A stretch of 64,000 bases of DNA from contig NZ_VTOW01000003.1 in NCBI RefSeq assembly GCF_012184425.1, positions 558,001 to 622,000 on the forward strand. The letters run 5' to 3'. A model generated the notes under the pieces. It saw nothing but the letters and a program-made list of their open reading frames with translations, was not told where the DNA came from and did no database searches. Position numbers and translations under genes: made by a program. This document shows positions 1 to 64,000 of this stretch, piece by piece. The stretch's first letter is position 1. Each line of letters begins with the position of its first letter. This stretch comes from Candidatus Manganitrophus noduliformans. GTDB lineage: Bacteria > Nitrospirota > Nitrospiria > SBBL01 > Manganitrophaceae.

Positions 1-760
1 TGATCCACATCATCTCGGCGCCGTGGTTCATGGCGATATCCATATAGGCGACGCGCCCCACCCCGCCGTCGATGTAATCTTTCCCTCGAATCTGAATCGG
101 CTGAAAAAGAATCGGCATGGCGGAAGAGGCGATGACCGCCTGGGAAATCGGCACGTCATCAAATCCCTCTTCACCGAATACGTCATATCGTCCCACATCG
201 ACATCGACCGCAGGAATGTAAAGCGCTTTCCTCAGTTTTCTAAAATCGTTGGTGTATCCCTCTTGGGAGAAGAAATTGGAAAGGTAGAGATCAAAATTCT
301 TCAACGTAAAGATTCCCGAAGGGAGACTCTCCTGCAGGAACTCCAAAAGGTCGAGGATCGAAACCTTTCGACCGCTTTTGATATAGTACCGAAAGATCGG
401 GTAAAGCGATTTTAGGAACTTCTTGATGATATGCGATGTTTCTTGATAGCCGAAGCTGTAGATGTCCCGCCTGGCGAAGTTGAACGGCGTCTTTCGGTCG
501 TTTTTGATATCGTCGTAGATCATCCGCGGCTTGACGCCGTTTGCGATCAGCGCGGCGACGGCGGCCCCGGCGCTGGTTCCGACATAAATATCGAAGTCAT
601 TCACCGAGAAGCCGTCGAAGAAATCGTCGAGCGCCGTCAGGCATCCGATTTCATACATCCAGCCGGGAATCCCGCCGCCGGCCAGGACCAGCGCCCTTTT
701 AGCTCGGCCCTGTTTTTCCGCTTCCCCGGTTTGGGAATCCTGGACGTTTTCTTGCGCCAT
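1..760 (-). CDS. Patatin-like phospholipase, C-terminus beyond window
   Basis: The frame is open from an ATG at 760 to the left edge, so the C-terminus is missing. After about 18 hydrophilic residues it reads RALVLAGGGIPGWMYEIG, the glycine-rich oxyanion loop of patatins. Some 30 residues later comes GTSAG, the GxSxG nucleophile elbow. Near the window edge is DGGV, the DG[GA] element that carries the catalytic Asp. The visible part therefore holds the complete Ser-Asp dyad. Patatins are lipid acyl hydrolases; no signal peptide is visible, so a cytoplasmic or membrane-peripheral location is likely. It is the last gene in the window of the beta-oxidation operon, 30 nt after etfB, and could supply fatty acids to it (inference). 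The ribosome-binding site is weak. Confidence 0.88.
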   Translation of the reverse strand, partial: MAQENVQDSQTGEAEKQGRAKRALVLAGGGIPGWMYEIGCLTALDDFFDGFSVNDFDIYVGTSAGAAVAALIANGVKPRMIYDDIKNDRKTPFNFARRDIYSFGYQETSHIIKKFLKSLYPIFRYYIKSGRKVSILDLLEFLQESLPSGIFTLKNFDLYLSNFFSQEGYTNDFRKLRKALYIPAVDVDVGRYDVFGEEGFDDVPISQAVIASSAMPILFQPIQIRGKDYIDGGVGRVAYMDIAMNHGAEMMWI

Positions 761-790
761 ACACTTTTTACCAACCGAGATCAAACCCGA

Positions 791-1585
791 TTAGAGGACC
801 TTGATCTCCTCGCGTAACACCCGAACCAGTTCGGCCACCGCTTGGGCCGGCTCCCCTTCGATGATTTTTCCGGCCGAGCGAACGGGAGGAGATTCGATCT
901 TTTCCACGACCAGCTTCGCTCCGTTCGATCCGACCTGGCCCGGATCGAGGCCAAGGTCGGCCAGCGTCAGCACTGTGAGCGGTTTCTGCTTCGCTTTCAT
1001 GATGCCGGGAAGTGAAGCGTATCGCGGCTCGTTCAGCCCCTTCTGGCAGGTAAAGATGGCCGGAAGGGTCACCTCCACCACTTCGATCGCCCCTTCAATC
1101 TGCCGATGGGCGATCGCTTTTTTGGCCTGGGGATCGATTTCCAGTTTGTTGATCCCGGCGACGTGCGGAAGCCCCATCATCTCGGCGACGTGAATTCCCA
1201 CCGCCCCGGCGTCATCATCGATGGCTTGACGCCCGAAGAAGAGAATATCGTACGGATTTCGCTTCAGCGCAGCCGCCAGCGCCACGGCGGTGGCGTAAGC
1301 GTCCCCCCCTTCCAGGGGTGCGTCTTTGATGTGGACCGCTTGATCGGCTCCGACCGCGAGACAGGTCCGGAGCGCCTCCGCGGCCTTTTCAGGACCGAGG
1401 GTGAAGACGGTCACCTGGCCGGTCTTGAGCCGCTCTTTGATTCTTAGTGCCTCTTCCACGCCGAATTCATCATAAGGATTGACGACGTAGGTGAGCCCGG
1501 TCCGATCGATGTCTTTTCCATCCGCGGACGGCTTCACCTTCGATTCCGAGGCCGGAACCTGCTTGATGCAGACGGCAATATTCAT
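791..1585 (-). CDS. etfB: Electron transfer flavoprotein beta subunit
   Basis: 264 residues, the usual EtfB length. It begins with the MNIAVCIKQVP strand and has the EtfB AMP-binding/signature region YDILFFGRQAIDDDAGAVG followed by AEMMGLP. The C-terminus carries the conserved EGEPAQAVAELV segment. EtfB carries AMP and, with EtfA and its FAD, accepts electrons from acyl-CoA dehydrogenases. Here it lies 15 nt downstream of an EtfA-like gene that lacks the FAD domain, at the end of a beta-oxidation operon with its own acyl-CoA dehydrogenase. The family call is firm. Whether it works as a normal ETF is uncertain, because no complete EtfA is present in the window. Confidence 0.93.
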   Translation of the reverse strand: MNIAVCIKQVPASESKVKPSADGKDIDRTGLTYVVNPYDEFGVEEALRIKERLKTGQVTVFTLGPEKAAEALRTCLAVGADQAVHIKDAPLEGGDAYATAVALAAALKRNPYDILFFGRQAIDDDAGAVGIHVAEMMGLPHVAGINKLEIDPQAKKAIAHRQIEGAIEVVEVTLPAIFTCQKGLNEPRYASLPGIMKAKQKPLTVLTLADLGLDPGQVGSNGAKLVVEKIESPPVRSAGKIIEGEPAQAVAELVRVLREEIKVL

Positions 1586-1600
1586 CTTTTCTCCTTCATC

Positions 1601-2179
1601 TTAATTCGATATCTCCTCAATCTGTCCCTCCCTGTACGGGTCTGAAAATCCTTCCGGGAAGGCGCCGGCGGCCAGGGTCGCCATCTGCGGACGGCGCACC
1701 GGCCAGGTATACTCTTCAAAAAGTTTTCCATCAAAAAGAGGCCGCGTGGCGAGGAGTCGCCGCTCGGTTAAATCGAGGGCCATTCCCGTGCAGCCGGTCA
1801 CGAGGCCGGTTCGAAAATGTTGTGCGACACGGGCCGCCAGTGGGGTTGTTCGCTCGTTCGAGGGAAAGAGGACGATCTCCGGTCGTTTTGTTTCAATCAA
1901 GTGGGTCAACCGAGCTTTCTCGCCAAGCAAGCGATCGGCCGGGGAGGCTTCCGAAGGAGAGGGTGTTCGAAAGACGAGGTCTGCGCCGTAGGAGATGATC
2001 TCTTTTGCGTTGTCCAGGGGAAACGGCCGGGGATATACCATCAGCCAGACTCCGAGTTGGTCGGCCAATTCCCGCCCCTTGCCAAGGATCTCCTTTGAGG
2101 CCTGGGTCAGCCGGCCGGATTCAGTTTCTACGATGACGAAGAGATGCGTCCAGGTTTCATCAACGCTGATGTCATTCAT
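1601..2179 (-). CDS. EtfA-like protein, N-terminal domain only
   Basis: 192 residues resembling only the N-terminal (domain I, nucleotide-hydrolase-like fold) part of EtfA: HLFVIVETESGRL, ISYGADLVF, EIVLFPSNERTTPLAARVA and RPLFDGKLFEEY. A normal EtfA is about 310-330 residues and ends in an FAD-binding domain. That domain is absent here: the frame stops cleanly at 1601 and the next gene begins 15 nt later, so this is not an obvious frameshift. It sits between two EtfB-type genes. It may be an ETF-like scaffold using FAD bound elsewhere or another cofactor (inference). The start ATG has only a distant AGAAGG as ribosome-binding site. Confidence 0.75.
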   Translation of the reverse strand: MNDISVDETWTHLFVIVETESGRLTQASKEILGKGRELADQLGVWLMVYPRPFPLDNAKEIISYGADLVFRTPSPSEASPADRLLGEKARLTHLIETKRPEIVLFPSNERTTPLAARVAQHFRTGLVTGCTGMALDLTERRLLATRPLFDGKLFEEYTWPVRRPQMATLAAGAFPEGFSDPYREGQIEEISN

Positions 2180-2231
2180 CAGTATAACACCTTCTTGATG
2201 AGCGTCAATTTTTCGAAGTGTTTTGGGTCAA

Positions 2232-2930
2232 TTAAGTGCTGTCCGGAGTGAAGGATCGTACGCGTTCCATCCCGGATGCGCCGGAGCCGACTTTGTCCGC
2301 CGTTAAGCCGAGATCGGCGGGGGACCATCGAAGGATCTCTTTTTTGGCGGCCTTCATGATTTTAATCGCATTGGCAATCCGGGGGGTATTGCTTCCCGCG
2401 ATGACTGACGCAAGGAGAGGGGGGGAGACATTGATCATTTCCTCTCCGTTTTGTTTCTTGGACAGGAGCTTCAACGCGCCTTGATCGAATGAAATCCCGC
2501 TGATGGAATGAACCGAGGGGAGGTTCATCTCCTCCGCGACCCGGTGACCCATCGCCCCTTCGCCGCATAAAACGAGATCGGCTTTCAGTTTGGCCGCCGC
2601 TTGCCCCAGGGCCGACGCGGCGGCGGTTCCATCCCCCGCTAAAAAAGCAGCGTCGGAGAGGATGACCGCGCGATCGGCTTCCAGCGCGAGTGTCTCTTTC
2701 AGAATTCCCTCGGATTCAGACGGAGCGAGCATGAGGGTGGTGATCTCCACTTGACCACCGGTCGCCTTCCACTCGGCTGCTTTTTCTTTGATTTGAAGCG
2801 CAAACTCCAGCGCGTTTCGGTCGGCCGGGTTCATGACGCGCGGTCCCTTTTCGATGAGAAGCGCTTGGCTTTTGCTGACGCTGGCCTTGGAGAGATCGGG
2901 AACCGGCTGGATGAGGACGACGATTTGGAT
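2232..2930 (-). CDS. EtfB-like protein with probable ATC start codon
   Basis: 232 residues if translation starts at ATC (2930-2928). The first ATG is at 2834, but the frame is open upstream and encodes IQIVVLIQPVPD, which aligns with the MNIAVCIKQVP first strand of the neighbouring EtfB. A start at 2834 would delete that strand. GGGAGG lies 6 nt before the ATC, and the ATC overlaps the TAA stop of the acyl-CoA dehydrogenase gene by one base. Downstream are MNPADRNALEFAL (compare VNPYDEFGVEEAL in EtfB), ADLVLCGEGAMG and AEEMNLPSV. The acidic DDDAG-type stretch of canonical EtfB is missing. It is a diverged second beta-type subunit of unknown partner. Confidence 0.8.
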   Translation of the reverse strand: MQIVVLIQPVPDLSKASVSKSQALLIEKGPRVMNPADRNALEFALQIKEKAAEWKATGGQVEITTLMLAPSESEGILKETLALEADRAVILSDAAFLAGDGTAAASALGQAAAKLKADLVLCGEGAMGHRVAEEMNLPSVHSISGISFDQGALKLLSKKQNGEEMINVSPPLLASVIAGSNTPRIANAIKIMKAAKKEILRWSPADLGLTADKVGSGASGMERVRSFTPDST

Positions 2931-4090
2931 TAAAATCCTCCCTTTTTCAGGACATCTTCGGCGATGACCAGCCGTTGGATTTCATTGGTCCCTTCGAAGA
3001 TTCGGTTGATCCGGGAGTCCCGGTAGAAGCGCTCCACCGGATGTTCTCCCATGAAGCCGTTTCCGCCGTGGATTTGAACCGCTTTGTCGACGATTCGATC
3101 GAGCGCTTCCGTGCAGAACAACTTACAGATCGCCCCTTCCCGCGGGATCTTCTTTCCCTGATCATACATCCAGGCGGTCCGATAGACGACCGATTCCATC
3201 AGGTAGACTTCCGTGGTCATCTCCGCGATCATAAATTGGATCGCCTGGAAATGAGCGATCGGCTGTCCGAAAGCGACCCGCTTCTTGGCGAAATCGGCCG
3301 ACATCGAGATCACTTCTTTCGCCGCCCCGATGCAGCCGGCGGCGAGCGAGAGCCGCGATTCATCCAGCGTCTGCATCGCGATGATGAAGCCTTTGCCGAT
3401 TTCGCCCAGAATGTTCTCCTTCGGGACACGGACATCCTGAAAAACCAGCTCGGCGGTCGCCGAGCCGCGCAGGCCCATCTTGTCTTGAATCCGGTTGGCG
3501 GAGAAACCGGGGGTGTTCGTCTCGACAATAAAGGCGGTGATGCCGCCCCGGGCCTTGAGCGCCGGGTCGGTGACGGCATAGACGACCACGATATCTGCGA
3601 TATCGCCGTTGGTGATCCAGAGTTTGGTGCCGTTTAAGATGTAGTGGTCGCCGTCCCGCTTGGCGGAGAGCTGTATGTTCGCCGCATCCGATCCGGCTCC
3701 CGGCTCGGTGAGCGCATAGGCTCCCATCTTCTGTCCTTGCGCCAAAGGGATGAGATATTTTTGTTTCTGCTCTTCGGTCCCGCCCAGGAGGATTGATGTT
3801 CCCGCCAGCCCGATATGCGCGCCGAACGTCACGCAGGTGGAGGCGCATCCGCGAGAGAGCTCTTCGAGAAGGATGCAATATCCAAGCTCGCCGAACCCGG
3901 CGCCGCCGTATTGCTCCGGAAAAGGAATCCCGCAGAGTCCCAGCTCGGCCCCTTTCTTGAAGATTCCCTTTACGAGATCGACATTGTGCTCTTTGTCGAT
4001 CCGCTGGGCGACCGGCTTGACCTCATTGTCGGTAAATTTCCGGACCATATCGCGGAGCATGGTCTGTTCTTCGCTGAAGTTAAATTCCAT
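2930..4090 (-). CDS. Acyl-CoA dehydrogenase
   Basis: 386 residues, standard acyl-CoA dehydrogenase length. It starts MEFNFSEEQTMLRDMVRKF and contains YALTEPGAGSDAA (FAD/substrate region), the LWITNG strand and RDSRINRIFEGTNEIQ near the C-terminus, where the Glu of FEGTNE is in the position of the catalytic base of short/medium-chain enzymes. It performs the first, FAD-dependent step of beta-oxidation and passes electrons to an ETF. It is followed with a one-base overlap by the EtfB-like gene, which suggests co-translation. Chain-length preference cannot be read from sequence. A good AGGAGGAA ribosome-binding site precedes the ATG. Confidence 0.95.
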   Translation of the reverse strand: MEFNFSEEQTMLRDMVRKFTDNEVKPVAQRIDKEHNVDLVKGIFKKGAELGLCGIPFPEQYGGAGFGELGYCILLEELSRGCASTCVTFGAHIGLAGTSILLGGTEEQKQKYLIPLAQGQKMGAYALTEPGAGSDAANIQLSAKRDGDHYILNGTKLWITNGDIADIVVVYAVTDPALKARGGITAFIVETNTPGFSANRIQDKMGLRGSATAELVFQDVRVPKENILGEIGKGFIIAMQTLDESRLSLAAGCIGAAKEVISMSADFAKKRVAFGQPIAHFQAIQFMIAEMTTEVYLMESVVYRTAWMYDQGKKIPREGAICKLFCTEALDRIVDKAVQIHGGNGFMGEHPVERFYRDSRINRIFEGTNEIQRLVIAEDVLKKGGF

Positions 4091-4134
4091 TGTTCCTCCA
4101 TTCCATATGGATGCGGGGTAAGGAGCTCACCTGT

Positions 4135-4914
4135 TCACTGATCTTGAAACTTCGGCTGCCTCTTTTCGATAAAAGCCGAGATCCCCTCTTTCATGTCGCG
4201 GGTGTCGCAGATCTGTCCGAAGAGCTTCGCCTCCAGGGTCAGCCCTTGAGACAACGGCTGCGTGGTTCCCTCTTGAATGGCGCTCATCGCGGCGGCAATC
4301 GCCTTCATTCCTTTCGAAGCGATCTTCTTCGCCAATCCGACCGCCTGCTTCAGCACCTCCCCTTCCGGAACCACTTTATTCACCAGACCGAGCGCTTTCG
4401 CCTCCTGGGCGTTGATCATGTCGCCTGTCAGGATGATCTCCATCGCCTTCGCTTTGCCGACCAGACGCGACAGGCGTTGCGTTCCTCCGAATCCCGGGAT
4501 GATTCCTAAATTGATCTCCGGCTGTCCCATCCGGGCGCGATCCCCCGCGATCCGCATATGGCAGGCCATCGCCAGCTCCATTCCTCCCCCCAAACAGAAA
4601 CCGGTGATGGCCGCAATGACCGGCTTCCGCATCTGCTCGATCTTATTGAAGACCGCTTGTCCCATCAGGGCGAGTTCTTCTCCTTGTTTGGGGGAGGTGA
4701 TCGAACCGATTTCTTTGATATCGGCCCCCGCGACGAAGAGGGTTCCCGATCCGGTTAAAATAATGACTTTCACATCATCCTTTCCGGAAAGCTCATCAAA
4801 TACTTTATCTAATTCTTTGACCAAAGGGGTTGTCAGGACATTCGCCGGGGGATTGCTGATCGTCACTGTCGCAACGCGATCTTCCAGAGTGTAGTTGATG
4901 AATTGGTTCGCCAA
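4135..4914 (-). CDS. Enoyl-CoA hydratase/isomerase family protein
   Basis: 259 residues, typical of crotonases. Visible elements are TGSGTLFVAGADIKEI (first oxyanion-hole segment), TGFCLGGGMELAMACHMRIA (second oxyanion-hole segment) and GQPEINLGIIPGFGGTQRL, in which the Glu of PEINLG is the second catalytic acid of hydratases. It hydrates trans-2-enoyl-CoA, the second step of the beta-oxidation spiral. It is encoded between the 3-hydroxyacyl-CoA and acyl-CoA dehydrogenase genes with a 10-nt gap upstream, so it is a separate single-domain enzyme rather than part of a FadB-type fusion. Confidence 0.94.
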   Translation of the reverse strand: MANQFINYTLEDRVATVTISNPPANVLTTPLVKELDKVFDELSGKDDVKVIILTGSGTLFVAGADIKEIGSITSPKQGEELALMGQAVFNKIEQMRKPVIAAITGFCLGGGMELAMACHMRIAGDRARMGQPEINLGIIPGFGGTQRLSRLVGKAKAMEIILTGDMINAQEAKALGLVNKVVPEGEVLKQAVGLAKKIASKGMKAIAAAMSAIQEGTTQPLSQGLTLEAKLFGQICDTRDMKEGISAFIEKRQPKFQDQ

Positions 4915-4924
4915 ACCGGCCTCC

Positions 4925-6139
4925 TTATGTATAGGTGAAAAATCCTTTTCCCGTTTTCACGCCGAGATAACCCCCCATCACCATTCGTTTCAGCATGGGT
5001 GCCGGCCAGAAGCGTGGGCCGAGTTCCTTTGTGAGTGCCTGTAGTTCAGAGAGAACGACATCGACGCCGATCTGATCGGCATAATGGAGCGGTCCTCCTT
5101 TATCTTGCGGAAACCCGGTGCCGGCCATCATGGCGATGTCGATATCGCCTGCCGTGGCCACCCCCTCTTGCAGCGAGATGACCGCCTCGTTGATCATCGG
5201 CATCATCAGACGGTTGACCGAGAAGCGGGTCCCCTTTTTGCCGGTCTGCTTCTGGAGTTTGGCGATGATCGCATCCAGGCTCTCTTTCTTCTCTTCACCA
5301 TATTCGTAGAACCCGGAGCCGCTCTTCGTCCCGTAGCGCTTTGCCTCGTAAAGCGCCGTCCAAATCTCCGCCGGCGTGACGCGAGGGCCGTAGGCATCGT
5401 AGAGAATGTCGGCGACCTTCACCGCAACGTCGATCCCGATCATATCGGAGAGGGTAAAGGGCCCCATCGGCATCCCGAAGGCGACGATCGCTTCATCGAT
5501 CTGTTTTGCCGGCGCCGACCCTTCCTGCAGCGCCAGGGCCGCTTCATTGAGATAAGGCATCAGGAGACGGTTCACTAAAAACCCGGCGCACTCTTGCACC
5601 CGGATCGGAATTTTCCGGAGGCTTTCGGTGAAGGCGACCACGTCATCCATGGTCTCCTGAGAAGTGCCGAGGCCGGGGATCACCTCCACCAGCTTCATCA
5701 CGGGGGCCGGGTTGAAGAAGTGCATCCCGATCACCTTCTCCGGCCGCTTCGTTCCCGCTGCAATGGCGGAGATTGGAAGCGAAGAGGTATTGCTGGCGAA
5801 GATCGTGCTCTCGGGGCAAACCGTTTCCAATTCCTGGAAGAGTTTTCGTTTCACCTCGAGATCTTCGAAGATCGCCTCAATGACGATATCGACATCGGAG
5901 AATCCGGAGTAGTCGGTTGCGCCGGTCACCAGCATCATCTTTTGTTCCAACTCCGAGGCGGTCATCTTTCCCTTGTCGACCCGGCTCTGATAGATCTTCC
6001 GGATTGCCTCGATTCCTCTGTCGACCGATTTCTGATCAACATCTTTCAGAACGACGGGCAAACCGGAGTAGGTAATCACCTGCGCGATGCCCGATCCCAT
6101 CGCTCCTGCACCAATCACTGCCGCTTTATAGATGTACAT
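4925..6139 (-). CDS. 3-hydroxyacyl-CoA dehydrogenase (two C-terminal domains)
   Basis: 404 residues. The N-terminal Rossmann motif is GAGAMGSGIAQ. Then come ASNTSSLPIS, GMHFFNPAPVMKLVEV (active-site His region) and a first C-terminal domain with GFLVNRLLMPYLNEAA. A second, similar C-terminal domain follows (NRLMMPMINEAVISLQEG), so it is longer than the roughly 280-residue single-domain HbdA type. It oxidises L-3-hydroxyacyl-CoA with NAD, the third step of beta-oxidation. It lies 26 nt after the thiolase gene in the same operon. The duplicated C-terminal domain is known in other bacterial members and is not itself odd. Confidence 0.93.
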   Translation of the reverse strand: MYIYKAAVIGAGAMGSGIAQVITYSGLPVVLKDVDQKSVDRGIEAIRKIYQSRVDKGKMTASELEQKMMLVTGATDYSGFSDVDIVIEAIFEDLEVKRKLFQELETVCPESTIFASNTSSLPISAIAAGTKRPEKVIGMHFFNPAPVMKLVEVIPGLGTSQETMDDVVAFTESLRKIPIRVQECAGFLVNRLLMPYLNEAALALQEGSAPAKQIDEAIVAFGMPMGPFTLSDMIGIDVAVKVADILYDAYGPRVTPAEIWTALYEAKRYGTKSGSGFYEYGEEKKESLDAIIAKLQKQTGKKGTRFSVNRLMMPMINEAVISLQEGVATAGDIDIAMMAGTGFPQDKGGPLHYADQIGVDVVLSELQALTKELGPRFWPAPMLKRMVMGGYLGVKTGKGFFTYT

Positions 6140-6165
6140 TGTTCGCTCCCGCTGTTCTGATCCGG

Positions 6166-7356
6166 TTATTTTCTCTCCAATACCATCGCCGATCCAAGGC
6201 CGCCGCCGACGCAGAGGGAGGCGACGCCGAGGGTGAGATTCCGGCGCTTCATCTCTTTCAGTAAGGTGATGATCAGACGCGTTCCGCTCATCCCCACCGG
6301 GTGGCCCAATGCGATGGCTCCGCCGTTGACATTGGTGATCTCCCGCTTGTTCCCGAGGACCCGCTCCACCGCAAGATATTGGACGGCGAATGCTTCATTG
6401 ACCTCGATCAGTTGAATATCGGAGAGGGAGAGGTTTGCTTTTTTGAGCGCCTTGGGGATGGCGAGCGCCGGGCCGATTCCCATCCGCTGCGGCTCGACGC
6501 CGACCGAGGCGTAGGATCGAACATAACCGAGCGGTGTTAATCCGAGCGCTTGGGCCTTCTCCTTCGACATCACCAAAAGGGCGGCCGCGCCGTCGCTGAT
6601 GGGACAGGCATTGCCGGGGGTCACCGTTCCACCCTCCTTGAAGACGGTCGGATAGAGAGAGAGCATCTGTTCGCTCAAGGCAACGTTGGGTCCTTCGTCC
6701 TGTGCGAAGAGCTCCGGGGTGACCTCTTTTCCGGCGACCTTTTTGGGGATGGAGACCGGAACGATCTCCTCTTTTAATTTTCCCTCGCGGGTGGCGCGGA
6801 AAGCCTTTTTGTGGCTTTCAACCGCGTATTTGTCCTGCTCTTGGCGCGAAATCTTAAACTCCTCGGCGAGATTCTCCGCCGTATAGCCCATGATCTGGCC
6901 GCAGAAACCGTCGGTCAACCCCTCCCAGATCGAATCGATCATGACGGAGTGTTTCAGCCGATGGCCGAAGCGCATGTCGCGCGAGACAAACGGCGCCAGG
7001 CTCATGTTCTCGACCCCCCCGGCGATCTGAACATCGGCGTCGCCGGCGAGGATGTTCTGGCAGGCGTTTACGACCGCCTGCATCCCCGAGGCGCAGTTTC
7101 GCGCCACGGTGTAGGCCGGCGTGGTGATCGGCAGACCTGACATCAGGGTGATCACGCGGGCGAGGTTGGTCGCGTCGCTGTATTGTCCGACGCAGCCGAA
7201 GATGACCTCTTCGACCAATGTGGGATCGATTCCTGTCCGCTTCACCACTTCCCGGACGACCAGCTCCCCCATCTTATGGTTCGTGATTTCTTTCAGCGCC
7301 CCACCCATATTCCCGATCGGTGTCCGGACGCCGTCGATAATCGCAATTTCTTTCAT
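6166..7356 (-). CDS. Acetyl-CoA acyltransferase (thiolase)
   Basis: 396 residues, standard thiolase length. The nucleophilic Cys lies in TVARNCASGMQAV, the His in VNGGAIALGHPVGMSGTR, and the second catalytic Cys in VASLCVGGGLGSAM. It catalyses thiolytic cleavage of 3-ketoacyl-CoA (or the reverse condensation). Its start overlaps the stop of the upstream acyl-CoA synthetase gene in an ATGA arrangement (7353-7356), so the two are probably translationally coupled. Long-chain FadA and short-chain acetyl-CoA acetyltransferase forms cannot be separated by eye; context favours beta-oxidation. Confidence 0.94.
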   Translation of the reverse strand: MKEIAIIDGVRTPIGNMGGALKEITNHKMGELVVREVVKRTGIDPTLVEEVIFGCVGQYSDATNLARVITLMSGLPITTPAYTVARNCASGMQAVVNACQNILAGDADVQIAGGVENMSLAPFVSRDMRFGHRLKHSVMIDSIWEGLTDGFCGQIMGYTAENLAEEFKISRQEQDKYAVESHKKAFRATREGKLKEEIVPVSIPKKVAGKEVTPELFAQDEGPNVALSEQMLSLYPTVFKEGGTVTPGNACPISDGAAALLVMSKEKAQALGLTPLGYVRSYASVGVEPQRMGIGPALAIPKALKKANLSLSDIQLIEVNEAFAVQYLAVERVLGNKREITNVNGGAIALGHPVGMSGTRLIITLLKEMKRRNLTLGVASLCVGGGLGSAMVLERK

Positions 7357-9032
7357 TTGGACTCCTTCAGTTTCTTCATTTCTTCATCAATCAAGACGCG
7401 CCGCAGGACCTTGCCGATAATCGTCTTCGGCAGCTCCTTCCGAAATTCGATCTCCTGCGGAACTTTAAACTTGGAGAGCTCCGTTCTGCAGAAGGTTAAA
7501 ACCTCCTCGGCGGTCGCGCTCTCCCCTTCTTTTAGAATCAGATAGGCTTTTATTTTTTCCCCGGAAAAGGAATCTGGCAACCCGACGACGACTGCATCTT
7601 TTACCTTCGGGTGGCGGAAGAGGACCTCTTCTACCTCGCGGGGGTAGACATTTTCTCCACGTGTTTTAATCATATCCTTTTTCCGGTCGACGATAAAGAA
7701 GTAGCCTTCGTCGTCCATCTTCGCCATGTCTCCGGTATGAAGCCAACCGTTGCGGAGGACGGCATTTGTTTCTTCCGATTTCTGCCAGTAGCCTTGCATC
7801 ACCTGAGGGCCTTGGACGATCAACTCCCCGACTTCTCCGATCGGAAGCGGCTGGGTGCCGGTTTCGATATCGACCACCTTGACCTCGGTGTCTGGAAACG
7901 GCAGGCCGATGCTCCCCGGCTTCCGTTTTCCGTGAATCGGGTTTGCATGGGTGACGGGGGCTGCCTCCGAGAGACCGTATCCTTCAACCAGTTTTCCACC
8001 GGTGAGCGTTTCAAACTGCCGTTGAACTTCGACGTGCAGCGGCCCTGCCCCGGAGATGCAAACTTTGATGGAGGAGAGGTTGTACTGCTTCACGTTCGGG
8101 AAGTTGTTGATGGCGACATACATCGCCTGCACCCCCATGAAGATCGTCGACCGCGTTTTTTGAATGGCGTGGAGCACGTCTTTCGTAACGAATCGCGGAA
8201 GAAGGACCAGCGTCGTTCCGAGATAGATCGACAGATTCATGCAGGCCGACATGCCATACACGTGAAAGAACGGGACCACGGCGAGGAAGACTTCGTTTCC
8301 TTCCTCAAGGGTCGGCATCCAGTGACGGCACTGGAGTGCATTTGCGACCATATTTTTATGGGTCAGCATCACTCCTTTGGGAATACCGGTTGTTCCGCCG
8401 GTGTATTGAAGGAGCGCCAGATCGGTCTCTGTAACTTGGACATCCGGTGGACTCGACGGCGCCTGCCGCATGATTTCCATCATGTCGTAGATAGGCGGTT
8501 TCTTTTCAACGTGAATCCACTGCCCCTCTTTTTTCGCCTTGATCGGATAGAGCAGGCTGAGGAGCCAAGGAAGCTTGTCCCGGACGGAGGTGAGGATGAT
8601 ATTTTTGAGCGCGGTTCCCTGCTTCGCCTTCTCGATTCGAGGATAGAAAAAATCGAGCGCGACGATCGTTTCGGCCCCCGAATCGGCGAGCTGAATTTGA
8701 AGCTCCCGTTCGACATAAAGCGGATTGGTCATGACGACGATCGCGCCGATCTTCAACGCGCCGTAATAGGCAATGACGCACTGAGGAATATTGGGCAGCA
8801 TCACCGCCACGCGATCTCCCTTTCGAACCCCGAGTTTCTGGAGCGCCTGCGCGAACCGGTTGGTCTCTTCATCCAGCTCGCGATAGGTCATCCCCTTTCC
8901 ATAAAAGAGGATTGCGTTTTGATTGGGGTATTTTTTGGTCGATTCGATTAAGAGTTGGTGAAGAGGGACGGGTGGATACTGGAGATTTGCAGGGACGGAA
9001 GGCTCATAAAATTTCAGCCAAGGTCGATCCAT
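7353..9032 (-). CDS. fadD: Long-chain fatty acid--CoA ligase
   Basis: 559 residues of the ANL superfamily. The AMP-binding P-loop is LQYTGGTTGIPKGVMLTHK, followed by VEGYGLSEAAPVTH (A5), GWLHTGDMAKMD (A7), DRKKDMIKTRGENVYPREVE (A8) and the C-terminal catalytic lysine region PKTIIGKVLRR. It activates free fatty acids to acyl-CoA, the entry step of the operon. It is the first gene, preceded by a probable sigma-70 promoter at 9122-9150 and a GAGG ribosome-binding site. No signal peptide; probably cytoplasmic or membrane-associated. Confidence 0.93.
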   Translation of the reverse strand: MDRPWLKFYEPSVPANLQYPPVPLHQLLIESTKKYPNQNAILFYGKGMTYRELDEETNRFAQALQKLGVRKGDRVAVMLPNIPQCVIAYYGALKIGAIVVMTNPLYVERELQIQLADSGAETIVALDFFYPRIEKAKQGTALKNIILTSVRDKLPWLLSLLYPIKAKKEGQWIHVEKKPPIYDMMEIMRQAPSSPPDVQVTETDLALLQYTGGTTGIPKGVMLTHKNMVANALQCRHWMPTLEEGNEVFLAVVPFFHVYGMSACMNLSIYLGTTLVLLPRFVTKDVLHAIQKTRSTIFMGVQAMYVAINNFPNVKQYNLSSIKVCISGAGPLHVEVQRQFETLTGGKLVEGYGLSEAAPVTHANPIHGKRKPGSIGLPFPDTEVKVVDIETGTQPLPIGEVGELIVQGPQVMQGYWQKSEETNAVLRNGWLHTGDMAKMDDEGYFFIVDRKKDMIKTRGENVYPREVEEVLFRHPKVKDAVVVGLPDSFSGEKIKAYLILKEGESATAEEVLTFCRTELSKFKVPQEIEFRKELPKTIIGKVLRRVLIDEEMKKLKESK

Positions 9033-9121
9033 GGACCATCCTCGTTGATGATCTTGTAGGGGATAAAAATGAAAGTTTCATATCGACAAGTGCTTGCTTT
9101 GAAAAGAGAAAGACAAATAAA

Positions 9122-9150
9122 ACTTTACCTGATTGACGGTTAGATGTCAA
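9122..9150 (-). promoter_or_regulatory. Promoter of the beta-oxidation operon, with inverted repeat over the -35
   Basis: On the minus strand TTGACA (9150-9145) is followed by a 17-nt spacer and TAAAGT (9127-9122). An inverted repeat TTGAC-N8-GTCAA (9133-9150) covers the -35 box and part of the spacer, a placement typical of a repressor operator. No regulator gene is adjacent, so the cognate protein is unknown. The predicted leader to the fadD ATG is about 80 nt. Confidence 0.55.
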
Positions 9151-9228
9151 GGTAACGATCTGAAATGAACTGCAAGGAATCGTCGACAACGATAAAAAGG
9201 GATCTGTTCGGAACAAAATGGCAGCGGG

Positions 9229-11202
9229 TTATTCTAATCGCTTCACGTAAAGTTGGGAAGCGTTTGTATTGTTCTGGCCGCATCCATTGTTTACAAGGCA
9301 AGAGCCTTTTTCTACCCAGGCAACGTAGGGGGTTCCCCCAGAAAATCCAATCGCAGAGGTAATCGTCTGGAACCCTCCCCCACCGGTCATGTTTAACGCT
9401 CCACCCCCTTCTGTAACCCACTGGGTGCCGTCCCATTTCTTAACGAAGAGGTGCGGCCCCTGATTCGCCGTAGCATTGCTGTTATCGACGAGGGTGATGA
9501 AGGGAACCTGTGAACCAGTCGTAGCCGATCCAAATGCGGCGTTTGATGAAGTCGAAACGACGGTGGAAATGGTCCCGACTGAGACGAAGGTATTTCCCTG
9601 CTCTTTCCGAGCATAAACACTCGCATTCTCGTGCCATACAACGTGCAGGACTTGGTTTATAAAGCCGAGCGAAACATCATCGGGTCGAGACGGAAGACCG
9701 GGATCGCCTGCTTTTAAGGAAATAGGGTTCGCGGGTATCCACGTAGAGTTCGTTGAATCCCAGCCTTTCACATAGAGTTGGCAGTCGTTTAAATTCGGAA
9801 TGCATTCCGTCCAAGAGACTTTAATCGTTGATCCATTGATTGCGATTGCCGGATTAGATCCGTTTTTTGTTGCATCGACGTTCAGGCTGTCCCCATCTTG
9901 GACCCAATTCGATCCGTTGAAATGGCTCACATAAATTTGATTGATGCCCGATCCATCCGGCTCGACCCAAACAACGTAGGGCGTGTTGCTTCCATCAAAC
10001 GCAATGGCGCTGTCGGCGGCGGATTTGGTTCCATCCACATTGAGTTCCCCGCCAACGAGGTCCCAAGTAGTGCTTCCCACATTCCGCTTGACATAAACTT
10101 TGCAATTCGCCCCTCCGCTATTACACTCGGTGTAAGTAATGTAAGCAACGGGAGTGGCAGCGCCGTTGGAGGCGATCTTAGGTTGAAGGGCGTGATTTCC
10201 AACAGTATTGATCTTGGTCTCTGTAGACCATGTTTCGGATGTGGTATCAAACGTTTTAACGTAGACGTCTGCCGGCGTATTTCCTTCCCACCAAGCTAAG
10301 TAAGGGGTACTTCCAACAATTGCAATAGACGGATCACGCGCATCTTTACTTGAGTTTTTATTTAAGCTGGCTTCTAGAGAAACGAAAGCTCCGAATGTCG
10401 TTGCCGATTCCTGGACCGTGTTGCCGTCGAGCAGATTGACTTGGTCTTTCACCCGGACCACGAAATAGTAAGTTGTGTTGCTGCCTAAGCCGCTGACTCC
10501 CAATGTGGTCTGTCCTGCTTGTGACTCGGTAATGACCACATTCCCTCCTGTCGGAAAGGGATTGGCGGTGCAATCTGTTGAGACAGTCGATCGGCAAATA
10601 ATATAGATGAGTTGGCTTTGCGTGGTTGTGTTATCACTCGCGGCGACCCATGAGAGTGAAATCGAATTTGAACTGGTGGCCTGGACGACGAGTTGAGGAT
10701 CGTTCCCAGGAAAAGAAGGCGGACTATTATCGATTGCCGAGCCTGTCGTGAACGACCATGAATAGGGTGCGGCCATCGGGTTGCCGGCTTCATCCTCGAC
10801 AGCCGTCGTAATTGTAACGGTATAGGTCGTATCTATTTCCAGGAGAGTGGTTGGTGTGAAGGTTGTTGTTTTTGTCTCGGCAGTGTAGGCAACCGTTCCA
10901 GAAACCGCTGTGCCACCAGAGATCCCCACGGAAAGAACAATAAAAGTGTTCGAGGTAAGGGTGTCTGGGTTGATCGGCTCACTGAAGGTGGCTCTGATGC
11001 TGGTATTCAGAGGGACCTGCGTCGCGCCATTCACCGGTGTCGGGCTCGGATCTGAAGAAACAGTAGGCGGAGTGGTATCGTCGCTCGGCGCTTCACCAGT
11101 GTTTGACCGGCCGCCGTCGCTGCCTCCGCACCCACTTAAAACAAAAGTTAAATAAATAAGGGAGAAAATAATCGATCGATGTCGATAACTAAACTTCCTC
11201 AC
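9229..11202 (-). CDS. Lipoprotein with Ig-like, Fn3-like and beta-propeller repeats
   Basis: A GTG start at 11202, preceded by GGAG, gives 657 residues with a compact lipoprotein signal: positive N-terminus, hydrophobic stretch and lipobox VLSGC with Cys25. The longest frame begins 66 nt upstream and would give an implausibly long leader. The order is a Ser/Thr/Pro linker, a Big_5-type Ig-like domain (TPPTVSSDPSPTPVNGATQV to YSWSFTTGS), a fibronectin-III-like stretch (SSNSISLSWVAASD), then about six repeats of roughly 50 residues with the pattern PAIAI.GS-x-VSWTE-x-LYVK-x-W, resembling a sialidase-type beta-propeller without an obvious active site. Probably outer-membrane or surface anchored. 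Binding partner unknown. Confidence 0.75.
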   Translation of the reverse strand: MRKFSYRHRSIIFSLIYLTFVLSGCGGSDGGRSNTGEAPSDDTTPPTVSSDPSPTPVNGATQVPLNTSIRATFSEPINPDTLTSNTFIVLSVGISGGTAVSGTVAYTAETKTTTFTPTTLLEIDTTYTVTITTAVEDEAGNPMAAPYSWSFTTGSAIDNSPPSFPGNDPQLVVQATSSNSISLSWVAASDNTTTQSQLIYIICRSTVSTDCTANPFPTGGNVVITESQAGQTTLGVSGLGSNTTYYFVVRVKDQVNLLDGNTVQESATTFGAFVSLEASLNKNSSKDARDPSIAIVGSTPYLAWWEGNTPADVYVKTFDTTSETWSTETKINTVGNHALQPKIASNGAATPVAYITYTECNSGGANCKVYVKRNVGSTTWDLVGGELNVDGTKSAADSAIAFDGSNTPYVVWVEPDGSGINQIYVSHFNGSNWVQDGDSLNVDATKNGSNPAIAINGSTIKVSWTECIPNLNDCQLYVKGWDSTNSTWIPANPISLKAGDPGLPSRPDDVSLGFINQVLHVVWHENASVYARKEQGNTFVSVGTISTVVSTSSNAAFGSATTGSQVPFITLVDNSNATANQGPHLFVKKWDGTQWVTEGGGALNMTGGGGFQTITSAIGFSGGTPYVAWVEKGSCLVNNGCGQNNTNASQLYVKRLE

Positions 11203-11360
11203 GTCCACTCCGATCAGGGATAGCCTATAATTGTCTTTATAGGTTACCACGAGCGGCCGTATTGTCAATAAAGTCTAAAGAATCTGCATAAAGTTTTAGA
11301 AAATTGAGAAAAAAATAGAACCACATTGTCTCTTGTAATATCGAAGTCAAAGATGAAAGC

Positions 11361-11397
11361 AAAAAAAAGAGGAGAGGTCGTTTGACCTCTCCTCTTT
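11361..11397 (-). terminator. Strong intrinsic terminator of the six-paralogue operon
   Basis: Read on the minus strand, a perfect 14-bp stem (11397-11384 with 11379-11366) with a 4-nt loop runs into an uninterrupted T-run (complement of the A-run 11361-11368). It lies 24 nt after the stop of the last secreted paralogue and separates that operon from the lipoprotein gene. Confidence 0.88.
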
Positions 11398-11420
11398 GGC
11401 GAAGATAATGCTATATGCTG

Positions 11421-12446
11421 TTACGGAACAGCATCGAAGACCATCGATTCGCCCACCGGGGCGGCAACGCCGATGCTCCTCTCGGTTTGTGTCCTTCCGC
11501 TTGGATATTGAGCGGAAACGGCGTCAGCAGTACCGTTATAAACGAAGCTTCCAGCAATGTTCTGCGTGAACGAGCTGGCCCCCGTTCCGGATTGATCCGG
11601 ATCGGAGATATTCTGCGTCCAGGTTACAGTCAGACTGTTGGGATTTGTTGCCGGGTTATTCGAGGAAGGGTTCGCTGCGGTTGTCGCCCAGTCGGCGCTG
11701 ATCTCAACCAGCTGGTCTCCGGTTCCGGGTGCCGCTTGGGTCCCAATATTGGCCGTTTTGACCGCAGTGACCTGACGCATGCTTTGGGATCCGGTAATTT
11801 CAGAAGTTGTTCCGGTCAGACGTATAAAGTTGAAATCATTTGTGACATTGAATCCGGTATGGGCGGCGATGACTTGCGCAGGCGTTCCTCCCCCGTCCGA
11901 ACAGTCTGTCGGCGCGCCGGCGGGCCCGGGGCAAAAATCGGCGACAAATTGACTGTTCATGTCTAGCCCTGCCACAGGTGTCACAAGGGTGTTTGCATCT
12001 GTGGTAAGTGTGGTTTGGCCTTGCGTGCTCGGATTAAACCGAAGGTCGCCGCAGTTCAACCCGGCCAAGGAGGCGTTGGTGACCTCTCCGCAGGCAGTCA
12101 CCGGGATCGGCGTTCCACTGGCATCTTGCCCGGAAATAATCCCGAACATGTTATCGGTCACAGCTCCCGGACCGAGGCTTGGGAAGACTGTCTGAAGATT
12201 ATCCGGATCCAGCAAGGCGAGGGCGCTCGCGTCCAAGACTAAGGCTCCGCCGCAAACTCCGGCAGCCGAGCGGGTTCCGCCCCGACAGGGGTTAAATCCC
12301 GGATTGTTATTGCTACCATCGGAACGAAGATCGGTCAGTTGGGTGTTTATATTGAAGTCAACTGCCTGAGCTTCTGTTCCGGCCACGGTCAGCATTCCTG
12401 CCAGCAGGAGGGGCAGCGCCGCTGAAACCTTTTTAATGATATTCAT
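11421..12446 (-). CDS. Secreted paralogue 1 of six, unknown function
   Basis: 341 residues with a signal peptide (basic MNIIKK, hydrophobic core, AQA cleavage). I recognise no catalogued domain. It shares a set of motifs with the five genes upstream: DFNINTQ near the mature N-terminus, NPGFNPC, LGPGAVTDNMFGI, LNCGDLRFNPSTQ, SQSMRQVTAV followed by PGTGDQLVEISADW, and a C-terminal WTQNISDPDQSG with GSFVYNG and YPSGRTQT. Cysteines recur at fixed places, suggesting disulfides outside the cytoplasm. It is the last gene of the run, 24 nt after paralogue 2 and just before the terminator. A good AGGAGGT ribosome-binding site precedes the ATG. Confidence 0.8.
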   Translation of the reverse strand: MNIIKKVSAALPLLLAGMLTVAGTEAQAVDFNINTQLTDLRSDGSNNNPGFNPCRGGTRSAAGVCGGALVLDASALALLDPDNLQTVFPSLGPGAVTDNMFGIISGQDASGTPIPVTACGEVTNASLAGLNCGDLRFNPSTQGQTTLTTDANTLVTPVAGLDMNSQFVADFCPGPAGAPTDCSDGGGTPAQVIAAHTGFNVTNDFNFIRLTGTTSEITGSQSMRQVTAVKTANIGTQAAPGTGDQLVEISADWATTAANPSSNNPATNPNSLTVTWTQNISDPDQSGTGASSFTQNIAGSFVYNGTADAVSAQYPSGRTQTERSIGVAAPVGESMVFDAVP

Positions 12447-12470
12447 GTTCTTACCTCCTTGTTTCTTAAA

Positions 12471-13478
12471 TTATGGAATGCTCTCAACCGGTGTTCCGCC
12501 GCCCCCTGCACGGATCGTGAAGCTCTGACCACTCGGATATTGTGTTGCCGTGAAAGCGCTGCCGTTGTAGGTGAAGCTGCCGGAGAGCGTTTGATCAAAA
12601 GTGCCCCCTCCGATCATTTCACTCTGGACGATCTTGCTTTCCCAGTTGACAGTCGGGGCCGTTCCCATCGCACCTGCCGCAGAGTTGGTTGTCGCCCAAT
12701 CGGTTGCCAGGCTGACGACCACCGTGGTGGTTGTGCCGAGCGCGGTTGTTTCGATCATGGAGGCTTGTCCGCAGACAGCGGGGTTTGCAGCGCTTCCTGC
12801 AGCGCAGGTTTTGGCTGCCGGCGCCGCAATGATTGTCGGCATGTTCGCGGTATTGACCGGAAGGTTCACCGTGGAGCCGGTCGGATTCCAAACAAAGGCG
12901 TCTTCTACCTGAGAGCGGTGCAGCGCGGCATCATTGGCGCAAGCGCCCATTGTGGACCCTGCCCCGCAAGAGGTCATGTCAATCGGGGTGTTGACAGCCA
13001 TTGCGCCGGTGAGATTTGTCCCTGACGTTGGAATCGTTTGATCCTGCGTTGAAGGATCGAACTTTCCATCACCGCAGTTTAGCGATCCGACGCCGCCGGC
13101 AAGGACTCCTGCTCCCTGTGCTCCGCACACAAGCGGGGTTGCAGGGCGTTCAACAATTCCGAACATGTTGTCTGTGATGGCGCCGGGTCCGGTCTTTTCG
13201 AAGAGGCCGGCGGTGTTGGCCACAGAATCTCCGAGGTTGAGTGCATCCAAGAGAGGCTCTGAGCCGCCCGGAGCGCCGGAGCATTCTGTGGTTGTCTGAG
13301 TGGTCCCACCGGCGCACGGATTAAAGCCGGGTGCGCCATCGCTTCCACTCGAGCGCTTGTCGAGCGACTGCGTATTGCTGAAGAAGTCAAGCGCCTGGGC
13401 GTAAGCGCCCTGGACAGAAAATGCCAGGATGCCGATGCCTAGGACAAACAGGGTAATCTTTTTTATAGGGCGGTTCAT
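12471..13478 (-). CDS. Secreted paralogue 2 of six, unknown function
   Basis: 335 residues from the ATG at 13478, chosen because AGGAGG precedes it and it starts a clean signal peptide (MNRPIKK, hydrophobic core, AYA-Q cleavage). The open frame extends 27 nt further upstream. Family motifs: FFSNTQSLDKR, APGFNPC, TGPGAITDNMFGI, LNCGDGKFDPSTQ, and a C-terminal VNWESKIV with GSFTYNG and YPSGQS. The SQ-VEQVTA segment has become ASMIETTAL. It is rich in Ala, Thr and Gly. Closest by eye to paralogue 1. A 144-nt gap upstream could hold an internal promoter, but none is convincing. Confidence 0.8.
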   Translation of the reverse strand: MNRPIKKITLFVLGIGILAFSVQGAYAQALDFFSNTQSLDKRSSGSDGAPGFNPCAGGTTQTTTECSGAPGGSEPLLDALNLGDSVANTAGLFEKTGPGAITDNMFGIVERPATPLVCGAQGAGVLAGGVGSLNCGDGKFDPSTQDQTIPTSGTNLTGAMAVNTPIDMTSCGAGSTMGACANDAALHRSQVEDAFVWNPTGSTVNLPVNTANMPTIIAAPAAKTCAAGSAANPAVCGQASMIETTALGTTTTVVVSLATDWATTNSAAGAMGTAPTVNWESKIVQSEMIGGGTFDQTLSGSFTYNGSAFTATQYPSGQSFTIRAGGGGTPVESIP

Positions 13479-13622
13479 TGTTTCCTCCTGATTAAAAAAT
13501 ACCATGTAATCTGCCTCTAAGCTTAGCCGTTTTTTATATCCCTGTAAAGTATAAAAGTAAGAAATGGCATAAAAAAGTTCGGTAAAAAATCAATTGATAA
13601 ATATTCTATTTTGTATCCTCTA

Positions 13623-14924
13623 TCACGGGCTTGTTGCTCCGTCGATGATTCCAAAAGATGCCTGTGGTCCGAGCGGATAACTGGTCGGAGTGGTGCTGAC
13701 GGCATCCCCATCCCGGATGAAGTAACCTTCCGAAACGTCCAGGAATCCGTATCCGGAGGCCACCCCCCGGCAGATGTTCGGACCGGCATTCGGATCATAC
13801 GCGCCGATGATTTTACAGGGAGAGTCCTCGTAGCTGGAATACCAATGGACACAAATCTTCCCTCCTGTCGTTTGGGCGACACCATGGATCGGATTGCCGC
13901 AAGTGGCCGCGCCCGAGGCAGTGCCGGCGGGGTCGACATTCTGAGTCGACCACACAAAGGCCCATTCGGCATGGGAGGTGCCGTTCTCTGTTTGGGTTTC
14001 CTGAACGAGACTCTGTCTCGCGCAGGTTGTGTCTCCCGTGTCGGAACGGCAAACAACTCCCCTGCTAAATGAGAACTCATTGTGTAACCCATTCGGGATT
14101 CCTGTAAACGGACCCGCTGTCCAGTCGCTTCCGGTCGGAAAGACATTTGAGGTAAATGCGTGGGGCGCCGCATTAAAGTCGACTAAATCGCATCCCTCCC
14201 CTGTATCGTTTGCGCGAGGAGGATCGGTTGCGAGGACACATGGGGTTCCCGAGCTCGATGTCAGCGTCATCGTTGTCAGACTTACCATCGTCTGGCCAGC
14301 TGAAACGGTGTTATTCCCTGAGGGAAGGGATAGTCCTTGGGTGGCCGGGGTGTTTCTCAGATATCCGCAGTTTAGACCAGAACGTACGCCGGGATCGATC
14401 GAAGGGTCAAACGTTCCGTCCCCGGCGGTATTGCCGCATTGGGCGGGATCGCGGCTTCCCATGCCGAAGGCAGGTGTTCCGGCCGTGACCTCCGCGGCGG
14501 TTCGGGTCGGGTCCGAAACCACATTAAACATATTGTCGGTGACGGCGCCGGGGCCGGTCATCGCGAAAAGCGGGCTTACCTTCACTTCCAGTTTCGAATC
14601 ATTTGTCGGATTGCTTGGCGTCCCTACGCAGATCGATATGCAAACCTGGGGACCGACCAACCCAACTTGCGTCACGTTGAGAGCGCCATCGACGAGCGTC
14701 TGGCGAAGCAGTCCATTGCCGTTACAAGTCGTTCCACCGATCGTAGACCCGTTACACGGATTAAACCCGGGACAATTCGCACAATCATTTGCATCCCCCG
14801 AGTTTTTGAAACGGCTGTTGGCGGTTGACGTGGAGCTGAAGAAGTCATTCGATTGAGCATAGGAGATCTGTTCTGTCAGGAGGATTGTACAGAAAATACC
14901 GAGTATTAAATATGAGAACTTCAT
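13623..14924 (-). CDS. Secreted paralogue 3 of six, unknown function
   Basis: 433 residues from the ATG at 14924, giving a signal peptide MKFSYLILGIFCTILL...SYAQ. The frame is open 126 nt further upstream into the previous gene, but that part has no signal-like character. Family motifs: FFSSTSTANSRFKN, CPGFNPC, TGPGAVTDNMFNV, LNCGYLRNTPATQ and SLVQETQTENG. The C-terminal WTQ-DPD segment is not evident, and the protein instead ends in YFIRDGDAV...YPLGPQASFG. It is Cys-rich and longer than paralogues 1 and 2, with an insert around residues 90-110. It begins 8 nt after the paralogue 4 stop. Confidence 0.77.
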   Translation of the reverse strand: MKFSYLILGIFCTILLTEQISYAQSNDFFSSTSTANSRFKNSGDANDCANCPGFNPCNGSTIGGTTCNGNGLLRQTLVDGALNVTQVGLVGPQVCISICVGTPSNPTNDSKLEVKVSPLFAMTGPGAVTDNMFNVVSDPTRTAAEVTAGTPAFGMGSRDPAQCGNTAGDGTFDPSIDPGVRSGLNCGYLRNTPATQGLSLPSGNNTVSAGQTMVSLTTMTLTSSSGTPCVLATDPPRANDTGEGCDLVDFNAAPHAFTSNVFPTGSDWTAGPFTGIPNGLHNEFSFSRGVVCRSDTGDTTCARQSLVQETQTENGTSHAEWAFVWSTQNVDPAGTASGAATCGNPIHGVAQTTGGKICVHWYSSYEDSPCKIIGAYDPNAGPNICRGVASGYGFLDVSEGYFIRDGDAVSTTPTSYPLGPQASFGIIDGATSP

Positions 14925-14932
14925 CTGTTTTC

Positions 14933-16321
14933 CTAGTTCGGGTCGGTCCCGATTAAGAAGTCGGGATCTCCCCGCGTTTGGCTTTCCCCGGTCGGCGCAT
15001 TGACCGCCGGGAAGGTTTGGTTGCAGGTGGTCCAAACGTCTCGGTTGCACATCTCAAAAGAGCCGGCCATTGTTGCGCTGAATGCCGCAGGCTGATTAGG
15101 ATCGATCGCTCCGGCCACATCCGGATCGGTGATATGTTGCGCCCAATTGACCGTGATCATCGGCGGGACAGGATCACCCCCGCCACGAAAGGCGGCAGGC
15201 GTGTGAGAGTTCGTGAGAGAAAGGGTGTTTCCGGTGGCGGGATTAATGTTCGAGGCGTGGCAGTCATTGTTTCCCCCTATCCCGCTTGAGGAGCCGATAC
15301 AGTCTGCATTCGTAACGTGGAAATAGGCCCCTATCTCAGTATGTTGATCCGGAAAACCGGTTTCGAGCTGGGTTTCCATAATGATTCCCATGACGCTGCA
15401 GGTAAGATCTGTTGTCGTTTGCACCGTGGCCAACCGAGGATCTTTTCCGCAATTAAATGTTCCGGCAGAGGGTGCGCGTCTGAAAGTAAAATCACTTGAA
15501 AAGCCGGTCCCAATACCGGCAAAAAACAGCGGGCCCTGGCAGGGAGTCTTGAGATTGGGGTCATTCGGCACGGCTACACCGGACTCCGAGACGGTGGGCG
15601 CCGTGTACCCGCAAAAACTGGTCCGATCGGGTGTTGCGAGAATTGGCGATCCGGAAGGACTTCCGAATAGGTCATAGTCCGCAACACCATCGGCATCCAG
15701 ATCTTTGTCTTCGGAAACCATCTCCAATGAGAAGAATCGTCTTAAGGGGAAATTCACCGAGTGGAAATTATTCGAGCCGATAGGGATCTGCATCTCCTGT
15801 CGCACCGGGTTATAGCGGAGGTTCCCGCAATTTTGGCCTGTCACGACCCCGGTGTCGAACGCGGGATCTCCGCAAAGCGTCGGATCATCGTCCGCGTTAT
15901 CGCAAATATTGTCGGGACCGCAGGTTTTGGAGACCGCGCCGAACATATTGTCGGTCACGGCCCCATAACTGGTTGCATGGAAGAAGCCGCCTTGTCTGTT
16001 GTTATCATCGTTCGTGGCACCACCGACGTTTCTGGCCGAGAGGAGTGGAATCGTGCCCGATGCGGGGTTTGTCTCTCCGTCACATCTTGCACCGCTTTGA
16101 ATGCCGGTCGGGCTTAAACAAGGATCAAAACCTGGATTGTTCCTGGCGAAATTAGTCGGACTGGACGCATTCCCGGCACGCCGCTGGGCTATGCTGCTTG
16201 AGTTAATATTAAAGTCGGTTGCACCTGACTGTTGTGCCCCGACCTCCCCTACGATCGAAAACATGAGGAGGAGCGCCATTAAAGTATTAAAGAGAAATTT
16301 ATTCGTTTTAAGATAACTCAT
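14933..16321 (-). CDS. Secreted paralogue 4 of six, unknown function
   Basis: 462 residues from the ATG at 16321, whose ATGA overlaps the stop of the upstream gene (16318-16320). The longer frame would need a TTG at 16327. Signal peptide MSYLKTNKFLFNTLMALLL to GEVGAQQ. Family motifs: DFNINSSSIAQRRAG, NPGFDPC, SYGAVTDNMFGAV, QNCGNLRYNPVRQ, and a C-terminal VNWAQHITDPDVAG, AGSFEMC and APTGESQTRGD. A central insert holds the acidic EDKDLDADGVADYD, a possible Ca-binding loop resembling a thrombospondin type-3 repeat (inference). Numerous paired Cys. Confidence 0.78.
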   Translation of the reverse strand: MSYLKTNKFLFNTLMALLLMFSIVGEVGAQQSGATDFNINSSSIAQRRAGNASSPTNFARNNPGFDPCLSPTGIQSGARCDGETNPASGTIPLLSARNVGGATNDDNNRQGGFFHATSYGAVTDNMFGAVSKTCGPDNICDNADDDPTLCGDPAFDTGVVTGQNCGNLRYNPVRQEMQIPIGSNNFHSVNFPLRRFFSLEMVSEDKDLDADGVADYDLFGSPSGSPILATPDRTSFCGYTAPTVSESGVAVPNDPNLKTPCQGPLFFAGIGTGFSSDFTFRRAPSAGTFNCGKDPRLATVQTTTDLTCSVMGIIMETQLETGFPDQHTEIGAYFHVTNADCIGSSSGIGGNNDCHASNINPATGNTLSLTNSHTPAAFRGGGDPVPPMITVNWAQHITDPDVAGAIDPNQPAAFSATMAGSFEMCNRDVWTTCNQTFPAVNAPTGESQTRGDPDFLIGTDPN

Positions 16322-17607
16322 GGACAAGCGCCCTCTGTATTTCCAGTCGACGGATCATAAGACAAGCAGCTTTTGAAATCGCCGATCGTCTGGCTGGTTC
16401 CGGTCGGATAAATCGCATCGGGGAGGACGACAGAGAAACAGGGATCCCCCGAGTTGTTGTGGGCGCCGTGGCAATAGGTGAATGCGCCATTCATTTCATC
16501 ATCATAGCCGGAAAGACCGGAAAAGTTCGGATCTTTGATCGTTTGCTGCCAGGCAATTCTCGGATTTATACCGGTCGCTTGCGCGGCCGCATCTCCGGGT
16601 GTGGTGTAAATGTCATCGTTATTTCTAGCAGACCAGCCGAGGACATTGATGTGAACGACTTGATCGCCCGGTCCGGGATTTGCCCGTGTTCCAATCCCAA
16701 GATCGGAATCAAGCGCAGTGACCTGCTCAACACTCTGTGAGGCATGGGTACAGTTAGAAGTATGCTGAACCATCCCGGCTCGATTTTGATTACAGGTCGC
16801 AAGGGTGTTTTGGTCCATCCATTTGAAGCTGACATCGAACTTGAATCCGGCATGTTCGATGGCCCCCGGAAAGAAGTCGTCATTTCTGGAAAATTGCTCG
16901 GAAAAACCGTGGAAGCCGTCGGCGGAGGTCATCCCGGCTGTATTGCTTCCATTCCCGGTAGGGTTCGTGCAATCTTCGGCTGGATTCGGATCTCCGGTTC
17001 CTGTCGGAGAGGAGGCATTAAAAATTCCGACACAAGGGGCGTTATCGTCCTGACTCTTCGGATTGTATTTCTCAATACCCAGGTTAAGGTTTCCCACTCC
17101 TGCACAAAGTTCGCTGGAAGGATCCGTTGATGAGATCTCTTTACAGATGCTTCCATTCACCCCCTGTATTCGACCATGCATATTGCCTGTTGCTTCCCCC
17201 GGTCCCAAGTGTACGAAGAGTTCGAGCGCGCCATCGGCGGGAGCAGGACAATTTGTTTGGGGGTCGGGACAGTTTATCGGTGTGGTCAAGCCGGAGCTGA
17301 TGTTCCGTGTTGGGTCGTACCCACGACAACTGAAAATATTGATGGTGCAAGCCGGCTGACTTGAGTTAAAGCGTTCGCATTGGGCTTCAGAGGCGGAGCT
17401 ACAAGCCGGGAAACGTTGATCCTGAGTTTTAGTGAAAATGACGAATTCCTGCGCATTCGCAGGCTGTCCAGAAGCTAAAAATATCCATAGTGTAAATCCG
17501 AAAAGGATAAGGACCCGAAAAGTGGCTATGGCGCGGGGAGAGTATCCACTCTTTCGTCGATTCGAGGAAGGAAAAGGAGAAGAAGTGAATTTCTCAAAGG
17601 CATTCAT
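16318..17607 (-). CDS. Secreted paralogue 5 of six, unknown function
   Basis: 429 residues. The N-terminus has a long basic region (about 30 residues) before a hydrophobic core and a PANAQ cleavage site, so the leader is unusually long; an internal start is possible. Its motifs fit the second subgroup with paralogue 6: FVIFTKTQDQR, LGPGEATGNMHG, NLNLGIEKYNPKSQ, SQSVEQVTALDSDLGIGT, PGPGDQVVHINVLGW, WQQTIKDPNFSG, GAFTYC and YPTGTSQTIGD. Its ATG directly follows the TGA of paralogue 6, with GGAGGAG inside that gene's end, so translation is probably coupled. About 16 cysteines suggest a disulfide-rich exported protein. Confidence 0.78.
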   Translation of the reverse strand: MNAFEKFTSSPFPSSNRRKSGYSPRAIATFRVLILFGFTLWIFLASGQPANAQEFVIFTKTQDQRFPACSSASEAQCERFNSSQPACTINIFSCRGYDPTRNISSGLTTPINCPDPQTNCPAPADGALELFVHLGPGEATGNMHGRIQGVNGSICKEISSTDPSSELCAGVGNLNLGIEKYNPKSQDDNAPCVGIFNASSPTGTGDPNPAEDCTNPTGNGSNTAGMTSADGFHGFSEQFSRNDDFFPGAIEHAGFKFDVSFKWMDQNTLATCNQNRAGMVQHTSNCTHASQSVEQVTALDSDLGIGTRANPGPGDQVVHINVLGWSARNNDDIYTTPGDAAAQATGINPRIAWQQTIKDPNFSGLSGYDDEMNGAFTYCHGAHNNSGDPCFSVVLPDAIYPTGTSQTIGDFKSCLSYDPSTGNTEGACP

Positions 17608-18729
17608 TCAATCTCCTCCCAGGGTACTAAAGGTCCCGTTTCGTTGACTGTCGCCGGAAGTATATGATGTCTCGGGTACGTTGCTTGCCTCACACGGTCC
17701 GCCAGGGGCATGCGATCCTTGACAGTATGTAAATGATCCGGATGTCAACTCATCGAACCCTTCCAGTGCAACGCCGGAGAAATCAGGATCGGTGATTTGT
17801 TGTGTCCATGCAATCGTTGGAGAGGTAAATTTTAAATCACCCTTGGCTTGTACGGACCATGCGGCCACATTGTTGACAACCACTTGGTCCCCTGCGCCGG
17901 GAGCGTCGAAAGATCCTGTGCCCAGGTCATTGAACACACCGGTCACTTGTTCCACCGTCTGACTGCTGTTGACGCAGGTCCACCCGGCAGGAGCCGTGCA
18001 GGGGACGAGTGTTTTCGGGGAAGTGGCTCCACCGGGAACCGCTTCGAAACTAATAATGCTATCAAAGCCGACATGGATTAGCTGGAAAGGGAAGAAATCT
18101 CCCTGCGTCGTGAAATTATTGTAAAGATAGCCGGCCGTGTTATTTGAGGGACAGTCGATCTGGGCGTGTGGAGGAGGATTGCTGAAACTGCTCGGGCTGC
18201 TTGACGCCGTGATTTCTACGTCTGGATCGGGACCTGTATCGAAGCAAGGCCCCGTGCTTGGCGGGATATCTTTTTGTGTCGCCGTGTTAAATTTTGCAAG
18301 GCCCAGGCTGATATTATTTAGACCCTGGCATTCATGTCCGATCGGACCACCCATCTCGCTACAGATGGTGCTGGTCTTATCAAGCAATTGGCCGAACGGA
18401 TTTCCTGTGATCTCTCCAGGACCGAGAACAACGAAAAGCTCGAGGGCGCTATCGATTGCAGCGGTCCCCCCTATCTCTCCTGGGAAGCTGTGTGTCAGGA
18501 GTTTCGAGGGATCAAAACCAGGTGCGAGGCGATCAGTGGGAGTGGTCCGCATCTGGGTGCAGCGGGTCTGGGTCACACTATCGGGTTTTGTAAGGGAGCC
18601 GATCAGATTACAGACACCCTCTGCCTTTTCAGGTAAAAGCAGGAAAACCCCAAGTAACGCTAGAAGGAGGTTCCCAACATAAGAATAATGACCCTTGATT
18701 GCAGACGTTTTTGTTAGATCATTTCGCAC
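17608..18729 (-). CDS. Secreted paralogue 6 of six, first gene of the run
   Basis: 373 residues from a GTG at 18729, with AGGAG 5 nt upstream partly buried in a hairpin (18733-18753). Signal peptide core NLLLALLGVFLLLPEKAEG. Motifs match paralogue 5 most closely: APGFDPSK, LGPGEITGNPFGQ, NISLGLAKFNTATQ, SQTVEQVTGVFNDLGTGS, PGAGDQVVVNNVAAW, WTQQITDPDFSG, GSFTYC and YTSGDSQRNG. The moaA stop lies 63 nt upstream with no convincing promoter between, so the run may be read partly from the moaA promoter. Function unknown. Confidence 0.78.
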   Translation of the reverse strand: MRNDLTKTSAIKGHYSYVGNLLLALLGVFLLLPEKAEGVCNLIGSLTKPDSVTQTRCTQMRTTPTDRLAPGFDPSKLLTHSFPGEIGGTAAIDSALELFVVLGPGEITGNPFGQLLDKTSTICSEMGGPIGHECQGLNNISLGLAKFNTATQKDIPPSTGPCFDTGPDPDVEITASSSPSSFSNPPPHAQIDCPSNNTAGYLYNNFTTQGDFFPFQLIHVGFDSIISFEAVPGGATSPKTLVPCTAPAGWTCVNSSQTVEQVTGVFNDLGTGSFDAPGAGDQVVVNNVAAWSVQAKGDLKFTSPTIAWTQQITDPDFSGVALEGFDELTSGSFTYCQGSHAPGGPCEASNVPETSYTSGDSQRNGTFSTLGGD

Positions 18730-18732
18730 GCT

Positions 18733-18753
18733 TTCTCCTAAATTGCAGGAGAA
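18733..18753 (-). promoter_or_regulatory. Hairpin sequestering the ribosome-binding site of paralogue 6
   Basis: A perfect 7-bp inverted repeat, TTCTCCT with AGGAGAA and a 7-nt loop, places the AGGAG Shine-Dalgarno of the GTG-started gene at 18729 inside a stem. It would hold down translation of the first gene of the six-paralogue run unless melted by coupling, temperature or a binding factor. Sequence observation firm; function inferred. Confidence 0.5.
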
Positions 18754-18792
18754 TGCTTCCGAAAATTAACTAACGAAGCAACTGGGACGGAA

Positions 18793-19788
18793 TCAGCCGC
18801 CTAAGTTGACCATCGTGGTCAGTTTTTTCTCTTCCGGAAGCATGTCCAGCTCATGATACTCTGGCTTTACATAGAGGACCTGGTCGAGGAGTCCTTCTAT
18901 TTCTTCATCGCTGCAACCGTTTCGAAGAGCATCACGAAAATCGACGGCAATTTCAGAAAAGAGACAGGGCCGAATTTTCCCATCTGCTGTCAATCGAACG
19001 CGATTGCAGGTATCGCAGAAGTCATGGCTCACGGCATGGATAAAGCCGACCACGCCCGGAGCGCCGGGAATCCTAAAATTCTCAGCTGGCCCATTGTCAT
19101 TTTCATTGGAACCGCCAACAGGAACCAATTTTCCGAATTGTGTTTCAACTTCATCAACCACTGCAGAAAACGGCTTGTACGTTTTTACCCAAGTGTCCCA
19201 ATTTGCGCAAGGCATATATTCGATGAAACGAATGTGGTAAGGTTTTCGCAACGTGAGTCGAACAAAATCCATGACTTCGTGGTCATTCACCCCCTGCTGA
19301 AGAACACAGTTGATTTTAATCGGCTCGAACCCGACGCGCTCCGCCTCTTCGATCCCTTCCCAGACTTTCGGGAAGATGTCTCTGCGAACGACCTGAGCAA
19401 AGGTTTTTGGGTTAAGCGAATCAAGACTGATGTTAATTCTTCTTAATCCTGCTTTATATAAGTCGGCTGAAAGTTCCTTAAGGAAGACTCCATTCGTGGT
19501 TAACGCCAATTCTTTTAACCCCGGAACACGACTTAACTGTTCTACAAATCCAACGACGCCCTTTCTCACAAGCGGCTCACCTCCGGTGATACGCACCTTC
19601 CGAAGTCCCCTTTTTGCAGCGACGGTGATAATTCGTGTGAGTTCATCATAAGTCAGTATTTCGTCTGTCGGAGTCCATTCCAGCCCCTCCTCCGGCATAC
19701 AGTAAACACACCTAAGGTTGCAGCGATCGGTGATGGAAACTCGCATGTAAGAAACCGTCCTCTTATAGCTGTCAACAAGGGGATTCAT
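18793..19788 (-). CDS. moaA: GTP 3',8-cyclase (molybdenum cofactor biosynthesis)
   Basis: 331 residues. The radical-SAM cluster motif is CNLRCVYC near residue 23, followed by RITGGEPLVRKG (SAM binding) and TTNG. The second 4Fe-4S cluster motif is CDTCNRVRLTADGKIRPCL, and the protein ends in the functionally important Gly-Gly. MoaA converts GTP to the 3',8-cyclo intermediate that MoaC turns into cyclic pyranopterin monophosphate; moaC is 9 kb upstream on the same strand at the head of another operon. It has its own promoter (19848-19875) and an AAGGAGGT ribosome-binding site. All key cysteines are present. Confidence 0.97.
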   Translation of the reverse strand: MNPLVDSYKRTVSYMRVSITDRCNLRCVYCMPEEGLEWTPTDEILTYDELTRIITVAAKRGLRKVRITGGEPLVRKGVVGFVEQLSRVPGLKELALTTNGVFLKELSADLYKAGLRRINISLDSLNPKTFAQVVRRDIFPKVWEGIEEAERVGFEPIKINCVLQQGVNDHEVMDFVRLTLRKPYHIRFIEYMPCANWDTWVKTYKPFSAVVDEVETQFGKLVPVGGSNENDNGPAENFRIPGAPGVVGFIHAVSHDFCDTCNRVRLTADGKIRPCLFSEIAVDFRDALRNGCSDEEIEGLLDQVLYVKPEYHELDMLPEEKKLTTMVNLGG

Positions 19789-19847
19789 CAGACCTCCTTA
19801 AATATATAAAGTTTGGTGGGAATTATGTACACGCAACTCGGGTCAAG

Positions 19848-19875
19848 TTTATAGAGAATGGGGATCACGTGTCAA
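19848..19875 (-). promoter_or_regulatory. Sigma-70 promoter of moaA
   Basis: On the minus strand a perfect TTGACA (19875-19870), a 16-nt spacer and TATAAA (19853-19848). The predicted start site is about 55 nt before the moaA ATG, leaving a short leader that is too small for a molybdenum-cofactor riboswitch. Confidence 0.75.
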
Positions 19876-20174
19876 CAGAAAAAGTACAACACTTTTGTCT
19901 GAAGAAGGCATTTCCCACCATAACATATTCACCTGTTTACTTATAACAAAGACGGTTTATTGACTATTATTTTGCTCTCTGCACTTTGAATATCCGTAAC
20001 CATTCATAGGCTAACTTTATCATTAGCGATCAAAAAAAACCGGGTTTGAAGATCGATCTTGATTTATTTCCCGATTTCTTACCCTCAACCTGAACTTAAT
20101 ATACCATATAAGAGTAGTATGTCAATGTTTTCGACTAAGAATTTTAGGCCATATTACAGTGTTGTCGGAAGGTT
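19876..20174. other. AT-rich intergenic region without a gene
   Basis: About 300 nt between the moaA promoter and the stop of the outer-membrane protein gene. It is clearly more AT-rich than the surroundings. I see no open frame with a ribosome-binding site and no U-tailed hairpin. It marks the end of the moaC-led operon; no terminator was identified there. Confidence 0.5.
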
Positions 20175-21173
20175 TTAGAAGTAGAATCGAAGCATGCCGG
20201 TAACTTGAAAACCGTTTAGCTCCAATTCGAGCGGTCGACCCGCTGGATTCCCTCTACCATGCTGAGAACAGGTATCCGGATCGATGTTCCCGCCTTCAGT
20301 GGTTGCCGGAGGATCACAAAAATCGCTGATGTTTTGGGTTTCAATGCGAGCCCAGCGTAACGTTTCTCCGTTTTCGGGGACAGGTGGAACATTCTGCAGG
20401 TTGGTTGTTTCGGGTGGCGGGGGAGGAATGTCGAAGAAACTTGAACGGAAATGTTTCTTTACTTTAACTTTCGCGCTGCTTCCAATGACATAATTCGCGT
20501 TCACGCCGAAAGAAAGCCACGACGTAATAAAGTATTCCCCCCCGATGCCGATCCTTGAAGTAAATGCAATCCCCTCCGCCTCGGTGGAACTGACCGATGC
20601 GAAATTAAGATCGGGGCTATTCACCCGTACGACAGAATCGATCATCAGATTGGCGATCGAGATTCCGATCAATCCGACATTGATGAAAAAGCGCCCATGA
20701 TCGGGGTCTTGATAGAGGTTATATTTCCAGCCAAGCCAGATCTGAGTGACGGAAAGATTATAGGCGGCTGTTCTAGGCGCCGAAACGGGAGGAAGATCCT
20801 GCCGAAGAAAAGTAGTAATGACATCTTCCGCCGTCGATTCACCCTGCCAGAGCGAGAGGGTTGCGACCAATGAAAACTTGTCGGTCGCTTCCCACTGAAT
20901 CTCTGCGCCGTAGTTGGTTTTTCCGGTTATTTCAGGGGCGACGATGTTTCGAACTTCGGCGGGTAGAAGTCTGTTGCGGGGAAGGAGATAGTTAGGATCT
21001 TGAAGAATTGCAAGATGAGGATCGCCGAGGATTTTATTTAAGGATTTAAGAGAAGGTTGATAAACGCCAGTTGTATAGGCGATGCTTAAACGGGATTCTT
21101 GGCCGAAGCTGGGATGCGGAGGAAGAGTGAGGCTTGCTGCGATGATGAGAATCCAAAACCATCTGCCTTTCAC
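20175..21173 (-). CDS. Outer-membrane beta-barrel protein, unknown substrate
   Basis: 332 residues from a GTG start (GGAG 9 nt upstream), with a signal peptide MKGRWFWILIIAASLTL to SFGQ. The mature part shows alternating amphipathic strands (NYGAEIQWEATDKFSLVATL, GIGGEYFITSWLSFGVNANY) and ends in VTGMLRFYF, with the C-terminal Phe typical of barrels inserted by BamA. A proline-rich loop (DIPPPPPETT) and a Cys-containing loop near the C-terminus are probably extracellular. It is the last gene of the moaC-led operon, 40 nt after the RND exporter, and may be its outer-membrane outlet or a lipid-handling barrel (inference). No named family recognised. Confidence 0.75.
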   Translation of the reverse strand: MKGRWFWILIIAASLTLPPHPSFGQESRLSIAYTTGVYQPSLKSLNKILGDPHLAILQDPNYLLPRNRLLPAEVRNIVAPEITGKTNYGAEIQWEATDKFSLVATLSLWQGESTAEDVITTFLRQDLPPVSAPRTAAYNLSVTQIWLGWKYNLYQDPDHGRFFINVGLIGISIANLMIDSVVRVNSPDLNFASVSSTEAEGIAFTSRIGIGGEYFITSWLSFGVNANYVIGSSAKVKVKKHFRSSFFDIPPPPPETTNLQNVPPVPENGETLRWARIETQNISDFCDPPATTEGGNIDPDTCSQHGRGNPAGRPLELELNGFQVTGMLRFYF

Positions 21174-21213
21174 TCTACACGTCTCCCAAAATAAAGGAGC
21201 CGAATCGGTTTTT

Positions 21214-23775
21214 TTACTTGACGGTCGGTTTTAGCGCGAGCGGCACCTCCTGACCGTCGAAAACAAATTTCGGCTTAAAAATGATGACCAAAGCAGGAAG
21301 GATGGTCAGTGCGCCAAGGCTGCTGGTCAACATTGCCAGAGGCACCAAAATTCCTTCCATATGAAGGTAAAACCCGGTAAAAGCAAGAAGCCCATATCCG
21401 GCTGATACCGCGATGGCAACAAAAATAATCGCCTTCCCGGATGTTTGCAAAGTGGTCCGGATCGCCTCTTCGATGTTTTTGCTTTTCTTAAACTCCTCCC
21501 TGAGGCGAAAAATGAGATAAATTTCATAATCCGCGCCGATACCGACCGCCATGGCGGTAATCGCCGCGGTCCCAATCCCGAGTGTGATCCCACTGAGTCC
21601 CATTATACCAAAATTAATTAATACCGAGAGGGCGAGCGGAATAATAACAAAGAAGCCGCCTAAGAGCGATCGTCGTACCAGCGCGGTCATTAAAAAAGTA
21701 ATCGCGGCTATTTGGATGATATTCAAGGCCTTTCCTCGGATCATCTCTTCGTTGAGGGCGACCACAACGGGAGAGCTTCCTGCCACCCCTAAAGAGACTT
21801 GATGAGGGGTAAAATCAGCGTCACCCGCCTGTTCGACGATCTGAATCAACTCTTCCGCCAAACGGGTATCGTCGCTTTTCAGAAAAACCCAGATCACCGC
21901 TTCTTCCTGTTGCGGGCGCATCAATCGGGAAAAATCGGCCGGATTTCCCGAGACGGAATAAAGAAATAGGAATTGAGCGATCTGATCTTGTGCATCCGGG
22001 ACTTTATTAAAGGCCGGATCGCCGCCGTTTAACGTTTGGTTCATCTGTTTCAGGTAGTCGACATACGATTCGGTTTTCCCCACCTCCGGCAAGCTTTCCA
22101 GACGGCGCTGGAGTCGGTCCACGGCCTGGGCCACGTTTGGGTTCTTGAGGGCATTTTCTTTTTGCGCTTCTAGAAGAATATAGAAGGTCGAGGTTCCCGC
22201 GAATTTTTCGTTAAGGGCTCGCTCATCTTGTCGAAGGAGGGTCGATTCGAAAAATTGAGAACGGTTGCTGTTGCTCACCTGAACCCGGAGCGTTCCGATC
22301 ACCGAAATGACAAAAAAGAGGGCCGCGCCGGTCAGGATGATCGTCCGTCCGCTTCCGGTCACTTGCGAAGCAAGACTGCTCAAAAACCGATCGAGTAGAT
22401 CGGGTCCTCTGGCGACCCGCTTTTTATGGGACGGACGGAGCACGGAACGAATGGCCGGGATAAAAGTCAATTCTAAAACGAGGGCGCTCAAAATGCCGAA
22501 AGCAGTGAACAACCCAAACGATTGGAATGTCTTTAGCTTGAACGTAATCAACGATGCAAAGCTGGCCGAGGCGATCACGCCGGCGGTCACCATCGCCAAT
22601 CCAACCTGCGTCGTCGATTCGATCACCGCCTGTTTCGAATCGCCGAGCCGTTCATATTCCTCATAGTAACGCTTTAAGATTTGGACCGAATGGCCCGCCG
22701 CAATCGCTAAAATAAGGATCGGGGTCATCGCATTCCACGGGTCGAGGGGGGTGCGGGTCAGGCCCATCATCCCCATTGCCCAGGCAACCGCCAGCAAAGA
22801 AGTGACGAGTGGAATAAACAAACCCTGCCAGGTTCGAAAGGCGATATAGTGAAGAATGCCGATGATCAAAATGGCGATCGGAAAGAGAACCGCGAGCATC
22901 CTGAAAGAATCGGCCTCGAAATAGGAGAGAACAATCGGCATCCCGCCGAGATAGATCTGGTGGTCGGCATCGCTGTATTTTGCGGTAATGTCCTGAAGTT
23001 GGCAATGGATTAATGAGTCGGCCAGCCACTTTCCCGGCTCACTCTTCTGCCATGCGCCGCAGGCTGAATTTGATTCACTCCCCTGCCACTTCTTCCACCC
23101 TTCTTCTTTCTCTGCTGTTTGCTGGGGAGCGGCTTGCGATCGCTTCGGCTCTCCTGTCGAGACGGTCCCTTCCCCTTTTTGCCATTGCTGCCAGTTTTCT
23201 CCTCCGGACGCTGCCCCTGCGGCGCCTCCCTCCCCTTCCCACTCTCCAGGGACGATGGGGCCAAAGTCGACGATCACCGCAGCGGCCGTCCCATCTTTCG
23301 AGACCAGGCTGTTGAGGAAAAGATCGTTTGAGTAAACCCTTTTCTTTAGCTCGGAAAGACCCTCCGGTGTCGTCGGGACCTCTCCATTCATGAGTTGAGT
23401 GATCTCAATCTGATCTTCGGTTCCGACCACATATTTGATTTTTCGGTCTGCAACGCTGACGACATTCTCTTCCTTAATCCCGGCGATCTTCTTTACATCG
23501 TCCGTGATTCCCTTCACCTTCGAGAGGGTCGCCGTATTAAAGATATCCCCCTTCTTGTTATGGATACCGATCACCACCACCCGGCTGCCGCCGAACGCCT
23601 CTTCAATCTTATTATTCAGCTGAACGTAAGGGTGATTCTGAGGAAGGATCGATTTTGGATCGAACATCATCTGAAGGTTTCGAAATTGAGTGAAGAAGAA
23701 AAGGGTAATGAGAAGAACGGAGAAAATGACCAGGTAAGGATGGCCGACGATTTTCTCAACATAGCGTTTCATCAT
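21214..23775 (-). CDS. RND/MMPL-family exporter with Trp-rich periplasmic insert
   Basis: 853 residues from the ATG at 23775 (AAGGA upstream; the frame opens 8 codons earlier). The architecture is the two-fold MMPL/HpnN-like one: TM1 (YLVIFSVLLITLFFF), a large periplasmic loop, five further helices, a second loop and six helices, including GIGTAAITAMAVGIGADYEI with the acidic GADYEI motif of proton-driven RND helices. The first loop has an unusual insert of about 75 residues (DNA 23026-23250), rich in Trp, Gly, Gln, Glu and Lys, with spaced WQQWQKGE, GWKKWQG and AWQKSEPGKW. Neighbouring LolA-like and outer-membrane genes suggest lipid or lipoprotein traffic across the envelope (inference). 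Confidence 0.85.
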   Translation of the reverse strand: MMKRYVEKIVGHPYLVIFSVLLITLFFFTQFRNLQMMFDPKSILPQNHPYVQLNNKIEEAFGGSRVVVIGIHNKKGDIFNTATLSKVKGITDDVKKIAGIKEENVVSVADRKIKYVVGTEDQIEITQLMNGEVPTTPEGLSELKKRVYSNDLFLNSLVSKDGTAAAVIVDFGPIVPGEWEGEGGAAGAASGGENWQQWQKGEGTVSTGEPKRSQAAPQQTAEKEEGWKKWQGSESNSACGAWQKSEPGKWLADSLIHCQLQDITAKYSDADHQIYLGGMPIVLSYFEADSFRMLAVLFPIAILIIGILHYIAFRTWQGLFIPLVTSLLAVAWAMGMMGLTRTPLDPWNAMTPILILAIAAGHSVQILKRYYEEYERLGDSKQAVIESTTQVGLAMVTAGVIASASFASLITFKLKTFQSFGLFTAFGILSALVLELTFIPAIRSVLRPSHKKRVARGPDLLDRFLSSLASQVTGSGRTIILTGAALFFVISVIGTLRVQVSNSNRSQFFESTLLRQDERALNEKFAGTSTFYILLEAQKENALKNPNVAQAVDRLQRRLESLPEVGKTESYVDYLKQMNQTLNGGDPAFNKVPDAQDQIAQFLFLYSVSGNPADFSRLMRPQQEEAVIWVFLKSDDTRLAEELIQIVEQAGDADFTPHQVSLGVAGSSPVVVALNEEMIRGKALNIIQIAAITFLMTALVRRSLLGGFFVIIPLALSVLINFGIMGLSGITLGIGTAAITAMAVGIGADYEIYLIFRLREEFKKSKNIEEAIRTTLQTSGKAIIFVAIAVSAGYGLLAFTGFYLHMEGILVPLAMLTSSLGALTILPALVIIFKPKFVFDGQEVPLALKPTVK

Positions 23776-23897
23776 TTTCGTATCCTTTGGTTTGATCATG
23801 TCAGCCTGCCTAAATCACCTAAACACAAGAGAATCAAGGCAGAGGATATCGGTGCAGAAGATCACATCCTGAAGATAAAAGCCCTGGAGAGAGTGAA

Positions 23898-23936
23898 CCT
23901 CCCGGCGTGCGGTGATTTTTTAACCGCGCCGGGAGG
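23898..23936. repeat. Long stable hairpin between LolA-like and RND genes
   Basis: A roughly 14-bp stem with a small bulge (CCTCCCGGCG with CGCCGGGAGG, inner GCGGT with ACCGC) and an 8-nt loop. It lies in the 189-nt gap inside the operon. No U-run follows on the minus strand, so it is not a standard intrinsic terminator; an mRNA-stability or processing element is more likely. An 11-bp direct repeat AGAGTGAACCT flanks it at 23890-23900 and 23955-23965. Confidence 0.55.
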
Positions 23937-23964
23937 CTCTTCATAATGAAGGACAGAGTGAACC

Positions 23965-24789
23965 TTATTTCCGTATGCCGGTCTTTAGTGTACGTTCGGT
24001 AAAATCTTCATCCTCAAGTCCCCCATTGACCTTGAGATCACTGACCTCAAAGATGGTTCGATGGCCGTTCTGAACGTTGGTCACTTCCGTTTTTTTCCAA
24101 ACACTAAAGTTGTCGAGCGACTGCCATTCGATCGTTTGTCTTTTGAGGAGTTTTGAATTGCGATCGTAGTAGTCTATTTTCAAGACCGTCCAGTTGTCCT
24201 TAGAGATCCAGGAGATCTTTTTGCTGTAAATGCTCGTTTTCTCCTTCGGAACGCTCTCGACGACGTAGGTCTGGGTGCCGAGATAACCCTCTTCCCGCAA
24301 TAGCTTATGCTCGTCTTCGTCGAGCCGGCGCTGTCCCATGTCCCCGAAGGTCAAGTCGGACCCGAGGAAGGCGTCATTCTGATCTTGCGCGGAGATCCGC
24401 CGGACCATCCGTAGGGCCGGCAGATAAAGCCAGAGATCGTCGGTCTTGTTCTCCTGGGAGTAATCCCAGATGAGGAAAGAGATTCCGCGCGAGTCGGGAG
24501 GAAAATCGGTCACCAGGAGCATCTTGCTGTCCAAACCTTCCTTTGCCCGATAGTTCTTCCAATAGCGGCTGGCCTCAATCTTTTTCTTGGTTCCGTCTTT
24601 CTCGATCAGGTGAAGGATCACCTTGTTCTTTTGGTCTCCGATTTGGTAAATCAATTCTCTCGATTTCTTGATGATCTCGGTTCCGTCCAAGGCATTGGAA
24701 GAAGCGGGCGCCTCTTCCGCAGAGGCGACGCGAAGGCCCCCCAGGATGATGTAAAGGGACAATACAATATAGATTGTTTTTCGAATCAT
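23965..24789 (-). CDS. LolA-like outer-membrane lipoprotein-sorting protein
   Basis: 274 residues from the ATG at 24789 (AGGAG 7 nt upstream), with a signal peptide MIRKTIYIVLSLYIILGG to ASAEE. The mature protein fits the LolA-like family that accompanies MMPL exporters: KKIEASRYWKNYRAKEGLDS, FLIWDYSQENKTDDLWLYLP, VRRISAQDQNDAFLGSDLTF and KISWISKDNWTVLKIDYYDR, i.e. a half-open beta-barrel expected to carry a lipid in the periplasm. It lies directly between the methyltransferase and RND genes. The frame opens further upstream inside the methyltransferase gene, but that portion lacks a signal peptide. Cargo unknown. Confidence 0.85.
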   Translation of the reverse strand: MIRKTIYIVLSLYIILGGLRVASAEEAPASSNALDGTEIIKKSRELIYQIGDQKNKVILHLIEKDGTKKKIEASRYWKNYRAKEGLDSKMLLVTDFPPDSRGISFLIWDYSQENKTDDLWLYLPALRMVRRISAQDQNDAFLGSDLTFGDMGQRRLDEDEHKLLREEGYLGTQTYVVESVPKEKTSIYSKKISWISKDNWTVLKIDYYDRNSKLLKRQTIEWQSLDNFSVWKKTEVTNVQNGHRTIFEVSDLKVNGGLEDEDFTERTLKTGIRK

Positions 24790-24794
24790 AACCG

Positions 24795-25877
24795 TTACTC
24801 CTGGCGTGATGGTTTCTCTCCGACTAAAACGGTGAAGGGACTCGGGGAAGGAAGGGGAACCGGTTTGATCTTCCTGAATCCGACCCCCTTCATCCAATCG
24901 GCGAGTTCTTTCTCCGAGTAGGCCGCGCCTCCCGGCGTATGGACCAGCTGGTTGACCCCGATCAGCGCCGACAGCATCGGACCTGTCTTATCCCGATTAA
25001 GCATCTGATCTTGGATGAGGATCATCCCCTTTGGATCGAGCGCTTCATAGGCTTTTCGGAAGATCTCTTTGATCACTTGAGGGGACTCCTGATTGAACAT
25101 CGAGGAGAGGAGCAGGGCGTCGTATCCTTTTCCAAAAGAATCCTCAAGATAGTTGCCCGGTTTGAGGGTAACCCGGTCGAGCATCCCGAATGAGCCGACG
25201 ATTTCGCGCGTGACTTCCAACGTCTGCGGAAGATCGAAGACCGTCGCGGAAAGTTTCGGATTTCGCTCGCAGAACTTCATGCAGAAGGTGCCGGGCCCTC
25301 CGGCGATGTCGATCAACTGGCGTCTTCCCGAAAAATCGATCTTGCGCGCCAGCAGCTCCCCTTGGGCGATGGCGCGGTAGTGCATTCCATAGATATAGCT
25401 CCGGAGCGCTTCCGGGCCCTGGTCGTGCGGTTTGTCGACCACCGGCTTGCCGGTCCGGACGGCCTGATCAAGATCGCCCCAGGCGCCGTACCAGCTGTCG
25501 AACATCGAAACGATCCCCCCCTGGTATCGGGGGCTTCCGCTGACCAGGAAGGTTTTCGCGAAAGGGGTGTTTCGGTACTTCTCCTTTTTCCGGTCGAGCA
25601 GGCCCATCGACGTCGCCGCGATGAGGAGGATGTCCAATCCGCGTGGATCGGCCGGTATCTCGGCCGCCAATTCCGACGCCGACGCCGACCGATCCTTCAG
25701 CCGGGTGAAGATGTTCAATCGCTGGGCGGTGTGGAGGATCTTCGACTGCCAGTAGGCCGAGCTGATGCTCATCACCTTCATCGGGTCGAAGGTTTCTTTA
25801 CTCTTTTTGCGAGAAGGCGTTGCCTTACTCTTCTCCGTTTTTTTTCGGGTTATTTTTTTCTTCACGGTTTTCCTCAT
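24795..25877 (-). CDS. SAM-dependent O-methyltransferase (hydroxyindole/plant OMT type)
   Basis: 360 residues from the ATG at 25877, preceded by GGAG and starting 5 nt after the upstream stop. A Lys/Arg-rich tail of about 30 residues precedes a helical dimerisation domain (MKVMSISSAYWQSKILHTAQ, winged-helix-like ASELAAEIPADPRGLDILL). The SAM-binding motif I is QLIDIAGGPGTFCMKF, then VFDLPQTLE, and the later LSSMFNQESPQV. The family methylates hydroxyl groups of aromatic or polyketide-like molecules. Its place beside an ABC transporter and an RND/LolA system suggests that it modifies an exported lipid or pigment (inference). The basic tail is unusual. Confidence 0.85.
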   Translation of the reverse strand: MRKTVKKKITRKKTEKSKATPSRKKSKETFDPMKVMSISSAYWQSKILHTAQRLNIFTRLKDRSASASELAAEIPADPRGLDILLIAATSMGLLDRKKEKYRNTPFAKTFLVSGSPRYQGGIVSMFDSWYGAWGDLDQAVRTGKPVVDKPHDQGPEALRSYIYGMHYRAIAQGELLARKIDFSGRRQLIDIAGGPGTFCMKFCERNPKLSATVFDLPQTLEVTREIVGSFGMLDRVTLKPGNYLEDSFGKGYDALLLSSMFNQESPQVIKEIFRKAYEALDPKGMILIQDQMLNRDKTGPMLSALIGVNQLVHTPGGAAYSEKELADWMKGVGFRKIKPVPLPSPSPFTVLVGEKPSRQE

Positions 25878-25881
25878 CGAG

Positions 25882-26502
25882 TCACTCCGGTCGGAGCGAA
25901 AAAAAGACCAAGTTGGGCCAACTGGCCGTATAATCAATCTGTGTTAACGAGCAGGAACCGACCACGAGCCGTTTTTGATTTTCAAGGGCCATCCCGAGCG
26001 CGGCGGCGACGATCATCCGGATCGGTCCGACGTGCGTCACCAGGAGGATCGTCTGGCCCGCATGGCGCGCTAATAGGGTCTGAATCGTTTCATCGACCCG
26101 CTTGGCAAAACCGACGAGCGACTCCCCTCCCGCCGGCGTGAAATGGAGCGGGTCTTTCTTCCAGGCCGACCACTCCTCCGGGAAGCGTTGTTGAAGGACT
26201 TCGCTCGTCAGCCCGTCCCACGATCCGAAGGTCCGCTCTCGGAGTCCCTCCGTGGTTTCAATCTTCAACCCGAGCCGATCGGCGGTCGGCCGGGCCGTCT
26301 CTTGCGTCCTGCGCGAGGGGCTGACATAAAGCGCGGCAATCGATTTTCCTTGAAGCCGATCGGGCCAGCCGGCGGCCTGTTTCAGGCCGACCGGATTGAG
26401 CGCCGGATCTTCCACCGAATCACAATAATATCGATTCTCCGGAAAATCGGTGGCTCCATGGCGGAGGAATAAAAACGATGTCGCTTGTTCTTTTGTCCTC
26501 AT
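25882..26502 (-). CDS. Histidine phosphatase family protein
   Basis: 206 residues from the ATG at 26502, seven nt after the ABC permease stop. The catalytic motif is FLRHGATDF (RHG), with SPSRRTQETARPTAD, ERTFGSWDG and the second histidine in LLVTHVGPIRMI, as in PhoE/CobC/GpmB-type enzymes. The substrate cannot be told. Within this operon it may dephosphorylate a biosynthetic intermediate. A long upstream open frame without the motif overlaps the permease gene and was excluded. Confidence 0.9.
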   Translation of the reverse strand: MRTKEQATSFLFLRHGATDFPENRYYCDSVEDPALNPVGLKQAAGWPDRLQGKSIAALYVSPSRRTQETARPTADRLGLKIETTEGLRERTFGSWDGLTSEVLQQRFPEEWSAWKKDPLHFTPAGGESLVGFAKRVDETIQTLLARHAGQTILLVTHVGPIRMIVAAALGMALENQKRLVVGSCSLTQIDYTASWPNLVFFSLRPE

Positions 26503-26509
26503 TAAAATT

Positions 26510-27334
26510 CTAAGAGCGATCCTGACTAAAGATGGAAACGGCTGAGATAACTGAAACGAATGTAAACAGGCCGAGCACCGCCATGCTGATGAAAAAGGAG
26601 GCGTCAAAAACGCCCCGATACGAGGCGCGGACCGCTTCCACTCCATAAGTGGCCGGATTGATCCGGCTGACCATCTGCATCCAGACCGGCATGAAATCGG
26701 TCGGCACCAGCGCGGGGGAGAAGAAAAGGAGGGGGAGCGTCAACATGTTTCCCATCACGACCAACGGCTCTTCTTTTTTCAGGATCATCGCGAGCGCATT
26801 CGAGACGGCGGAAAAGCCGATCGCAAGGAGAAGCACGGCAACCCAGATCCAGAAGAGACCCGCTCCGCGGGGAAAGCCGGCCCCAAGCAGGGCGGCCACG
26901 CCGACCAAGAGAAAAACCTGGATGACGACCGTCAGCCCCGCATGCAACAGACGGCTCAAAACAATGGCGGTCCGGGAAATCGGGGCGACCAGAAGTTTTT
27001 CCATGATTCCAAAAGTCAGGTCTCGAAGCAGGTTCACCCCCGACCAGGAAGAGCCGAACAACACGGTCATGACGATCACCCCCGGTGCGAGGAACTGGAT
27101 GTAATCGGCTTCTGGGAAGCCGGGAAGGCGCGAGAGGTTCTTGAACAATTGACCGAAGATGATCAACCAGAGAAGCGGCTGGACCAGTCCGAAGAAGGTC
27201 CAGATCGGCATCCGCCATGTCATCAGAAGATATTTTTTGAGGAGGGCTGCAGTATCGGCCACCAGCCATTTCACCGGCATTCCTGACGCCGGAACCGGGG
27301 TCGATGTTGGGGCGACAACTATTTTTTGTTCCAT
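26510..27334 (-). CDS. ABC-2 type transporter permease
   Basis: 274 residues from the ATG at 27334, which overlaps the last 16 nt of the ATPase gene in another frame. Six hydrophobic helices are visible, e.g. IWTFFGLVQPLLWLIIFGQL, VIVMTVLFGSSWSG, IFWI-type and FFSPALVPTDFMP. The pattern LLRDLTFGIMEKLLVAPISR is the hallmark of DrrB/ABC-2 permeases. With the ATPase it forms an exporter for a hydrophobic compound or polymer. The Pro-rich cytoplasmic N-terminus (PTSTPVPASGMP) precedes the first helix. Confidence 0.92.
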   Translation of the reverse strand: MEQKIVVAPTSTPVPASGMPVKWLVADTAALLKKYLLMTWRMPIWTFFGLVQPLLWLIIFGQLFKNLSRLPGFPEADYIQFLAPGVIVMTVLFGSSWSGVNLLRDLTFGIMEKLLVAPISRTAIVLSRLLHAGLTVVIQVFLLVGVAALLGAGFPRGAGLFWIWVAVLLLAIGFSAVSNALAMILKKEEPLVVMGNMLTLPLLFFSPALVPTDFMPVWMQMVSRINPATYGVEAVRASYRGVFDASFFISMAVLGLFTFVSVISAVSIFSQDRS

Positions 27335-28572
27335 CCTTGATCCTTCTTCCACTCGCCCTGGGGCCACTCCCCTTGCGGCCACTTTTTCTCGGAGGGTTCT
27401 TCAGGTTTCGCCGGGGTATCGGCTGCGGGATCCTTCGGTTCCGGCTGCTTCCATTGGTTGCCCCACTCTTTTTCCGAGCCGGTTTTTTTCTTCTTCCACT
27501 CGCTTCCCCACTCTTTGCCCGACTCCCCCGATTCCCCTTCCTTCTGCCATTTCTTCGCCCACTCGTTTTCGCCGGAATTGTTGTCCCATTTTTTCCCCCA
27601 GGAGCCCCATCCGGCGGAGTCGTTTTCTTTCTTGTCTTCGTCCGCGAAATTTTTGCCGGTGTATTTTAAAAAGACATCATCGAAAGTGGGACGGGTTAAA
27701 ACGACGGTTTCAGCCGTCAAGCCGAGTTCGTCCACACACTGGAGCAGACGGGGAAGAAGTCCTTTCCCGTTCTCCAGGTAGAGGCGAAGCTGGTTTTCCT
27801 GGCGGATAACTTCTTTGATCCATTCCTTTTGGCGAAAGGAGGCAACGACCGATTCGGAAAGGGGCTGTTTGAAAGTGAGGTGAACGCAGTCCGCGCCGAG
27901 ACTGTCTTTGAGCTGATCGGGGGTTCCGATCGTTTGGACCCTTCCGTGATTTAAAATCCCAACCCGGTGGGCCAGCTGATCGACTTCGTCAAGGTAATGC
28001 GTTGTTAAAAAGAGGGTGACCCCCTGTTCCCGGTTCAGCCGGCGGAGATAATTCCAAAGGTCGGATCGGCTTTGTGGATCGAGTCCCAACGTCGGCTCAT
28101 CGAGGAAGAGGAGTTTGGGCTCGTGAATCAGCGCGGTGGCGATATCCAACTTCCGCTTCATCCCGCCCGACAAGGCCCCCACCCAGAGATCGATCGTCCC
28201 TTTCATATCAAGCAGATCGAGCAAAAAGATCATCCTTTCCTGGAGAGGAGATGCGGGGAGGTGGTAGAGTTTTCCTTGAAGAAGAAGATTTTCGCGGACG
28301 GTCATCGCCGGATCGACGCCGCTTTGCTGACCGACATACCCGAAGGACATCCGAACCGCCAGCGGATTTTCGACGACATCATGGCCGGCCACCCGGACCG
28401 TTCCGGAGGTGGGTCGGAGAAGGGTCGTCAAGATTTTGATGGTGGTCGTTTTTCCGGCCCCATTGGGGCCGAGGAAGCCGAAGACTTCGCCTGAGTGAAC
28501 TTGAAAGCTGATATCGTCGACTGCTTTTCGTCCGGAGGCGTATTCTTTTATCAGGTGCTCGATCTGGATCAT
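27319..28572 (-). CDS. ABC transporter ATPase (DrrA-like) with Trp-rich C-terminal tail
   Basis: 417 residues; typical DrrA-type subunits are about 310-330. Walker A is [10 protein letters not shown], the signature is [12 protein letters not shown], Walker B is LLFLDEP, and the H-loop is LTTHY. The ATPase and its usual C-terminal domain end near residue 307. After that an about 110-residue hydrophilic tail (DNA 27319-27645) contains 13 tryptophans in spaced units such as [21 protein letters not shown] and EWPQGEWKK, mixed with Lys, Glu, Gly and Ser. The tail is cytoplasmic by topology. Its start overlaps the moaC stop by ATGA. The Trp-rich tail resembles the insert of the RND protein encoded 3.5 kb downstream. 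Confidence 0.92.
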
Positions 28573-29078
28573 TTCGGGAAGGGCTCGGGACGGGTATAGG
28601 TACCTGACTTGCCGCCGCTTTTGGAGAGAAGGCCGATCTGGCCGAAGCTGATCCCTTTATCGATCGCCTTGCACATGTCATAAATCGTCAGCGCGGTCAC
28701 CGAGACGGCCGTCACCGCTTCCATCTCCACACCGGTCTGGCCGGAGGTTTTGACGGTGGCGTTGATTTGGACGGCGGCCGGGCCCCCATTTTCGGCTGGA
28801 TGGATTTTAAAATGGATATCGACATTGGTGAGAAGAAGAGGATGGCACATCGGGATCAGGTCGGGTGTCCGCTTGGCCCCCATGACGCCGGCCACTTGGG
28901 CCACGGCGAGGACATCGCCCTTCGCAATTTGTCCCGCTTGAATCCGGGCCAAGGTTTCGGGTTTCATATAAACCATGCCGGTCGCCACCGCGGTGCGATG
29001 GGTGTCGGCCTTTCCGGAAACGTCGACCATTCGCGCCCGGCCTTCTTGATTAAAGTGGGTTAACTCGGTTTCCGCCAT
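28569..29078 (-). CDS. moaC: Cyclic pyranopterin monophosphate synthase
   Basis: 169 residues from the ATG at 29078 (GGGAGG 8 nt upstream). Family motifs: [34 protein letters not shown], the [19 protein letters not shown] region and [10 protein letters not shown], with the conserved Lys of the C-terminal half ([18 protein letters not shown]). It performs the second half of the first step in molybdenum-cofactor synthesis, after MoaA. It heads an operon otherwise made of envelope-transport genes; ATGA coupling to the ABC ATPase makes co-expression almost certain. Why a housekeeping cofactor gene leads this operon is unclear. Confidence 0.96.
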
Positions 29079-29138
29079 GTCAGCGCCTCCCGGAATCATT
29101 CCTTAAGATATAGATAAAGCAGCAGAAATTTCCGGCTG

Positions 29139-29167
29139 AGTCTAACATACGATTCGGTGGGTGTCAA
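29139..29167 (-). promoter_or_regulatory. Sigma-70 promoter of the moaC-led operon
   Basis: Minus-strand TTGACA (29167-29162), 17-nt spacer, TAGACT (29144-29139). Predicted leader about 55 nt to the moaC ATG. It should drive all eight genes down to 20175, since the gaps are short apart from the 189-nt hairpin-bearing gap. Confidence 0.7.
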
Positions 29168-29248
29168 TAAAGTCGGTACTGGAAAACACGAGGCATTTCT
29201 CGCTGAAATCTCTTCCCAATCAAGTGATTATGCGCTAAGGTCCTTTGG

Positions 29249-29277
29249 TTGACAGAATAGGGACATTTAGATATCAT
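29249..29277 (+). promoter_or_regulatory. Sigma-70 promoter of the CBS-protein gene
   Basis: TTGACA (29249-29254), 17-nt spacer, TATCAT (29272-29277). The start site would lie about 20 nt before the ATG, leaving only the GGAGG ribosome-binding site. It is divergent from the moaC promoter, 80 nt away. Confidence 0.72.
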
Positions 29278-29305
29278 TCCGGACGATTGCCTGAAGGAGG
29301 ACAAG

Positions 29306-30115
29306 ATGTCATTGAGGGAGCTGATTCACTCCGACATAAAAAAGACGGGTCCGACGACCACCCTGGTCGAGACGGCCCAAATGATGCGACGGTACAAAAT
29401 CGGCTCCGTTTTTGTAGAAGACGGGGGACAATATATCGGCATCGTTACGGAGAGCGATCTGGTCCGGAAAGGGCTGACCAAGGAGGTTTCCCCCGAGACC
29501 CCGACCCGCTCCGTCATGCACGTGCCGCTGCTTGACATCGACGTTGAAAAAACGCCGATCGAAGCGAATCATTTGATGCATCTGAACGGAATCCGGCATC
29601 TCGCCGTCTCAGAAAGTGGAAAGATCATCGGGATGATCTCCGTCCGGGACCTGGTCCGGTATTTCTCGAACGACAAGAAAAGCCCCCTGCACGCCATGAC
29701 CGATATCGTCAAACCGTTGACCGTTTTAGTCCGTCGCGATATTCAAACGATTGACTCCTTTGCGACGGCCCAGGAAGCGGCGCGAAAAATGGATGAGAAG
29801 AAAATCGGTTCGTTGATGATCGTCGACGAGAAACGGTACGTCGGAATCATCACCGAGACCGATCTGGTCCGAAAGGTGATCGGTTACGGGCTGAGCGCCT
29901 CCAAAATCCCGGTCGGGGTGATCATGAATACGCCGGTTCTCGATATCGACCTCTCCCGGACGATTCAAGAGGCCAACGAGATTATGGCGACGAAGGGGGT
30001 CCGGCACCTGGCCGTGACCGAGAGAGGAGAGATCATCGGCATCCTCTCCATTCGAGATCTGATCGGCATGATCTCGATCCGCGACCTTCCCCGTTTTTTT
30101 TCGAACCAAAAATAA
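29306..30115 (+). CDS. Four-CBS-domain (double Bateman) protein
   Basis: 269 residues, almost entirely CBS motifs. Two near-parallel halves each contain two CBS units: IGSVFVEDGGQYIGIVTESD with IRHLAVSESGKIIGMISVRD, then IGSLMIVDEKRYVGIITETD with VRHLAVTERGEIIGILSIRD. Such modules bind adenine nucleotides or SAM and regulate partner proteins. There is no catalytic domain. The glutamate dehydrogenase gene follows 51 nt downstream on the same strand, so it may report energy status to that enzyme (inference). Strong GGAGG ribosome-binding site and a consensus-like promoter. Confidence 0.93.
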   Translation: MSLRELIHSDIKKTGPTTTLVETAQMMRRYKIGSVFVEDGGQYIGIVTESDLVRKGLTKEVSPETPTRSVMHVPLLDIDVEKTPIEANHLMHLNGIRHLAVSESGKIIGMISVRDLVRYFSNDKKSPLHAMTDIVKPLTVLVRRDIQTIDSFATAQEAARKMDEKKIGSLMIVDEKRYVGIITETDLVRKVIGYGLSASKIPVGVIMNTPVLDIDLSRTIQEANEIMATKGVRHLAVTERGEIIGILSIRDLIGMISIRDLPRFFSNQK

Positions 30116-30166
30116 GTCGGCCCGCCGCGTTGGTCGGACCCTCACTCAATCCGGGGACAAAGCAGG

Positions 30167-31447
30167 ATGGACATCGAACAAGAAAAACGGCATGAGCCGG
30201 AATATATGACCCCCATTTACCGGATGGCGGTGACGCAGTTTGACCAGGCGGCCGACCAGCTTAAGCTGGATCCGAACGTCCGGAAGCGTCTTGTGGTGCC
30301 GAAGCGGGCGATCATGGTCTCCGTTCCGATTCGAATGGACGACTCACACATCGAAGTGTTTCACGGCTATCGGGTCCATCACGACAATACCCTCGGTCCC
30401 TCCAAAGGAGGGATTCGATACCATCCCGATGTGAATCTCGGCGAGGTCTGTGCGCTGGCGATGTGGATGACCTGGAAATGCGCCTTGATGGGCCTTCCCT
30501 TCGGCGGCGCCAAGGGAGGAATCAGCTGCGATCCAAACGCCTTTTCGCGAAACGAGCTGCAGCGGCTGACCCGGCGATATACCGCGGAGATCATCCAGTT
30601 CATCGGGCCGGATGTGGATGTCCCCGCCCCGGATGTCGGCACCAACGAGCAGGTGATGGCCTGGATGATGGATACCTACAGCCAGTTCAAAGGCTACTCC
30701 ATCCCGGAAATCGTCACCGGCAAGCCGATCGTCATCGGCGGCTCCCTCGGGCGAATCGAAGCGACCGGCCGCGGCGTGGTCTACTGCATCATGGAGGCGT
30801 TTAATCATCTCGGAACGAGACCGGAAGGGAAAAAGATCGTTGTTCAGGGGTTTGGGAATGTCGGATCGAACGTCGCGAAGGTCCTTCATCAAGAAGGGTG
30901 TCAGATCATTGCCGTCAGCGATGTCCGCTCCGGTGTTTACAATTCGAAGGGGCTCGATATCCCGGCCCTGCTTCAATATCTCTCGCACAGCCGGTTTATC
31001 GAGGGATTTCCCGGCGGAGAGCCGATCACGAACCGCGCGTTGCTGGAGCTCCCCTGCGATGTCCTGGTGCCGGCCGCCCTCTCGGGCCAGATCACGGAGG
31101 AGAACGCCGGGCGGATTTCATGCACTATTTTGGCGGAGGCGGCGAACGGGCCGACGACCCCCGCGGCCGATCTCATCCTTCAAGATCGAGGAATCTTTTT
31201 AATTCCCGATATCCTGGCCAATGCCGGCGGGGTGACGGTCTCTTACTTCGAATGGGTACAGGATCTTCAGAACTTTTTCTGGAAGGAAAAAGAGATCAAC
31301 GAAAAGCTGCGGGAGATCATGTCGAGCGCCTTCAACGCGGTCTTAACCCTCGCTCAAGAAGAAAAGGTCAATATGCGAATGGCGGCGCTGATGCTCGCCA
31401 TCCGTAAAATCGCCAGCGCCAAGCTGGCGCGCGGCGTTTTCCCCTGA
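30167..31447 (+). CDS. gdhA: Glutamate dehydrogenase family (Glu/Leu/Phe/Val)
   Basis: 426 residues, the length of hexameric GDH. It contains GPSKGGIRYHPDVNLGEV, the catalytic-lysine motif LPFGGAKGGI, DVPAPDVGTNEQVMAWMMDTY and a Rossmann motif VVQGFGNVGSNVA. The residue set and length favour glutamate rather than branched-chain dehydrogenase, though this is not certain. It interconverts 2-oxoglutarate plus ammonium and glutamate. Probably co-transcribed with the CBS protein. It converges on the PilZ gene with only 15 nt between stops and no clear terminator. Confidence 0.9.
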   Translation: MDIEQEKRHEPEYMTPIYRMAVTQFDQAADQLKLDPNVRKRLVVPKRAIMVSVPIRMDDSHIEVFHGYRVHHDNTLGPSKGGIRYHPDVNLGEVCALAMWMTWKCALMGLPFGGAKGGISCDPNAFSRNELQRLTRRYTAEIIQFIGPDVDVPAPDVGTNEQVMAWMMDTYSQFKGYSIPEIVTGKPIVIGGSLGRIEATGRGVVYCIMEAFNHLGTRPEGKKIVVQGFGNVGSNVAKVLHQEGCQIIAVSDVRSGVYNSKGLDIPALLQYLSHSRFIEGFPGGEPITNRALLELPCDVLVPAALSGQITEENAGRISCTILAEAANGPTTPAADLILQDRGIFLIPDILANAGGVTVSYFEWVQDLQNFFWKEKEINEKLREIMSSAFNAVLTLAQEEKVNMRMAALMLAIRKIASAKLARGVFP

Positions 31448-31462
31448 GCATTCTGTCGTAGG

Positions 31463-31810
31463 TTAATTCTGGAGTTTCTCCAAGCGTTTGATGTAAGCAT
31501 AAAGGGCGGGGTTTTTCTTTTCCATATCGTGAAACTCCAACCCGATGGCATATTGACCCGCCGCTTCAAGTGCAGTGGCCCAAACCACTTGACCGTAGAG
31601 CGATTCGTTGATCGCCTTCCCTTCTTCGGTCTTCACTGATATTTTCACGAGCAGCAGATCCCCCTTTTGGTAAGGACCTTTGACGTAAACCCCCATTCCA
31701 TGGATCGAAACATCACGAATCATCGCATCGACCGTTTTTTGAAGACCGTGCGGGGTGATGCGGGCCAACGTCATGAGCGGAACCCGCTTCTGTTTTCTGC
31801 GATTCTCCAT
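31463..31810 (-). CDS. PilZ-domain protein
   Basis: 115 residues, a single PilZ-like domain. It begins MENRRKQKRVPL, the basic RxxxR-type segment that grips cyclic di-GMP (KRVPL context), followed by DVSIHGMGVYVKG (the D/NxSxxG motif) and a C-terminal GQYAIGLEFHDME strand. It probably senses c-di-GMP and affects motility, adhesion or polymer secretion by protein contact. It is the last gene after the phospholipase C-like gene, 18 nt away, and may be in the same transcript. Confidence 0.88.
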   Translation of the reverse strand: MENRRKQKRVPLMTLARITPHGLQKTVDAMIRDVSIHGMGVYVKGPYQKGDLLLVKISVKTEEGKAINESLYGQVVWATALEAAGQYAIGLEFHDMEKKNPALYAYIKRLEKLQN

Positions 31811-31828
31811 GTCTCCTCGTCTTATGTT

Positions 31829-32857
31829 TTATGATGGATGAAGGGGTTCTCTATTAAGATGAATATGACCGACGGAGTCGGAACGCAGGGCGCCGACGGA
31901 GGCGGATTCATCGGAATGGGCGTGACAGCAAAAAAAGCTTTCGATCTCCGCGGGCGGATCGAAGATATAGTCGGTCGGCTCTTTGCGGTGGATCCGTTTT
32001 GAGAATTGACGCAATCTCTTCGCCTCGGCCAGGCGTTGACTCCCGATCGGATCATACCGGTAACAGATCGAGTCTTCCGGATGGTTCAAAACATTGACGA
32101 TCAGGTTGAGACATTTCCGGTTGAGCGACTGGACATATTGCTGAGGAACATCCCAACGCGAGTTCCGCGAGACCAGAGAGACGGCCTGCTGGCGTTTCCC
32201 CAAGTCATACAGCTTGACGGCATGGGTAAAGAGCTTTTTCTTCATGTCGAATGAGACCAGGTCTTTTTTGACGATCTCCTGGACGAAACGATCGCTCTGA
32301 TCGTTGGCCCCCGAGAGGATATCGAGGACCTGCTTCCAATATTTTTGATCGGCGAATTCGTCCGCGCGGAGCTCCCAATAAATATGGCCCAGTCGCGTGG
32401 TGGAGGAGGTCAGATAGAGCTGGTTCGGGACGTAAACGTTGTGGGCGATGATGTCGGCGGCCAGGTGCGCGATGTAGCCGCACGCGAACGACTGCAAGCG
32501 GGGATCGTCCGCCTGTTGGAGAAGCCGCCGGGCGGTCGACCAGTTGTGGCAATGATCGGCATGGTATTTGGAACCTTTGCCGATAAAGATATCGGCGCTG
32601 ACGCAGCCGTATAAGAAATCCCGCGGGAAAGCCCGCAAGACCGGAACCAACGATCCTGCCAGCCATTGAAGATTTTGCAGGAGGGTCGATCCGTGCATCA
32701 TGTGCATCCCGACCCCCCAGGCATAGGCCTCGGCCGAAAAGAGCAAAACACCGAACGCCAGGATCAGCGGCGCGATCCATCTCTTTCCCCGTCCGTTCGA
32801 GCGTTTCCCTTCAGCGGTTTTCTTCCGCGTCGATCTCCGCATGACGAAGTTCCTCAT
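31829..32857 (-). CDS. Exported zinc-dependent phospholipase C-like protein
   Basis: 342 residues from the ATG at 32857, whose ATGA overlaps the upstream stop. A long basic N-region (about 26 residues) precedes a hydrophobic core ending AYA. Cleavage there would leave Trp as residue 1 of the mature protein (WGVGMHMMHG). In the bacterial zinc phospholipase C family the mature N-terminal Trp and nearby His ligate zinc. Further ligand candidates are CVSADIF, HADHCHNW and GYIAHLAADIIAHN. It probably acts on phospholipids or another phosphoester in the periplasm. The C-terminal third is not recognised. Coupling to a nucleotidyltransferase gene is unusual. Confidence 0.82.
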   Translation of the reverse strand: MRNFVMRRSTRKKTAEGKRSNGRGKRWIAPLILAFGVLLFSAEAYAWGVGMHMMHGSTLLQNLQWLAGSLVPVLRAFPRDFLYGCVSADIFIGKGSKYHADHCHNWSTARRLLQQADDPRLQSFACGYIAHLAADIIAHNVYVPNQLYLTSSTTRLGHIYWELRADEFADQKYWKQVLDILSGANDQSDRFVQEIVKKDLVSFDMKKKLFTHAVKLYDLGKRQQAVSLVSRNSRWDVPQQYVQSLNRKCLNLIVNVLNHPEDSICYRYDPIGSQRLAEAKRLRQFSKRIHRKEPTDYIFDPPAEIESFFCCHAHSDESASVGALRSDSVGHIHLNREPLHPS

Positions 32858-33840
32858 CCGCATGCTTCCGTTCGAAACGGACAAGCGCTCCCCCCCCCTT
32901 GTCCCTGATTGAACCTCGCGAGAAATTCACGCCATTCTCGAAAGCGCGCGGAGAGGGTTCGATAACTCGCCTCATCGTCGATATCCAGCGCCGCGCTGCC
33001 GATATTCGTTTCGACCACTTTAAAGCGGGTTTCCAGGAAGCGGCTCATTTCCCGCTCCACCCTGGAGAGGGCAAGGGGCCGACGGAAGAGAGCGGCCAGT
33101 CCGGGCCGGTTGGACTGCGCGAGGAAAACGGCCGTTTGGGCCAACAGGTAAGATTTCAAGACGCTCGGCCATCCCGGCCGTTTTAAAATTTCAAGCATGA
33201 TCCGGATTCGATTTCCGAGGTATTTCTGGTAGCGATGATCGTAGAGTTGTTGAATGTCCCGTCCCGCTCCGATGCGAAGCGGCCGCGCCAGATGGAGATT
33301 ATTCAGCCGATACGCCTGGGTGCGTGTGTAGACGTAGGCCATCTTCATCCCGGGCTGGTCTGCTTTCGGATAGAAGGGGGCCAGGGCCTCCTCCGGGGTG
33401 ACGCCGAGGCAGTAATCCGATTTTTCCATATCCGCTTTGGAGATGAATTCCCGAATTTCAGCGGGTGTGATCAGCGGAATATCGGCCGGGAGGAAGAGGC
33501 CGGGCGGATCGCCGTGGTTCAGCCGATGAATGTCCACGCCGTCGTGATAACCCGGCAGGGAATGGCTGTAGGCGGCCAGGATATTCTCGATGAGACTGTT
33601 CTTTTGTTCAAGAACTTCGATTTTTTTGGAGAAGAGGGTATATGGCAGGGCCCGTTCGATCTCTTCCATTATCTTTTTCTGGGGACCGATGAGATAGATG
33701 CGATCGATTTCGGCCACTTCATCCAAGGCCTTGAGAACGTGAATGAAGAGAGGGTATCCCTCTAATTTCAGGAGGGCCTTATTCGTTCCCAGGATCTGGT
33801 GACTTGCCCCGCGGTCGCCCGCTAAAAGAAATGCGTCCAT
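32854..33840 (-). CDS. MobA-like nucleotidyltransferase with C-terminal extension
   Basis: 328 residues. The first 200 resemble NTP-transferases of the MobA/IspD/CofC type: FLLAGDRGASHQILGTNKALLKLEG (a diverged signature, given here by its ends FLLAGD and NKALL), HVLKALDEV, LFLPADIPLITPAEI and an Asp-containing core. The last 120 residues are helical and of unknown role. Typical MobA is about 200 residues, so this is an extended form. It may activate a sugar or alcohol with CTP, GTP or UTP. The ATGA overlap with the phospholipase C-like gene points to a shared pathway. Confidence 0.72.
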   Translation of the reverse strand: MDAFLLAGDRGASHQILGTNKALLKLEGYPLFIHVLKALDEVAEIDRIYLIGPQKKIMEEIERALPYTLFSKKIEVLEQKNSLIENILAAYSHSLPGYHDGVDIHRLNHGDPPGLFLPADIPLITPAEIREFISKADMEKSDYCLGVTPEEALAPFYPKADQPGMKMAYVYTRTQAYRLNNLHLARPLRIGAGRDIQQLYDHRYQKYLGNRIRIMLEILKRPGWPSVLKSYLLAQTAVFLAQSNRPGLAALFRRPLALSRVEREMSRFLETRFKVVETNIGSAALDIDDEASYRTLSARFREWREFLARFNQGQGGGSACPFRTEACG

Positions 33841-33958
33841 CTTCCATCCTTTGCATCGTTGAAAAGTATCTTAACATAGTCGCATGGGTTTGTCGATTTG
33901 GTTCATCACTATGAAATGAAAGCTTAAATTGAGGATGTTGACTATGTTAAAATAAAGC

Positions 33959-35116
33959 ATGCAGAAATTATCGACCTTCCTCAAACCGAGGCGGCCCGCC
34001 TGGATTTCCGGGAACAACGTTCGGATTCTCAAAGACGGTTCCGAAATCTTTCCGGAGATGCTCAAAGCAATCAAAGAGGCCGAGGAAACGATCCATCTGG
34101 AGACCTACATCTTCCGGAGCGATCGTGTCGGATGGCGATTCGCGGAAGCCCTTTCCGAAAAAGCACGGGAAGGGGTCTACGTCCAACTTATTTATGACTC
34201 TCTCGGCTCACTGACCACCGACCCAGCGCTCTTCCGTTTTATGGAAGAGGCGGGAGTGGAACTCTTCGAGTATCACCCGATTGCTCCATGGAAATGGGGG
34301 TGGAACCTAAAGTGGAACTTGAAGCGGCGCGATCATCGAAAAATCTTGGTGGTGGACGGCCGCTGCGGTTTCGTCGGGGGGATCAACATTGGAGAAGAAT
34401 ACGCCGATCCTGCGGAAGGGGGCGGGGGGTGGCGCGACACCCATTTGAAGCTGGAAGGGCCGGCGGTTTTAAAACTCCAACAGATCTTTCTCACGACCTG
34501 GTTTAAGAACAAAAAAAGGCGCCTGAAACCCGATACAACCTACTATCCGGAAGTCTCTTCCTCGGGAAGGCTGGGGGTGTCGATTGTTGCATCGAACGGT
34601 CTTCGAGGACGAAATCAGATCAAGAAGGCCTATCTCAGGGCGATCCTTCGCGCCAGAAAAAGAGTCTGCATCACCAACTCTTACTTCGTCCCCCCGCATT
34701 GGTTTTTGACCGCACTGAAGAAAGCCTGTCGAAGGGGGGTCGAGGTGATGATCCTCGTCCCCAAGCGGTCCGATGTCCGGATCATCGATTATGCCACCCG
34801 CGCCCTCTATAGCCGGCTTCTGAAATGGGGGGTCCGTATTTTTGAGTGGGAAGGACCGGTTTTGCATGCCAAGACGGCGGTCGTCGACGGGCGATGGAGC
34901 ACTGTCGGTTCGTCCAACATCGATCAGCTCAGCTTCTTCTACAATCTTGAAGTGAACGTGGTGATCCTCGGCGCTACTTTCGGCGACAAAATGGAGGGGA
35001 TGTTTTGGGACGATTTGAAGTCCTCGCGTGAGATCCGCGCCACGGAATGGACCCGCCGGAATTGGCTCCAGCGTCTCTTGGAGAATACGTTTTATTATAT
35101 CGTCGGATGGATTTGA
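33959..35116 (+). CDS. Phospholipase D-type cardiolipin synthase (ClsB-like)
   Basis: 385 residues with two HKD motifs: HRKILVVDGRCGFVGGINIG and HAKTAVVDGRWSTVGSSNID. The protein lacks the N-terminal membrane helices of ClsA, so it is ClsB-like, acting at the inner membrane face. It probably joins phosphatidylglycerol or related lipids to cardiolipin. The start ATG at 33959 has no good Shine-Dalgarno, and upstream sequence is AT-rich. It is convergent with the GAF-ANTAR gene (32-nt gap). Confidence 0.9.
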   Translation: MQKLSTFLKPRRPAWISGNNVRILKDGSEIFPEMLKAIKEAEETIHLETYIFRSDRVGWRFAEALSEKAREGVYVQLIYDSLGSLTTDPALFRFMEEAGVELFEYHPIAPWKWGWNLKWNLKRRDHRKILVVDGRCGFVGGINIGEEYADPAEGGGGWRDTHLKLEGPAVLKLQQIFLTTWFKNKKRRLKPDTTYYPEVSSSGRLGVSIVASNGLRGRNQIKKAYLRAILRARKRVCITNSYFVPPHWFLTALKKACRRGVEVMILVPKRSDVRIIDYATRALYSRLLKWGVRIFEWEGPVLHAKTAVVDGRWSTVGSSNIDQLSFFYNLEVNVVILGATFGDKMEGMFWDDLKSSREIRATEWTRRNWLQRLLENTFYYIVGWI

Positions 35117-35148
35117 TCGGTGCGGATTGGGGAGTGGAAGCCCGGCGA

Positions 35149-36417
35149 TTATCCCTTCTTGATCTCTGATGCCAAGATAATTGCCTCGGCGATTTCCCGC
35201 ATCGTCTTCCGGGTGTTCATGCTTTGACGTTGAATCAGCCGGAACGATTCCTCCTCCGAGATCTTCCCCTGCTTCATCAAGATCCCCTTCGCTCGTTCCA
35301 CCGCTTTGCGGGTCTCCAGCGCCTCTTGCATGGCGGACGACTGCTGGACGAGGGTCGTATTCTCGATGGCGACCGCCGCCTGATTGGCCACCGTCTGAAG
35401 GATGTTGATCTCCTCCGGGGTAAAGTGGTGCTCTTTGGAAGTGTAGCTGTTGATCACCCCGATCACCCGATCTTTGATCATCATCGGGACCGACAGGAGA
35501 GAGAAAAGCCCTTCTTTTTTCGCCAACTCCGGAAATCGGAAGTGGGGATCGCCCGTGACATCGAGAACCGTGATCGGCCGGCGCTCCTTCACCACCCGGC
35601 CGGAGACGCTCTCCCCGATCTTCACGTTCGCTTTTTGCCGATACTCTTCGCTCAGGCTTTGCGTCGCAACGATCTTCAACTCCCCTTTCGGCTCGTCGAG
35701 GAGCATGATCGAGCAGATCTTCGAATTCATCATTCCCGCGGTCATCGTCACGATCAAATTGAGAATCTCTTCAAGGTATCGATTGGAGGCGATCATCGTG
35801 CTCATCCGGGAGAGGGTATCGATCTGCATCGCCTTTCTTTTCATCTCTTCATAGAGACGCGCGTTTTCGATCGCGCTGCCGACCTGATGACCGATCGTGG
35901 TCAACAGGGCGATCTCCCCGTCCGAATGATAGTGAGGCTTTTTGTGTTGAATGTTGATCACGCCGATGATCTCCCCTTTGCTGATCACCGGCACCGAGAG
36001 GAAGGCGTGGTAGCGATCTTCGGGGAGATTATGGAACAGCGCAAAACGAGGATCCTCCGACGCGTCTTTGGCGATGGCGACCATCTTTTTTTCTTTGGCC
36101 ACCCAGCCGGTGATCCCCTCCCCCAGCTCCAAGCGGATCCGGCCGATCAGCTTCGGATGGGGATTTTTCGATGCGCGAAGGGTCAGCTCCTTTTGGGTTT
36201 CATCGAGGAGATAAAGAAGGCAGGCGTCGGCCTGCGTGATTTCGACGACCATTTCGACGATTTCTTTAAGGACGACCTCGAGTTCCAGGTTCGAGCTGAT
36301 CTGCTCTGTGATCCGATGAAGCACCCCGAGCTCTCGCGTTTTTTGCTCCAAGGCCCCTTTCGCGGACCCCTTCTTCGTCGAAACGGTTTTCTGCGCGCGT
36401 GTCGGCATTGCGAACAT
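35149..36417 (-). CDS. GAF-GAF-ANTAR transcription antiterminator
   Basis: 422 residues. After a short Lys-rich lead come two GAF domains (about residues 45-195, with DACLLYLLDETQKEL and FLSVPVISKGEIIGVINIQ; and about 215-365, with KICSIMLLDEPKGEL and LLSVPMMIKDRVIGVINSY). A C-terminal ANTAR domain follows: RKAVERAKGILMKQGKISEEESFRLIQRQSMNTR (only its ends matter: AVERAKGILM and MREIAEAII). ANTAR domains bind paired RNA hairpins with A1/G4 hexaloops and prevent terminator formation. GAF domains would sense a small ligand. A leader at 47551-47621 in this window has that RNA architecture. Own promoter at 36442-36470. Confidence 0.93.
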   Translation of the reverse strand: MFAMPTRAQKTVSTKKGSAKGALEQKTRELGVLHRITEQISSNLELEVVLKEIVEMVVEITQADACLLYLLDETQKELTLRASKNPHPKLIGRIRLELGEGITGWVAKEKKMVAIAKDASEDPRFALFHNLPEDRYHAFLSVPVISKGEIIGVINIQHKKPHYHSDGEIALLTTIGHQVGSAIENARLYEEMKRKAMQIDTLSRMSTMIASNRYLEEILNLIVTMTAGMMNSKICSIMLLDEPKGELKIVATQSLSEEYRQKANVKIGESVSGRVVKERRPITVLDVTGDPHFRFPELAKKEGLFSLLSVPMMIKDRVIGVINSYTSKEHHFTPEEINILQTVANQAAVAIENTTLVQQSSAMQEALETRKAVERAKGILMKQGKISEEESFRLIQRQSMNTRKTMREIAEAIILASEIKKG

Positions 36418-36441
36418 CCTTCTCCTTTGAACAGGCGGAGA

Positions 36442-36470
36442 AATATAGCATAATTTTAGTGGTACGGCAA
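36442..36470 (-). promoter_or_regulatory. Sigma-70 promoter of the GAF-ANTAR gene
   Basis: Minus-strand TTGCCG (36470-36465), 17-nt spacer, TATATT (36447-36442). The start site would be about 15-20 nt before the ATG at 36417, leaving just AAAGGAG as ribosome-binding site. Confidence 0.55.
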
Positions 36471-36597
36471 TAAAATTAAAGAGATCGAGGGTTTTACGGG
36501 AGGATCGATCCGATGATCCGCCGTGTTAAGCGGGATCGATTTGAACGGTTGTTTCGGCCTTTTTCTCATCATCTCGGGATAGCCCTTTATAGAATTT

Positions 36598-37470
36598 TCA
36601 CTTCTTCTCTCCGTTCACGCCGAATACCTTGATCAGCGCGGCGTAGTCTTCTTCTCCGAAATTCCTCCCCTGTGCTTCTTGAAAGAGACCGTCCAGGAGG
36701 CGCGAAATCGGCGCCTCGAATTCCTTTCGTTCCGATTCTTCCACCGCCAGGTGAACATCCTTGGCCATGTGCTTCAACGAAAAGAGCGGCTCGAAGTTTT
36801 CCTTCAGGACCGCCTCTCCTTTCAGTCGCAATAAGGGAGAAGCAAGAGCGCCGGAGGTCAAGACCTCCAGGATCGCTTCTCCGGAGAGGCCGCCCCGTTT
36901 TCCCAGGGTAAATCCTTCGAAAAATGTCGCCATCGCCCCGGCCATCGACAGGTTGTTGACCAGCTTCATCAACGATCCCTGCCCGATCGCTCCCATATGA
37001 ACGATCTTTTTCGACATCGGCTGCAGGACCGGCCGGGCGCGTTCCAAAACCGACGCGTCCCCGCCGACCATCAGAAGGAGCTCGCCGGCAGCGGCCGCCG
37101 GCTTGCTCCCGGTCACCGGCGCGTCGAGGAAGGCGACGCCCCGCTCGGCGCATGCGGCGCCGAGCTTTCTGGACGTTTCCGGGGAGACGGTCGTCATATC
37201 GATGTAGAGGCTCCCTTTCTTCAATCCCTCCAGCAGACCCCCTTTGAGGAGCACCTGTTCGACCGAGGCCGGATCGGCCAGCATGGTAATCGCCGCATCG
37301 GCCTCGGCCGCCGCTTCTTTCGGTGAGGTCGCCTCTTTGGCGCCCATCTTCTTCAGCCCTTCGGCTTTACCGGGTGTTCGGTTCCAGACGGTCAGTTCGA
37401 ACCCGGCACGAATCAGACGCTCGGCCATCCGGCTCCCCATGATCCCCAATCCCAGAAATGCAATCTTCAT
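36598..37470 (-). CDS. 3-hydroxyisobutyrate dehydrogenase-family oxidoreductase
   Basis: 290 residues from the ATG at 37470 (GGAGG 5 nt upstream). The Rossmann motif is FLGLGIMGSRMAERL, with the specificity loop VWNRTPGKAEGL (Arg suggests NADP). The substrate motif is FLDAPVTGSKPAA, and the catalytic lysine lies in GQGSLMKLVNNLSMAG. This is the glyoxylate/succinic-semialdehyde reductase (GLYR) branch of the beta-hydroxyacid dehydrogenases. Single-gene unit; the upstream open frame extends 37 codons without family features. Confidence 0.9.
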   Translation of the reverse strand: MKIAFLGLGIMGSRMAERLIRAGFELTVWNRTPGKAEGLKKMGAKEATSPKEAAAEADAAITMLADPASVEQVLLKGGLLEGLKKGSLYIDMTTVSPETSRKLGAACAERGVAFLDAPVTGSKPAAAAGELLLMVGGDASVLERARPVLQPMSKKIVHMGAIGQGSLMKLVNNLSMAGAMATFFEGFTLGKRGGLSGEAILEVLTSGALASPLLRLKGEAVLKENFEPLFSLKHMAKDVHLAVEESERKEFEAPISRLLDGLFQEAQGRNFGEEDYAALIKVFGVNGEKK

Positions 37471-37695
37471 CGGTTCCTCCTTGTCGAACCATGTCGGACC
37501 ATCTATATCAGATCGAAAATCGGATGACAATCCCAATTTCACGGCGCGCTGAAGCGCCTCGCTCGATCGGATTAATCTCATGAGTGAAATAGACAGCGCT
37601 CGGACGAAAGGCTATTCTGTCGATGAAGATCATCGATCCGGGTGAGGGAGAAGCCGGCCCGGTCCAACGAGTCCGTAATGAGAGAAGGAGGTCTT

Positions 37696-38919
37696 ATGAA
37701 AGCGGTTGTGTTTCACGGTGTGGGTGATATTCGATACGAAGAGGTTCCCGATCCGCGGATTGAGAAGCCGAACGATGCCGTCGTCCGTATTGTCGCGAGC
37801 GCCATCTGCGGGACCGACCTTCACATGATCCGGGGAACCATGCCGGGGATGAAACCGGGGACGGTCTTGGGACATGAAGGGGTCGGGATCATCGAGGAGC
37901 TGGGGCCCGATGTCCGCAACTTCAGCGTCGGCGATCGGGTGGTTATTCCCTCCACCATTTCTTGCGGCTACTGTTCCTACTGTCGAGAAGGATATACTTC
38001 CCAATGCGACAACGCCAATCCAAACGGACCGGCGGCGGGAACGGCTTTCTATGGGGGGCCGGCGCAGACCGGGCCGATCAATGGGCTCCAGGCGGAGCGG
38101 GCCCGCATTCCCTTTGCCAATTCGAGTCTGGTTCTCGCGCCGGAAGGGCTGACCGATGATGAGGCGATTCTGCTTTCGGACATCTTCCCGACCGGCTACT
38201 TCGGCGCCCGATTGGCCGAGATCGGTCCGGGAGATACCGTCGCTGTTTTCGGCTGCGGGCCGGTCGGACAGTTCGCCATCGCGGGCGCCAAGCTCCTCGA
38301 TGCGGGGATGGTTTTCGCCGTCGATACGATTCCCTCCCGTCTGGAGATGGCGCGGGCGCAAGGGGCGATTCCGATCGACTACAATCAGGAAGATCCGGTC
38401 CAAGCGATTCATCGGCTCACCGGCGGAATCGGAGTGGACCGCGCCATCGATGCCGTCGGCGTCGACGCCTCCCGGCCGCATCAGGGACCGGCGGCGGAGC
38501 AACTCAAACAGAGGGAGCAACAATTCCGGCAGGAACGCCAGGAGATCGCGCAGCAGCCGCAGCCGCAGGGAGACAACTGGCATCCGGGAGACGCGCCTTC
38601 GATCGCATCTACGTGGGCGGTCGACGCGCTGGCGAAGGCGGGAACCCTTTCGATCATCGGCGTCTATCCGGAGAGCGATCGGTTTTTCCCGATCGGGAAG
38701 GCGATGAATAAGAACCTGACCCTCAACATGGGGAATTGTAATCATCGAAAGTATATCCCGATGTTGATCGAGATGATTCTGACCGGCGTGATCGATCCGA
38801 CCGAAGTCCTCACACAGCATGAATCGTTCGATGCGGCGCTCGATGCCTACAAAGCCTTCGATAAACGAGAGCCCGGTTGGATCAAGGTGAAACTGGAACC
38901 GGCGGAGGTCGCATCATAA
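37696..38919 (+). CDS. Zinc-dependent alcohol dehydrogenase (MDR family)
   Basis: 407 residues from the ATG at 37696, preceded by AAGGAGG. The catalytic zinc site is ICGTDLHM with GHEGVG; the structural-zinc loop is CGYCSYCREGYTSQC, although it has fewer spaced Cys than classical enzymes. NAD binding is GCGPVGQFAIAGA. A Gln/Glu-rich insert of about 45 residues (near residue 260) is normal for the formaldehyde-dehydrogenase-like subfamily. It probably oxidises a short-chain alcohol or aldehyde adduct; the physiological substrate is unknown. The membrane-protein gene follows 17 nt later. Confidence 0.9.
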   Translation: MKAVVFHGVGDIRYEEVPDPRIEKPNDAVVRIVASAICGTDLHMIRGTMPGMKPGTVLGHEGVGIIEELGPDVRNFSVGDRVVIPSTISCGYCSYCREGYTSQCDNANPNGPAAGTAFYGGPAQTGPINGLQAERARIPFANSSLVLAPEGLTDDEAILLSDIFPTGYFGARLAEIGPGDTVAVFGCGPVGQFAIAGAKLLDAGMVFAVDTIPSRLEMARAQGAIPIDYNQEDPVQAIHRLTGGIGVDRAIDAVGVDASRPHQGPAAEQLKQREQQFRQERQEIAQQPQPQGDNWHPGDAPSIASTWAVDALAKAGTLSIIGVYPESDRFFPIGKAMNKNLTLNMGNCNHRKYIPMLIEMILTGVIDPTEVLTQHESFDAALDAYKAFDKREPGWIKVKLEPAEVAS

Positions 38920-38936
38920 CAAAGATTGCGGAAATC

Positions 38937-39410
38937 GTGAATTGGAACGACATTATTCTTTGGGGGCTGTTGGCGACCGGATTGTTGACGACCCTCATGC
39001 GGGGCGCGGAAGGCCTCGGTTATACTCGGATGGACATCCCGTTCATGTTGGGGACGATGTTTACGTCGAACCGCGATTTCGCCAAGGTGATCGGATCGGT
39101 CGTTCACTTCATCAACGGGTTTCTTTTCTCGCTTCTCTATGCGGTTTTCTTCAGCGGGTTCGGATTCGTCTCCTGGTGGCTGGGGGGGCTGATGGGGATC
39201 GCTCACGGGGCGTTCGTTTTGATCGTCGTCCTTCCCCTCCTGCCGGGGGTCCATCCGAGGATGGCTTCGGAATTCTGGGGCCCTACCCCCACCCGGCTTC
39301 TGGAGCCTCCCGGATTTCTCGCCCTGAATTACGGCTACCAGACCCCAGCCGTGGCGATGCTGGCCCATCTTGCCTTCGGATGGGTCCTCGGCGCTTTCTA
39401 CAGTTTGTGA
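38937..39410 (+). CDS. Integral membrane protein, four helices
   Basis: 157 residues if started at GTG 38937. The frame is open into the previous gene, but the upstream part is the hydrophilic shadow of the dehydrogenase C-terminus. Four hydrophobic segments: IILWGLLATGLLTTL, FINGFLFSLLYAVFFSGFGF, GIAHGAFVLIVVLPLL and MLAHLAFGWVLGAFY. It is rich in Gly and Phe. It resembles small uncharacterised membrane proteins; I assign no function. Its last 13 nt overlap the convergent GH15 gene. Confidence 0.7.
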   Translation: MNWNDIILWGLLATGLLTTLMRGAEGLGYTRMDIPFMLGTMFTSNRDFAKVIGSVVHFINGFLFSLLYAVFFSGFGFVSWWLGGLMGIAHGAFVLIVVLPLLPGVHPRMASEFWGPTPTRLLEPPGFLALNYGYQTPAVAMLAHLAFGWVLGAFYSL

Positions 39411-41197
39411 TCGGCCAGCCGGAGCGCCGCCGCAATGTGCGAAAGGTGGGAGAGCGCCTGGGGAAAGTTTCCGAGAAAGAGTCCGTCCTCACGGATCTCC
39501 TCAGAATAAAGGCCGACCTCGTTCACCCTGCGACTGAGCTTCTCGAAGAGGCTGGCCGCTTCGGCGCGGCGATCGAGCATACAGAGCGCCTCCACCCGCC
39601 AGAAAGCGCACGCGAGGAAGGTTCCTTCTTCCCCCTCCAATCCGTCGTCGATCCGATAGCGGTAGACCAGATCTTCCAGGGCGAGCTCTTTCTCCAGCGC
39701 GTCGACCGTCCAGTTCAGTCGCGGATCTTTCGGCTCGATAAAACCGACCAGCGGGAAGATAAAGGCGGTTGCGTCGAGCGCCGATCCTCCGAGCGTTTGG
39801 GTAAAGCTGCCGAGCGCCGGATGAAATCCTTCTCTCAGGATGATCTCGCGGATTTCCCGTCCGACCCGCTCCCATCGCCTCTGATTACATGAGAGGCCGA
39901 GTCTTTGGGCAATGCGCAAGGCGCGGTCGAGCGCCGTCCAACAGAGCACTTTGGAATGGACGTAATGCCGGCGCGGCCCGGGAATTTCCCAAATGCCGTG
40001 GTCGGGGTAGCTCCAGTTATCGGCGACGTAATCGGCCATCCGGCAAAAACTCCGCTGCATGTCCCTGTCGAAACGACATCCGTTCTCCGTATAGAGCCAC
40101 AAGGCGTCCATCACTTCGCCATAGACGTCGAGCTGATATTGCGCCTCCGCGTTGTTGCCGACCCGCACCGGCCGCGAGCCGCGATAACCTTCGAGATATT
40201 CGACCTCCCGCTGAGGTTTACCAAGACGGCCGTAGACGTCATACACGACCTTCAATGAGGGCTGCGTCAGGCGCGTTGCGTGTGTGAGCCAATAGACGAA
40301 CCCGACGGCCTCTTCTCGTAATCCAAGCCGGAAGAAGATTTGCGCCGTAAAGGAGGCGTCGCGCAGCCAGCAGTAGCGGTAATCCCAATTGCGGTTGAAG
40401 CCGATCGCTTCCGGCAGAGACGTCGTCGGCGCCGCCACGACGGCATTGGAGGGGGCGTAGGAGAGGAGTTTGAGAACGAGGGCGCTTCGGACCACCGCAT
40501 CCCGGTAGGGTCCCCGGTAATTGCAGCCGCCGGCCCACGCTCGCCAGTATCGAATGGAACGCTCCTTCACATCATCGACCCGTTCGTCCAGCCGCGGATA
40601 AACGGCCGGGGCATCCCGAGAATAGGCGATCCAGAAGACCGATCGCTCCCCGCTTCGAATCGTCCACCTTCCCGACAGCCCTTCGCGCTTCATCTCCAGC
40701 GGGCAATCGGAGGCGAGATGAAAGAGTCCCCCGTCGATATCGGCAAAATATCCTTCCCGGCCTCGGCGTTTGAATTGGGGGATCAACTGTCCGTCATTCG
40801 GGCGAGGAAAACATTCCACTTCCATCTCGACATTTCCGTCAATCCCCTCCACAATTCGCAAGATGCTGCGGAACGGAATCATCATCTCCTGCTTTTCTTT
40901 CTCCGTCAGGGCCGGCATGAAATCGGTCATTCGAACGATGCCGCTTCGGGTGTGGAATTCGGTGATCAAGAGGTTGGTGTCGTGGAGGTAGCGGCGCCGG
41001 GTCGAGTAGCCGCCCGCCGGCCGGACGGCGAAATAACCTCCGCGCAGACAATCGAGGAGACGGTTAAAGATAGACGGGCTGTCGAACCGGGGCAGACAGA
41101 GCCAATCGATCGACCCGGTGTTGGAGATGAGCGCCGCGCAGCGGGAGTCGCCGATGAGGGCGTAATCGGAGATTTGAGAGATCGTTTGTAGAGCCAT
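39398..41197 (-). CDS. Glycoside hydrolase family 15 (glucoamylase/trehalase-like)
   Basis: 599 residues. It starts ISDYALIGDSRCAALISNTGSIDWLCLPRFDSPSIF (the ends SDYALIGD and DWLCLPRFDS mark the N-terminal beta domain), then an (alpha/alpha)6 barrel with NWDYRYCWLRDASFT and DHGIWEI, where Glu is the usual catalytic acid, and HYVHSKVLCWTALDRA. A second acid is expected near the C-terminus (GEEGTFLACAFWRVEAL). No signal peptide, so it is probably an intracellular enzyme acting on alpha-glucans or trehalose. The substrate cannot be fixed by eye. Its 5' end overlaps the -35 of the divergent kelch gene. Confidence 0.93.
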   Translation of the reverse strand: MALQTISQISDYALIGDSRCAALISNTGSIDWLCLPRFDSPSIFNRLLDCLRGGYFAVRPAGGYSTRRRYLHDTNLLITEFHTRSGIVRMTDFMPALTEKEKQEMMIPFRSILRIVEGIDGNVEMEVECFPRPNDGQLIPQFKRRGREGYFADIDGGLFHLASDCPLEMKREGLSGRWTIRSGERSVFWIAYSRDAPAVYPRLDERVDDVKERSIRYWRAWAGGCNYRGPYRDAVVRSALVLKLLSYAPSNAVVAAPTTSLPEAIGFNRNWDYRYCWLRDASFTAQIFFRLGLREEAVGFVYWLTHATRLTQPSLKVVYDVYGRLGKPQREVEYLEGYRGSRPVRVGNNAEAQYQLDVYGEVMDALWLYTENGCRFDRDMQRSFCRMADYVADNWSYPDHGIWEIPGPRRHYVHSKVLCWTALDRALRIAQRLGLSCNQRRWERVGREIREIILREGFHPALGSFTQTLGGSALDATAFIFPLVGFIEPKDPRLNWTVDALEKELALEDLVYRYRIDDGLEGEEGTFLACAFWRVEALCMLDRRAEAASLFEKLSRRVNEVGLYSEEIREDGLFLGNFPQALSHLSHIAAALRLADHKL

Positions 41198-41214
41198 GCA
41201 TCATACGTTATAAT
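41186..41214 (+). promoter_or_regulatory. Candidate promoter of the kelch lipoprotein gene
   Basis: TTGTAG (41186-41191), 17-nt spacer and a perfect TATAAT (41209-41214). The leader to the ATG at 41320 would be about 100 nt. The -35 overlaps the first codons of the divergent GH15 gene. Confidence 0.45.
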
Positions 41215-41319
41215 GGAACTCAGGTTCGGTCGCGATATCTTCTATCATGGTAATGCAAAGGGGAGAGGAGAGGCAAGGTGATGTGTACAGCCGATCAAAA
41301 TTCACGATGGCGGAGTAAA

Positions 41320-42765
41320 ATGAAAGAGGTTTCGATTCAACGGCAGATCGGTTTATTTCTTCTTTGCAGCTTGGCAATAACATTCCTTCTTGCCGCGTGC
41401 GACGGGGATAGTATCACCGGCGGGGGGGGCGGCGGTGGAGCTTGCACTGTCGCAAACTGCTTCGGGGGAGGAAGCACCGGAGGGGGAGGATCGCAGAACC
41501 CCAACCTGTCGATCTCGGCTGTTCCGGGAGATGGTGAGAACACGTTGACCTTTGCGCTCAGCTCCGGAAACGCCGACTCGTTTAACATTTATTGGTCTAC
41601 CTCTCCCGACACCACGACCCCGACCTGGAATAAGATCGAAGGGGCGACCAGTCCATTCCTCCATGAGAATCTAAGCAACGGAGTTCCCCGCTTCTATGGC
41701 GTCACCGCGGTTTCAGGCGGCAGCGAAAGCGATCCTTCCGCGGTCGTCGGCGCGATGCCGGGGAAGTGGACGCAGTTGGACCAGGTGACGGTGATCGACC
41801 CTCCGGCACGCGACAGCCACACCGCGGTTTATAACCCCACTACGGACAGAATGATCGTCTTTGGCGGGAAAACTCAGTCGGCCACGTTACAAGACCTGTG
41901 GGTCTTATCGAATGCTTCAGGCGCTTCAGCAGGAAATCCGACCTGGACTCCGCCGAATGTGAGCTCTCCCCCCCCAATCCGTGCCAGTCACACGGCGGTC
42001 TATGATAAACAGACCAATAAGATGATTGTATTCGCCGGATCGGGCAGTACCGACGGGACTTCCCTTCTTAGAAACGATCTCTGGTCGCTTTCAGATGCAG
42101 ATGGTAGTGGATCACCCTCCTGGCAACTTCCTCCTTTCAACGGTTCACCTCCTTCCACCCGCTGGGGACATGCAGCAGTCTATGATGAGCAAGCAGATAT
42201 CATGATTGTATTTGGCGGCGCTCAGACGGGCGTGGCCATATTTGATGATGTTTGGGTCTTGGAGGACGCGACCCAATTTATTCCTACTTGGCGACAAATT
42301 TCCATGCCTGCGACGGGAGGTCCTTCGGCCCGTTGTTGCATGGCGGTCGGTTATGATTCAACCAATCGTCGGATGATTATCTTCGGTGGTTTTGGAGGAT
42401 TCGGACAGAGCGGCGCAACCCTGTTTGGAGATCTCTGGACGCTAACGTTTGATGCGACCTTCCAAACGGCGACATGGAAAGAACTCACCCCTTCGGGAGG
42501 AACGGCGCCTTCGGCCCGTTGCTGTGCGGCGTCGTTCTGGGACGGCAGCAAGTTTCTTCTCTTCGGAGGAGGCACATTCAATAATTCGTCCGATGATAAA
42601 ATCTATGCCTTCGTTTTACAAGACGACACTTTTGCCACTGCTGATGGAGCATCGGGAGGACCCCCCGCGCGGACTTTTCCGACGGCCGTTCCCGCCGGGC
42701 ACTTCCTGCTGTTCGGCGGCACGGAAGAATTCACACCGTTCAACGATCTTTGGCGACTGGAATAA
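41320..42765 (+). CDS. Kelch-repeat lipoprotein
   Basis: 481 residues from the ATG at 41320 (GGAG 5 nt upstream), giving MKEVSIQRQIGLFLLCSLAI and the lipobox LLAAC. A Gly-rich linker follows, then a fibronectin-III-like part (NLSISAVPGDGENTLTFALS). The rest is about five kelch units with the recurring pattern AR/RxSHTAVYD.xT..MIVFGG and DLW.L, predicting a beta-propeller. It is surface- or periplasm-anchored. A possible partner-binding scaffold; no enzyme motif. The longest frame starts 14 codons earlier. Confidence 0.85.
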   Translation: MKEVSIQRQIGLFLLCSLAITFLLAACDGDSITGGGGGGGACTVANCFGGGSTGGGGSQNPNLSISAVPGDGENTLTFALSSGNADSFNIYWSTSPDTTTPTWNKIEGATSPFLHENLSNGVPRFYGVTAVSGGSESDPSAVVGAMPGKWTQLDQVTVIDPPARDSHTAVYNPTTDRMIVFGGKTQSATLQDLWVLSNASGASAGNPTWTPPNVSSPPPIRASHTAVYDKQTNKMIVFAGSGSTDGTSLLRNDLWSLSDADGSGSPSWQLPPFNGSPPSTRWGHAAVYDEQADIMIVFGGAQTGVAIFDDVWVLEDATQFIPTWRQISMPATGGPSARCCMAVGYDSTNRRMIIFGGFGGFGQSGATLFGDLWTLTFDATFQTATWKELTPSGGTAPSARCCAASFWDGSKFLLFGGGTFNNSSDDKIYAFVLQDDTFATADGASGGPPARTFPTAVPAGHFLLFGGTEEFTPFNDLWRLE

Positions 42766-42800
42766 ATAACAGTAAGACAGGGCAGGCACATAGGCCTACC

Positions 42801-44174
<1,374 letters not shown>

Positions 44175-44213
44175 CGCTTTCCTCCTGCGATTTCTCTTCC
44201 ATAAAGAAGGGGA

Positions 44214-44987
44214 TTACTCCGGCGTCACATAGGCGGCGGTGATGCCGCCGTCTACCATCAACGACGCGCCGGTCATGTACGACGAATCGTCGGAGGCGAG
44301 GAAGAGGGCCGCCTTGGCGATCTCCCTCGCTTCGCCGAACCGGCCCATCGGAATGTGGACCAGCCGCCGCTGCTTCTTCTGCTCCGTGTTCAGGAACTTC
44401 ATCAACAACTCCGTCCGGAGCGGGCCGGGGCAGAGGGCATTGACCCGAATCCCCTCCCGCGCGTGAATCACCGCCAGCTCCCGCGTCATCGACAGAACGC
44501 CCCCTTTGCTCGCCGTGTAGGCCAATTGCGGGGTGGCCGCGCCGAGAACGGCGACGAACGAGGCGGTGTTGATGATCGATCCCCCTCCGGCCCTTTTTAA
44601 CGCGGGAATGCCATATTTGCAGCCGAGGAAGACCCCCTTGAGATTGATCGCCATCGTCTTTTCCCAGACCGCTTCTTCGGTCGTCATGGCGTTGTCGTCG
44701 TTGCTGTCCATGATCCCGGCATTATTGAAAAGAATGTTCAGTTTTCCGAAGGTCTGTTCCGCCGCGGCGACCATCTTGTTACAGTCACCCCCCTTGGAAA
44801 CGTCTGCGTGGACATAGATCGCCTTGCCCCCCTTCGATTCGATCTGTTTCACCGTCTCTTTTCCGGCGTCGTCGTTGACATCGACCGCTACGATCCCGGC
44901 CCCTTCGCTCGAAAAAAGGAGGGCCCCTTCCCTCCCGATTCCACTTCCCGCCCCCGTGATCAGGGCGACCTTGTCTCTTAACCGCAT
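44214..44987 (-). CDS. Short-chain dehydrogenase/reductase
   Basis: 257 residues from the ATG at 44987 (AAGGAGAGG upstream). Cofactor motif TGAGSGIGREG with the acidic AVDVND after strand 2, favouring NAD. NNAG, the catalytic Ser (INTASFVAV) and YTASKGG are present. The C-terminus is SYMTGASLMVDGG. Located between the gamma-glutamyl hydrolase and the aldehyde dehydrogenase, it may oxidise an alcohol such as a hydroxylated amine product to the aldehyde used by the next enzyme (inference). The longer upstream frame is an artefact overlapping the hydrolase. Confidence 0.93.
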   Translation of the reverse strand: MRLRDKVALITGAGSGIGREGALLFSSEGAGIVAVDVNDDAGKETVKQIESKGGKAIYVHADVSKGGDCNKMVAAAEQTFGKLNILFNNAGIMDSNDDNAMTTEEAVWEKTMAINLKGVFLGCKYGIPALKRAGGGSIINTASFVAVLGAATPQLAYTASKGGVLSMTRELAVIHAREGIRVNALCPGPLRTELLMKFLNTEQKKQRRLVHIPMGRFGEAREIAKAALFLASDDSSYMTGASLMVDGGITAAYVTPE

Positions 44988-45004
44988 CGTCCTCTCCTTA
45001 TTTT

Positions 45005-45715
45005 TTATCTTCGTTTCCACTCTGAAGCGGCGCTGACGAGACCATTGAAGAGTTTTTGATGAAGCGGCTCCTCGGCGGCGGCCAGCTCCGGGTGCCACTG
45101 AACGCCGATCAGCCAAGGATGATCGGACATCTCGACCGCCTCCGCTGTTCCGTCGGGAGCCTGTCCGACCACCTTCAAACCGGGGGCCGGCCGGCGAATC
45201 GCCTGATGATGCCAGGAGGGGGCGAGGAATTCCTCTTGAAAGAGGATTTCGGCGAGACGGCATCCCGGCGTGAGCCGAATCGAATGTTGTGTCGGCTCCC
45301 GGGGCGGCAGCCGGTGGAGGATCGTCTCACCGACCGCATCGGGGAGGTGTTCGATCAATGTCCCCCCCAGGGCGACGTTGATGATCTGGCTGCCGCGGCA
45401 AATTCCCAACGTCGGCAACGCCGATTGCGCGCTGTATTGGACCAGGGCGATCTCGCTTTTATCCCGCTCCGGATCGACCATGTAGATCGCCGGATGGGGG
45501 GCGCCGCCGTAGAGGGCCGGATCGAGATCCCCGCCGCCGGTCAGAATCAACCCTTCGAGTTGGACCAAAAGACTCTCCGCGTGAGGCTCTCCGGGAGGAA
45601 GGAGGAGCGGAATCCCCCCGGCGCGGCGGACCGCGTCGACATACTGCGCCGGAAGATAAAAGCGGTTGTTCTCACCGCGGCCGTAGGTGGTGATCCCAAT
45701 GAGCGGAGGGGACAT
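45005..45715 (-). CDS. Gamma-glutamyl-gamma-aminobutyrate hydrolase family (PuuD-like)
   Basis: 236 residues from the ATG at 45715 (the earlier start is a TTG within the neighbour's end). Class-I glutamine-amidotransferase fold: LILTGGGDLDPALYG, the nucleophile elbow LGICRGSQIINVALGG with Cys, and WHPE near the C-terminus with the His-Glu dyad. It hydrolyses gamma-glutamyl amides, releasing glutamate. It follows the glutamine-synthetase-like gene by 4 nt, the PuuA-PuuD pairing of the gamma-glutamylated putrescine route. Confidence 0.93.
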   Translation of the reverse strand: MSPPLIGITTYGRGENNRFYLPAQYVDAVRRAGGIPLLLPPGEPHAESLLVQLEGLILTGGGDLDPALYGGAPHPAIYMVDPERDKSEIALVQYSAQSALPTLGICRGSQIINVALGGTLIEHLPDAVGETILHRLPPREPTQHSIRLTPGCRLAEILFQEEFLAPSWHHQAIRRPAPGLKVVGQAPDGTAEAVEMSDHPWLIGVQWHPELAAAEEPLHQKLFNGLVSAASEWKRR

Positions 45716-45719
45716 TCGG

Positions 45720-47102
45720 TCAGATCCTTTCAAAATACCGCTGGCGTTCCCAATCGGTCACCGCTTTGTCGTACGCTTCCTGCTCCGTTCGATAGAAGTG
45801 AAGGTAGTGCTCGACCACTTCTTCGCCTAAAGCGCTCTTCGCGAATTCGCTCTTCTCGAAGAGATCGGTCGCTTCGCGGAGGGTGCGCGGAACGCGGGGG
45901 AGATTCTGCGCCGCGTAGACATCTCCCTCGAAGATCGGCGGAGGCTCAATCCGGTTCTCGATGCCGTCGAGCCCGGACGCCAGCGCGGCGGCGAAGGCGA
46001 GGTAAGGATTGCAATCGGCGCCGGGGATCCGGCACTCGATCCGTAGGCTGTTCCCTTCCCCCACCACGCGGAAGCCGGCGGTCCGATTATCGTAGCTCCA
46101 GGCCATCCGCGTCGGCGCCCAGGAGCCGGCCTGGTATCGTTTGTATGAATTGATCGTCGGCGCATAGAAGACCATCATCTCCGGGACATGGGCGATCCAG
46201 CCTCCGAGGAACCAACGAAAGGTTTCGGAACAGGCGACCGGACCGAGGCGCTGTTTTCCGGGAAAGGCGGGGTGATTTTTCTGCCAGAGGCTCAAGTGGA
46301 TGTGACAGCTCGATCCGGCCTGGTCGGCGGCGATCTTCGCCATGAAAGTGACGCTTAATCCCATCTGCTCGGCGATCTCCTTCAAGCATTGCTTGAAGGT
46401 CACGTGGCGGTCGGCCATGGTGAGGATGTCGGCGTAGCGGACATTCAGTTCATGTTGCCCCAGCCCCCACTCCCCTTTCGAGGTCTCGACCGGGATGCCG
46501 GACCGTTTGAGGTGGCGGCGGGCCGCGCCGTTGAACCCCTCTTCGCGCGCCCCTTGCAGGGCATGATAATCTTCCAGATACCAGCCGGCCGGCTCAAGCC
46601 CGCTGTAGCCTTTGGCCGCGGCGTCCCGATAGGAATTCTTGTAGATGTAATACTCGAGCTCCGAGGCGGCGATCGCCCGGTACCCCATCTTTGCGGCCCG
46701 GTCGATCTGCTTTCTTAAAATAGAACGAGGGGCCTGGACCACCGGACGATGGTTCTTCTCGTTCTCCACGTCGCAAATCAGGAGCGCCGTCTTCTCCAGC
46801 CAGCTCGCGACCCGCAGCGTGGCGAAGTCGGGAATGAGATGAAAGTCGCCGTAGCCCTTCTCCCAATTGGCGAACCGGTATCCCGGCACCGGCTCCATCT
46901 CCATGTCAACCGTCAGAAGATAATCGCAGGCGTGGGTCCCCTTTTTGGCGGCATCTTCCAGGAAGAAATCGGCGTCGAGCCGCTTTCCCATGAAGCGGCC
47001 GTAGTGATCGGTGAAGACGAGCAGGACCGTATCGATCTCCCCCGCGCTCACCCGCCGGGCGAGCTCATCCTGCGTCAACATGCCTGGGATTTTCGATGAC
47101 AT
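45720..47102 (-). CDS. Glutamine-synthetase-family ligase (gamma-glutamylamine synthetase-like)
   Basis: 460 residues. GS fold with SELEYYIYKNSYRD, GQHELNVRYADILTMADR, MAKIAADQAGSSCHIHLSL (ATP/metal site), NSYKRYQAGSWAPTRMAWSYDNRT and RIECRIPGADCNPYLAFAA. The N-terminal region and the WERQRYFERI ending match the GlnA3/PuuA-like branch rather than true GlnA; the adenylylation-site Tyr loop is not evident. It probably joins glutamate to an amine (polyamine, ethanolamine or similar) at ATP cost. It is followed by hydrolase, SDR and ALDH genes, and preceded by a small membrane-protein gene and a sigma-54/attenuator leader. GGGAGG ribosome-binding site. Confidence 0.88.
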   Translation of the reverse strand: MSSKIPGMLTQDELARRVSAGEIDTVLLVFTDHYGRFMGKRLDADFFLEDAAKKGTHACDYLLTVDMEMEPVPGYRFANWEKGYGDFHLIPDFATLRVASWLEKTALLICDVENEKNHRPVVQAPRSILRKQIDRAAKMGYRAIAASELEYYIYKNSYRDAAAKGYSGLEPAGWYLEDYHALQGAREEGFNGAARRHLKRSGIPVETSKGEWGLGQHELNVRYADILTMADRHVTFKQCLKEIAEQMGLSVTFMAKIAADQAGSSCHIHLSLWQKNHPAFPGKQRLGPVACSETFRWFLGGWIAHVPEMMVFYAPTINSYKRYQAGSWAPTRMAWSYDNRTAGFRVVGEGNSLRIECRIPGADCNPYLAFAAALASGLDGIENRIEPPPIFEGDVYAAQNLPRVPRTLREATDLFEKSEFAKSALGEEVVEHYLHFYRTEQEAYDKAVTDWERQRYFERI

Positions 47103-47299
47103 CCGAAGGCGCCTCCCTTTTTGGACGGAGTTCAGGTGTCGTCATAGAATATATTTATGATACCCGATTAAGGTGAGGGTGAAAAGAGGATTTTCCGTTG
47201 GGAGAAAGGAAAGCGTATTTTTGGAAGAATATTTTCGGCCCCGTTCCTTCGTTTAAGAAGGATCGGTTCGATACGATCATGCCTCTATTTCCGAGAAGA

Positions 47300-47539
47300 T
47301 CAAACCGCTGTGGTCTGCGGCTCGATTTCGTGCGATTCGGATCTCTCACAGAAGGCCGATTCCGACTCTTTCAGGGCCGGCATCGGATAGACCCGGTTCT
47401 GATCGGTTTTGGACTGAATCGGTTTTTCTTCCAAAGGCCCGGGTGACTTCACTGCGGTCAGAATGAACGCCCAAATAAAACTGACAAACGCCATGGCGAT
47501 CATGATTGGAATTCCATACTCCAAAATTTCTTCAAACAT
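47300..47539 (-). CDS. Small single-helix membrane protein, unknown function
   Basis: 79 residues from the ATG at 47539, with CGGAGGAAG as ribosome-binding site. One transmembrane helix (about residues 9-30, YGIPIMIAMAFVSFIWAFIL) and a hydrophilic Pro/Glu/Ser-rich C-terminal tail of about 48 residues. No family recognised. It is the first gene after the attenuator leader and 197 nt upstream of the glutamine-synthetase-like gene. No U-tailed terminator is seen in that gap, so it is probably the leading gene of the amine operon. The open frame continues upstream to 47692, but that part is the structured leader. Confidence 0.7.
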   Translation of the reverse strand: MFEEILEYGIPIMIAMAFVSFIWAFILTAVKSPGPLEEKPIQSKTDQNRVYPMPALKESESAFCERSESHEIEPQTTAV

Positions 47540-47550
47540 GGCTTCCTCCG

Positions 47551-47621
47551 TTAAATAAAAAGCGCTCCCTACCCGTTCAGGTAAGGAGCGCCATTGCTCC
47601 TTGAAGCGCGTCATTGTCTTC
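47551..47621 (-). promoter_or_regulatory. Dual-hairpin attenuator, candidate ANTAR RNA target
   Basis: Minus-strand order: hairpin P1 (47621-47603), GAAG/CTTC plus a closing C-G pair around hexaloop AATGAC; directly adjacent hairpin P2 (47602-47583), perfect AAGGAGC/GCTCCTT around hexaloop AATGGC; then a terminator hairpin (47591-47562), a 12-bp stem with one T-G pair and a 6-nt loop, followed by TTTTTATTT (47561-47553). Both hexaloops have A at position 1 and G at position 4, the ANTAR recognition rule. P2 shares nine bases with the terminator stem, so only one can form. P1 is weaker, with a 1x2 internal loop. An ANTAR protein is encoded at 35149-36417. Confidence 0.75.
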
Positions 47622-47634
47622 TGTCCCCCGGTAA

Positions 47635-47652
47635 GAGCAAAGGGTATGCCAG
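47635..47652 (-). promoter_or_regulatory. Sigma-54 promoter of the attenuator leader and amine operon
   Basis: Minus-strand CTGGCATACCCTTTGCTC: -24 GG (47650-47649) and -12 GC (47638-47637) exactly 10 nt apart, with TGGCA and TTGC intact. The predicted start site, about 12 nt past the GC, is near 47625, four nt before hairpin P1, so the transcript would begin almost directly with the attenuator. No clear activator site was identified upstream. Confidence 0.75.
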
Positions 47653-47967
47653 AATGACCGCCTGGCTCTTTTTCATCCGAGACGCACACCATTCATGGTT
47701 TTAGTATCAAGAATATTTATTTTTTATACGAGCATGGGATGCATAAAAATGTGGAGAAACTTTTTTCATTCGAACTCGCGATCTACATTTTTGTGGGGAA
47801 TGCGACGAAAGGCGGGTGAATGGGATCGGCTTACGACTGGGCGAACAGAGGAGAAAGAGTCTCCTTTTTCAGAAATCGGGTCTCCTCCCGAAATTTACTT
47901 ATTTGGTATACTAACCGATATCGTTAGCATCAACCAAAACAATCGACGTCGGGTGAGTTCAATACCA
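47653..47967. other. Intergenic region between divergent amine operon and HEAT gene
   Basis: About 315 nt. The frame of the HEAT-repeat gene stays open back to 47695, but the extension has no signal peptide, repeat or ribosome-binding site. It should contain the enhancer sites of the sigma-54 promoter and the promoter of the HEAT gene. A TATACT with a poor -35 lies near 47910, and the palindrome ACCGATATCGTT-like sequence near 47917 is unexplained. Confidence 0.4.
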
Positions 47968-49038
47968 ATGTTCTCACGAATAAAAACATTCTTGTTCGTC
48001 GTGATGGTTTTCTTCTATGCTTCGCCCTCGCTCATGGCCCAATCGTCCGACCCTCTGTCGGAGCGGCTTCGGTCGGGCCAATCGTTCGCGCGTTTGCTGG
48101 CTTTGCAGGAGGTCGGTCAATTCGCGCTTGCAGAACAGGTGCACTACCTCCCTCTTCTGGTAGAAGCGCTCAAAGATAAAGACGCGGATGTTCAGCTCAA
48201 TGCAGCGGCGCTCCTCGCGTCGTTGGGAAATGAAACCGAGTCGGCGGTTCCTGTCATGATTGCTTATCTTCGAGAGCCGGACAGCGAAAGACGCGACGTC
48301 GTGATGACCTTGCTTTCCAATCTGCGCCGTACGGCGATCCCGGCCCTCATCGATGCTTTAAGAGACGAAGACCCGAACATTCGTCTCGGCGCCTGCCGGG
48401 CGTTGGGAAAAATGGGAAAAGGAGCGGAAGAAGCGATCCCGTCCCTGATCGATCTGCTCGATGAAGTGAGCCAGGATGTTCCTGATTGCGCCTCTGTCGC
48501 GTTGGGTAAGATCGGCAAGGTCGATGATCTTATCGAAATCATCCAAAGCGGAAGTGATCGGCAGAGAGAGTTGATTTCAAAAAACGCATTTTATCATTTA
48601 CCCGAAGAGATTGACCCGACAGAAGCGCTGATCGAGCTCGTAAAAAATGAAGAGAGCCGCCCGAAAGCGCGCCTGTCCGCGGTGAATGCGCTTGGCTCCC
48701 GCGGCTCCAAATCGAAAAATGCCGTTTCTCCGCTCGTTGCCGCGATGGCCGATCAGGAGATCGGTTTTGCCGCGGCGCGCGCGCTCGGAAAGATCGGTCT
48801 CTCCGCATTGTCGAATACGATTGAAGCGCTCGGTTCAACCGATTTTATCGTTCGCTCGTGGGCGTCTTACGCGATCAAATCGATGGAGCAACCCGCGGTT
48901 GAAGCGGTCCCCTCCCTCATCAAGCTTCTCGATGATCAGGAATTGATCGTCAGCTTGGATGCGAAGTCCGCCCTCGAAAGGATTGGAACATCGAAAGCGC
49001 TTGAAGCCGTAAAGCGATCCAGCATTAGCCTCCGATAA
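47968..49038 (+). CDS. Exported HEAT-repeat protein
   Basis: 356 residues from the ATG at 47968, chosen because it begins a signal peptide (MFSRIKTFLFVVMVFFYASP, cleavage after LMA). The Shine-Dalgarno is poor. The mature part consists of roughly nine HEAT/PBS-lyase-like repeats, e.g. LPLLVEALKDKDADVQLNAA, IPALIDALRDEDPNIRLGAC and VPSLIKLLDDQELIVSLDA. Such alpha-solenoids act as protein-binding scaffolds. Periplasmic by prediction. It stands alone. Confidence 0.85.
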   Translation: MFSRIKTFLFVVMVFFYASPSLMAQSSDPLSERLRSGQSFARLLALQEVGQFALAEQVHYLPLLVEALKDKDADVQLNAAALLASLGNETESAVPVMIAYLREPDSERRDVVMTLLSNLRRTAIPALIDALRDEDPNIRLGACRALGKMGKGAEEAIPSLIDLLDEVSQDVPDCASVALGKIGKVDDLIEIIQSGSDRQRELISKNAFYHLPEEIDPTEALIELVKNEESRPKARLSAVNALGSRGSKSKNAVSPLVAAMADQEIGFAAARALGKIGLSALSNTIEALGSTDFIVRSWASYAIKSMEQPAVEAVPSLIKLLDDQELIVSLDAKSALERIGTSKALEAVKRSSISLR

Positions 49039-49145
49039 ATCAGCATCCCCACAGAGACTCACTTGCCCTTTGTTACAGACCCTGCTCCTTTACCTGCGGG
49101 GTCTGAAAATAGTATCATGGGAACATTGCTTAAAGGAGGAAGCCA

Positions 49146-49877
49146 ATGGCGATTAGCCGACGATCATTGCTCGGTTTGATGGGGACAGCCGCTGCCGCGC
49201 TGCTGGTGGGGTGCGAGCCGGGCGCCGGCCCCGGTTGGTGGCGGCGCCTTTGGGCTCGAAAGCCGGCGATTGCCTCCATCCCTCCCTGCATCGTGCGTCC
49301 CGAGCAGATGGAAGGGCCCTATTTTGTTGATGAGCGGCTCAACCGCTCCGACATTCGTTCCGACCCCATGGACGGATCGGTCAAGGAAGGGGTTCCGCTC
49401 CAACTGGCGATCCGGGTTCATGGCATTCGCGACAATGCCTGCGCGCCGATCGAAGGGGCCATGGTCGATGTTTGGCAATGCGACGCCGACGGCGTTTATT
49501 CGGACGTTCGCGACGACGCCTTCGACACGCGGGGGAAGAAGTTCTTGCGCGGCTACCAGATGACCGACGCCGACGGGACGGCGCCGTTTCTGACGATTTA
49601 TCCCGGTTGGTACCCCGGCAGAACGGTCCACATTCACTTTAAGATCCGTCTCGATCCGGAGGCGATGTTCGGGTACGAATTTACCTCGCAGATCTATTTC
49701 GACGATGCCCTCACCGACGAGGTCTTCACCCAACCCCCCTACAGCAAAGGGCGGCGAACGACGAATCGCCAGGACGGCATTTTTGAAAACGGCGGCGAAG
49801 AGCTGATGCTTCCGCTGACGAAACAGCCGGAGGGTGGATATGCGGGGACGTTCGATATCGGTCTTCAATTGTCCTAG
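49146..49877 (+). CDS. Exported intradiol ring-cleavage dioxygenase family protein
   Basis: 243 residues, preceded by AAAGGAGGAAG. The N-terminus has a twin-arginine motif (SRRSLLGLMG) and then LLVGC, a lipobox, so it is probably a Tat-exported lipoprotein. The intradiol core is visible: MEGPYFVDERLNRSDIR, GAMVDVWQCDADGVYSD, and YPGWYPGRTVHIHFKIR with Tyr and His residues in the positions of the iron(III) ligands. Classical catechol or protocatechuate dioxygenases are cytoplasmic. Exported single-domain forms are common in soil bacteria and their substrates are mostly unknown. No aromatic-pathway genes are nearby. Confidence 0.88.
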   Translation: MAISRRSLLGLMGTAAAALLVGCEPGAGPGWWRRLWARKPAIASIPPCIVRPEQMEGPYFVDERLNRSDIRSDPMDGSVKEGVPLQLAIRVHGIRDNACAPIEGAMVDVWQCDADGVYSDVRDDAFDTRGKKFLRGYQMTDADGTAPFLTIYPGWYPGRTVHIHFKIRLDPEAMFGYEFTSQIYFDDALTDEVFTQPPYSKGRRTTNRQDGIFENGGEELMLPLTKQPEGGYAGTFDIGLQLS

Positions 49878-49973
49878 AAGCGGAGGGAGATTCTTCTTCG
49901 CCCGCCAACCTCTTCCGGAATAAACAGAGCGAGCCCTTTTCTTAAAGCCGCCTGATCCCCGTTATCCCCTCTT

Positions 49974-50693
49974 TTATTTTTCGTTGCCTTCGTCCACAGG
50001 TGGGATGCGGTACCAGCCGGTGAGCATCGACCGGAGGTTGTTGCCGAATCCGGTGAGGATCACCATCAAAAGGTGGAAAGCGGTGTAAGCGATGAAGAGG
50101 ATCGTCAAGTTAAAGTGAATCGACTGCGCTCTTTTACGGGTGCCGAAGAGGTCGTGCAGGAAGGGAAAGACCGCTTCGCCCCGCGCGGAGCTGGCGAGGC
50201 CGGTCAGAAGAATCAACGGCCCCAAAATGAAAACGACCCCCGTGTAGGCGGTTTTTTGAAGGACGTTGTATCGGGCCGCTTCCGCTCCTTTCGGATGGCG
50301 AAAGAAGAGCGTGTCCCGGAGGGTCGATCCGATTTTCCGGAAGTCGCTCCAACCCGGAAAAAGATTTTTGAGAAGATGTCCGCTGGCGACGCTGTAAGCG
50401 ACATAGACCAGCCCGTTGAACGAGAAGATCCAAGCGAACAAGAAGTGGTGCCACCGGCCGAAGAGCCATTGACGGCCGGTGTAGATCTGAAAGCCGCTTA
50501 TAACCAACATCAGAAGACAAAGCGCATTGATCCAATGGGTGAGCCGGATAAAAAAGGGATGGCGAAACACCTCGGGGGCGGGAGACAAACGCTCCGGACC
50601 GGCGGTCTCCGATCGAATCACCGGCGGTGAAAGGGGCTCTCCCGGACCGATCGCATCGGTTGGATCTTGATTTTTGTCATCGGCTTTCCCCAT
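49974..50693 (-). CDS. Membrane cytochrome b (Ni-Fe hydrogenase/thiosulfate reductase type)
   Basis: 239 residues from the ATG at 50693. After a Pro-rich cytoplasmic lead of about 45 residues come four membrane segments with candidate haem-ligand histidines: FFIRLTHWINALCLLMLVIS, RWHHFLFAWIFSFNGLVYVA, YTGVVFILGPLILLTGLA and SIHFNLTILFIAYTAFHLLM. This is the di-haem cytochrome b subunit fold used to pass electrons to or from the quinone pool. No partner oxidoreductase is adjacent; the dioxygenase gene converges on it. Partner unknown. Confidence 0.85.
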   Translation of the reverse strand: MGKADDKNQDPTDAIGPGEPLSPPVIRSETAGPERLSPAPEVFRHPFFIRLTHWINALCLLMLVISGFQIYTGRQWLFGRWHHFLFAWIFSFNGLVYVAYSVASGHLLKNLFPGWSDFRKIGSTLRDTLFFRHPKGAEAARYNVLQKTAYTGVVFILGPLILLTGLASSARGEAVFPFLHDLFGTRKRAQSIHFNLTILFIAYTAFHLLMVILTGFGNNLRSMLTGWYRIPPVDEGNEK

Positions 50694-50807
50694 CGGAATA
50701 CCTTCCCGGACCGAAGATATCACGACCGGTTCCCGCTGTCAAAAGGGAGCGTAAAAACAGGACCCCTCTATTTTGTCATCCGGCTCGATCGGCTCCCCCA
50801 ATGCAAA

Positions 50808-52214
50808 TCAGGAGGGAACCGGGTCGATCGCGGCGGTTTCCATCGCCGGCTCCCATCCCCCGCCGAGCGCCTTGTAGAGCTGGACGATCGATACCAGATG
50901 AAGCCGGCGGGTGGCGGTCAGCGCCAGCTCCGCTTCGTAAAGATTGCGTTTGGCGGTGAGGAGATCGAGATAATTGGCGTGCCCGCTTTGATAGCGCAGA
51001 TCGGCCAGATGAAGGGCCGACTGCAGCGCTGCAACCCGGCTTTCCTCTGCCTTGTGTTGATCGCGGGCCGTCCGAACCGCGACAAGCGCATCTTCAACCT
51101 CTCTAAAGGCGATGATCACCGTCTGCTCGTATAGCGCCATTACCTGTCTTGCCTGCGCCTCCGCCGCCTTCTGCTCGAACCCGAATGTCCGGGCGTTGAA
51201 AAGAGGAGCGAACAATCCAACACCGGCCGCGCCGAACTTCCCCTCCTCCAGGCCGGAGAGCTGGGGACTTGCCACACCGAGGACCCCCGTCAAGCTGATC
51301 GTCGGAAAACGGGACGCCTTGGCCACTCCGATCCGGGCCGTTGCGGCGGCCAGGTCTTGTTCCGATCGGAGGATGTCGGGCCGGCGTTGAAGGAGTTCCG
51401 AAGGCAAACCGGCCGGCACCTCGGGGGTCATTCCCTGCTCGGTCAGCGATCGGCCCCTTCCGATTCGAGCCGGGTTTCTCCCCAGCAGGACGCTCAGCTC
51501 GTTCTCCTTCTGAGTCATCGCCCGCTCCAGCTCGAACAGTCGGGCCGCGGCATTCGCCCGCTCCGCTTCGAACTGATCGACATCCAACCGGGTGATCAGC
51601 CCTTGCCGCAGTCGCGCTTCGGCGATCTCAACCGATTCCTCCCACGACTGGAGCGCTTCCTTTCCGATCTCCAACTGCATATCCAATTGGCGAAGATCGA
51701 AGTAAGCTTGGGCGACGCTTGCCACCAGCTCCAAGACGACGGCCCGCCGATTTTCTTCCTCCGCCAAGAGTTGCGCCCGCGCCGCTTCGTTCGCTCTTCG
51801 GACCCGACCCCAAATGTCGAGCTCCCACGCCAGATGGGCCTGTCCATAATAACTGGTGGACGAGGGAACCCTGGGGAGATTGACCGCGTTTAACTTGCCG
51901 AACGGAAGATTGGCCGCGGCGTTCAGTTGGGGAGCGAATTCCATCCGCGCGCTCCCCAGAAAGGCCTGGAACTCCTCGACCCTCGCGACCGCGAGCTGCA
52001 GGTCTTTGTTCTCATGCAACGCGATTCGAACCAGCTTCTGAAGTTCCTCGTCGCGAAGGAGCTCCCACCAGGGGAGGTTGGCGATCGATTGGGTCTCCTC
52101 GGTCTCGGCCATCCGGAAAGAGTCCGGAACCGGAACGTCGGGCCGGGTGTAATCGGGCCCCATGGCGCACGCGGTGATCAACAGCGATAGAATGATCAGG
52201 CTCATGAAACGCAT
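50808..52214 (-). CDS. RND efflux outer-membrane lipoprotein (NodT/OprM family)
   Basis: 468 residues. Signal with the lipobox LLITACAMGPDYTRP, the classical OprM/NodT start. Two tandem OEP repeats follow (LQLAVARVEEFQAFLGSAR..., DLAAATARIGVAKASRFPTI), building the trimeric TolC-like channel. It is the third component of a tripartite efflux pump, beginning one nt after the inner-membrane pump stop. It is the last gene of the operon driven by the sigma-54 promoter at 56980. Confidence 0.95.
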   Translation of the reverse strand: MRFMSLIILSLLITACAMGPDYTRPDVPVPDSFRMAETEETQSIANLPWWELLRDEELQKLVRIALHENKDLQLAVARVEEFQAFLGSARMEFAPQLNAAANLPFGKLNAVNLPRVPSSTSYYGQAHLAWELDIWGRVRRANEAARAQLLAEEENRRAVVLELVASVAQAYFDLRQLDMQLEIGKEALQSWEESVEIAEARLRQGLITRLDVDQFEAERANAAARLFELERAMTQKENELSVLLGRNPARIGRGRSLTEQGMTPEVPAGLPSELLQRRPDILRSEQDLAAATARIGVAKASRFPTISLTGVLGVASPQLSGLEEGKFGAAGVGLFAPLFNARTFGFEQKAAEAQARQVMALYEQTVIIAFREVEDALVAVRTARDQHKAEESRVAALQSALHLADLRYQSGHANYLDLLTAKRNLYEAELALTATRRLHLVSIVQLYKALGGGWEPAMETAAIDPVPS

Positions 52215-52215
52215 G

Positions 52216-55200
52216 TCAATGTCCTCCTACGGTCGGTTGGAGTGTGGCCGGCTCGGCATTCGCCGGTATCGGCGCGGCCGGCTTCCGGATGGAGAATCGG
52301 CTCGTGAACCTCTGGACCACCACGAAGAAGAGCGGGGTAAAGAAGATGGCGACGACCGATTCGGCCAACATCCCCCCGAAGACGCCGGTGCCGATCGAGT
52401 GGCGGCTGGCCGCCCCCGCCCCGTTCGCGACGACGAGCGGCAAAATCCCCAGGATAAAGGCCATTGAGGTCATGATGATCGGCCGGAACCGAAGCCGCGA
52501 TCCCTCCACCGCCGCCTGAATTAACGGCACCCCTTCCTTATAGCGTTGATGGACGAACTCCGTGATCAAGATCGCATTCTTCGCCGAGAGGCCGATGAGG
52601 GTCACCAGCCCGATCTGAAAGTAAATGTCGTTGGTCAGCCCGCGCAGCCAGACGGCCGCCAAGGCGCCGAAGATCCCGAAGGGAACGGCGAGATTGACGA
52701 CAAAGGGGATCGACCAGCTTTCATACTGGGCCGCCAGGACCAAAAAGACCATCAACAGGCCGATCCCGAAAACCAGAAGCGATTGGCTGCTCCCCTTTCG
52801 CTCCTGATAAGAGATTCCGCTCCAGTCGAGTTGGTAACCTTTCGGCTCCAAGACCTCTTTTGCCAAACGCTCCAGGGCGTCGAGCGTCTGGCCCGAGCTG
52901 TAGCCGGGCGCCGCCGATCCGAGCAACAGGGCCGAGTTGAGGCCGTTGAAGTGGGTCACCGGATCGGGGCCGCTGGTAAATTCGGTCGTGATCACGGCGC
53001 TCAGCGGGATCATCTTCCCGTTCTGCGCCCGGACGTAGAGATTCGCGATGTCGTCAGGGCTGGATCGGTACTCCGGGTCCGCTTCGGTCTGCACCCGATA
53101 GACCCTTCCCGATTTGATGAAGTCGTTGATGTAGAAATTGCCGAAATAGGCCTGCATCGTGTCGAAGATATCGGAGATCGACACCCCGAGCGCCTTCGCC
53201 CGCTCCCGATCGACCTTGGCGTAAAGCCGGGGGGCGCTGACGCGGAAGTTGGTCCCGATCCCTCCGATCGCCGGCTCTTGACGGGCCTTGGCGATGAATT
53301 CCTGCGTCGCATCGGAGAAGGCCCTGAAATCTCCCCCGAGCGGGTCTTGCAGCTGCGCGGAGAATCCCCCCGTGGCGCCGAGACCCCGGATCGGAGGGGG
53401 ATTGAAGGCGAGGACCAGCGCTTCGGGGATTTTTGAAAATTCCCCGAACGCGGCGCCGATGATCGACTTGACATGATCCCGCGGATCGGTCCGCTCGTCC
53501 CAATCTTTCAACGGCAGAAAGATCGTCGCCGCGTTCGGCCCCCGGGTGCTGAAGACGAAATTCTGCCCGGAGAGGACATTGGTATGTCTGATTCTCGGAT
53601 CGGAGTGGAAATAGTTCTCCAGCCGCTCCAGCACCTCGTCGGTCCGCTGTTTGGAAGCGCCGTCGGGAAGCTGGACCATCCCGATAAAGTAGCCCTGGTC
53701 CTCTTCCGGCAGGAAGCTGCTCGGAATGAATTTGAACATGCCGATCGAGAGGAACAAGACGACGCCGAAGATCCCGACAAAGAGGAGCGACCGTTTCAAC
53801 ATTCCGGCGACCGCGGCGCTGTAGCCGTCGCGGATGCGATCGAAGAGCCGATTGAAGAGACGGAAGAATCGATTCGGCGCGCTGTGTCCCGGTTTGAGGA
53901 TCAGCGCGCTGAGGGCCGGGCTGAGGGTGAGCGCCACCAACCCCGAGATCGTGACCGACATGGCGATCGTGATCGCAAACTGTTTGTAGAGCTCTCCGGT
54001 GATCCCGCCGAGGAAGGCGACCGGGATGAAGACCGAGCAGAGGACCAGGACGATCGCGATGACCGGACCGGTCACCTCCTCCATCGCCTTTTTCGCCGCT
54101 TCTCTCGGCCCAAGGCCGAGCGCCATATGCCGCTCGACATTTTCGACGACGACAATCGCGTCATCGACGACGATGCCGACCGCCAGGATCATTCCGAAGA
54201 GGGTCAGCGTGTTGATCGAGAAGCCGAGGGCATACATTCCGGCGAAGGTCCCGATCAACGAGACCGGCACCGCCAGGGTCGGAATCAGCGTCGCCCGCCA
54301 GCTCTGCAAGAAGAGGTAGACGACGAGGATCACCAGGATCATCGCTTCGATCAGGGTTTTCACGACCTCGTCGATCGAGACCTGGATAAAAGGGGTTGTA
54401 TCGAAGGGGATCTCCCAGGTGATGCCGGTCGGGAAGTTTTTCGACATCTCCCCCATCGCTTGACGGACTTGGCTGATGGAATCGAGGGCATTCGCCCCCG
54501 GAGAAAGGAAGGCGAGGATGAAGGTGGTCGGCTTTTTGTCCTTCCGCGATTCCAAGGCATAACTCTGGGCACCGAGCTCGACGCGGGCCACATCTTTGAG
54601 CCGGACCATCGATCCGTCCGGGAGGGCCCGGATGATCAGCTCTTCGAAATCTTTTACCTCGGTGAGACGCCCCTGCGTGATCACGGGGAAGGTCAACAGG
54701 GTTCCTTTGAGCGCCGGCTCCCGTCCGATGGTGCCGGAGGGAAAGTCGCGGTTCTGCTCCCGAACGATGGTCACGATATCGGTCGGCGTGATTTGAAGCT
54801 GCGCCATCCGGTCGGGGTTGAGAATCAGCCGCATGCTGTAGTTCTGCTGCCCGAAGACGGTCGCGTCGCCGATTCCCGGCACACGCCGGATATTGTCGAG
54901 GATCTGGAGCGTGGCGTAGTTGGAAAGAAAGAGGGTGTCGTACCGTGGATCGTCGGAGCTTAAGGTGATCACCGCCAAAAGATCGGAGGAGAGTTTTTTG
55001 ACCGTCACCCCCTGGCGGGTGACCTCCTGCGGGATCTGCGGCTCCGCAAGCTTTACCCGGTTTTGCGTCTGGACCTGCGCGATATCGATGTCGGTCCCGA
55101 TCTCGAAGGTCACCTTGATCGTCATGTGGCCGTCGTTGGTGCTGGTCGATTCGAAATAGAGAAGGTTGTCGATTCCCGGCAGCTGCACTTCGATGGGACG

Positions 55201-55389
55201 GGCGACCGCGTTCGCCACCACCTCGGCGCTCGCCCCCGGATAGTCGGCGTCGATCTGCACCACCGGCGGGGTGATGTCGGGAAACTGAGCGATCGGAAGG
55301 GCCTGCATCGCCACGAGTCCGACGACCACGATGACGATGGAGAGGACCGACGCGAAGATCGGCCGATCGATAAAGAATCGCGGACTCAT
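52216..55389 (-). CDS. RND multidrug efflux permease (HAE1 family)
   Basis: 1057 residues from the ATG at 55389 (AAGGAGGAA upstream; ATGA overlap with the adaptor stop). Typical AcrB-like start FFIDRPIFASVLSIVIVVVG, then ADYPGASAEVVANAVARPIE, GIVVDDAIVVVENVERHMA in helix 4 with the paired Asp of the proton relay, FIPSSFLPEEDQGYFIG, and NAILITEFVHQRYKEG in the second half. Twelve helices and two large periplasmic loops. It exports amphiphilic toxic compounds by proton exchange. The substrate is not inferable. Confidence 0.97.
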   Translation of the reverse strand: MSPRFFIDRPIFASVLSIVIVVVGLVAMQALPIAQFPDITPPVVQIDADYPGASAEVVANAVARPIEVQLPGIDNLLYFESTSTNDGHMTIKVTFEIGTDIDIAQVQTQNRVKLAEPQIPQEVTRQGVTVKKLSSDLLAVITLSSDDPRYDTLFLSNYATLQILDNIRRVPGIGDATVFGQQNYSMRLILNPDRMAQLQITPTDIVTIVREQNRDFPSGTIGREPALKGTLLTFPVITQGRLTEVKDFEELIIRALPDGSMVRLKDVARVELGAQSYALESRKDKKPTTFILAFLSPGANALDSISQVRQAMGEMSKNFPTGITWEIPFDTTPFIQVSIDEVVKTLIEAMILVILVVYLFLQSWRATLIPTLAVPVSLIGTFAGMYALGFSINTLTLFGMILAVGIVVDDAIVVVENVERHMALGLGPREAAKKAMEEVTGPVIAIVLVLCSVFIPVAFLGGITGELYKQFAITIAMSVTISGLVALTLSPALSALILKPGHSAPNRFFRLFNRLFDRIRDGYSAAVAGMLKRSLLFVGIFGVVLFLSIGMFKFIPSSFLPEEDQGYFIGMVQLPDGASKQRTDEVLERLENYFHSDPRIRHTNVLSGQNFVFSTRGPNAATIFLPLKDWDERTDPRDHVKSIIGAAFGEFSKIPEALVLAFNPPPIRGLGATGGFSAQLQDPLGGDFRAFSDATQEFIAKARQEPAIGGIGTNFRVSAPRLYAKVDRERAKALGVSISDIFDTMQAYFGNFYINDFIKSGRVYRVQTEADPEYRSSPDDIANLYVRAQNGKMIPLSAVITTEFTSGPDPVTHFNGLNSALLLGSAAPGYSSGQTLDALERLAKEVLEPKGYQLDWSGISYQERKGSSQSLLVFGIGLLMVFLVLAAQYESWSIPFVVNLAVPFGIFGALAAVWLRGLTNDIYFQIGLVTLIGLSAKNAILITEFVHQRYKEGVPLIQAAVEGSRLRFRPIIMTSMAFILGILPLVVANGAGAASRHSIGTGVFGGMLAESVVAIFFTPLFFVVVQRFTSRFSIRKPAAPIPANAEPATLQPTVGGH

Positions 55390-56627
55390 CGGACTTCCTC
55401 CTTCTTTAATTCGATTGATTGACCTGCGGAAGCCGCTTTCGCGGTGATCGTCGGGACCGGGTTCACCGGCGCTCCCGGCATCACCCGGTGCAGCCCGTCG
55501 ACCACCACCTGCTCTCCCGGCTGGAGCCCTTGCTCGATCAGCCACCGGCTGCCGATCCATCCGCTCGCCTCGACGCTCCGGATCTCGATCCGCTTTTCCT
55601 TTCCCACCACAAAGACGATCGGTCCCTTCGGCCCTTGCTGCACCGCCTGCTGCGGCAGGAGGATGGCGTCGGGCTTGGTGTAGCCTTTGACGCGGACCTT
55701 CATGAACTGCCCGGGGAGGAGGATTCGGTCGGGATTCGGGAAGACGAACCGTCCCTGCCGCGACCCGGTCTCGCTCCGATAGACGACATCGGCAAAATCC
55801 AATTTCCCTTCGTGGGAGTAGGTCGTGCCGTCGGTGAAGGAGATGACCCCGCGAAGCTGGTAGAGATCGGTTCCCGCGATCTTTCTTTCTGCGAGTTCTC
55901 TTCGCTTCTGTAAAAAGAAGCTTTCCGGCGCGTTCACCGTGACATAGATCGGATTCACCTGATGGATGACGGTGAGCAGATCACTCTGCGCCGAGACGAG
56001 GCGGCCTTCATAGACCCGGGTCCGCTCGATCAGGCCGGAAATCGGGGCGGTGATCAGTGTGTTGTCGAGATCGAACTTCGCCTTCACTAACTCTCCTTTC
56101 GCCCCTTCCAAAATCGCTTCCGCCGCCAGCTCTTCGGCGACGGCGTCATCGAAATCCTTTTGGCTGACCGCCTGCTCTTCCAAAAGAGGACGGATCCGAC
56201 CGATATTTTGCCTCGCCTGCTTCAGCCGCGCTTCGGCTTGGGCCACCCGCGCGTTTGCGCTGGAGAAGGCGGCCTGGAACGGAACCGGATCGATCTGGTA
56301 GAGCCGATCCCCCTTCTTGACTTCACGGCCCTCCGGGAAGAATCGCTCCTTCACGATGCCGGTCACCTGAGATCGGATTTCGACCGGCCGGGAAGACTCC
56401 ACCTGTCCGATGAATTCCGGCTCATCGGGGATCGTCTCTGTCGAGACGGTCACCACCGACACTTCCGGGACGGGCGGGGGCGCCGCGGAGGTCGCCTCAT
56501 TGCCGCAGCCTTGCAGCCCCGCCGCCAGGAAGAGGAGGAGGGCGAACAGGCGCGTCCCCGTCCGCGAATCGACACCCCCTTTTGTTTCTTTTCCCTTGAT
56601 CTGTTTCCGTCTCCAAAGTAGGTTCAT
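55386..56627 (-). CDS. RND periplasmic adaptor (membrane fusion protein)
   Basis: 413 residues. Signal with a hydrophobic stretch and the lipobox LQGCG, so a lipoprotein like AcrA. Order: PVEIRSQVTGIVKERFFPEG (lipoyl half), a helical hairpin (AQAEARLKQARQNIGRIRPL to EAILEGAKGELVKAKFDLD), ITAPISGLIERTRVYEG (lipoyl second half), then beta-barrel and membrane-proximal domains with VQQGPKGPIVFVV. It links pump and channel. The 4-nt overlap with the pump gene and 24-nt spacing from the STAS gene indicate one operon. Confidence 0.95.
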   Translation of the reverse strand: MNLLWRRKQIKGKETKGGVDSRTGTRLFALLLFLAAGLQGCGNEATSAAPPPVPEVSVVTVSTETIPDEPEFIGQVESSRPVEIRSQVTGIVKERFFPEGREVKKGDRLYQIDPVPFQAAFSSANARVAQAEARLKQARQNIGRIRPLLEEQAVSQKDFDDAVAEELAAEAILEGAKGELVKAKFDLDNTLITAPISGLIERTRVYEGRLVSAQSDLLTVIHQVNPIYVTVNAPESFFLQKRRELAERKIAGTDLYQLRGVISFTDGTTYSHEGKLDFADVVYRSETGSRQGRFVFPNPDRILLPGQFMKVRVKGYTKPDAILLPQQAVQQGPKGPIVFVVGKEKRIEIRSVEASGWIGSRWLIEQGLQPGEQVVVDGLHRVMPGAPVNPVPTITAKAASAGQSIELKKEEVR

Positions 56628-56651
56628 TTTGTTCCTCCCCCCTCTTTATAT

Positions 56652-56939
56652 CTATCTCTTCCGTTCTTCGACGGAAGCGATAATTTTTTCAATGACACAC
56701 CGGTTCATACAACCGTTCGCCACGAGTTCAACGCCGCTCCGGTACATCTCCATCAGGAGCGCTTTTCCCTCTTCATCGATAAACGTCACCGAGGCGAGAT
56801 TGACCTGGACGCTGTTCGGCGACTGGGCCGCGGCGGCTTGCCAACAGCGCGCTAACTCGTTCACCCACGGTCCGGCCAGCTTTCCTTCGAGGGTGATCCT
56901 CGTTCGGCCGGGGTCTGTTTCTGTCGTGATCTTCAACAT
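56652..56939 (-). CDS. STAS-domain protein
   Basis: 95 residues from the ATG at 56939 (AAGGAG 10 nt upstream). The sulfate-transporter/anti-sigma-antagonist fold is visible: RITLEGKLAGPWVNELARCW, SVQVNLASVTFIDEEGKALL and ELVANGCMNRCVIEKI. In anti-sigma antagonists a Ser/Thr sits at the start of the second helix after the DVS/TFID strand; here the position reads FIDEEGKA, so the phosphorylatable residue seems to be replaced by Glu. First gene after the sigma-54 promoter and upstream of the efflux genes. Role in that operon unknown; a regulatory partner is likely. Confidence 0.82.
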   Translation of the reverse strand: MLKITTETDPGRTRITLEGKLAGPWVNELARCWQAAAAQSPNSVQVNLASVTFIDEEGKALLMEMYRSGVELVANGCMNRCVIEKIIASVEERKR

Positions 56940-56979
56940 GGTGCATCGACTCCTTGTCCAACTTGTTGCCTCCAACAGA

Positions 56980-56997
56980 GAGCAATCTCTATTCCAA
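56980..56997 (-). promoter_or_regulatory. Sigma-54 promoter of the STAS-efflux operon
   Basis: Minus-strand TTGGAATAGAGATTGCTC, with -24 GG (56995-56994) and -12 GC (56983-56982) 10 nt apart and TTGC intact. The CAC of the consensus after GG is not conserved. The start site would be near 56970, about 30 nt before the STAS ATG. Three palindromes lie 95-157 nt upstream, the normal distance for enhancer sites. Confidence 0.68.
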
Positions 56998-57091
56998 AAG
57001 AGGCTCGCGTTTGGGCAAGGGAGTTAAGGTATAGAAAACAAACAGAAATAGGAGAATTCTAAAAATTTGTTCTGGAGGATTTTCGAGAAGG

Positions 57092-57139
57092 TGCCGATGA
57101 CGGCGTGCCGATATATCGGCAGGTGCCGAAGGGTCGGCG
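57092..57139. promoter_or_regulatory. Triple palindromic enhancer (UAS) array
   Basis: Three copies of an inverted repeat with half-site TGCCGA. A perfect TGCCGATATATCGGCA lies at 57106-57121, TGCCGA-AGGG-TCGGCG at 57124-57139, and a shorter TGCCG-ATGA-CGGCG at 57092-57105. Centres are about 16-18 nt apart. The array lies between the stop codon of the sigma-54 activator gene (57140) and its presumed target promoter at 56980-56997, as expected for enhancer sites of a Fis-type HTH regulator. Confidence 0.72.
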
Positions 57140-59212
57140 TTATGAAGGGCGGGTAATGCCGAGCTTTTGAATCTTAGATTGCAGGGTCGTCCGTTTCATG
57201 CCGAGGCGGGTTGCGGCGCCGGAGGGCCCGCCGATGACCCAATTGGTTTCTTGGAGAACACGGAGGATATGTTTGCGCTCCGCCGCTTCCAGTGTGGCGT
57301 TTCCATCAGACGAAGCCGCCGCGGACCCCTTCAGCTCTCCGAGAGGAACACGCAGCTCGGTTCCCTGGGAGAGGATGACGGAGCGCTCGATCAGGTTTTC
57401 GAGCTCGCGGATGTTGCCGGGCCAGGGGTACTTCGACAGAGCCGCCATCGCCTCCGAGGGGATTGTCTCAATCTGTTTGTTCATCTGGCGCGCATACTTT
57501 TGGGTGAAATAACGGACAAGCTGCGGGATGTCTTCGGAGCGCTCCCGCAGAGATGGGAGGGAAACCGGAAAGACGTTGAGTCGGTAGTAAAGATCGCTTC
57601 GGAACTGTTTCTCGGCGACCATCCGCAAGAGATCTTGGTTCGTCGCCGCGATCAGACGGACGTTGACCTTAATCGTTCTATTGCTTCCCAGCCGTTCGAA
57701 TTCTTGTTCTTGAAGCACCCGCAATAATTTGGATTGCAGCTCCAACGGGATGTCGCCGACTTCATCCAAGAAGAGAGTCCCCTGATGGGCCAACTCGAAC
57801 CGGCCGATCTTTTGCGCGATCGCGCCGGTGAAGGCGCCCCGCTCATGGCCGAACAACTCACTCTCCAACAACCCGGTGGGAATCGCGGCACAGTTCATCT
57901 TCACGAATGTCCGCTCGTGTCGTCCGCTGAGATTGTGGATCGCCCGCGCGATAAGCTCCTTGCCGGTGCCGGTTTCCCCCTGAATCAGCACCGTGGAATC
58001 GGTCGGCGCCACGGTCTCCACCTGCTGGAGGATTCGCTTCAGCACCGCACTTTCACCGACGATCTCTTCGAAGTTGTGTCCGGTGGCGCGGATCTCTTCT
58101 TCAAGGTAAAGCTTCTCTTTGGCCAATTTGTTTTTAAGCGCTTCGATCTGCTGATAGGCGAGGGCGTTCTCGACGGCGATCGCGATCTGGCCGGCCACCT
58201 GGGTCAGCAGTTCTGCGTCTTCCTCGGAAAAAGCCTTTTCCCGCAAGCTCGCCACATCCAAGGTTCCCAACACCCGGCCATGAGAAATGAGCGGCACGCT
58301 GCAGCCCGATTTGACTCCGATGGCGATCATTCTCTTCCGATACTCCTCGGGAAGTGCGACGAGATCAATGGTGGGGAAGAGCATCGTTTTACCGGAGGCA
58401 AAGGCGCGTCCTGTCGGCGAGTCGAGCGGTATCTGGAAACCGGCTTTCAGAATATCTTGATCCTGCGGGAAATCGAGCGCATGTCTGATTAACCGGCCTT
58501 GATGAGGGTCATAGATGCTGAGGCCGGCATAATCATGTGGAATGACCTGACGCAAATGCGCTGAAAAGGCCTTCAGGAGATCTTGTAAATTAAGGTGGGA
58601 GACCAATGCGTTGTTGATCTCCAAAAGTAAACGCTGCCGGTCGCGTTCATGCGTCAGCTGCTTCTGATACGACTGGGCGTTTTGGAAATTCAGCGCATTC
58701 TCGACGGCGAGCGCAACCTGTTTGCCGACCTGCTTCAAGAATTCAAGATCGCAGCCGTCGTAAGCGGCCTTCTTCAAGCTCGAAAAAATGATCGCACCCA
58801 ATCGACCTACCGGTGTCGTCAGCGGCACAACGCAGAATGAGTTGATCCCGTCCTCCTTCATTCTTCGGACCGTCTCGGGCCAGCGGTCTTCTTCATTCAC
58901 GTCGTGAACGATCAGCGCATCCTGTTGTTTCCAGACGAACCCGGCCGGGGAGTTTTCAAGGGATGATTCGTGACCGCCGATGATCTCCGCCGGAACGTTT
59001 GCCTGTAGCGTATGAAGCCGAATTGTGTTCCGTTCAGCATTGTATAAGGAGAGGCCGACGAAATGAACGGAAACGACTTGTGGAAGGCGGTGGGCGAGAT
59101 CTCGAAAGAGTTCATGAAGATCCCGATGGAGGGCAATCGCCTCCGTAACTTCCAGCAGGGAACGATACCGCCCAACCTGCTGATCCGGGGTCTGCTCTGA
59201 TGCGTTGCTCAT
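57140..59212 (-). CDS. Sigma-54-dependent activator with two GAF domains (FhlA-like)
   Basis: 690 residues. Two GAF domains (about 20-175 and 190-350), a linker helix, then the AAA+ domain with Walker A GETGTGKE (about 412), the sigma-54 contact loop GAFTGA in ESELFGHERGAFTGAIAQ, Walker B LFLDEVGDIPL and the arginine-finger region PWPGNIRELENLIER. A C-terminal Fis-type HTH follows (GAATRLGMKRTTLQSKIQKL). Without a receiver domain it should respond to a ligand or redox signal through its GAF domains. It directly precedes the palindrome array and the sigma-54 promoter of the efflux operon, so local control of that operon is likely. Own sigma-70 promoter at 59245-59273. Confidence 0.95.
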   Translation of the reverse strand: MSNASEQTPDQQVGRYRSLLEVTEAIALHRDLHELFRDLAHRLPQVVSVHFVGLSLYNAERNTIRLHTLQANVPAEIIGGHESSLENSPAGFVWKQQDALIVHDVNEEDRWPETVRRMKEDGINSFCVVPLTTPVGRLGAIIFSSLKKAAYDGCDLEFLKQVGKQVALAVENALNFQNAQSYQKQLTHERDRQRLLLEINNALVSHLNLQDLLKAFSAHLRQVIPHDYAGLSIYDPHQGRLIRHALDFPQDQDILKAGFQIPLDSPTGRAFASGKTMLFPTIDLVALPEEYRKRMIAIGVKSGCSVPLISHGRVLGTLDVASLREKAFSEEDAELLTQVAGQIAIAVENALAYQQIEALKNKLAKEKLYLEEEIRATGHNFEEIVGESAVLKRILQQVETVAPTDSTVLIQGETGTGKELIARAIHNLSGRHERTFVKMNCAAIPTGLLESELFGHERGAFTGAIAQKIGRFELAHQGTLFLDEVGDIPLELQSKLLRVLQEQEFERLGSNRTIKVNVRLIAATNQDLLRMVAEKQFRSDLYYRLNVFPVSLPSLRERSEDIPQLVRYFTQKYARQMNKQIETIPSEAMAALSKYPWPGNIRELENLIERSVILSQGTELRVPLGELKGSAAASSDGNATLEAAERKHILRVLQETNWVIGGPSGAATRLGMKRTTLQSKIQKLGITRPS

Positions 59213-59244
59213 AAGGGAAGGACCAATCCTTTTGACCGGTTTAT

Positions 59245-59273
59245 ACTATAGGCCATGTTCTTTACAAAATCAA
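59245..59273 (-). promoter_or_regulatory. Sigma-70 promoter of the sigma-54 activator gene
   Basis: Minus-strand TTGATT (59273-59268), 17-nt spacer, TATAGT (59250-59245), about 33 nt before the ATG at 59212. Confidence 0.6.
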
Positions 59274-59300
59274 TTTCATCTTCCTTTGAGGGACCTCCTA

Positions 59301-59340
59301 AAATAAATCCGGCCAAGGAGGGCGCAACCCCCTTGGCCGG
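59301..59340 (-). terminator. Intrinsic terminator after the CHRD gene
   Basis: A 10-bp perfect stem CCGGCCAAGG / CCTTGGCCGG (59309-59318 with 59331-59340), extendable by G-C pairs in the loop. On the minus strand it is followed by the T-rich ATTTATTTTA. It lies 26 nt downstream of the CHRD stop and insulates the activator gene. Confidence 0.75.
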
Positions 59341-59365
59341 CGGATTTTCGGAACGTAGACGAATC

Positions 59366-59938
59366 TCAGCGCGGGCCGAACCGGCGTGAATCGATTTGTC
59401 CGCGGATTTCGCCGGGAGGATGTTTGAGGGAGTGCACGTTGACGTAGGCGGCTCCGCTGAGGATGGCGTTCACGAACTCTTCGAACTCGCCGGCGGCGAT
59501 CCCCTGCCCGGCCGGACCGATGACGTCCATTGCGGTGAAGGTTCCCTCTATGGTTCCGCTCAGCGGACAGAGGGGAAGACCGGCGGGAACGGACGGCGGC
59601 GGCGCATCCCCGCAGAACCAGACCATGATCCCGCCGTTGGTATGTTGCTGTCCGAAGTGGATATGGGCCATGAAGATTTCCCCTTCTGTGTTGTCATAAC
59701 TCAACGACCAATCGACTTCGGTCCGATCCGCATTGATCGTTGCCTTGAATCGGCCGCTCCCCGTTGTCGACACCGACGGAACCTCGGGCAGCCCCCCTAA
59801 TCGGGCGGAGAGTCCGATCGGCCTGGGCGGTCGAGCGGGCGGCGGTCCATCGTCATTGTCTTCGTGCGAAAAGACGGGTGCGGTTTGAAGCAGGATGAGC
59901 GCGGCACCTATCAGGAGGTATGTCAGAGATTTTTTCAT
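59366..59938 (-). CDS. Exported CHRD-domain protein
   Basis: 190 residues with a signal peptide MKKSLTYLLIGAALILLQTAP, cleaved near FSHE. The rest is one CHRD domain: LSARLGGLPEVPSVSTTGSG, the DRTEVDWSLSYDNTEGEIFMAHIHFGQ strand with the conserved AHIH, and AYVNVHSLKHPPGEIRGQI with the VHS..P.GEIRGQ ending. CHRD domains are of unknown biochemical function in bacteria; the AHIH and VH histidines could bind metal (inference). Single-gene unit with its own terminator. Confidence 0.92.
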   Translation of the reverse strand: MKKSLTYLLIGAALILLQTAPVFSHEDNDDGPPPARPPRPIGLSARLGGLPEVPSVSTTGSGRFKATINADRTEVDWSLSYDNTEGEIFMAHIHFGQQHTNGGIMVWFCGDAPPPSVPAGLPLCPLSGTIEGTFTAMDVIGPAGQGIAAGEFEEFVNAILSGAAYVNVHSLKHPPGEIRGQIDSRRFGPR

Positions 59939-60210
59939 CTTCGTTCCCCCTCTGTTTGGTTAGACGGTTGATGGTTTGTCTTCCTGGATCGATCTTGCCG
60001 AATCAGACCGAAAGCGGATGGTCGGTCAATTATTGAGGGTAGTTGAAATTACTTTCAAAGGTCAAGTTTTTTTATCAAGAAGATACAGGTGACATGAGAA
60101 AGGTGTGCGATGGAAAACCATTGTGGAAGGTATTTTCTATGATCCCTTGCTAAAGGAGCAAGAGAAGCGACGTTTTATGTATTTAGATTTTAAAAAGAGT
60201 GAAAAAGGAT

Positions 60211-60474
60211 TTATTTATTGTAAATATCTTTGCGATGTCCCACTCGGACAATTTCGATTACAAGGTCTGAGCGGAGTATGGTGTAAATGACCCGGTAGTC
60301 CCCGACCCGAATACGATAGGTATGTTCCGACCCGACTAGTTTGCGAACGCCGTCGGGATACGGTGTTTCGGATAATTTTTCTACTGCGTTGATGATTCTT
60401 GAAATAGTATCTTTGGAAAGTTTTTTTAATTCTTTTACGGCGGAGCTTTTCCAGCGGATACTAAATAAGGCCAT
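60211..60474 (-). CDS. RelE/ParE-family toxin
   Basis: 87 residues of the RelE/YoeB-like fold: IRWKSSAVKELKKLSKDTIS, GVRKLVGSEHTYRIRVGDYRVIY and a C-terminal VIEIVRVGHRKDIYNK, which keeps the Arg/His cluster of ribosome-dependent mRNA interferases (RVGHRKDIY). Its ATG overlaps the antitoxin gene by 14 nt, the usual co-translation arrangement. Expected to cut mRNA on the ribosome when the antitoxin is degraded. Confidence 0.92.
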   Translation of the reverse strand: MALFSIRWKSSAVKELKKLSKDTISRIINAVEKLSETPYPDGVRKLVGSEHTYRIRVGDYRVIYTILRSDLVIEIVRVGHRKDIYNK

Positions 60475-60661
60475 CTCGTTTCAGCTCTGTGATCAATTCC
60501 TCATGTGGGACGGTCGGCTCTTCGCGGCGCTCTGCAACAGCAGCAAGGTCTTCAATATCTTCAATGAGCTCCTCAAATTCCTCTATGGGTAAGATAACCG
60601 CCTTTTTCTCACCACCTTTATCAGTAACGTATTGAAGTTTAAGTCGTTTTAAATCCAGCAT
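60461..60661 (-). CDS. Type II antitoxin (Phd/YefM-like or RelB-like)
   Basis: 66 residues: YVTDKGGEKKAVILPIEEFEELIEDIEDLAAVAERREEP, matching the short antitoxins that pair with RelE, with an N-terminal strand-rich segment and the PIEEFEELIEDIEDL helix followed by a charged tail that wraps the toxin. It lies upstream of and overlaps the toxin gene. A perfect TATAAT -10 (60707-60702, minus strand) lies about 40 nt upstream, with a weak -35 (TTTAAA). Confidence 0.88.
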   Translation of the reverse strand: MLDLKRLKLQYVTDKGGEKKAVILPIEEFEELIEDIEDLAAVAERREEPTVPHEELITELKRDGLI

Positions 60662-60747
60662 ATTGATATTCCTTCCTATTTTTTGAAAAGATCACCCTTG
60701 AATTATATCAGAGTGCTTAGAAGGTTTAAATCAATTCTGCTACTCCT

Positions 60748-61665
60748 CTAAAAAGCAACCACCGATCCCATCACCGACCGGTCCTTCGCCCAGCCGCCGA
60801 GGAGGTAGATCGTTCCGTCGACTACGGCTACGCCCATCGCGGCACGCGCCTCCGGCATCGGTGGAAGCTCCGACCATTTCTTTGAAGTCGGATCAAATAT
60901 TGCCCCGTGGGTGCCGATCCCCTCGTCTCCGCGGAAGCCGCCGAAGATGTAGAGCCGGTCATTTACCACGCAGGCCCCCTGCCCTGCCGAACCCCAAGGA
61001 AGCTTCAGCGGGCTGACCGTCCAGGTCCCTTGCTTGGGATCGAAGGTCTCGATCCGGTCGTATTCGTTGAACCCCTGCGGGGTAAATGCGACCCCGCCTA
61101 AGACCGAGAGTTGTCCGTTCACGACGACGGCGGAAGCGGCAAAGCGCGGCGTCGGCATCGGGGCGATCTCTTCCCATCCTTTCATGCCGGGTGACCAGCG
61201 CTCTGAGAACGAAAAAGCCGGATCGGTCTGGGGGCCTCCTTCGGTGGCGTTCGGATGGTGGCCGCCGATGATGTAGATCTTTCCGTCGAGGATCGTCGAG
61301 GCGGGATAGTCGTGCGGCTGGAGAAGGTCGGGGCCGGTTTCCCATCGGTCTTCCTTCGGGAAGTAGGCTTCGACCGTGGTGAGAAATTTGAATTTGCCGT
61401 CGGGTTTTTTGAACCCGCCGCCGATCACATAGATGACATCGCCGATCGTCGCCGCCATCGCGCCGGAGCGGAGGGTGGGCATTGGGCGAAGCGAGGACCA
61501 GCGGTCGGTTTTGGGATCGTAGACTTCGGAGAGATTCAGGCTTTTAAAGGCGGGGCCACCGCCGCCGAAGGAGTAGATCTTGCGTCCATGGACGGCCACA
61601 GCGGGATGGGATCGCGGGGCGCTCAGCGGCGCTTTCACTGACCATTCGCCCGGTTTTGTTCCCAT
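60748..61665 (-). CDS. Cytoplasmic kelch-repeat protein
   Basis: 305 residues, six kelch units without a signal peptide, e.g. PRSHPAVAVHGRKIYSFGGG, LRSGAMAATIGDVIYVIGGG, PASTILDGKIYIIGGH, RFAASAVVVNGQLSVLGGV and ARAAMGVAVVDGTIYLLGGW. The GG doublets and the W at fixed spacing predict a six-bladed beta-propeller. Its start is 11 nt after the spermidine synthase stop, so it is in the same transcript. No catalytic residues recognised; N-acetylneuraminate-epimerase-like relatives exist, but the evidence here is insufficient. Confidence 0.85.
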   Translation of the reverse strand: MGTKPGEWSVKAPLSAPRSHPAVAVHGRKIYSFGGGGPAFKSLNLSEVYDPKTDRWSSLRPMPTLRSGAMAATIGDVIYVIGGGFKKPDGKFKFLTTVEAYFPKEDRWETGPDLLQPHDYPASTILDGKIYIIGGHHPNATEGGPQTDPAFSFSERWSPGMKGWEEIAPMPTPRFAASAVVVNGQLSVLGGVAFTPQGFNEYDRIETFDPKQGTWTVSPLKLPWGSAGQGACVVNDRLYIFGGFRGDEGIGTHGAIFDPTSKKWSELPPMPEARAAMGVAVVDGTIYLLGGWAKDRSVMGSVVAF

Positions 61666-61676
61666 GACTCCCCGCT

Positions 61677-62633
61677 CTATATTTTTCCGGTGATGTAGGT
61701 CGCCGCCTGCTCGAACTTGTCATACGGACTGGCATTAGTGGAGACGCGGTTGAACTTTTCGATGACGGCACGCTCGCGCGCCGTCGGCTGGGCAAGATAG
61801 GTGGAGGGGTGGAAATAATCGAGCTGCATGCCGCGTTGAACGGCGGCGCGGAAGTTTTTCTCGATCCGCTCGAAGTTGATCCGATACGGCGAGACGATCC
61901 GGTACGACCACGCCATCCCGAAGCAGGGCATCCCGACGTGCGCGGTCAGAATGTTGGCGCCGAATGCCGACTTGAGGGTGTTATAAATCGTTCCGTACGA
62001 TTCGGGGAAGAGGTCGAAGTTGTCGGTGTGAACGCCGACCATTCCCCCTTCCGTCAGGCGCGAGGCGAGGAGCTGGTAGAACTCTTTCGTGTAGAGCATC
62101 TTCGACGGGCCGTGCGGTTCGGTGAGATCGACGATGATGACATCATATCTATTTTTATCTTCCTGCAGATCTTTCAAGGCATCGACGCAGCGAAGGTCGA
62201 GCCGCTTGTCGTCGAAGGCGCCGCGCGAGATCTCCGGAAGATATTCCTTCGATTTGTCGATGACGACCTGATCGATCTCCGCCATCACGATCCGCTCGAT
62301 GCCGGGATGTTTCGCCGCCTCTTCGATTGCGCCGCCGTCCCCGCCGCCGATGATGTAAATGCTCTTGGGATTCTCGCAGGCGAGAAGCGGTCCTTGAACG
62401 AGGTATTGATGGTAGCGCTCTTCGTCGAGGTAAGAGACCTGGATCTTGCCGTCGAGGAACATGATCCGGCCGAAGGTGTCGGTCTCATACACCTCGATCT
62501 CCTGCAAGCCGGTGCTTCCTTTGTAGAGGACGCGCGACGGAACGTAGACATGGCCGAAATCGGAGGTGACGAATTCGGTTTGGCCTTGTTTGGATTTTGA
62601 GATGCTCGGGGGAAGTGCGATCGGTTCGGTCAT
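61677..62633 (-). CDS. speE: Spermidine synthase (polyamine aminopropyltransferase)
   Basis: 318 residues from the ATG at 62633, 7 nt after the ilvD stop. Motifs: GRIMFLDGKIQVSYLDEERYHQYL, with the Y-H-E/D pattern of the substrate pocket, IYIIGGGDGGAIEEAAKH (the dcSAM-binding GGGDGG), VMAEIDQVVIDKSKEYLPE and the catalytic DLTEPHGPSKMLYTKEFYQL. It transfers an aminopropyl group to putrescine or a related diamine. The gamma-glutamylamine operon 15 kb away could consume such amines. The first 20 residues are a non-conserved lead. Confidence 0.93.
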   Translation of the reverse strand: MTEPIALPPSISKSKQGQTEFVTSDFGHVYVPSRVLYKGSTGLQEIEVYETDTFGRIMFLDGKIQVSYLDEERYHQYLVQGPLLACENPKSIYIIGGGDGGAIEEAAKHPGIERIVMAEIDQVVIDKSKEYLPEISRGAFDDKRLDLRCVDALKDLQEDKNRYDVIIVDLTEPHGPSKMLYTKEFYQLLASRLTEGGMVGVHTDNFDLFPESYGTIYNTLKSAFGANILTAHVGMPCFGMAWSYRIVSPYRINFERIEKNFRAAVQRGMQLDYFHPSTYLAQPTARERAVIEKFNRVSTNASPYDKFEQAATYITGKI

Positions 62634-62640
62634 CTTTCCT

Positions 62641-64000
62641 CTAAGTGGTGATCGCCCCTTCCGCCGCCGACGAGACGTGGCGCGCATACTTCGCCATGAC
62701 GCCGATCTTGTAGCGGGGCTTCGGTGCTTTCCAGTTTTTTAGGCGGATTTTGATCTCTTTTTGCGAAAGGGCGACGCTCAGCTCGCGCGCCTTGATGTCG
62801 AAGGTAATGATGTCGCCGTTCTTCAGCGCGGCGATCGGTCCTCCGACCGCGGCCTCGGGGGCGACGTGCCCCGCCATCAGGCCGCGGGTCGCGCCGGAGA
62901 AGCGCCCGTCGGTCAGCAGCGTGACCGAGTCGCCGAGCCCCGCCCCCATCAGGGCCGCCGTGACGCCGAGCATCTCCCGCATTCCCGGTCCCCCCTTCGG
63001 TCCCTCGTAGCGGATGACGACGACATCCCCCGCTTTGATCTTTCCTTTTTGGACGGCGGTGAAGGCGTCTTCTTCACAATCGAAAACGCGCGCCGGACCG
63101 CTGTGGAGCATCCGCTCGTGTCCGGCCACCTTCACGACGCAGCCCTCCGGAGCGAGATTTCCCTTGAGGATCACCAGCCCGCCGCTTTTTTTGATCGGAT
63201 CGGTCAGAGGCCGGATCACCATTTGGCCCGGCGTTTCCTGCGCCGACATCGCCTCCTCCCCGATCGTTTTTCCGCTCACCGTCTTCTGATTCCCGTGGAG
63301 CAGCTTTGCATCGAGGAGCCTTTTGGCGAGGAGACGGTTCCCGCCGGCGCGGTGCATGTCGGTGGCGACATATTTCCCCCCCGGCTTCAGATCGCAGAGC
63401 AGCGGGGTCTTGGAACTTAACTTGTCGAAGTCGTCGATGTCGAGCTTGATGCCCATCTCCCGCGCGATCGCGAGAAAATGGAGGACGGCGTTTGTGGAGC
63501 CGCCGCTCGCGGCGACCGAGACGATGGCGTTTTCGATCGATTTCCGGGTGATGATCCGGCTCGGCCGAATATCGTTCTTGAGGATTTCAACTATTTGGCG
63601 TCCGACTTCGAAGGCGACCTGGTCTTTCTCGGCATCTTCCGCCGGCACGCCGGCGGTTCCCATCAAGGAGACGCCGAGGACCTCCATCGCCAAGGCCATG
63701 GTGTTGGCGGTGAACTGCCCGCCGCAGGCGCCGGCCCCGGGACAGGCGTGCTCTTCCAGATCGGCCATCTGAAGTTCGGTCAGCTTCCCCTTCGCGAAGG
63801 CGCCGATCCCCTCGAAAACATCTTGAATCGTGACGTCGCGTCCTTCGAATCGTCCGGGGGCGATCGATCCGCCGTAGAGCATCACCGAGGGGAGATCCAA
63901 TCGCGCGAGCGCCATGACGGTGCCGGGAATCGTTTTGTCGCAGCCGGAGAGGGCGACGACGGCGTCGAAGAGGTAACCGCGGGCGCAGAGCTCGATCGAA
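62641..64000 (-). CDS. ilvD: Dihydroxy-acid dehydratase, N-terminus beyond window
   Basis: The frame is open to the right edge, so roughly the first 100 residues are missing. Visible: [18 protein letters not shown] (a cluster Cys in the GCDKT motif), [17 protein letters not shown] (second cluster Cys), [54 protein letters not shown] and [13 protein letters not shown]. The C-terminus is complete. IlvD makes 2-keto acids in branched-chain amino acid synthesis using an Fe-S cluster. Probably co-transcribed with speE and the kelch gene. Confidence 0.96.

Follow-up and report, generated by a model that had tools for sequence, protein, structure and literature searches.

Nitrate assimilation in Klebsiella oxytoca combines two levels of control, with NtrA, NtrB, and NtrC serving initiation and NasR serving antitermination (PMC5424462, PMC3369936). 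In 2012, Ramesh et al. established that ANTAR targets are dual hairpins, that these overlap terminators, and that they occur preferentially with nitrogen genes (PMC3369931); in the regulons predicted there for Desulfotomaculum acetoxidans and Pelobacter carbinolicus, a single genome carries ANTAR sites at several nitrogen operons. For EutV, the ANTAR protein of Enterococcus faecalis, the structure has contacts to the G at loop position 4 (G4) and none to the A at position 1 (A1) (PMC8934654). The ANTAR-target phyla listed in the summary in PMC3369936 are Actinobacteria, Bacteroidetes, Firmicutes, and Proteobacteria; Nitrospirota are not among them.

We analyzed a 64-kb stretch of DNA (the window) from a 5.17-Mb genome of the Candidatus Manganitrophus group, Nitrospirota (G000). 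An initial annotation had proposed that it holds a sigma-54 promoter feeding, with almost no leader, into a dual-hairpin ANTAR attenuator ahead of an amine-catabolism operon. Our comparison with related genomes indicates that this element is very probably an ANTAR-target antitermination leader, driven by sigma-54, and one of at least six forming a nitrogen-acquisition regulon in this genome. The parts of the leader region are as follows.

47783 to 47796, minus strand: CCACAAAAATGTAG, a candidate binding site for an upstream activator (enhancer-binding protein), lying about 144 nt ahead of −24
47636 to 47652, minus strand: sigma-54 promoter −24/−12 element CTGGCATACCCTTTGCT, an exact match to the consensus YTGGCAYNNNNTTTGCW
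47603 to 47621, minus strand: P1 hairpin GAAGAC-[AATGAC]-GCGCTTC, hexaloop with A1 and G4 and a C-G closing pair; P1 covaries in relatives
47583 to 47602, minus strand: P2 antiterminator hairpin AAGGAGC-[AATGGC]-GCTCCTT, 7 bp, hexaloop with A1 and G4
47553 to 47592, minus strand: intrinsic terminator, a 14-pair stem (47592 to 47561) and then the U-rich tail TTTTATTT
47545 to 47549, minus strand: Shine-Dalgarno sequence GGAGG of the first gene, left over from a deletion of about 156 bp between GGAGG repeats

On the minus strand, the sigma-54 element, P1, P2, terminator, Shine-Dalgarno sequence, and ATG follow one another within 115 nt. The promoter element is the sole exact match to its consensus in the 64 kb; allowing up to one mismatch, chance would give 0.37 matches. 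Its GG (47650-47649) and GC (47638-47637) are spaced by 10 nt, which fits GG-N10-GC and the YTGGCAY/TTGC consensus, and their position predicts a transcription start near 47625. The element lies about 4 nt ahead of the first hexaloop hairpin. Of the two hairpins in the initial annotation, both are present with A1 and G4, but P1 is weak: its stem consists of the C-G closing pair, a small interior loop, and then 4 bp, with a stability of −2.5 kcal/mol, below that of P1 in relatives. The nine bases that P2 and the terminator had been said to share were recovered (9 to 10 nt here), with a terminator stem of 14 pairs rather than the 12 bp claimed. Since the terminator (−24.9 kcal/mol) is far more stable than P2 (−9.8 kcal/mol), termination would be the default fold. 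The leader as a whole has a fold z-score of −3.6, and none of 200 shuffles was equally stable. In relatives, compensatory as well as one-sided changes preserve the terminator stem over the inner ten pairs compared. Rfam scans gave no matching family. A 130-amino-acid (aa) open reading frame (ORF) running through the leader (47300 to 47692) was rejected as a chance extension of the 79-aa frame described below; relatives have another gene there. Divergent from the leader is a gene for a HEAT-repeat-like protein (47695 to 49038, plus strand), whose first start is probably too far upstream, within the leader's promoter region.

The design of the window leader agrees with the published ANTAR target (PMC3369931, PMC3369936) and with NasR SELEX results (PMC7496416), and it has the C-G closing pairs and stems of at least 3 bp expected of this class. 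It shares with K. oxytoca nasF the A1/G4 hexaloops in P1 and P2, the C-G closing pair, and the P2-terminator overlap (PMC3369936, PMC7496416), as well as the pairing of Ntr (sigma-54) initiation with ANTAR antitermination over nitrogen assimilation genes (PMC5424462). Coupling of sigma-54 to ANTAR control, which the initial annotation took to be new, is therefore already known from nasF and NasR (PMC5424462, PMC3369936). In contrast to nasF, P1 of the window leader begins within a few nucleotides of the predicted start. NasR, which detects nitrate by means of its NIT domain, has been described for one operon, whereas the protein discussed below has two GAF domains and seemingly serves several operons. 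With E. faecalis eut the leader has in common the dual hairpin, the terminator overlap, and several sites per ANTAR protein (PMC3369931, PMC8934654). EutV differs in being a phosphorylated response regulator for ethanolamine, and the accessible text of these two papers describes no sigma-54 promoter for eut. The regulons of Ramesh et al. resemble the present one in having several ANTAR sites over nitrogen operons per genome; a fixed unit of upstream site, sigma-54 promoter, and attenuator without a leader is not described in the accessible part of that paper (PMC3369931).

The genomes compared, mostly metagenome assemblies, were G009 to G013 of the same genus and G001 to G008 and G014 to G017 of other families of the order. 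By DNA similarity, the window leader is carried at the identical locus in G009 and G013, and copies with 75 to 78% identity occur in G010, in G012, and at a second site in G013. A structural scan of selected loci found one leader in G011. Covariance model R1, which comprised both hairpins and the terminator tail but not the promoter, found four new leaders (two more in G011 and others in G010 and G014), and each of the four has a similarly spaced sigma-54 element. Among the leaders found by similarity, structure, and R1, this element lies 8 to 19 nt ahead of the model start. Two further models, R2 (including the promoter) and R3 (promoter, P1, and P2 only), brought the collection to about 30 similarly built leaders across the order, most of them ahead of nitrogen genes; R1 to R3 all contain the window sequence, and their E values are rough. 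The sigma-54 element is present in all leaders at a nearly constant distance, which bears out the promoter proposed by the initial annotation, and a T-run follows P2 in 30 of 30 collected leaders, though the terminator is not part of R3. Some R1 matches were rejected for having no sigma-54 element or no P2 or for lying within coding sequence (G000:C2:717625, G003:C81, G009b/G013c, G010c, G004:C40, and G010d). Matches in G382, which encodes a similar ANTAR protein, were coding or incomplete, and G000:C1:938819 and its counterparts have no hexaloops and lie inside an ORF.

The stems of P1 and P2 covary. In 27 leaders, 80% of the cells are paired and 34 are double changed, compared to 13.1 in shuffles, and none of 500 shuffles reached 34. 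The closing C-G was retained in 25 of the 27, for P1 and P2 alike. Position 4 of the loop is G in every clear hairpin among the roughly 30 leaders; position 1 is usually A and sometimes G, with one or the other in most of them. This is what would be expected if only G4 is contacted, as in the EutV structure. Examples of P1 are GAAATAC-AATGTT-GTATTTC in G014, GGATAC-AACGTT-GTATTC in G000, and CAAAACAC-AATGTC-GTGTTTTG in G003; a few leaders in sister families are without a clear P1. The dual-hairpin attenuator of the initial annotation, with its A1/G4 hexaloops, overlapping terminator, and covarying relatives, is strongly supported. With a sequence profile from which the leaders of small-protein genes were removed, the window site still ranked top in the window (E of 5e-7 with the promoter); the leader part alone scored an E of 0.04 against a profile omitting its own family.

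Upstream of most leaders, about 100 to 145 nt from the sigma-54 element, lies an ACA-N4-TGT inverted repeat, with CGACA-N4-TGTCG as its best form. It scores at least 8/10 in 28 of 32 leaders, compared to 10.5% of shuffles, orthologous leaders not being independent in this count. The best matches are clustered at −109 to −118, with a few of the 28 outside this range, and the window copy scores 8/10. The repeat is plausibly a candidate site for the sigma-54 activator.

Beyond the window leader, five more were found in this genome, at the following positions.

C1:200240: ahead of genes for a porin-like protein, an ammonium transporter, and PII (amtB-glnK)
C1:440915: ahead of a nitrate-assimilation/PII cluster with genes for a molybdopterin-domain/PII fusion, PII, a long pyridine-nucleotide oxidoreductase-type protein, and PII; P1 is not clear
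C1:622338: ahead of genes for a CBS protein, the nitrate-type ABC transporter NrtB/NrtC (nitrate/cyanate), and cyanase
C1:1888898: ahead of a formamidase gene
C6:41577: ahead of a cluster with circularly permuted ATP-grasp, alpha-E, transglutaminase-like, and proteasome-like proteins

Leaders in sister families precede genes for a molybdopterin oxidoreductase of the nitrate reductase/formate dehydrogenase kind, for NirD-like and NirB-like proteins, and for a molybdopterin-domain protein with PII and an MFS transporter. One leader of G011 is ahead of a cupredoxin gene, whose link to nitrogen is not obvious. The ATP-grasp/alpha-E/transglutaminase-like/proteasome-like cluster (L214:4520-8515) is found behind an ANTAR leader in G000, G009, G013, G011, and G010. 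The molybdopterin-binding oxidoreductase domain (L269:7772-8917; also in G014, G017, G001, and G007) has a PII-like C-terminal fusion in some genomes, and separate PII genes follow. A text search of the literature available for this study returned no relevant paper on Manganitrophus with ANTAR. These leaders apparently make up a sigma-54/ANTAR nitrogen regulon that is undescribed so far, working by a mechanism already known.

The proposed trans-acting antiterminator is encoded within the window, where the initial annotation had located an ANTAR regulator with two GAF domains.

35149 to 36417, minus strand: GAF-GAF-ANTAR protein, this genome's sole ANTAR protein

The ANTAR domain assignment is unambiguous from the profile match (PF03861, 76.5 bits), and the two GAF domains are also present. 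In an alignment with EutV, most RNA contact residues are conserved (PMC8934654): R142, K143, K149, E160, M172, N173, and R175 are retained, and Y164, R168, and R177 are changed to F, Q, and T, respectively. Of the 18 genomes compared within the order, 16 encode exactly one ANTAR protein. All 16 genomes with the protein have leader matches with an E of ≤1e-4, and the two without it gave no match better than an E of 0.005. In distant genomes with similar GAF-GAF-ANTAR proteins, the leader model search gave nothing convincing. G000 has one RpoN. Architecture, conservation, covariation, regulon membership, and the single ANTAR protein and RpoN were thus established computationally, and the GAF-GAF-ANTAR protein is strongly supported as the cognate regulator of the leader, on which its action is inferred; the P2-terminator overlap would fit ANTAR antitermination.

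Two explanations leave ANTAR control out. That the resemblance is due to chance, with a promoter-like string adjoining a terminator, deserves mention because A1/G4 hexaloop hairpins are common in any sequence and the initial annotation had no control; however, leaders conserved at several unrelated sites in relatives, with near-fixed sigma-54 spacing and nitrogen genes downstream, make this explanation extremely improbable. We consider it unlikely, if somewhat less so, that the element is a constitutive intrinsic terminator or some other attenuator (leader peptide, riboswitch, or other protein) in which ANTAR has no role. The terminator is indeed strong on its own, and an Rfam scan without a matching family means that the element is not independently curated. 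In contrast, the hexaloops with invariant G4, the covarying stems, and the P2-terminator overlap argue against this explanation, as do the single ANTAR gene and its genome-level co-occurrence with leaders, and the leader is too short to hold a leader peptide.

What the window leader controls was considered with the genes that follow it.

47300 to 47539, minus strand: 79-aa one-helix membrane protein, whose gene is the first behind the leader here
47157 to 47185, minus strand: sigma-70-like ligase promoter TTTTCA-17-TATCAT, in a region conserved in G000, G009, G013, G010, and G011
45720 to 47102, minus strand: glutamine synthetase-family gamma-glutamylamine ligase (PuuA-like)
45005 to 45733, minus strand: peptidase C26 (PuuD-like gamma-glutamyl hydrolase)
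44214 to 45263, minus strand: short-chain dehydrogenase, true start probably internal
42801 to 44174, minus strand: aldehyde dehydrogenase

The 79-aa protein matched no Pfam family above the cutoff; it belongs to a multicopy family in the genus, with G000 copies at C1:1240149, C1:745862, and C1:1431776. In G009 and G013, a 48-aa gene stands between the leader and the 79-aa one-helix protein gene. Compared to loci L116 and L115, the window lost about 156 bp at 47539 to 47560 between two GGAGG repeats, which removed the 48-aa membrane protein gene and left the Shine-Dalgarno sequence of the 79-aa gene directly 3' of the terminator. A small soluble protein of 103 to 109 aa, also without a Pfam family, is encoded behind related leaders (L106:6688-7017, L107:2802-3131, and L155); its reading as a nitrite reductase half domain was dropped as unsupported by Pfam.

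The description of the leader as lying ahead of an amine-catabolism operon is correct as to position, but there is about an even chance that it controls the small membrane protein gene or genes only and that the amine operon, with its own sigma-70-like promoter, merely adjoins. This is a narrower form of the favored explanation and still ANTAR control. In its favor, G010 and G011 have the leader with small membrane protein genes at nonsyntenic sites, G012 and the second G013 site (G013b) have it with a 48-aa-type gene and then a 109-aa gene and no ligase, the ligase of G010, G011, G014, G148, and G283 has no leader ahead, and the promoter region of the ligase is conserved in five species. On the other hand, the stretch from the 79-aa gene to the ligase yielded no intrinsic terminator, three species (G000, G009, and G013) share the arrangement of leader, small gene, and ligase, and an amine operon would suit the usual nitrogen gene company of the leaders. 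Because the small genes move with the leader, and the ligase occurs elsewhere without it and has its own promoter, the small membrane protein genes are, by gene order, the constant partner of the leader and its safe predicted target, and read-through into the gamma-glutamylamine operon is possible. The nitrogen genes behind most other leaders make that operon a sensible passenger, without being proof.

In the ANTAR mechanism that we favor, the start site, activator, signal, binding, and read-through are predicted parts. Under nitrogen limitation, an enhancer-binding protein at the ACA-N4-TGT repeat would open the sigma-54 promoter, and P1 and P2 would be transcribed almost immediately after the start. 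By default, the more stable terminator would form, and the RNA would end within about 70 nt. When a signal switches on the GAF-GAF-ANTAR protein, an ANTAR dimer would grip the hexaloops of P1 and P2, and its hold on P2 would retain the 5' arm of the terminator and prevent termination. RNA polymerase would then enter the small membrane protein gene and perhaps the gamma-glutamylamine operon too. More broadly, it is an evenly balanced proposition that a ready-made unit of enhancer site, sigma-54 promoter, and near-leaderless ANTAR attenuator was put ahead of unrelated nitrogen operons across the Troglogloeales, with sigma-54 gating initiation, one GAF-GAF-ANTAR protein gating elongation, and an undescribed family of one-helix membrane proteins as a direct output.

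These results give the manganese-oxidizing Nitrospirota, for which there is little genetics, a testable candidate for a genome-wide nitrogen control circuit. They would extend ANTAR RNA control to Nitrospirota, a phylum unnamed in the earlier summaries consulted. The natural variation among the leaders, with G4 fixed, A1 relaxed, and stems covarying, informs what the ANTAR domain reads. The regulon would also link nitrogen supply to small membrane proteins of unassigned role and to the ATP-grasp/alpha-E/transglutaminase/proteasome-like cluster.
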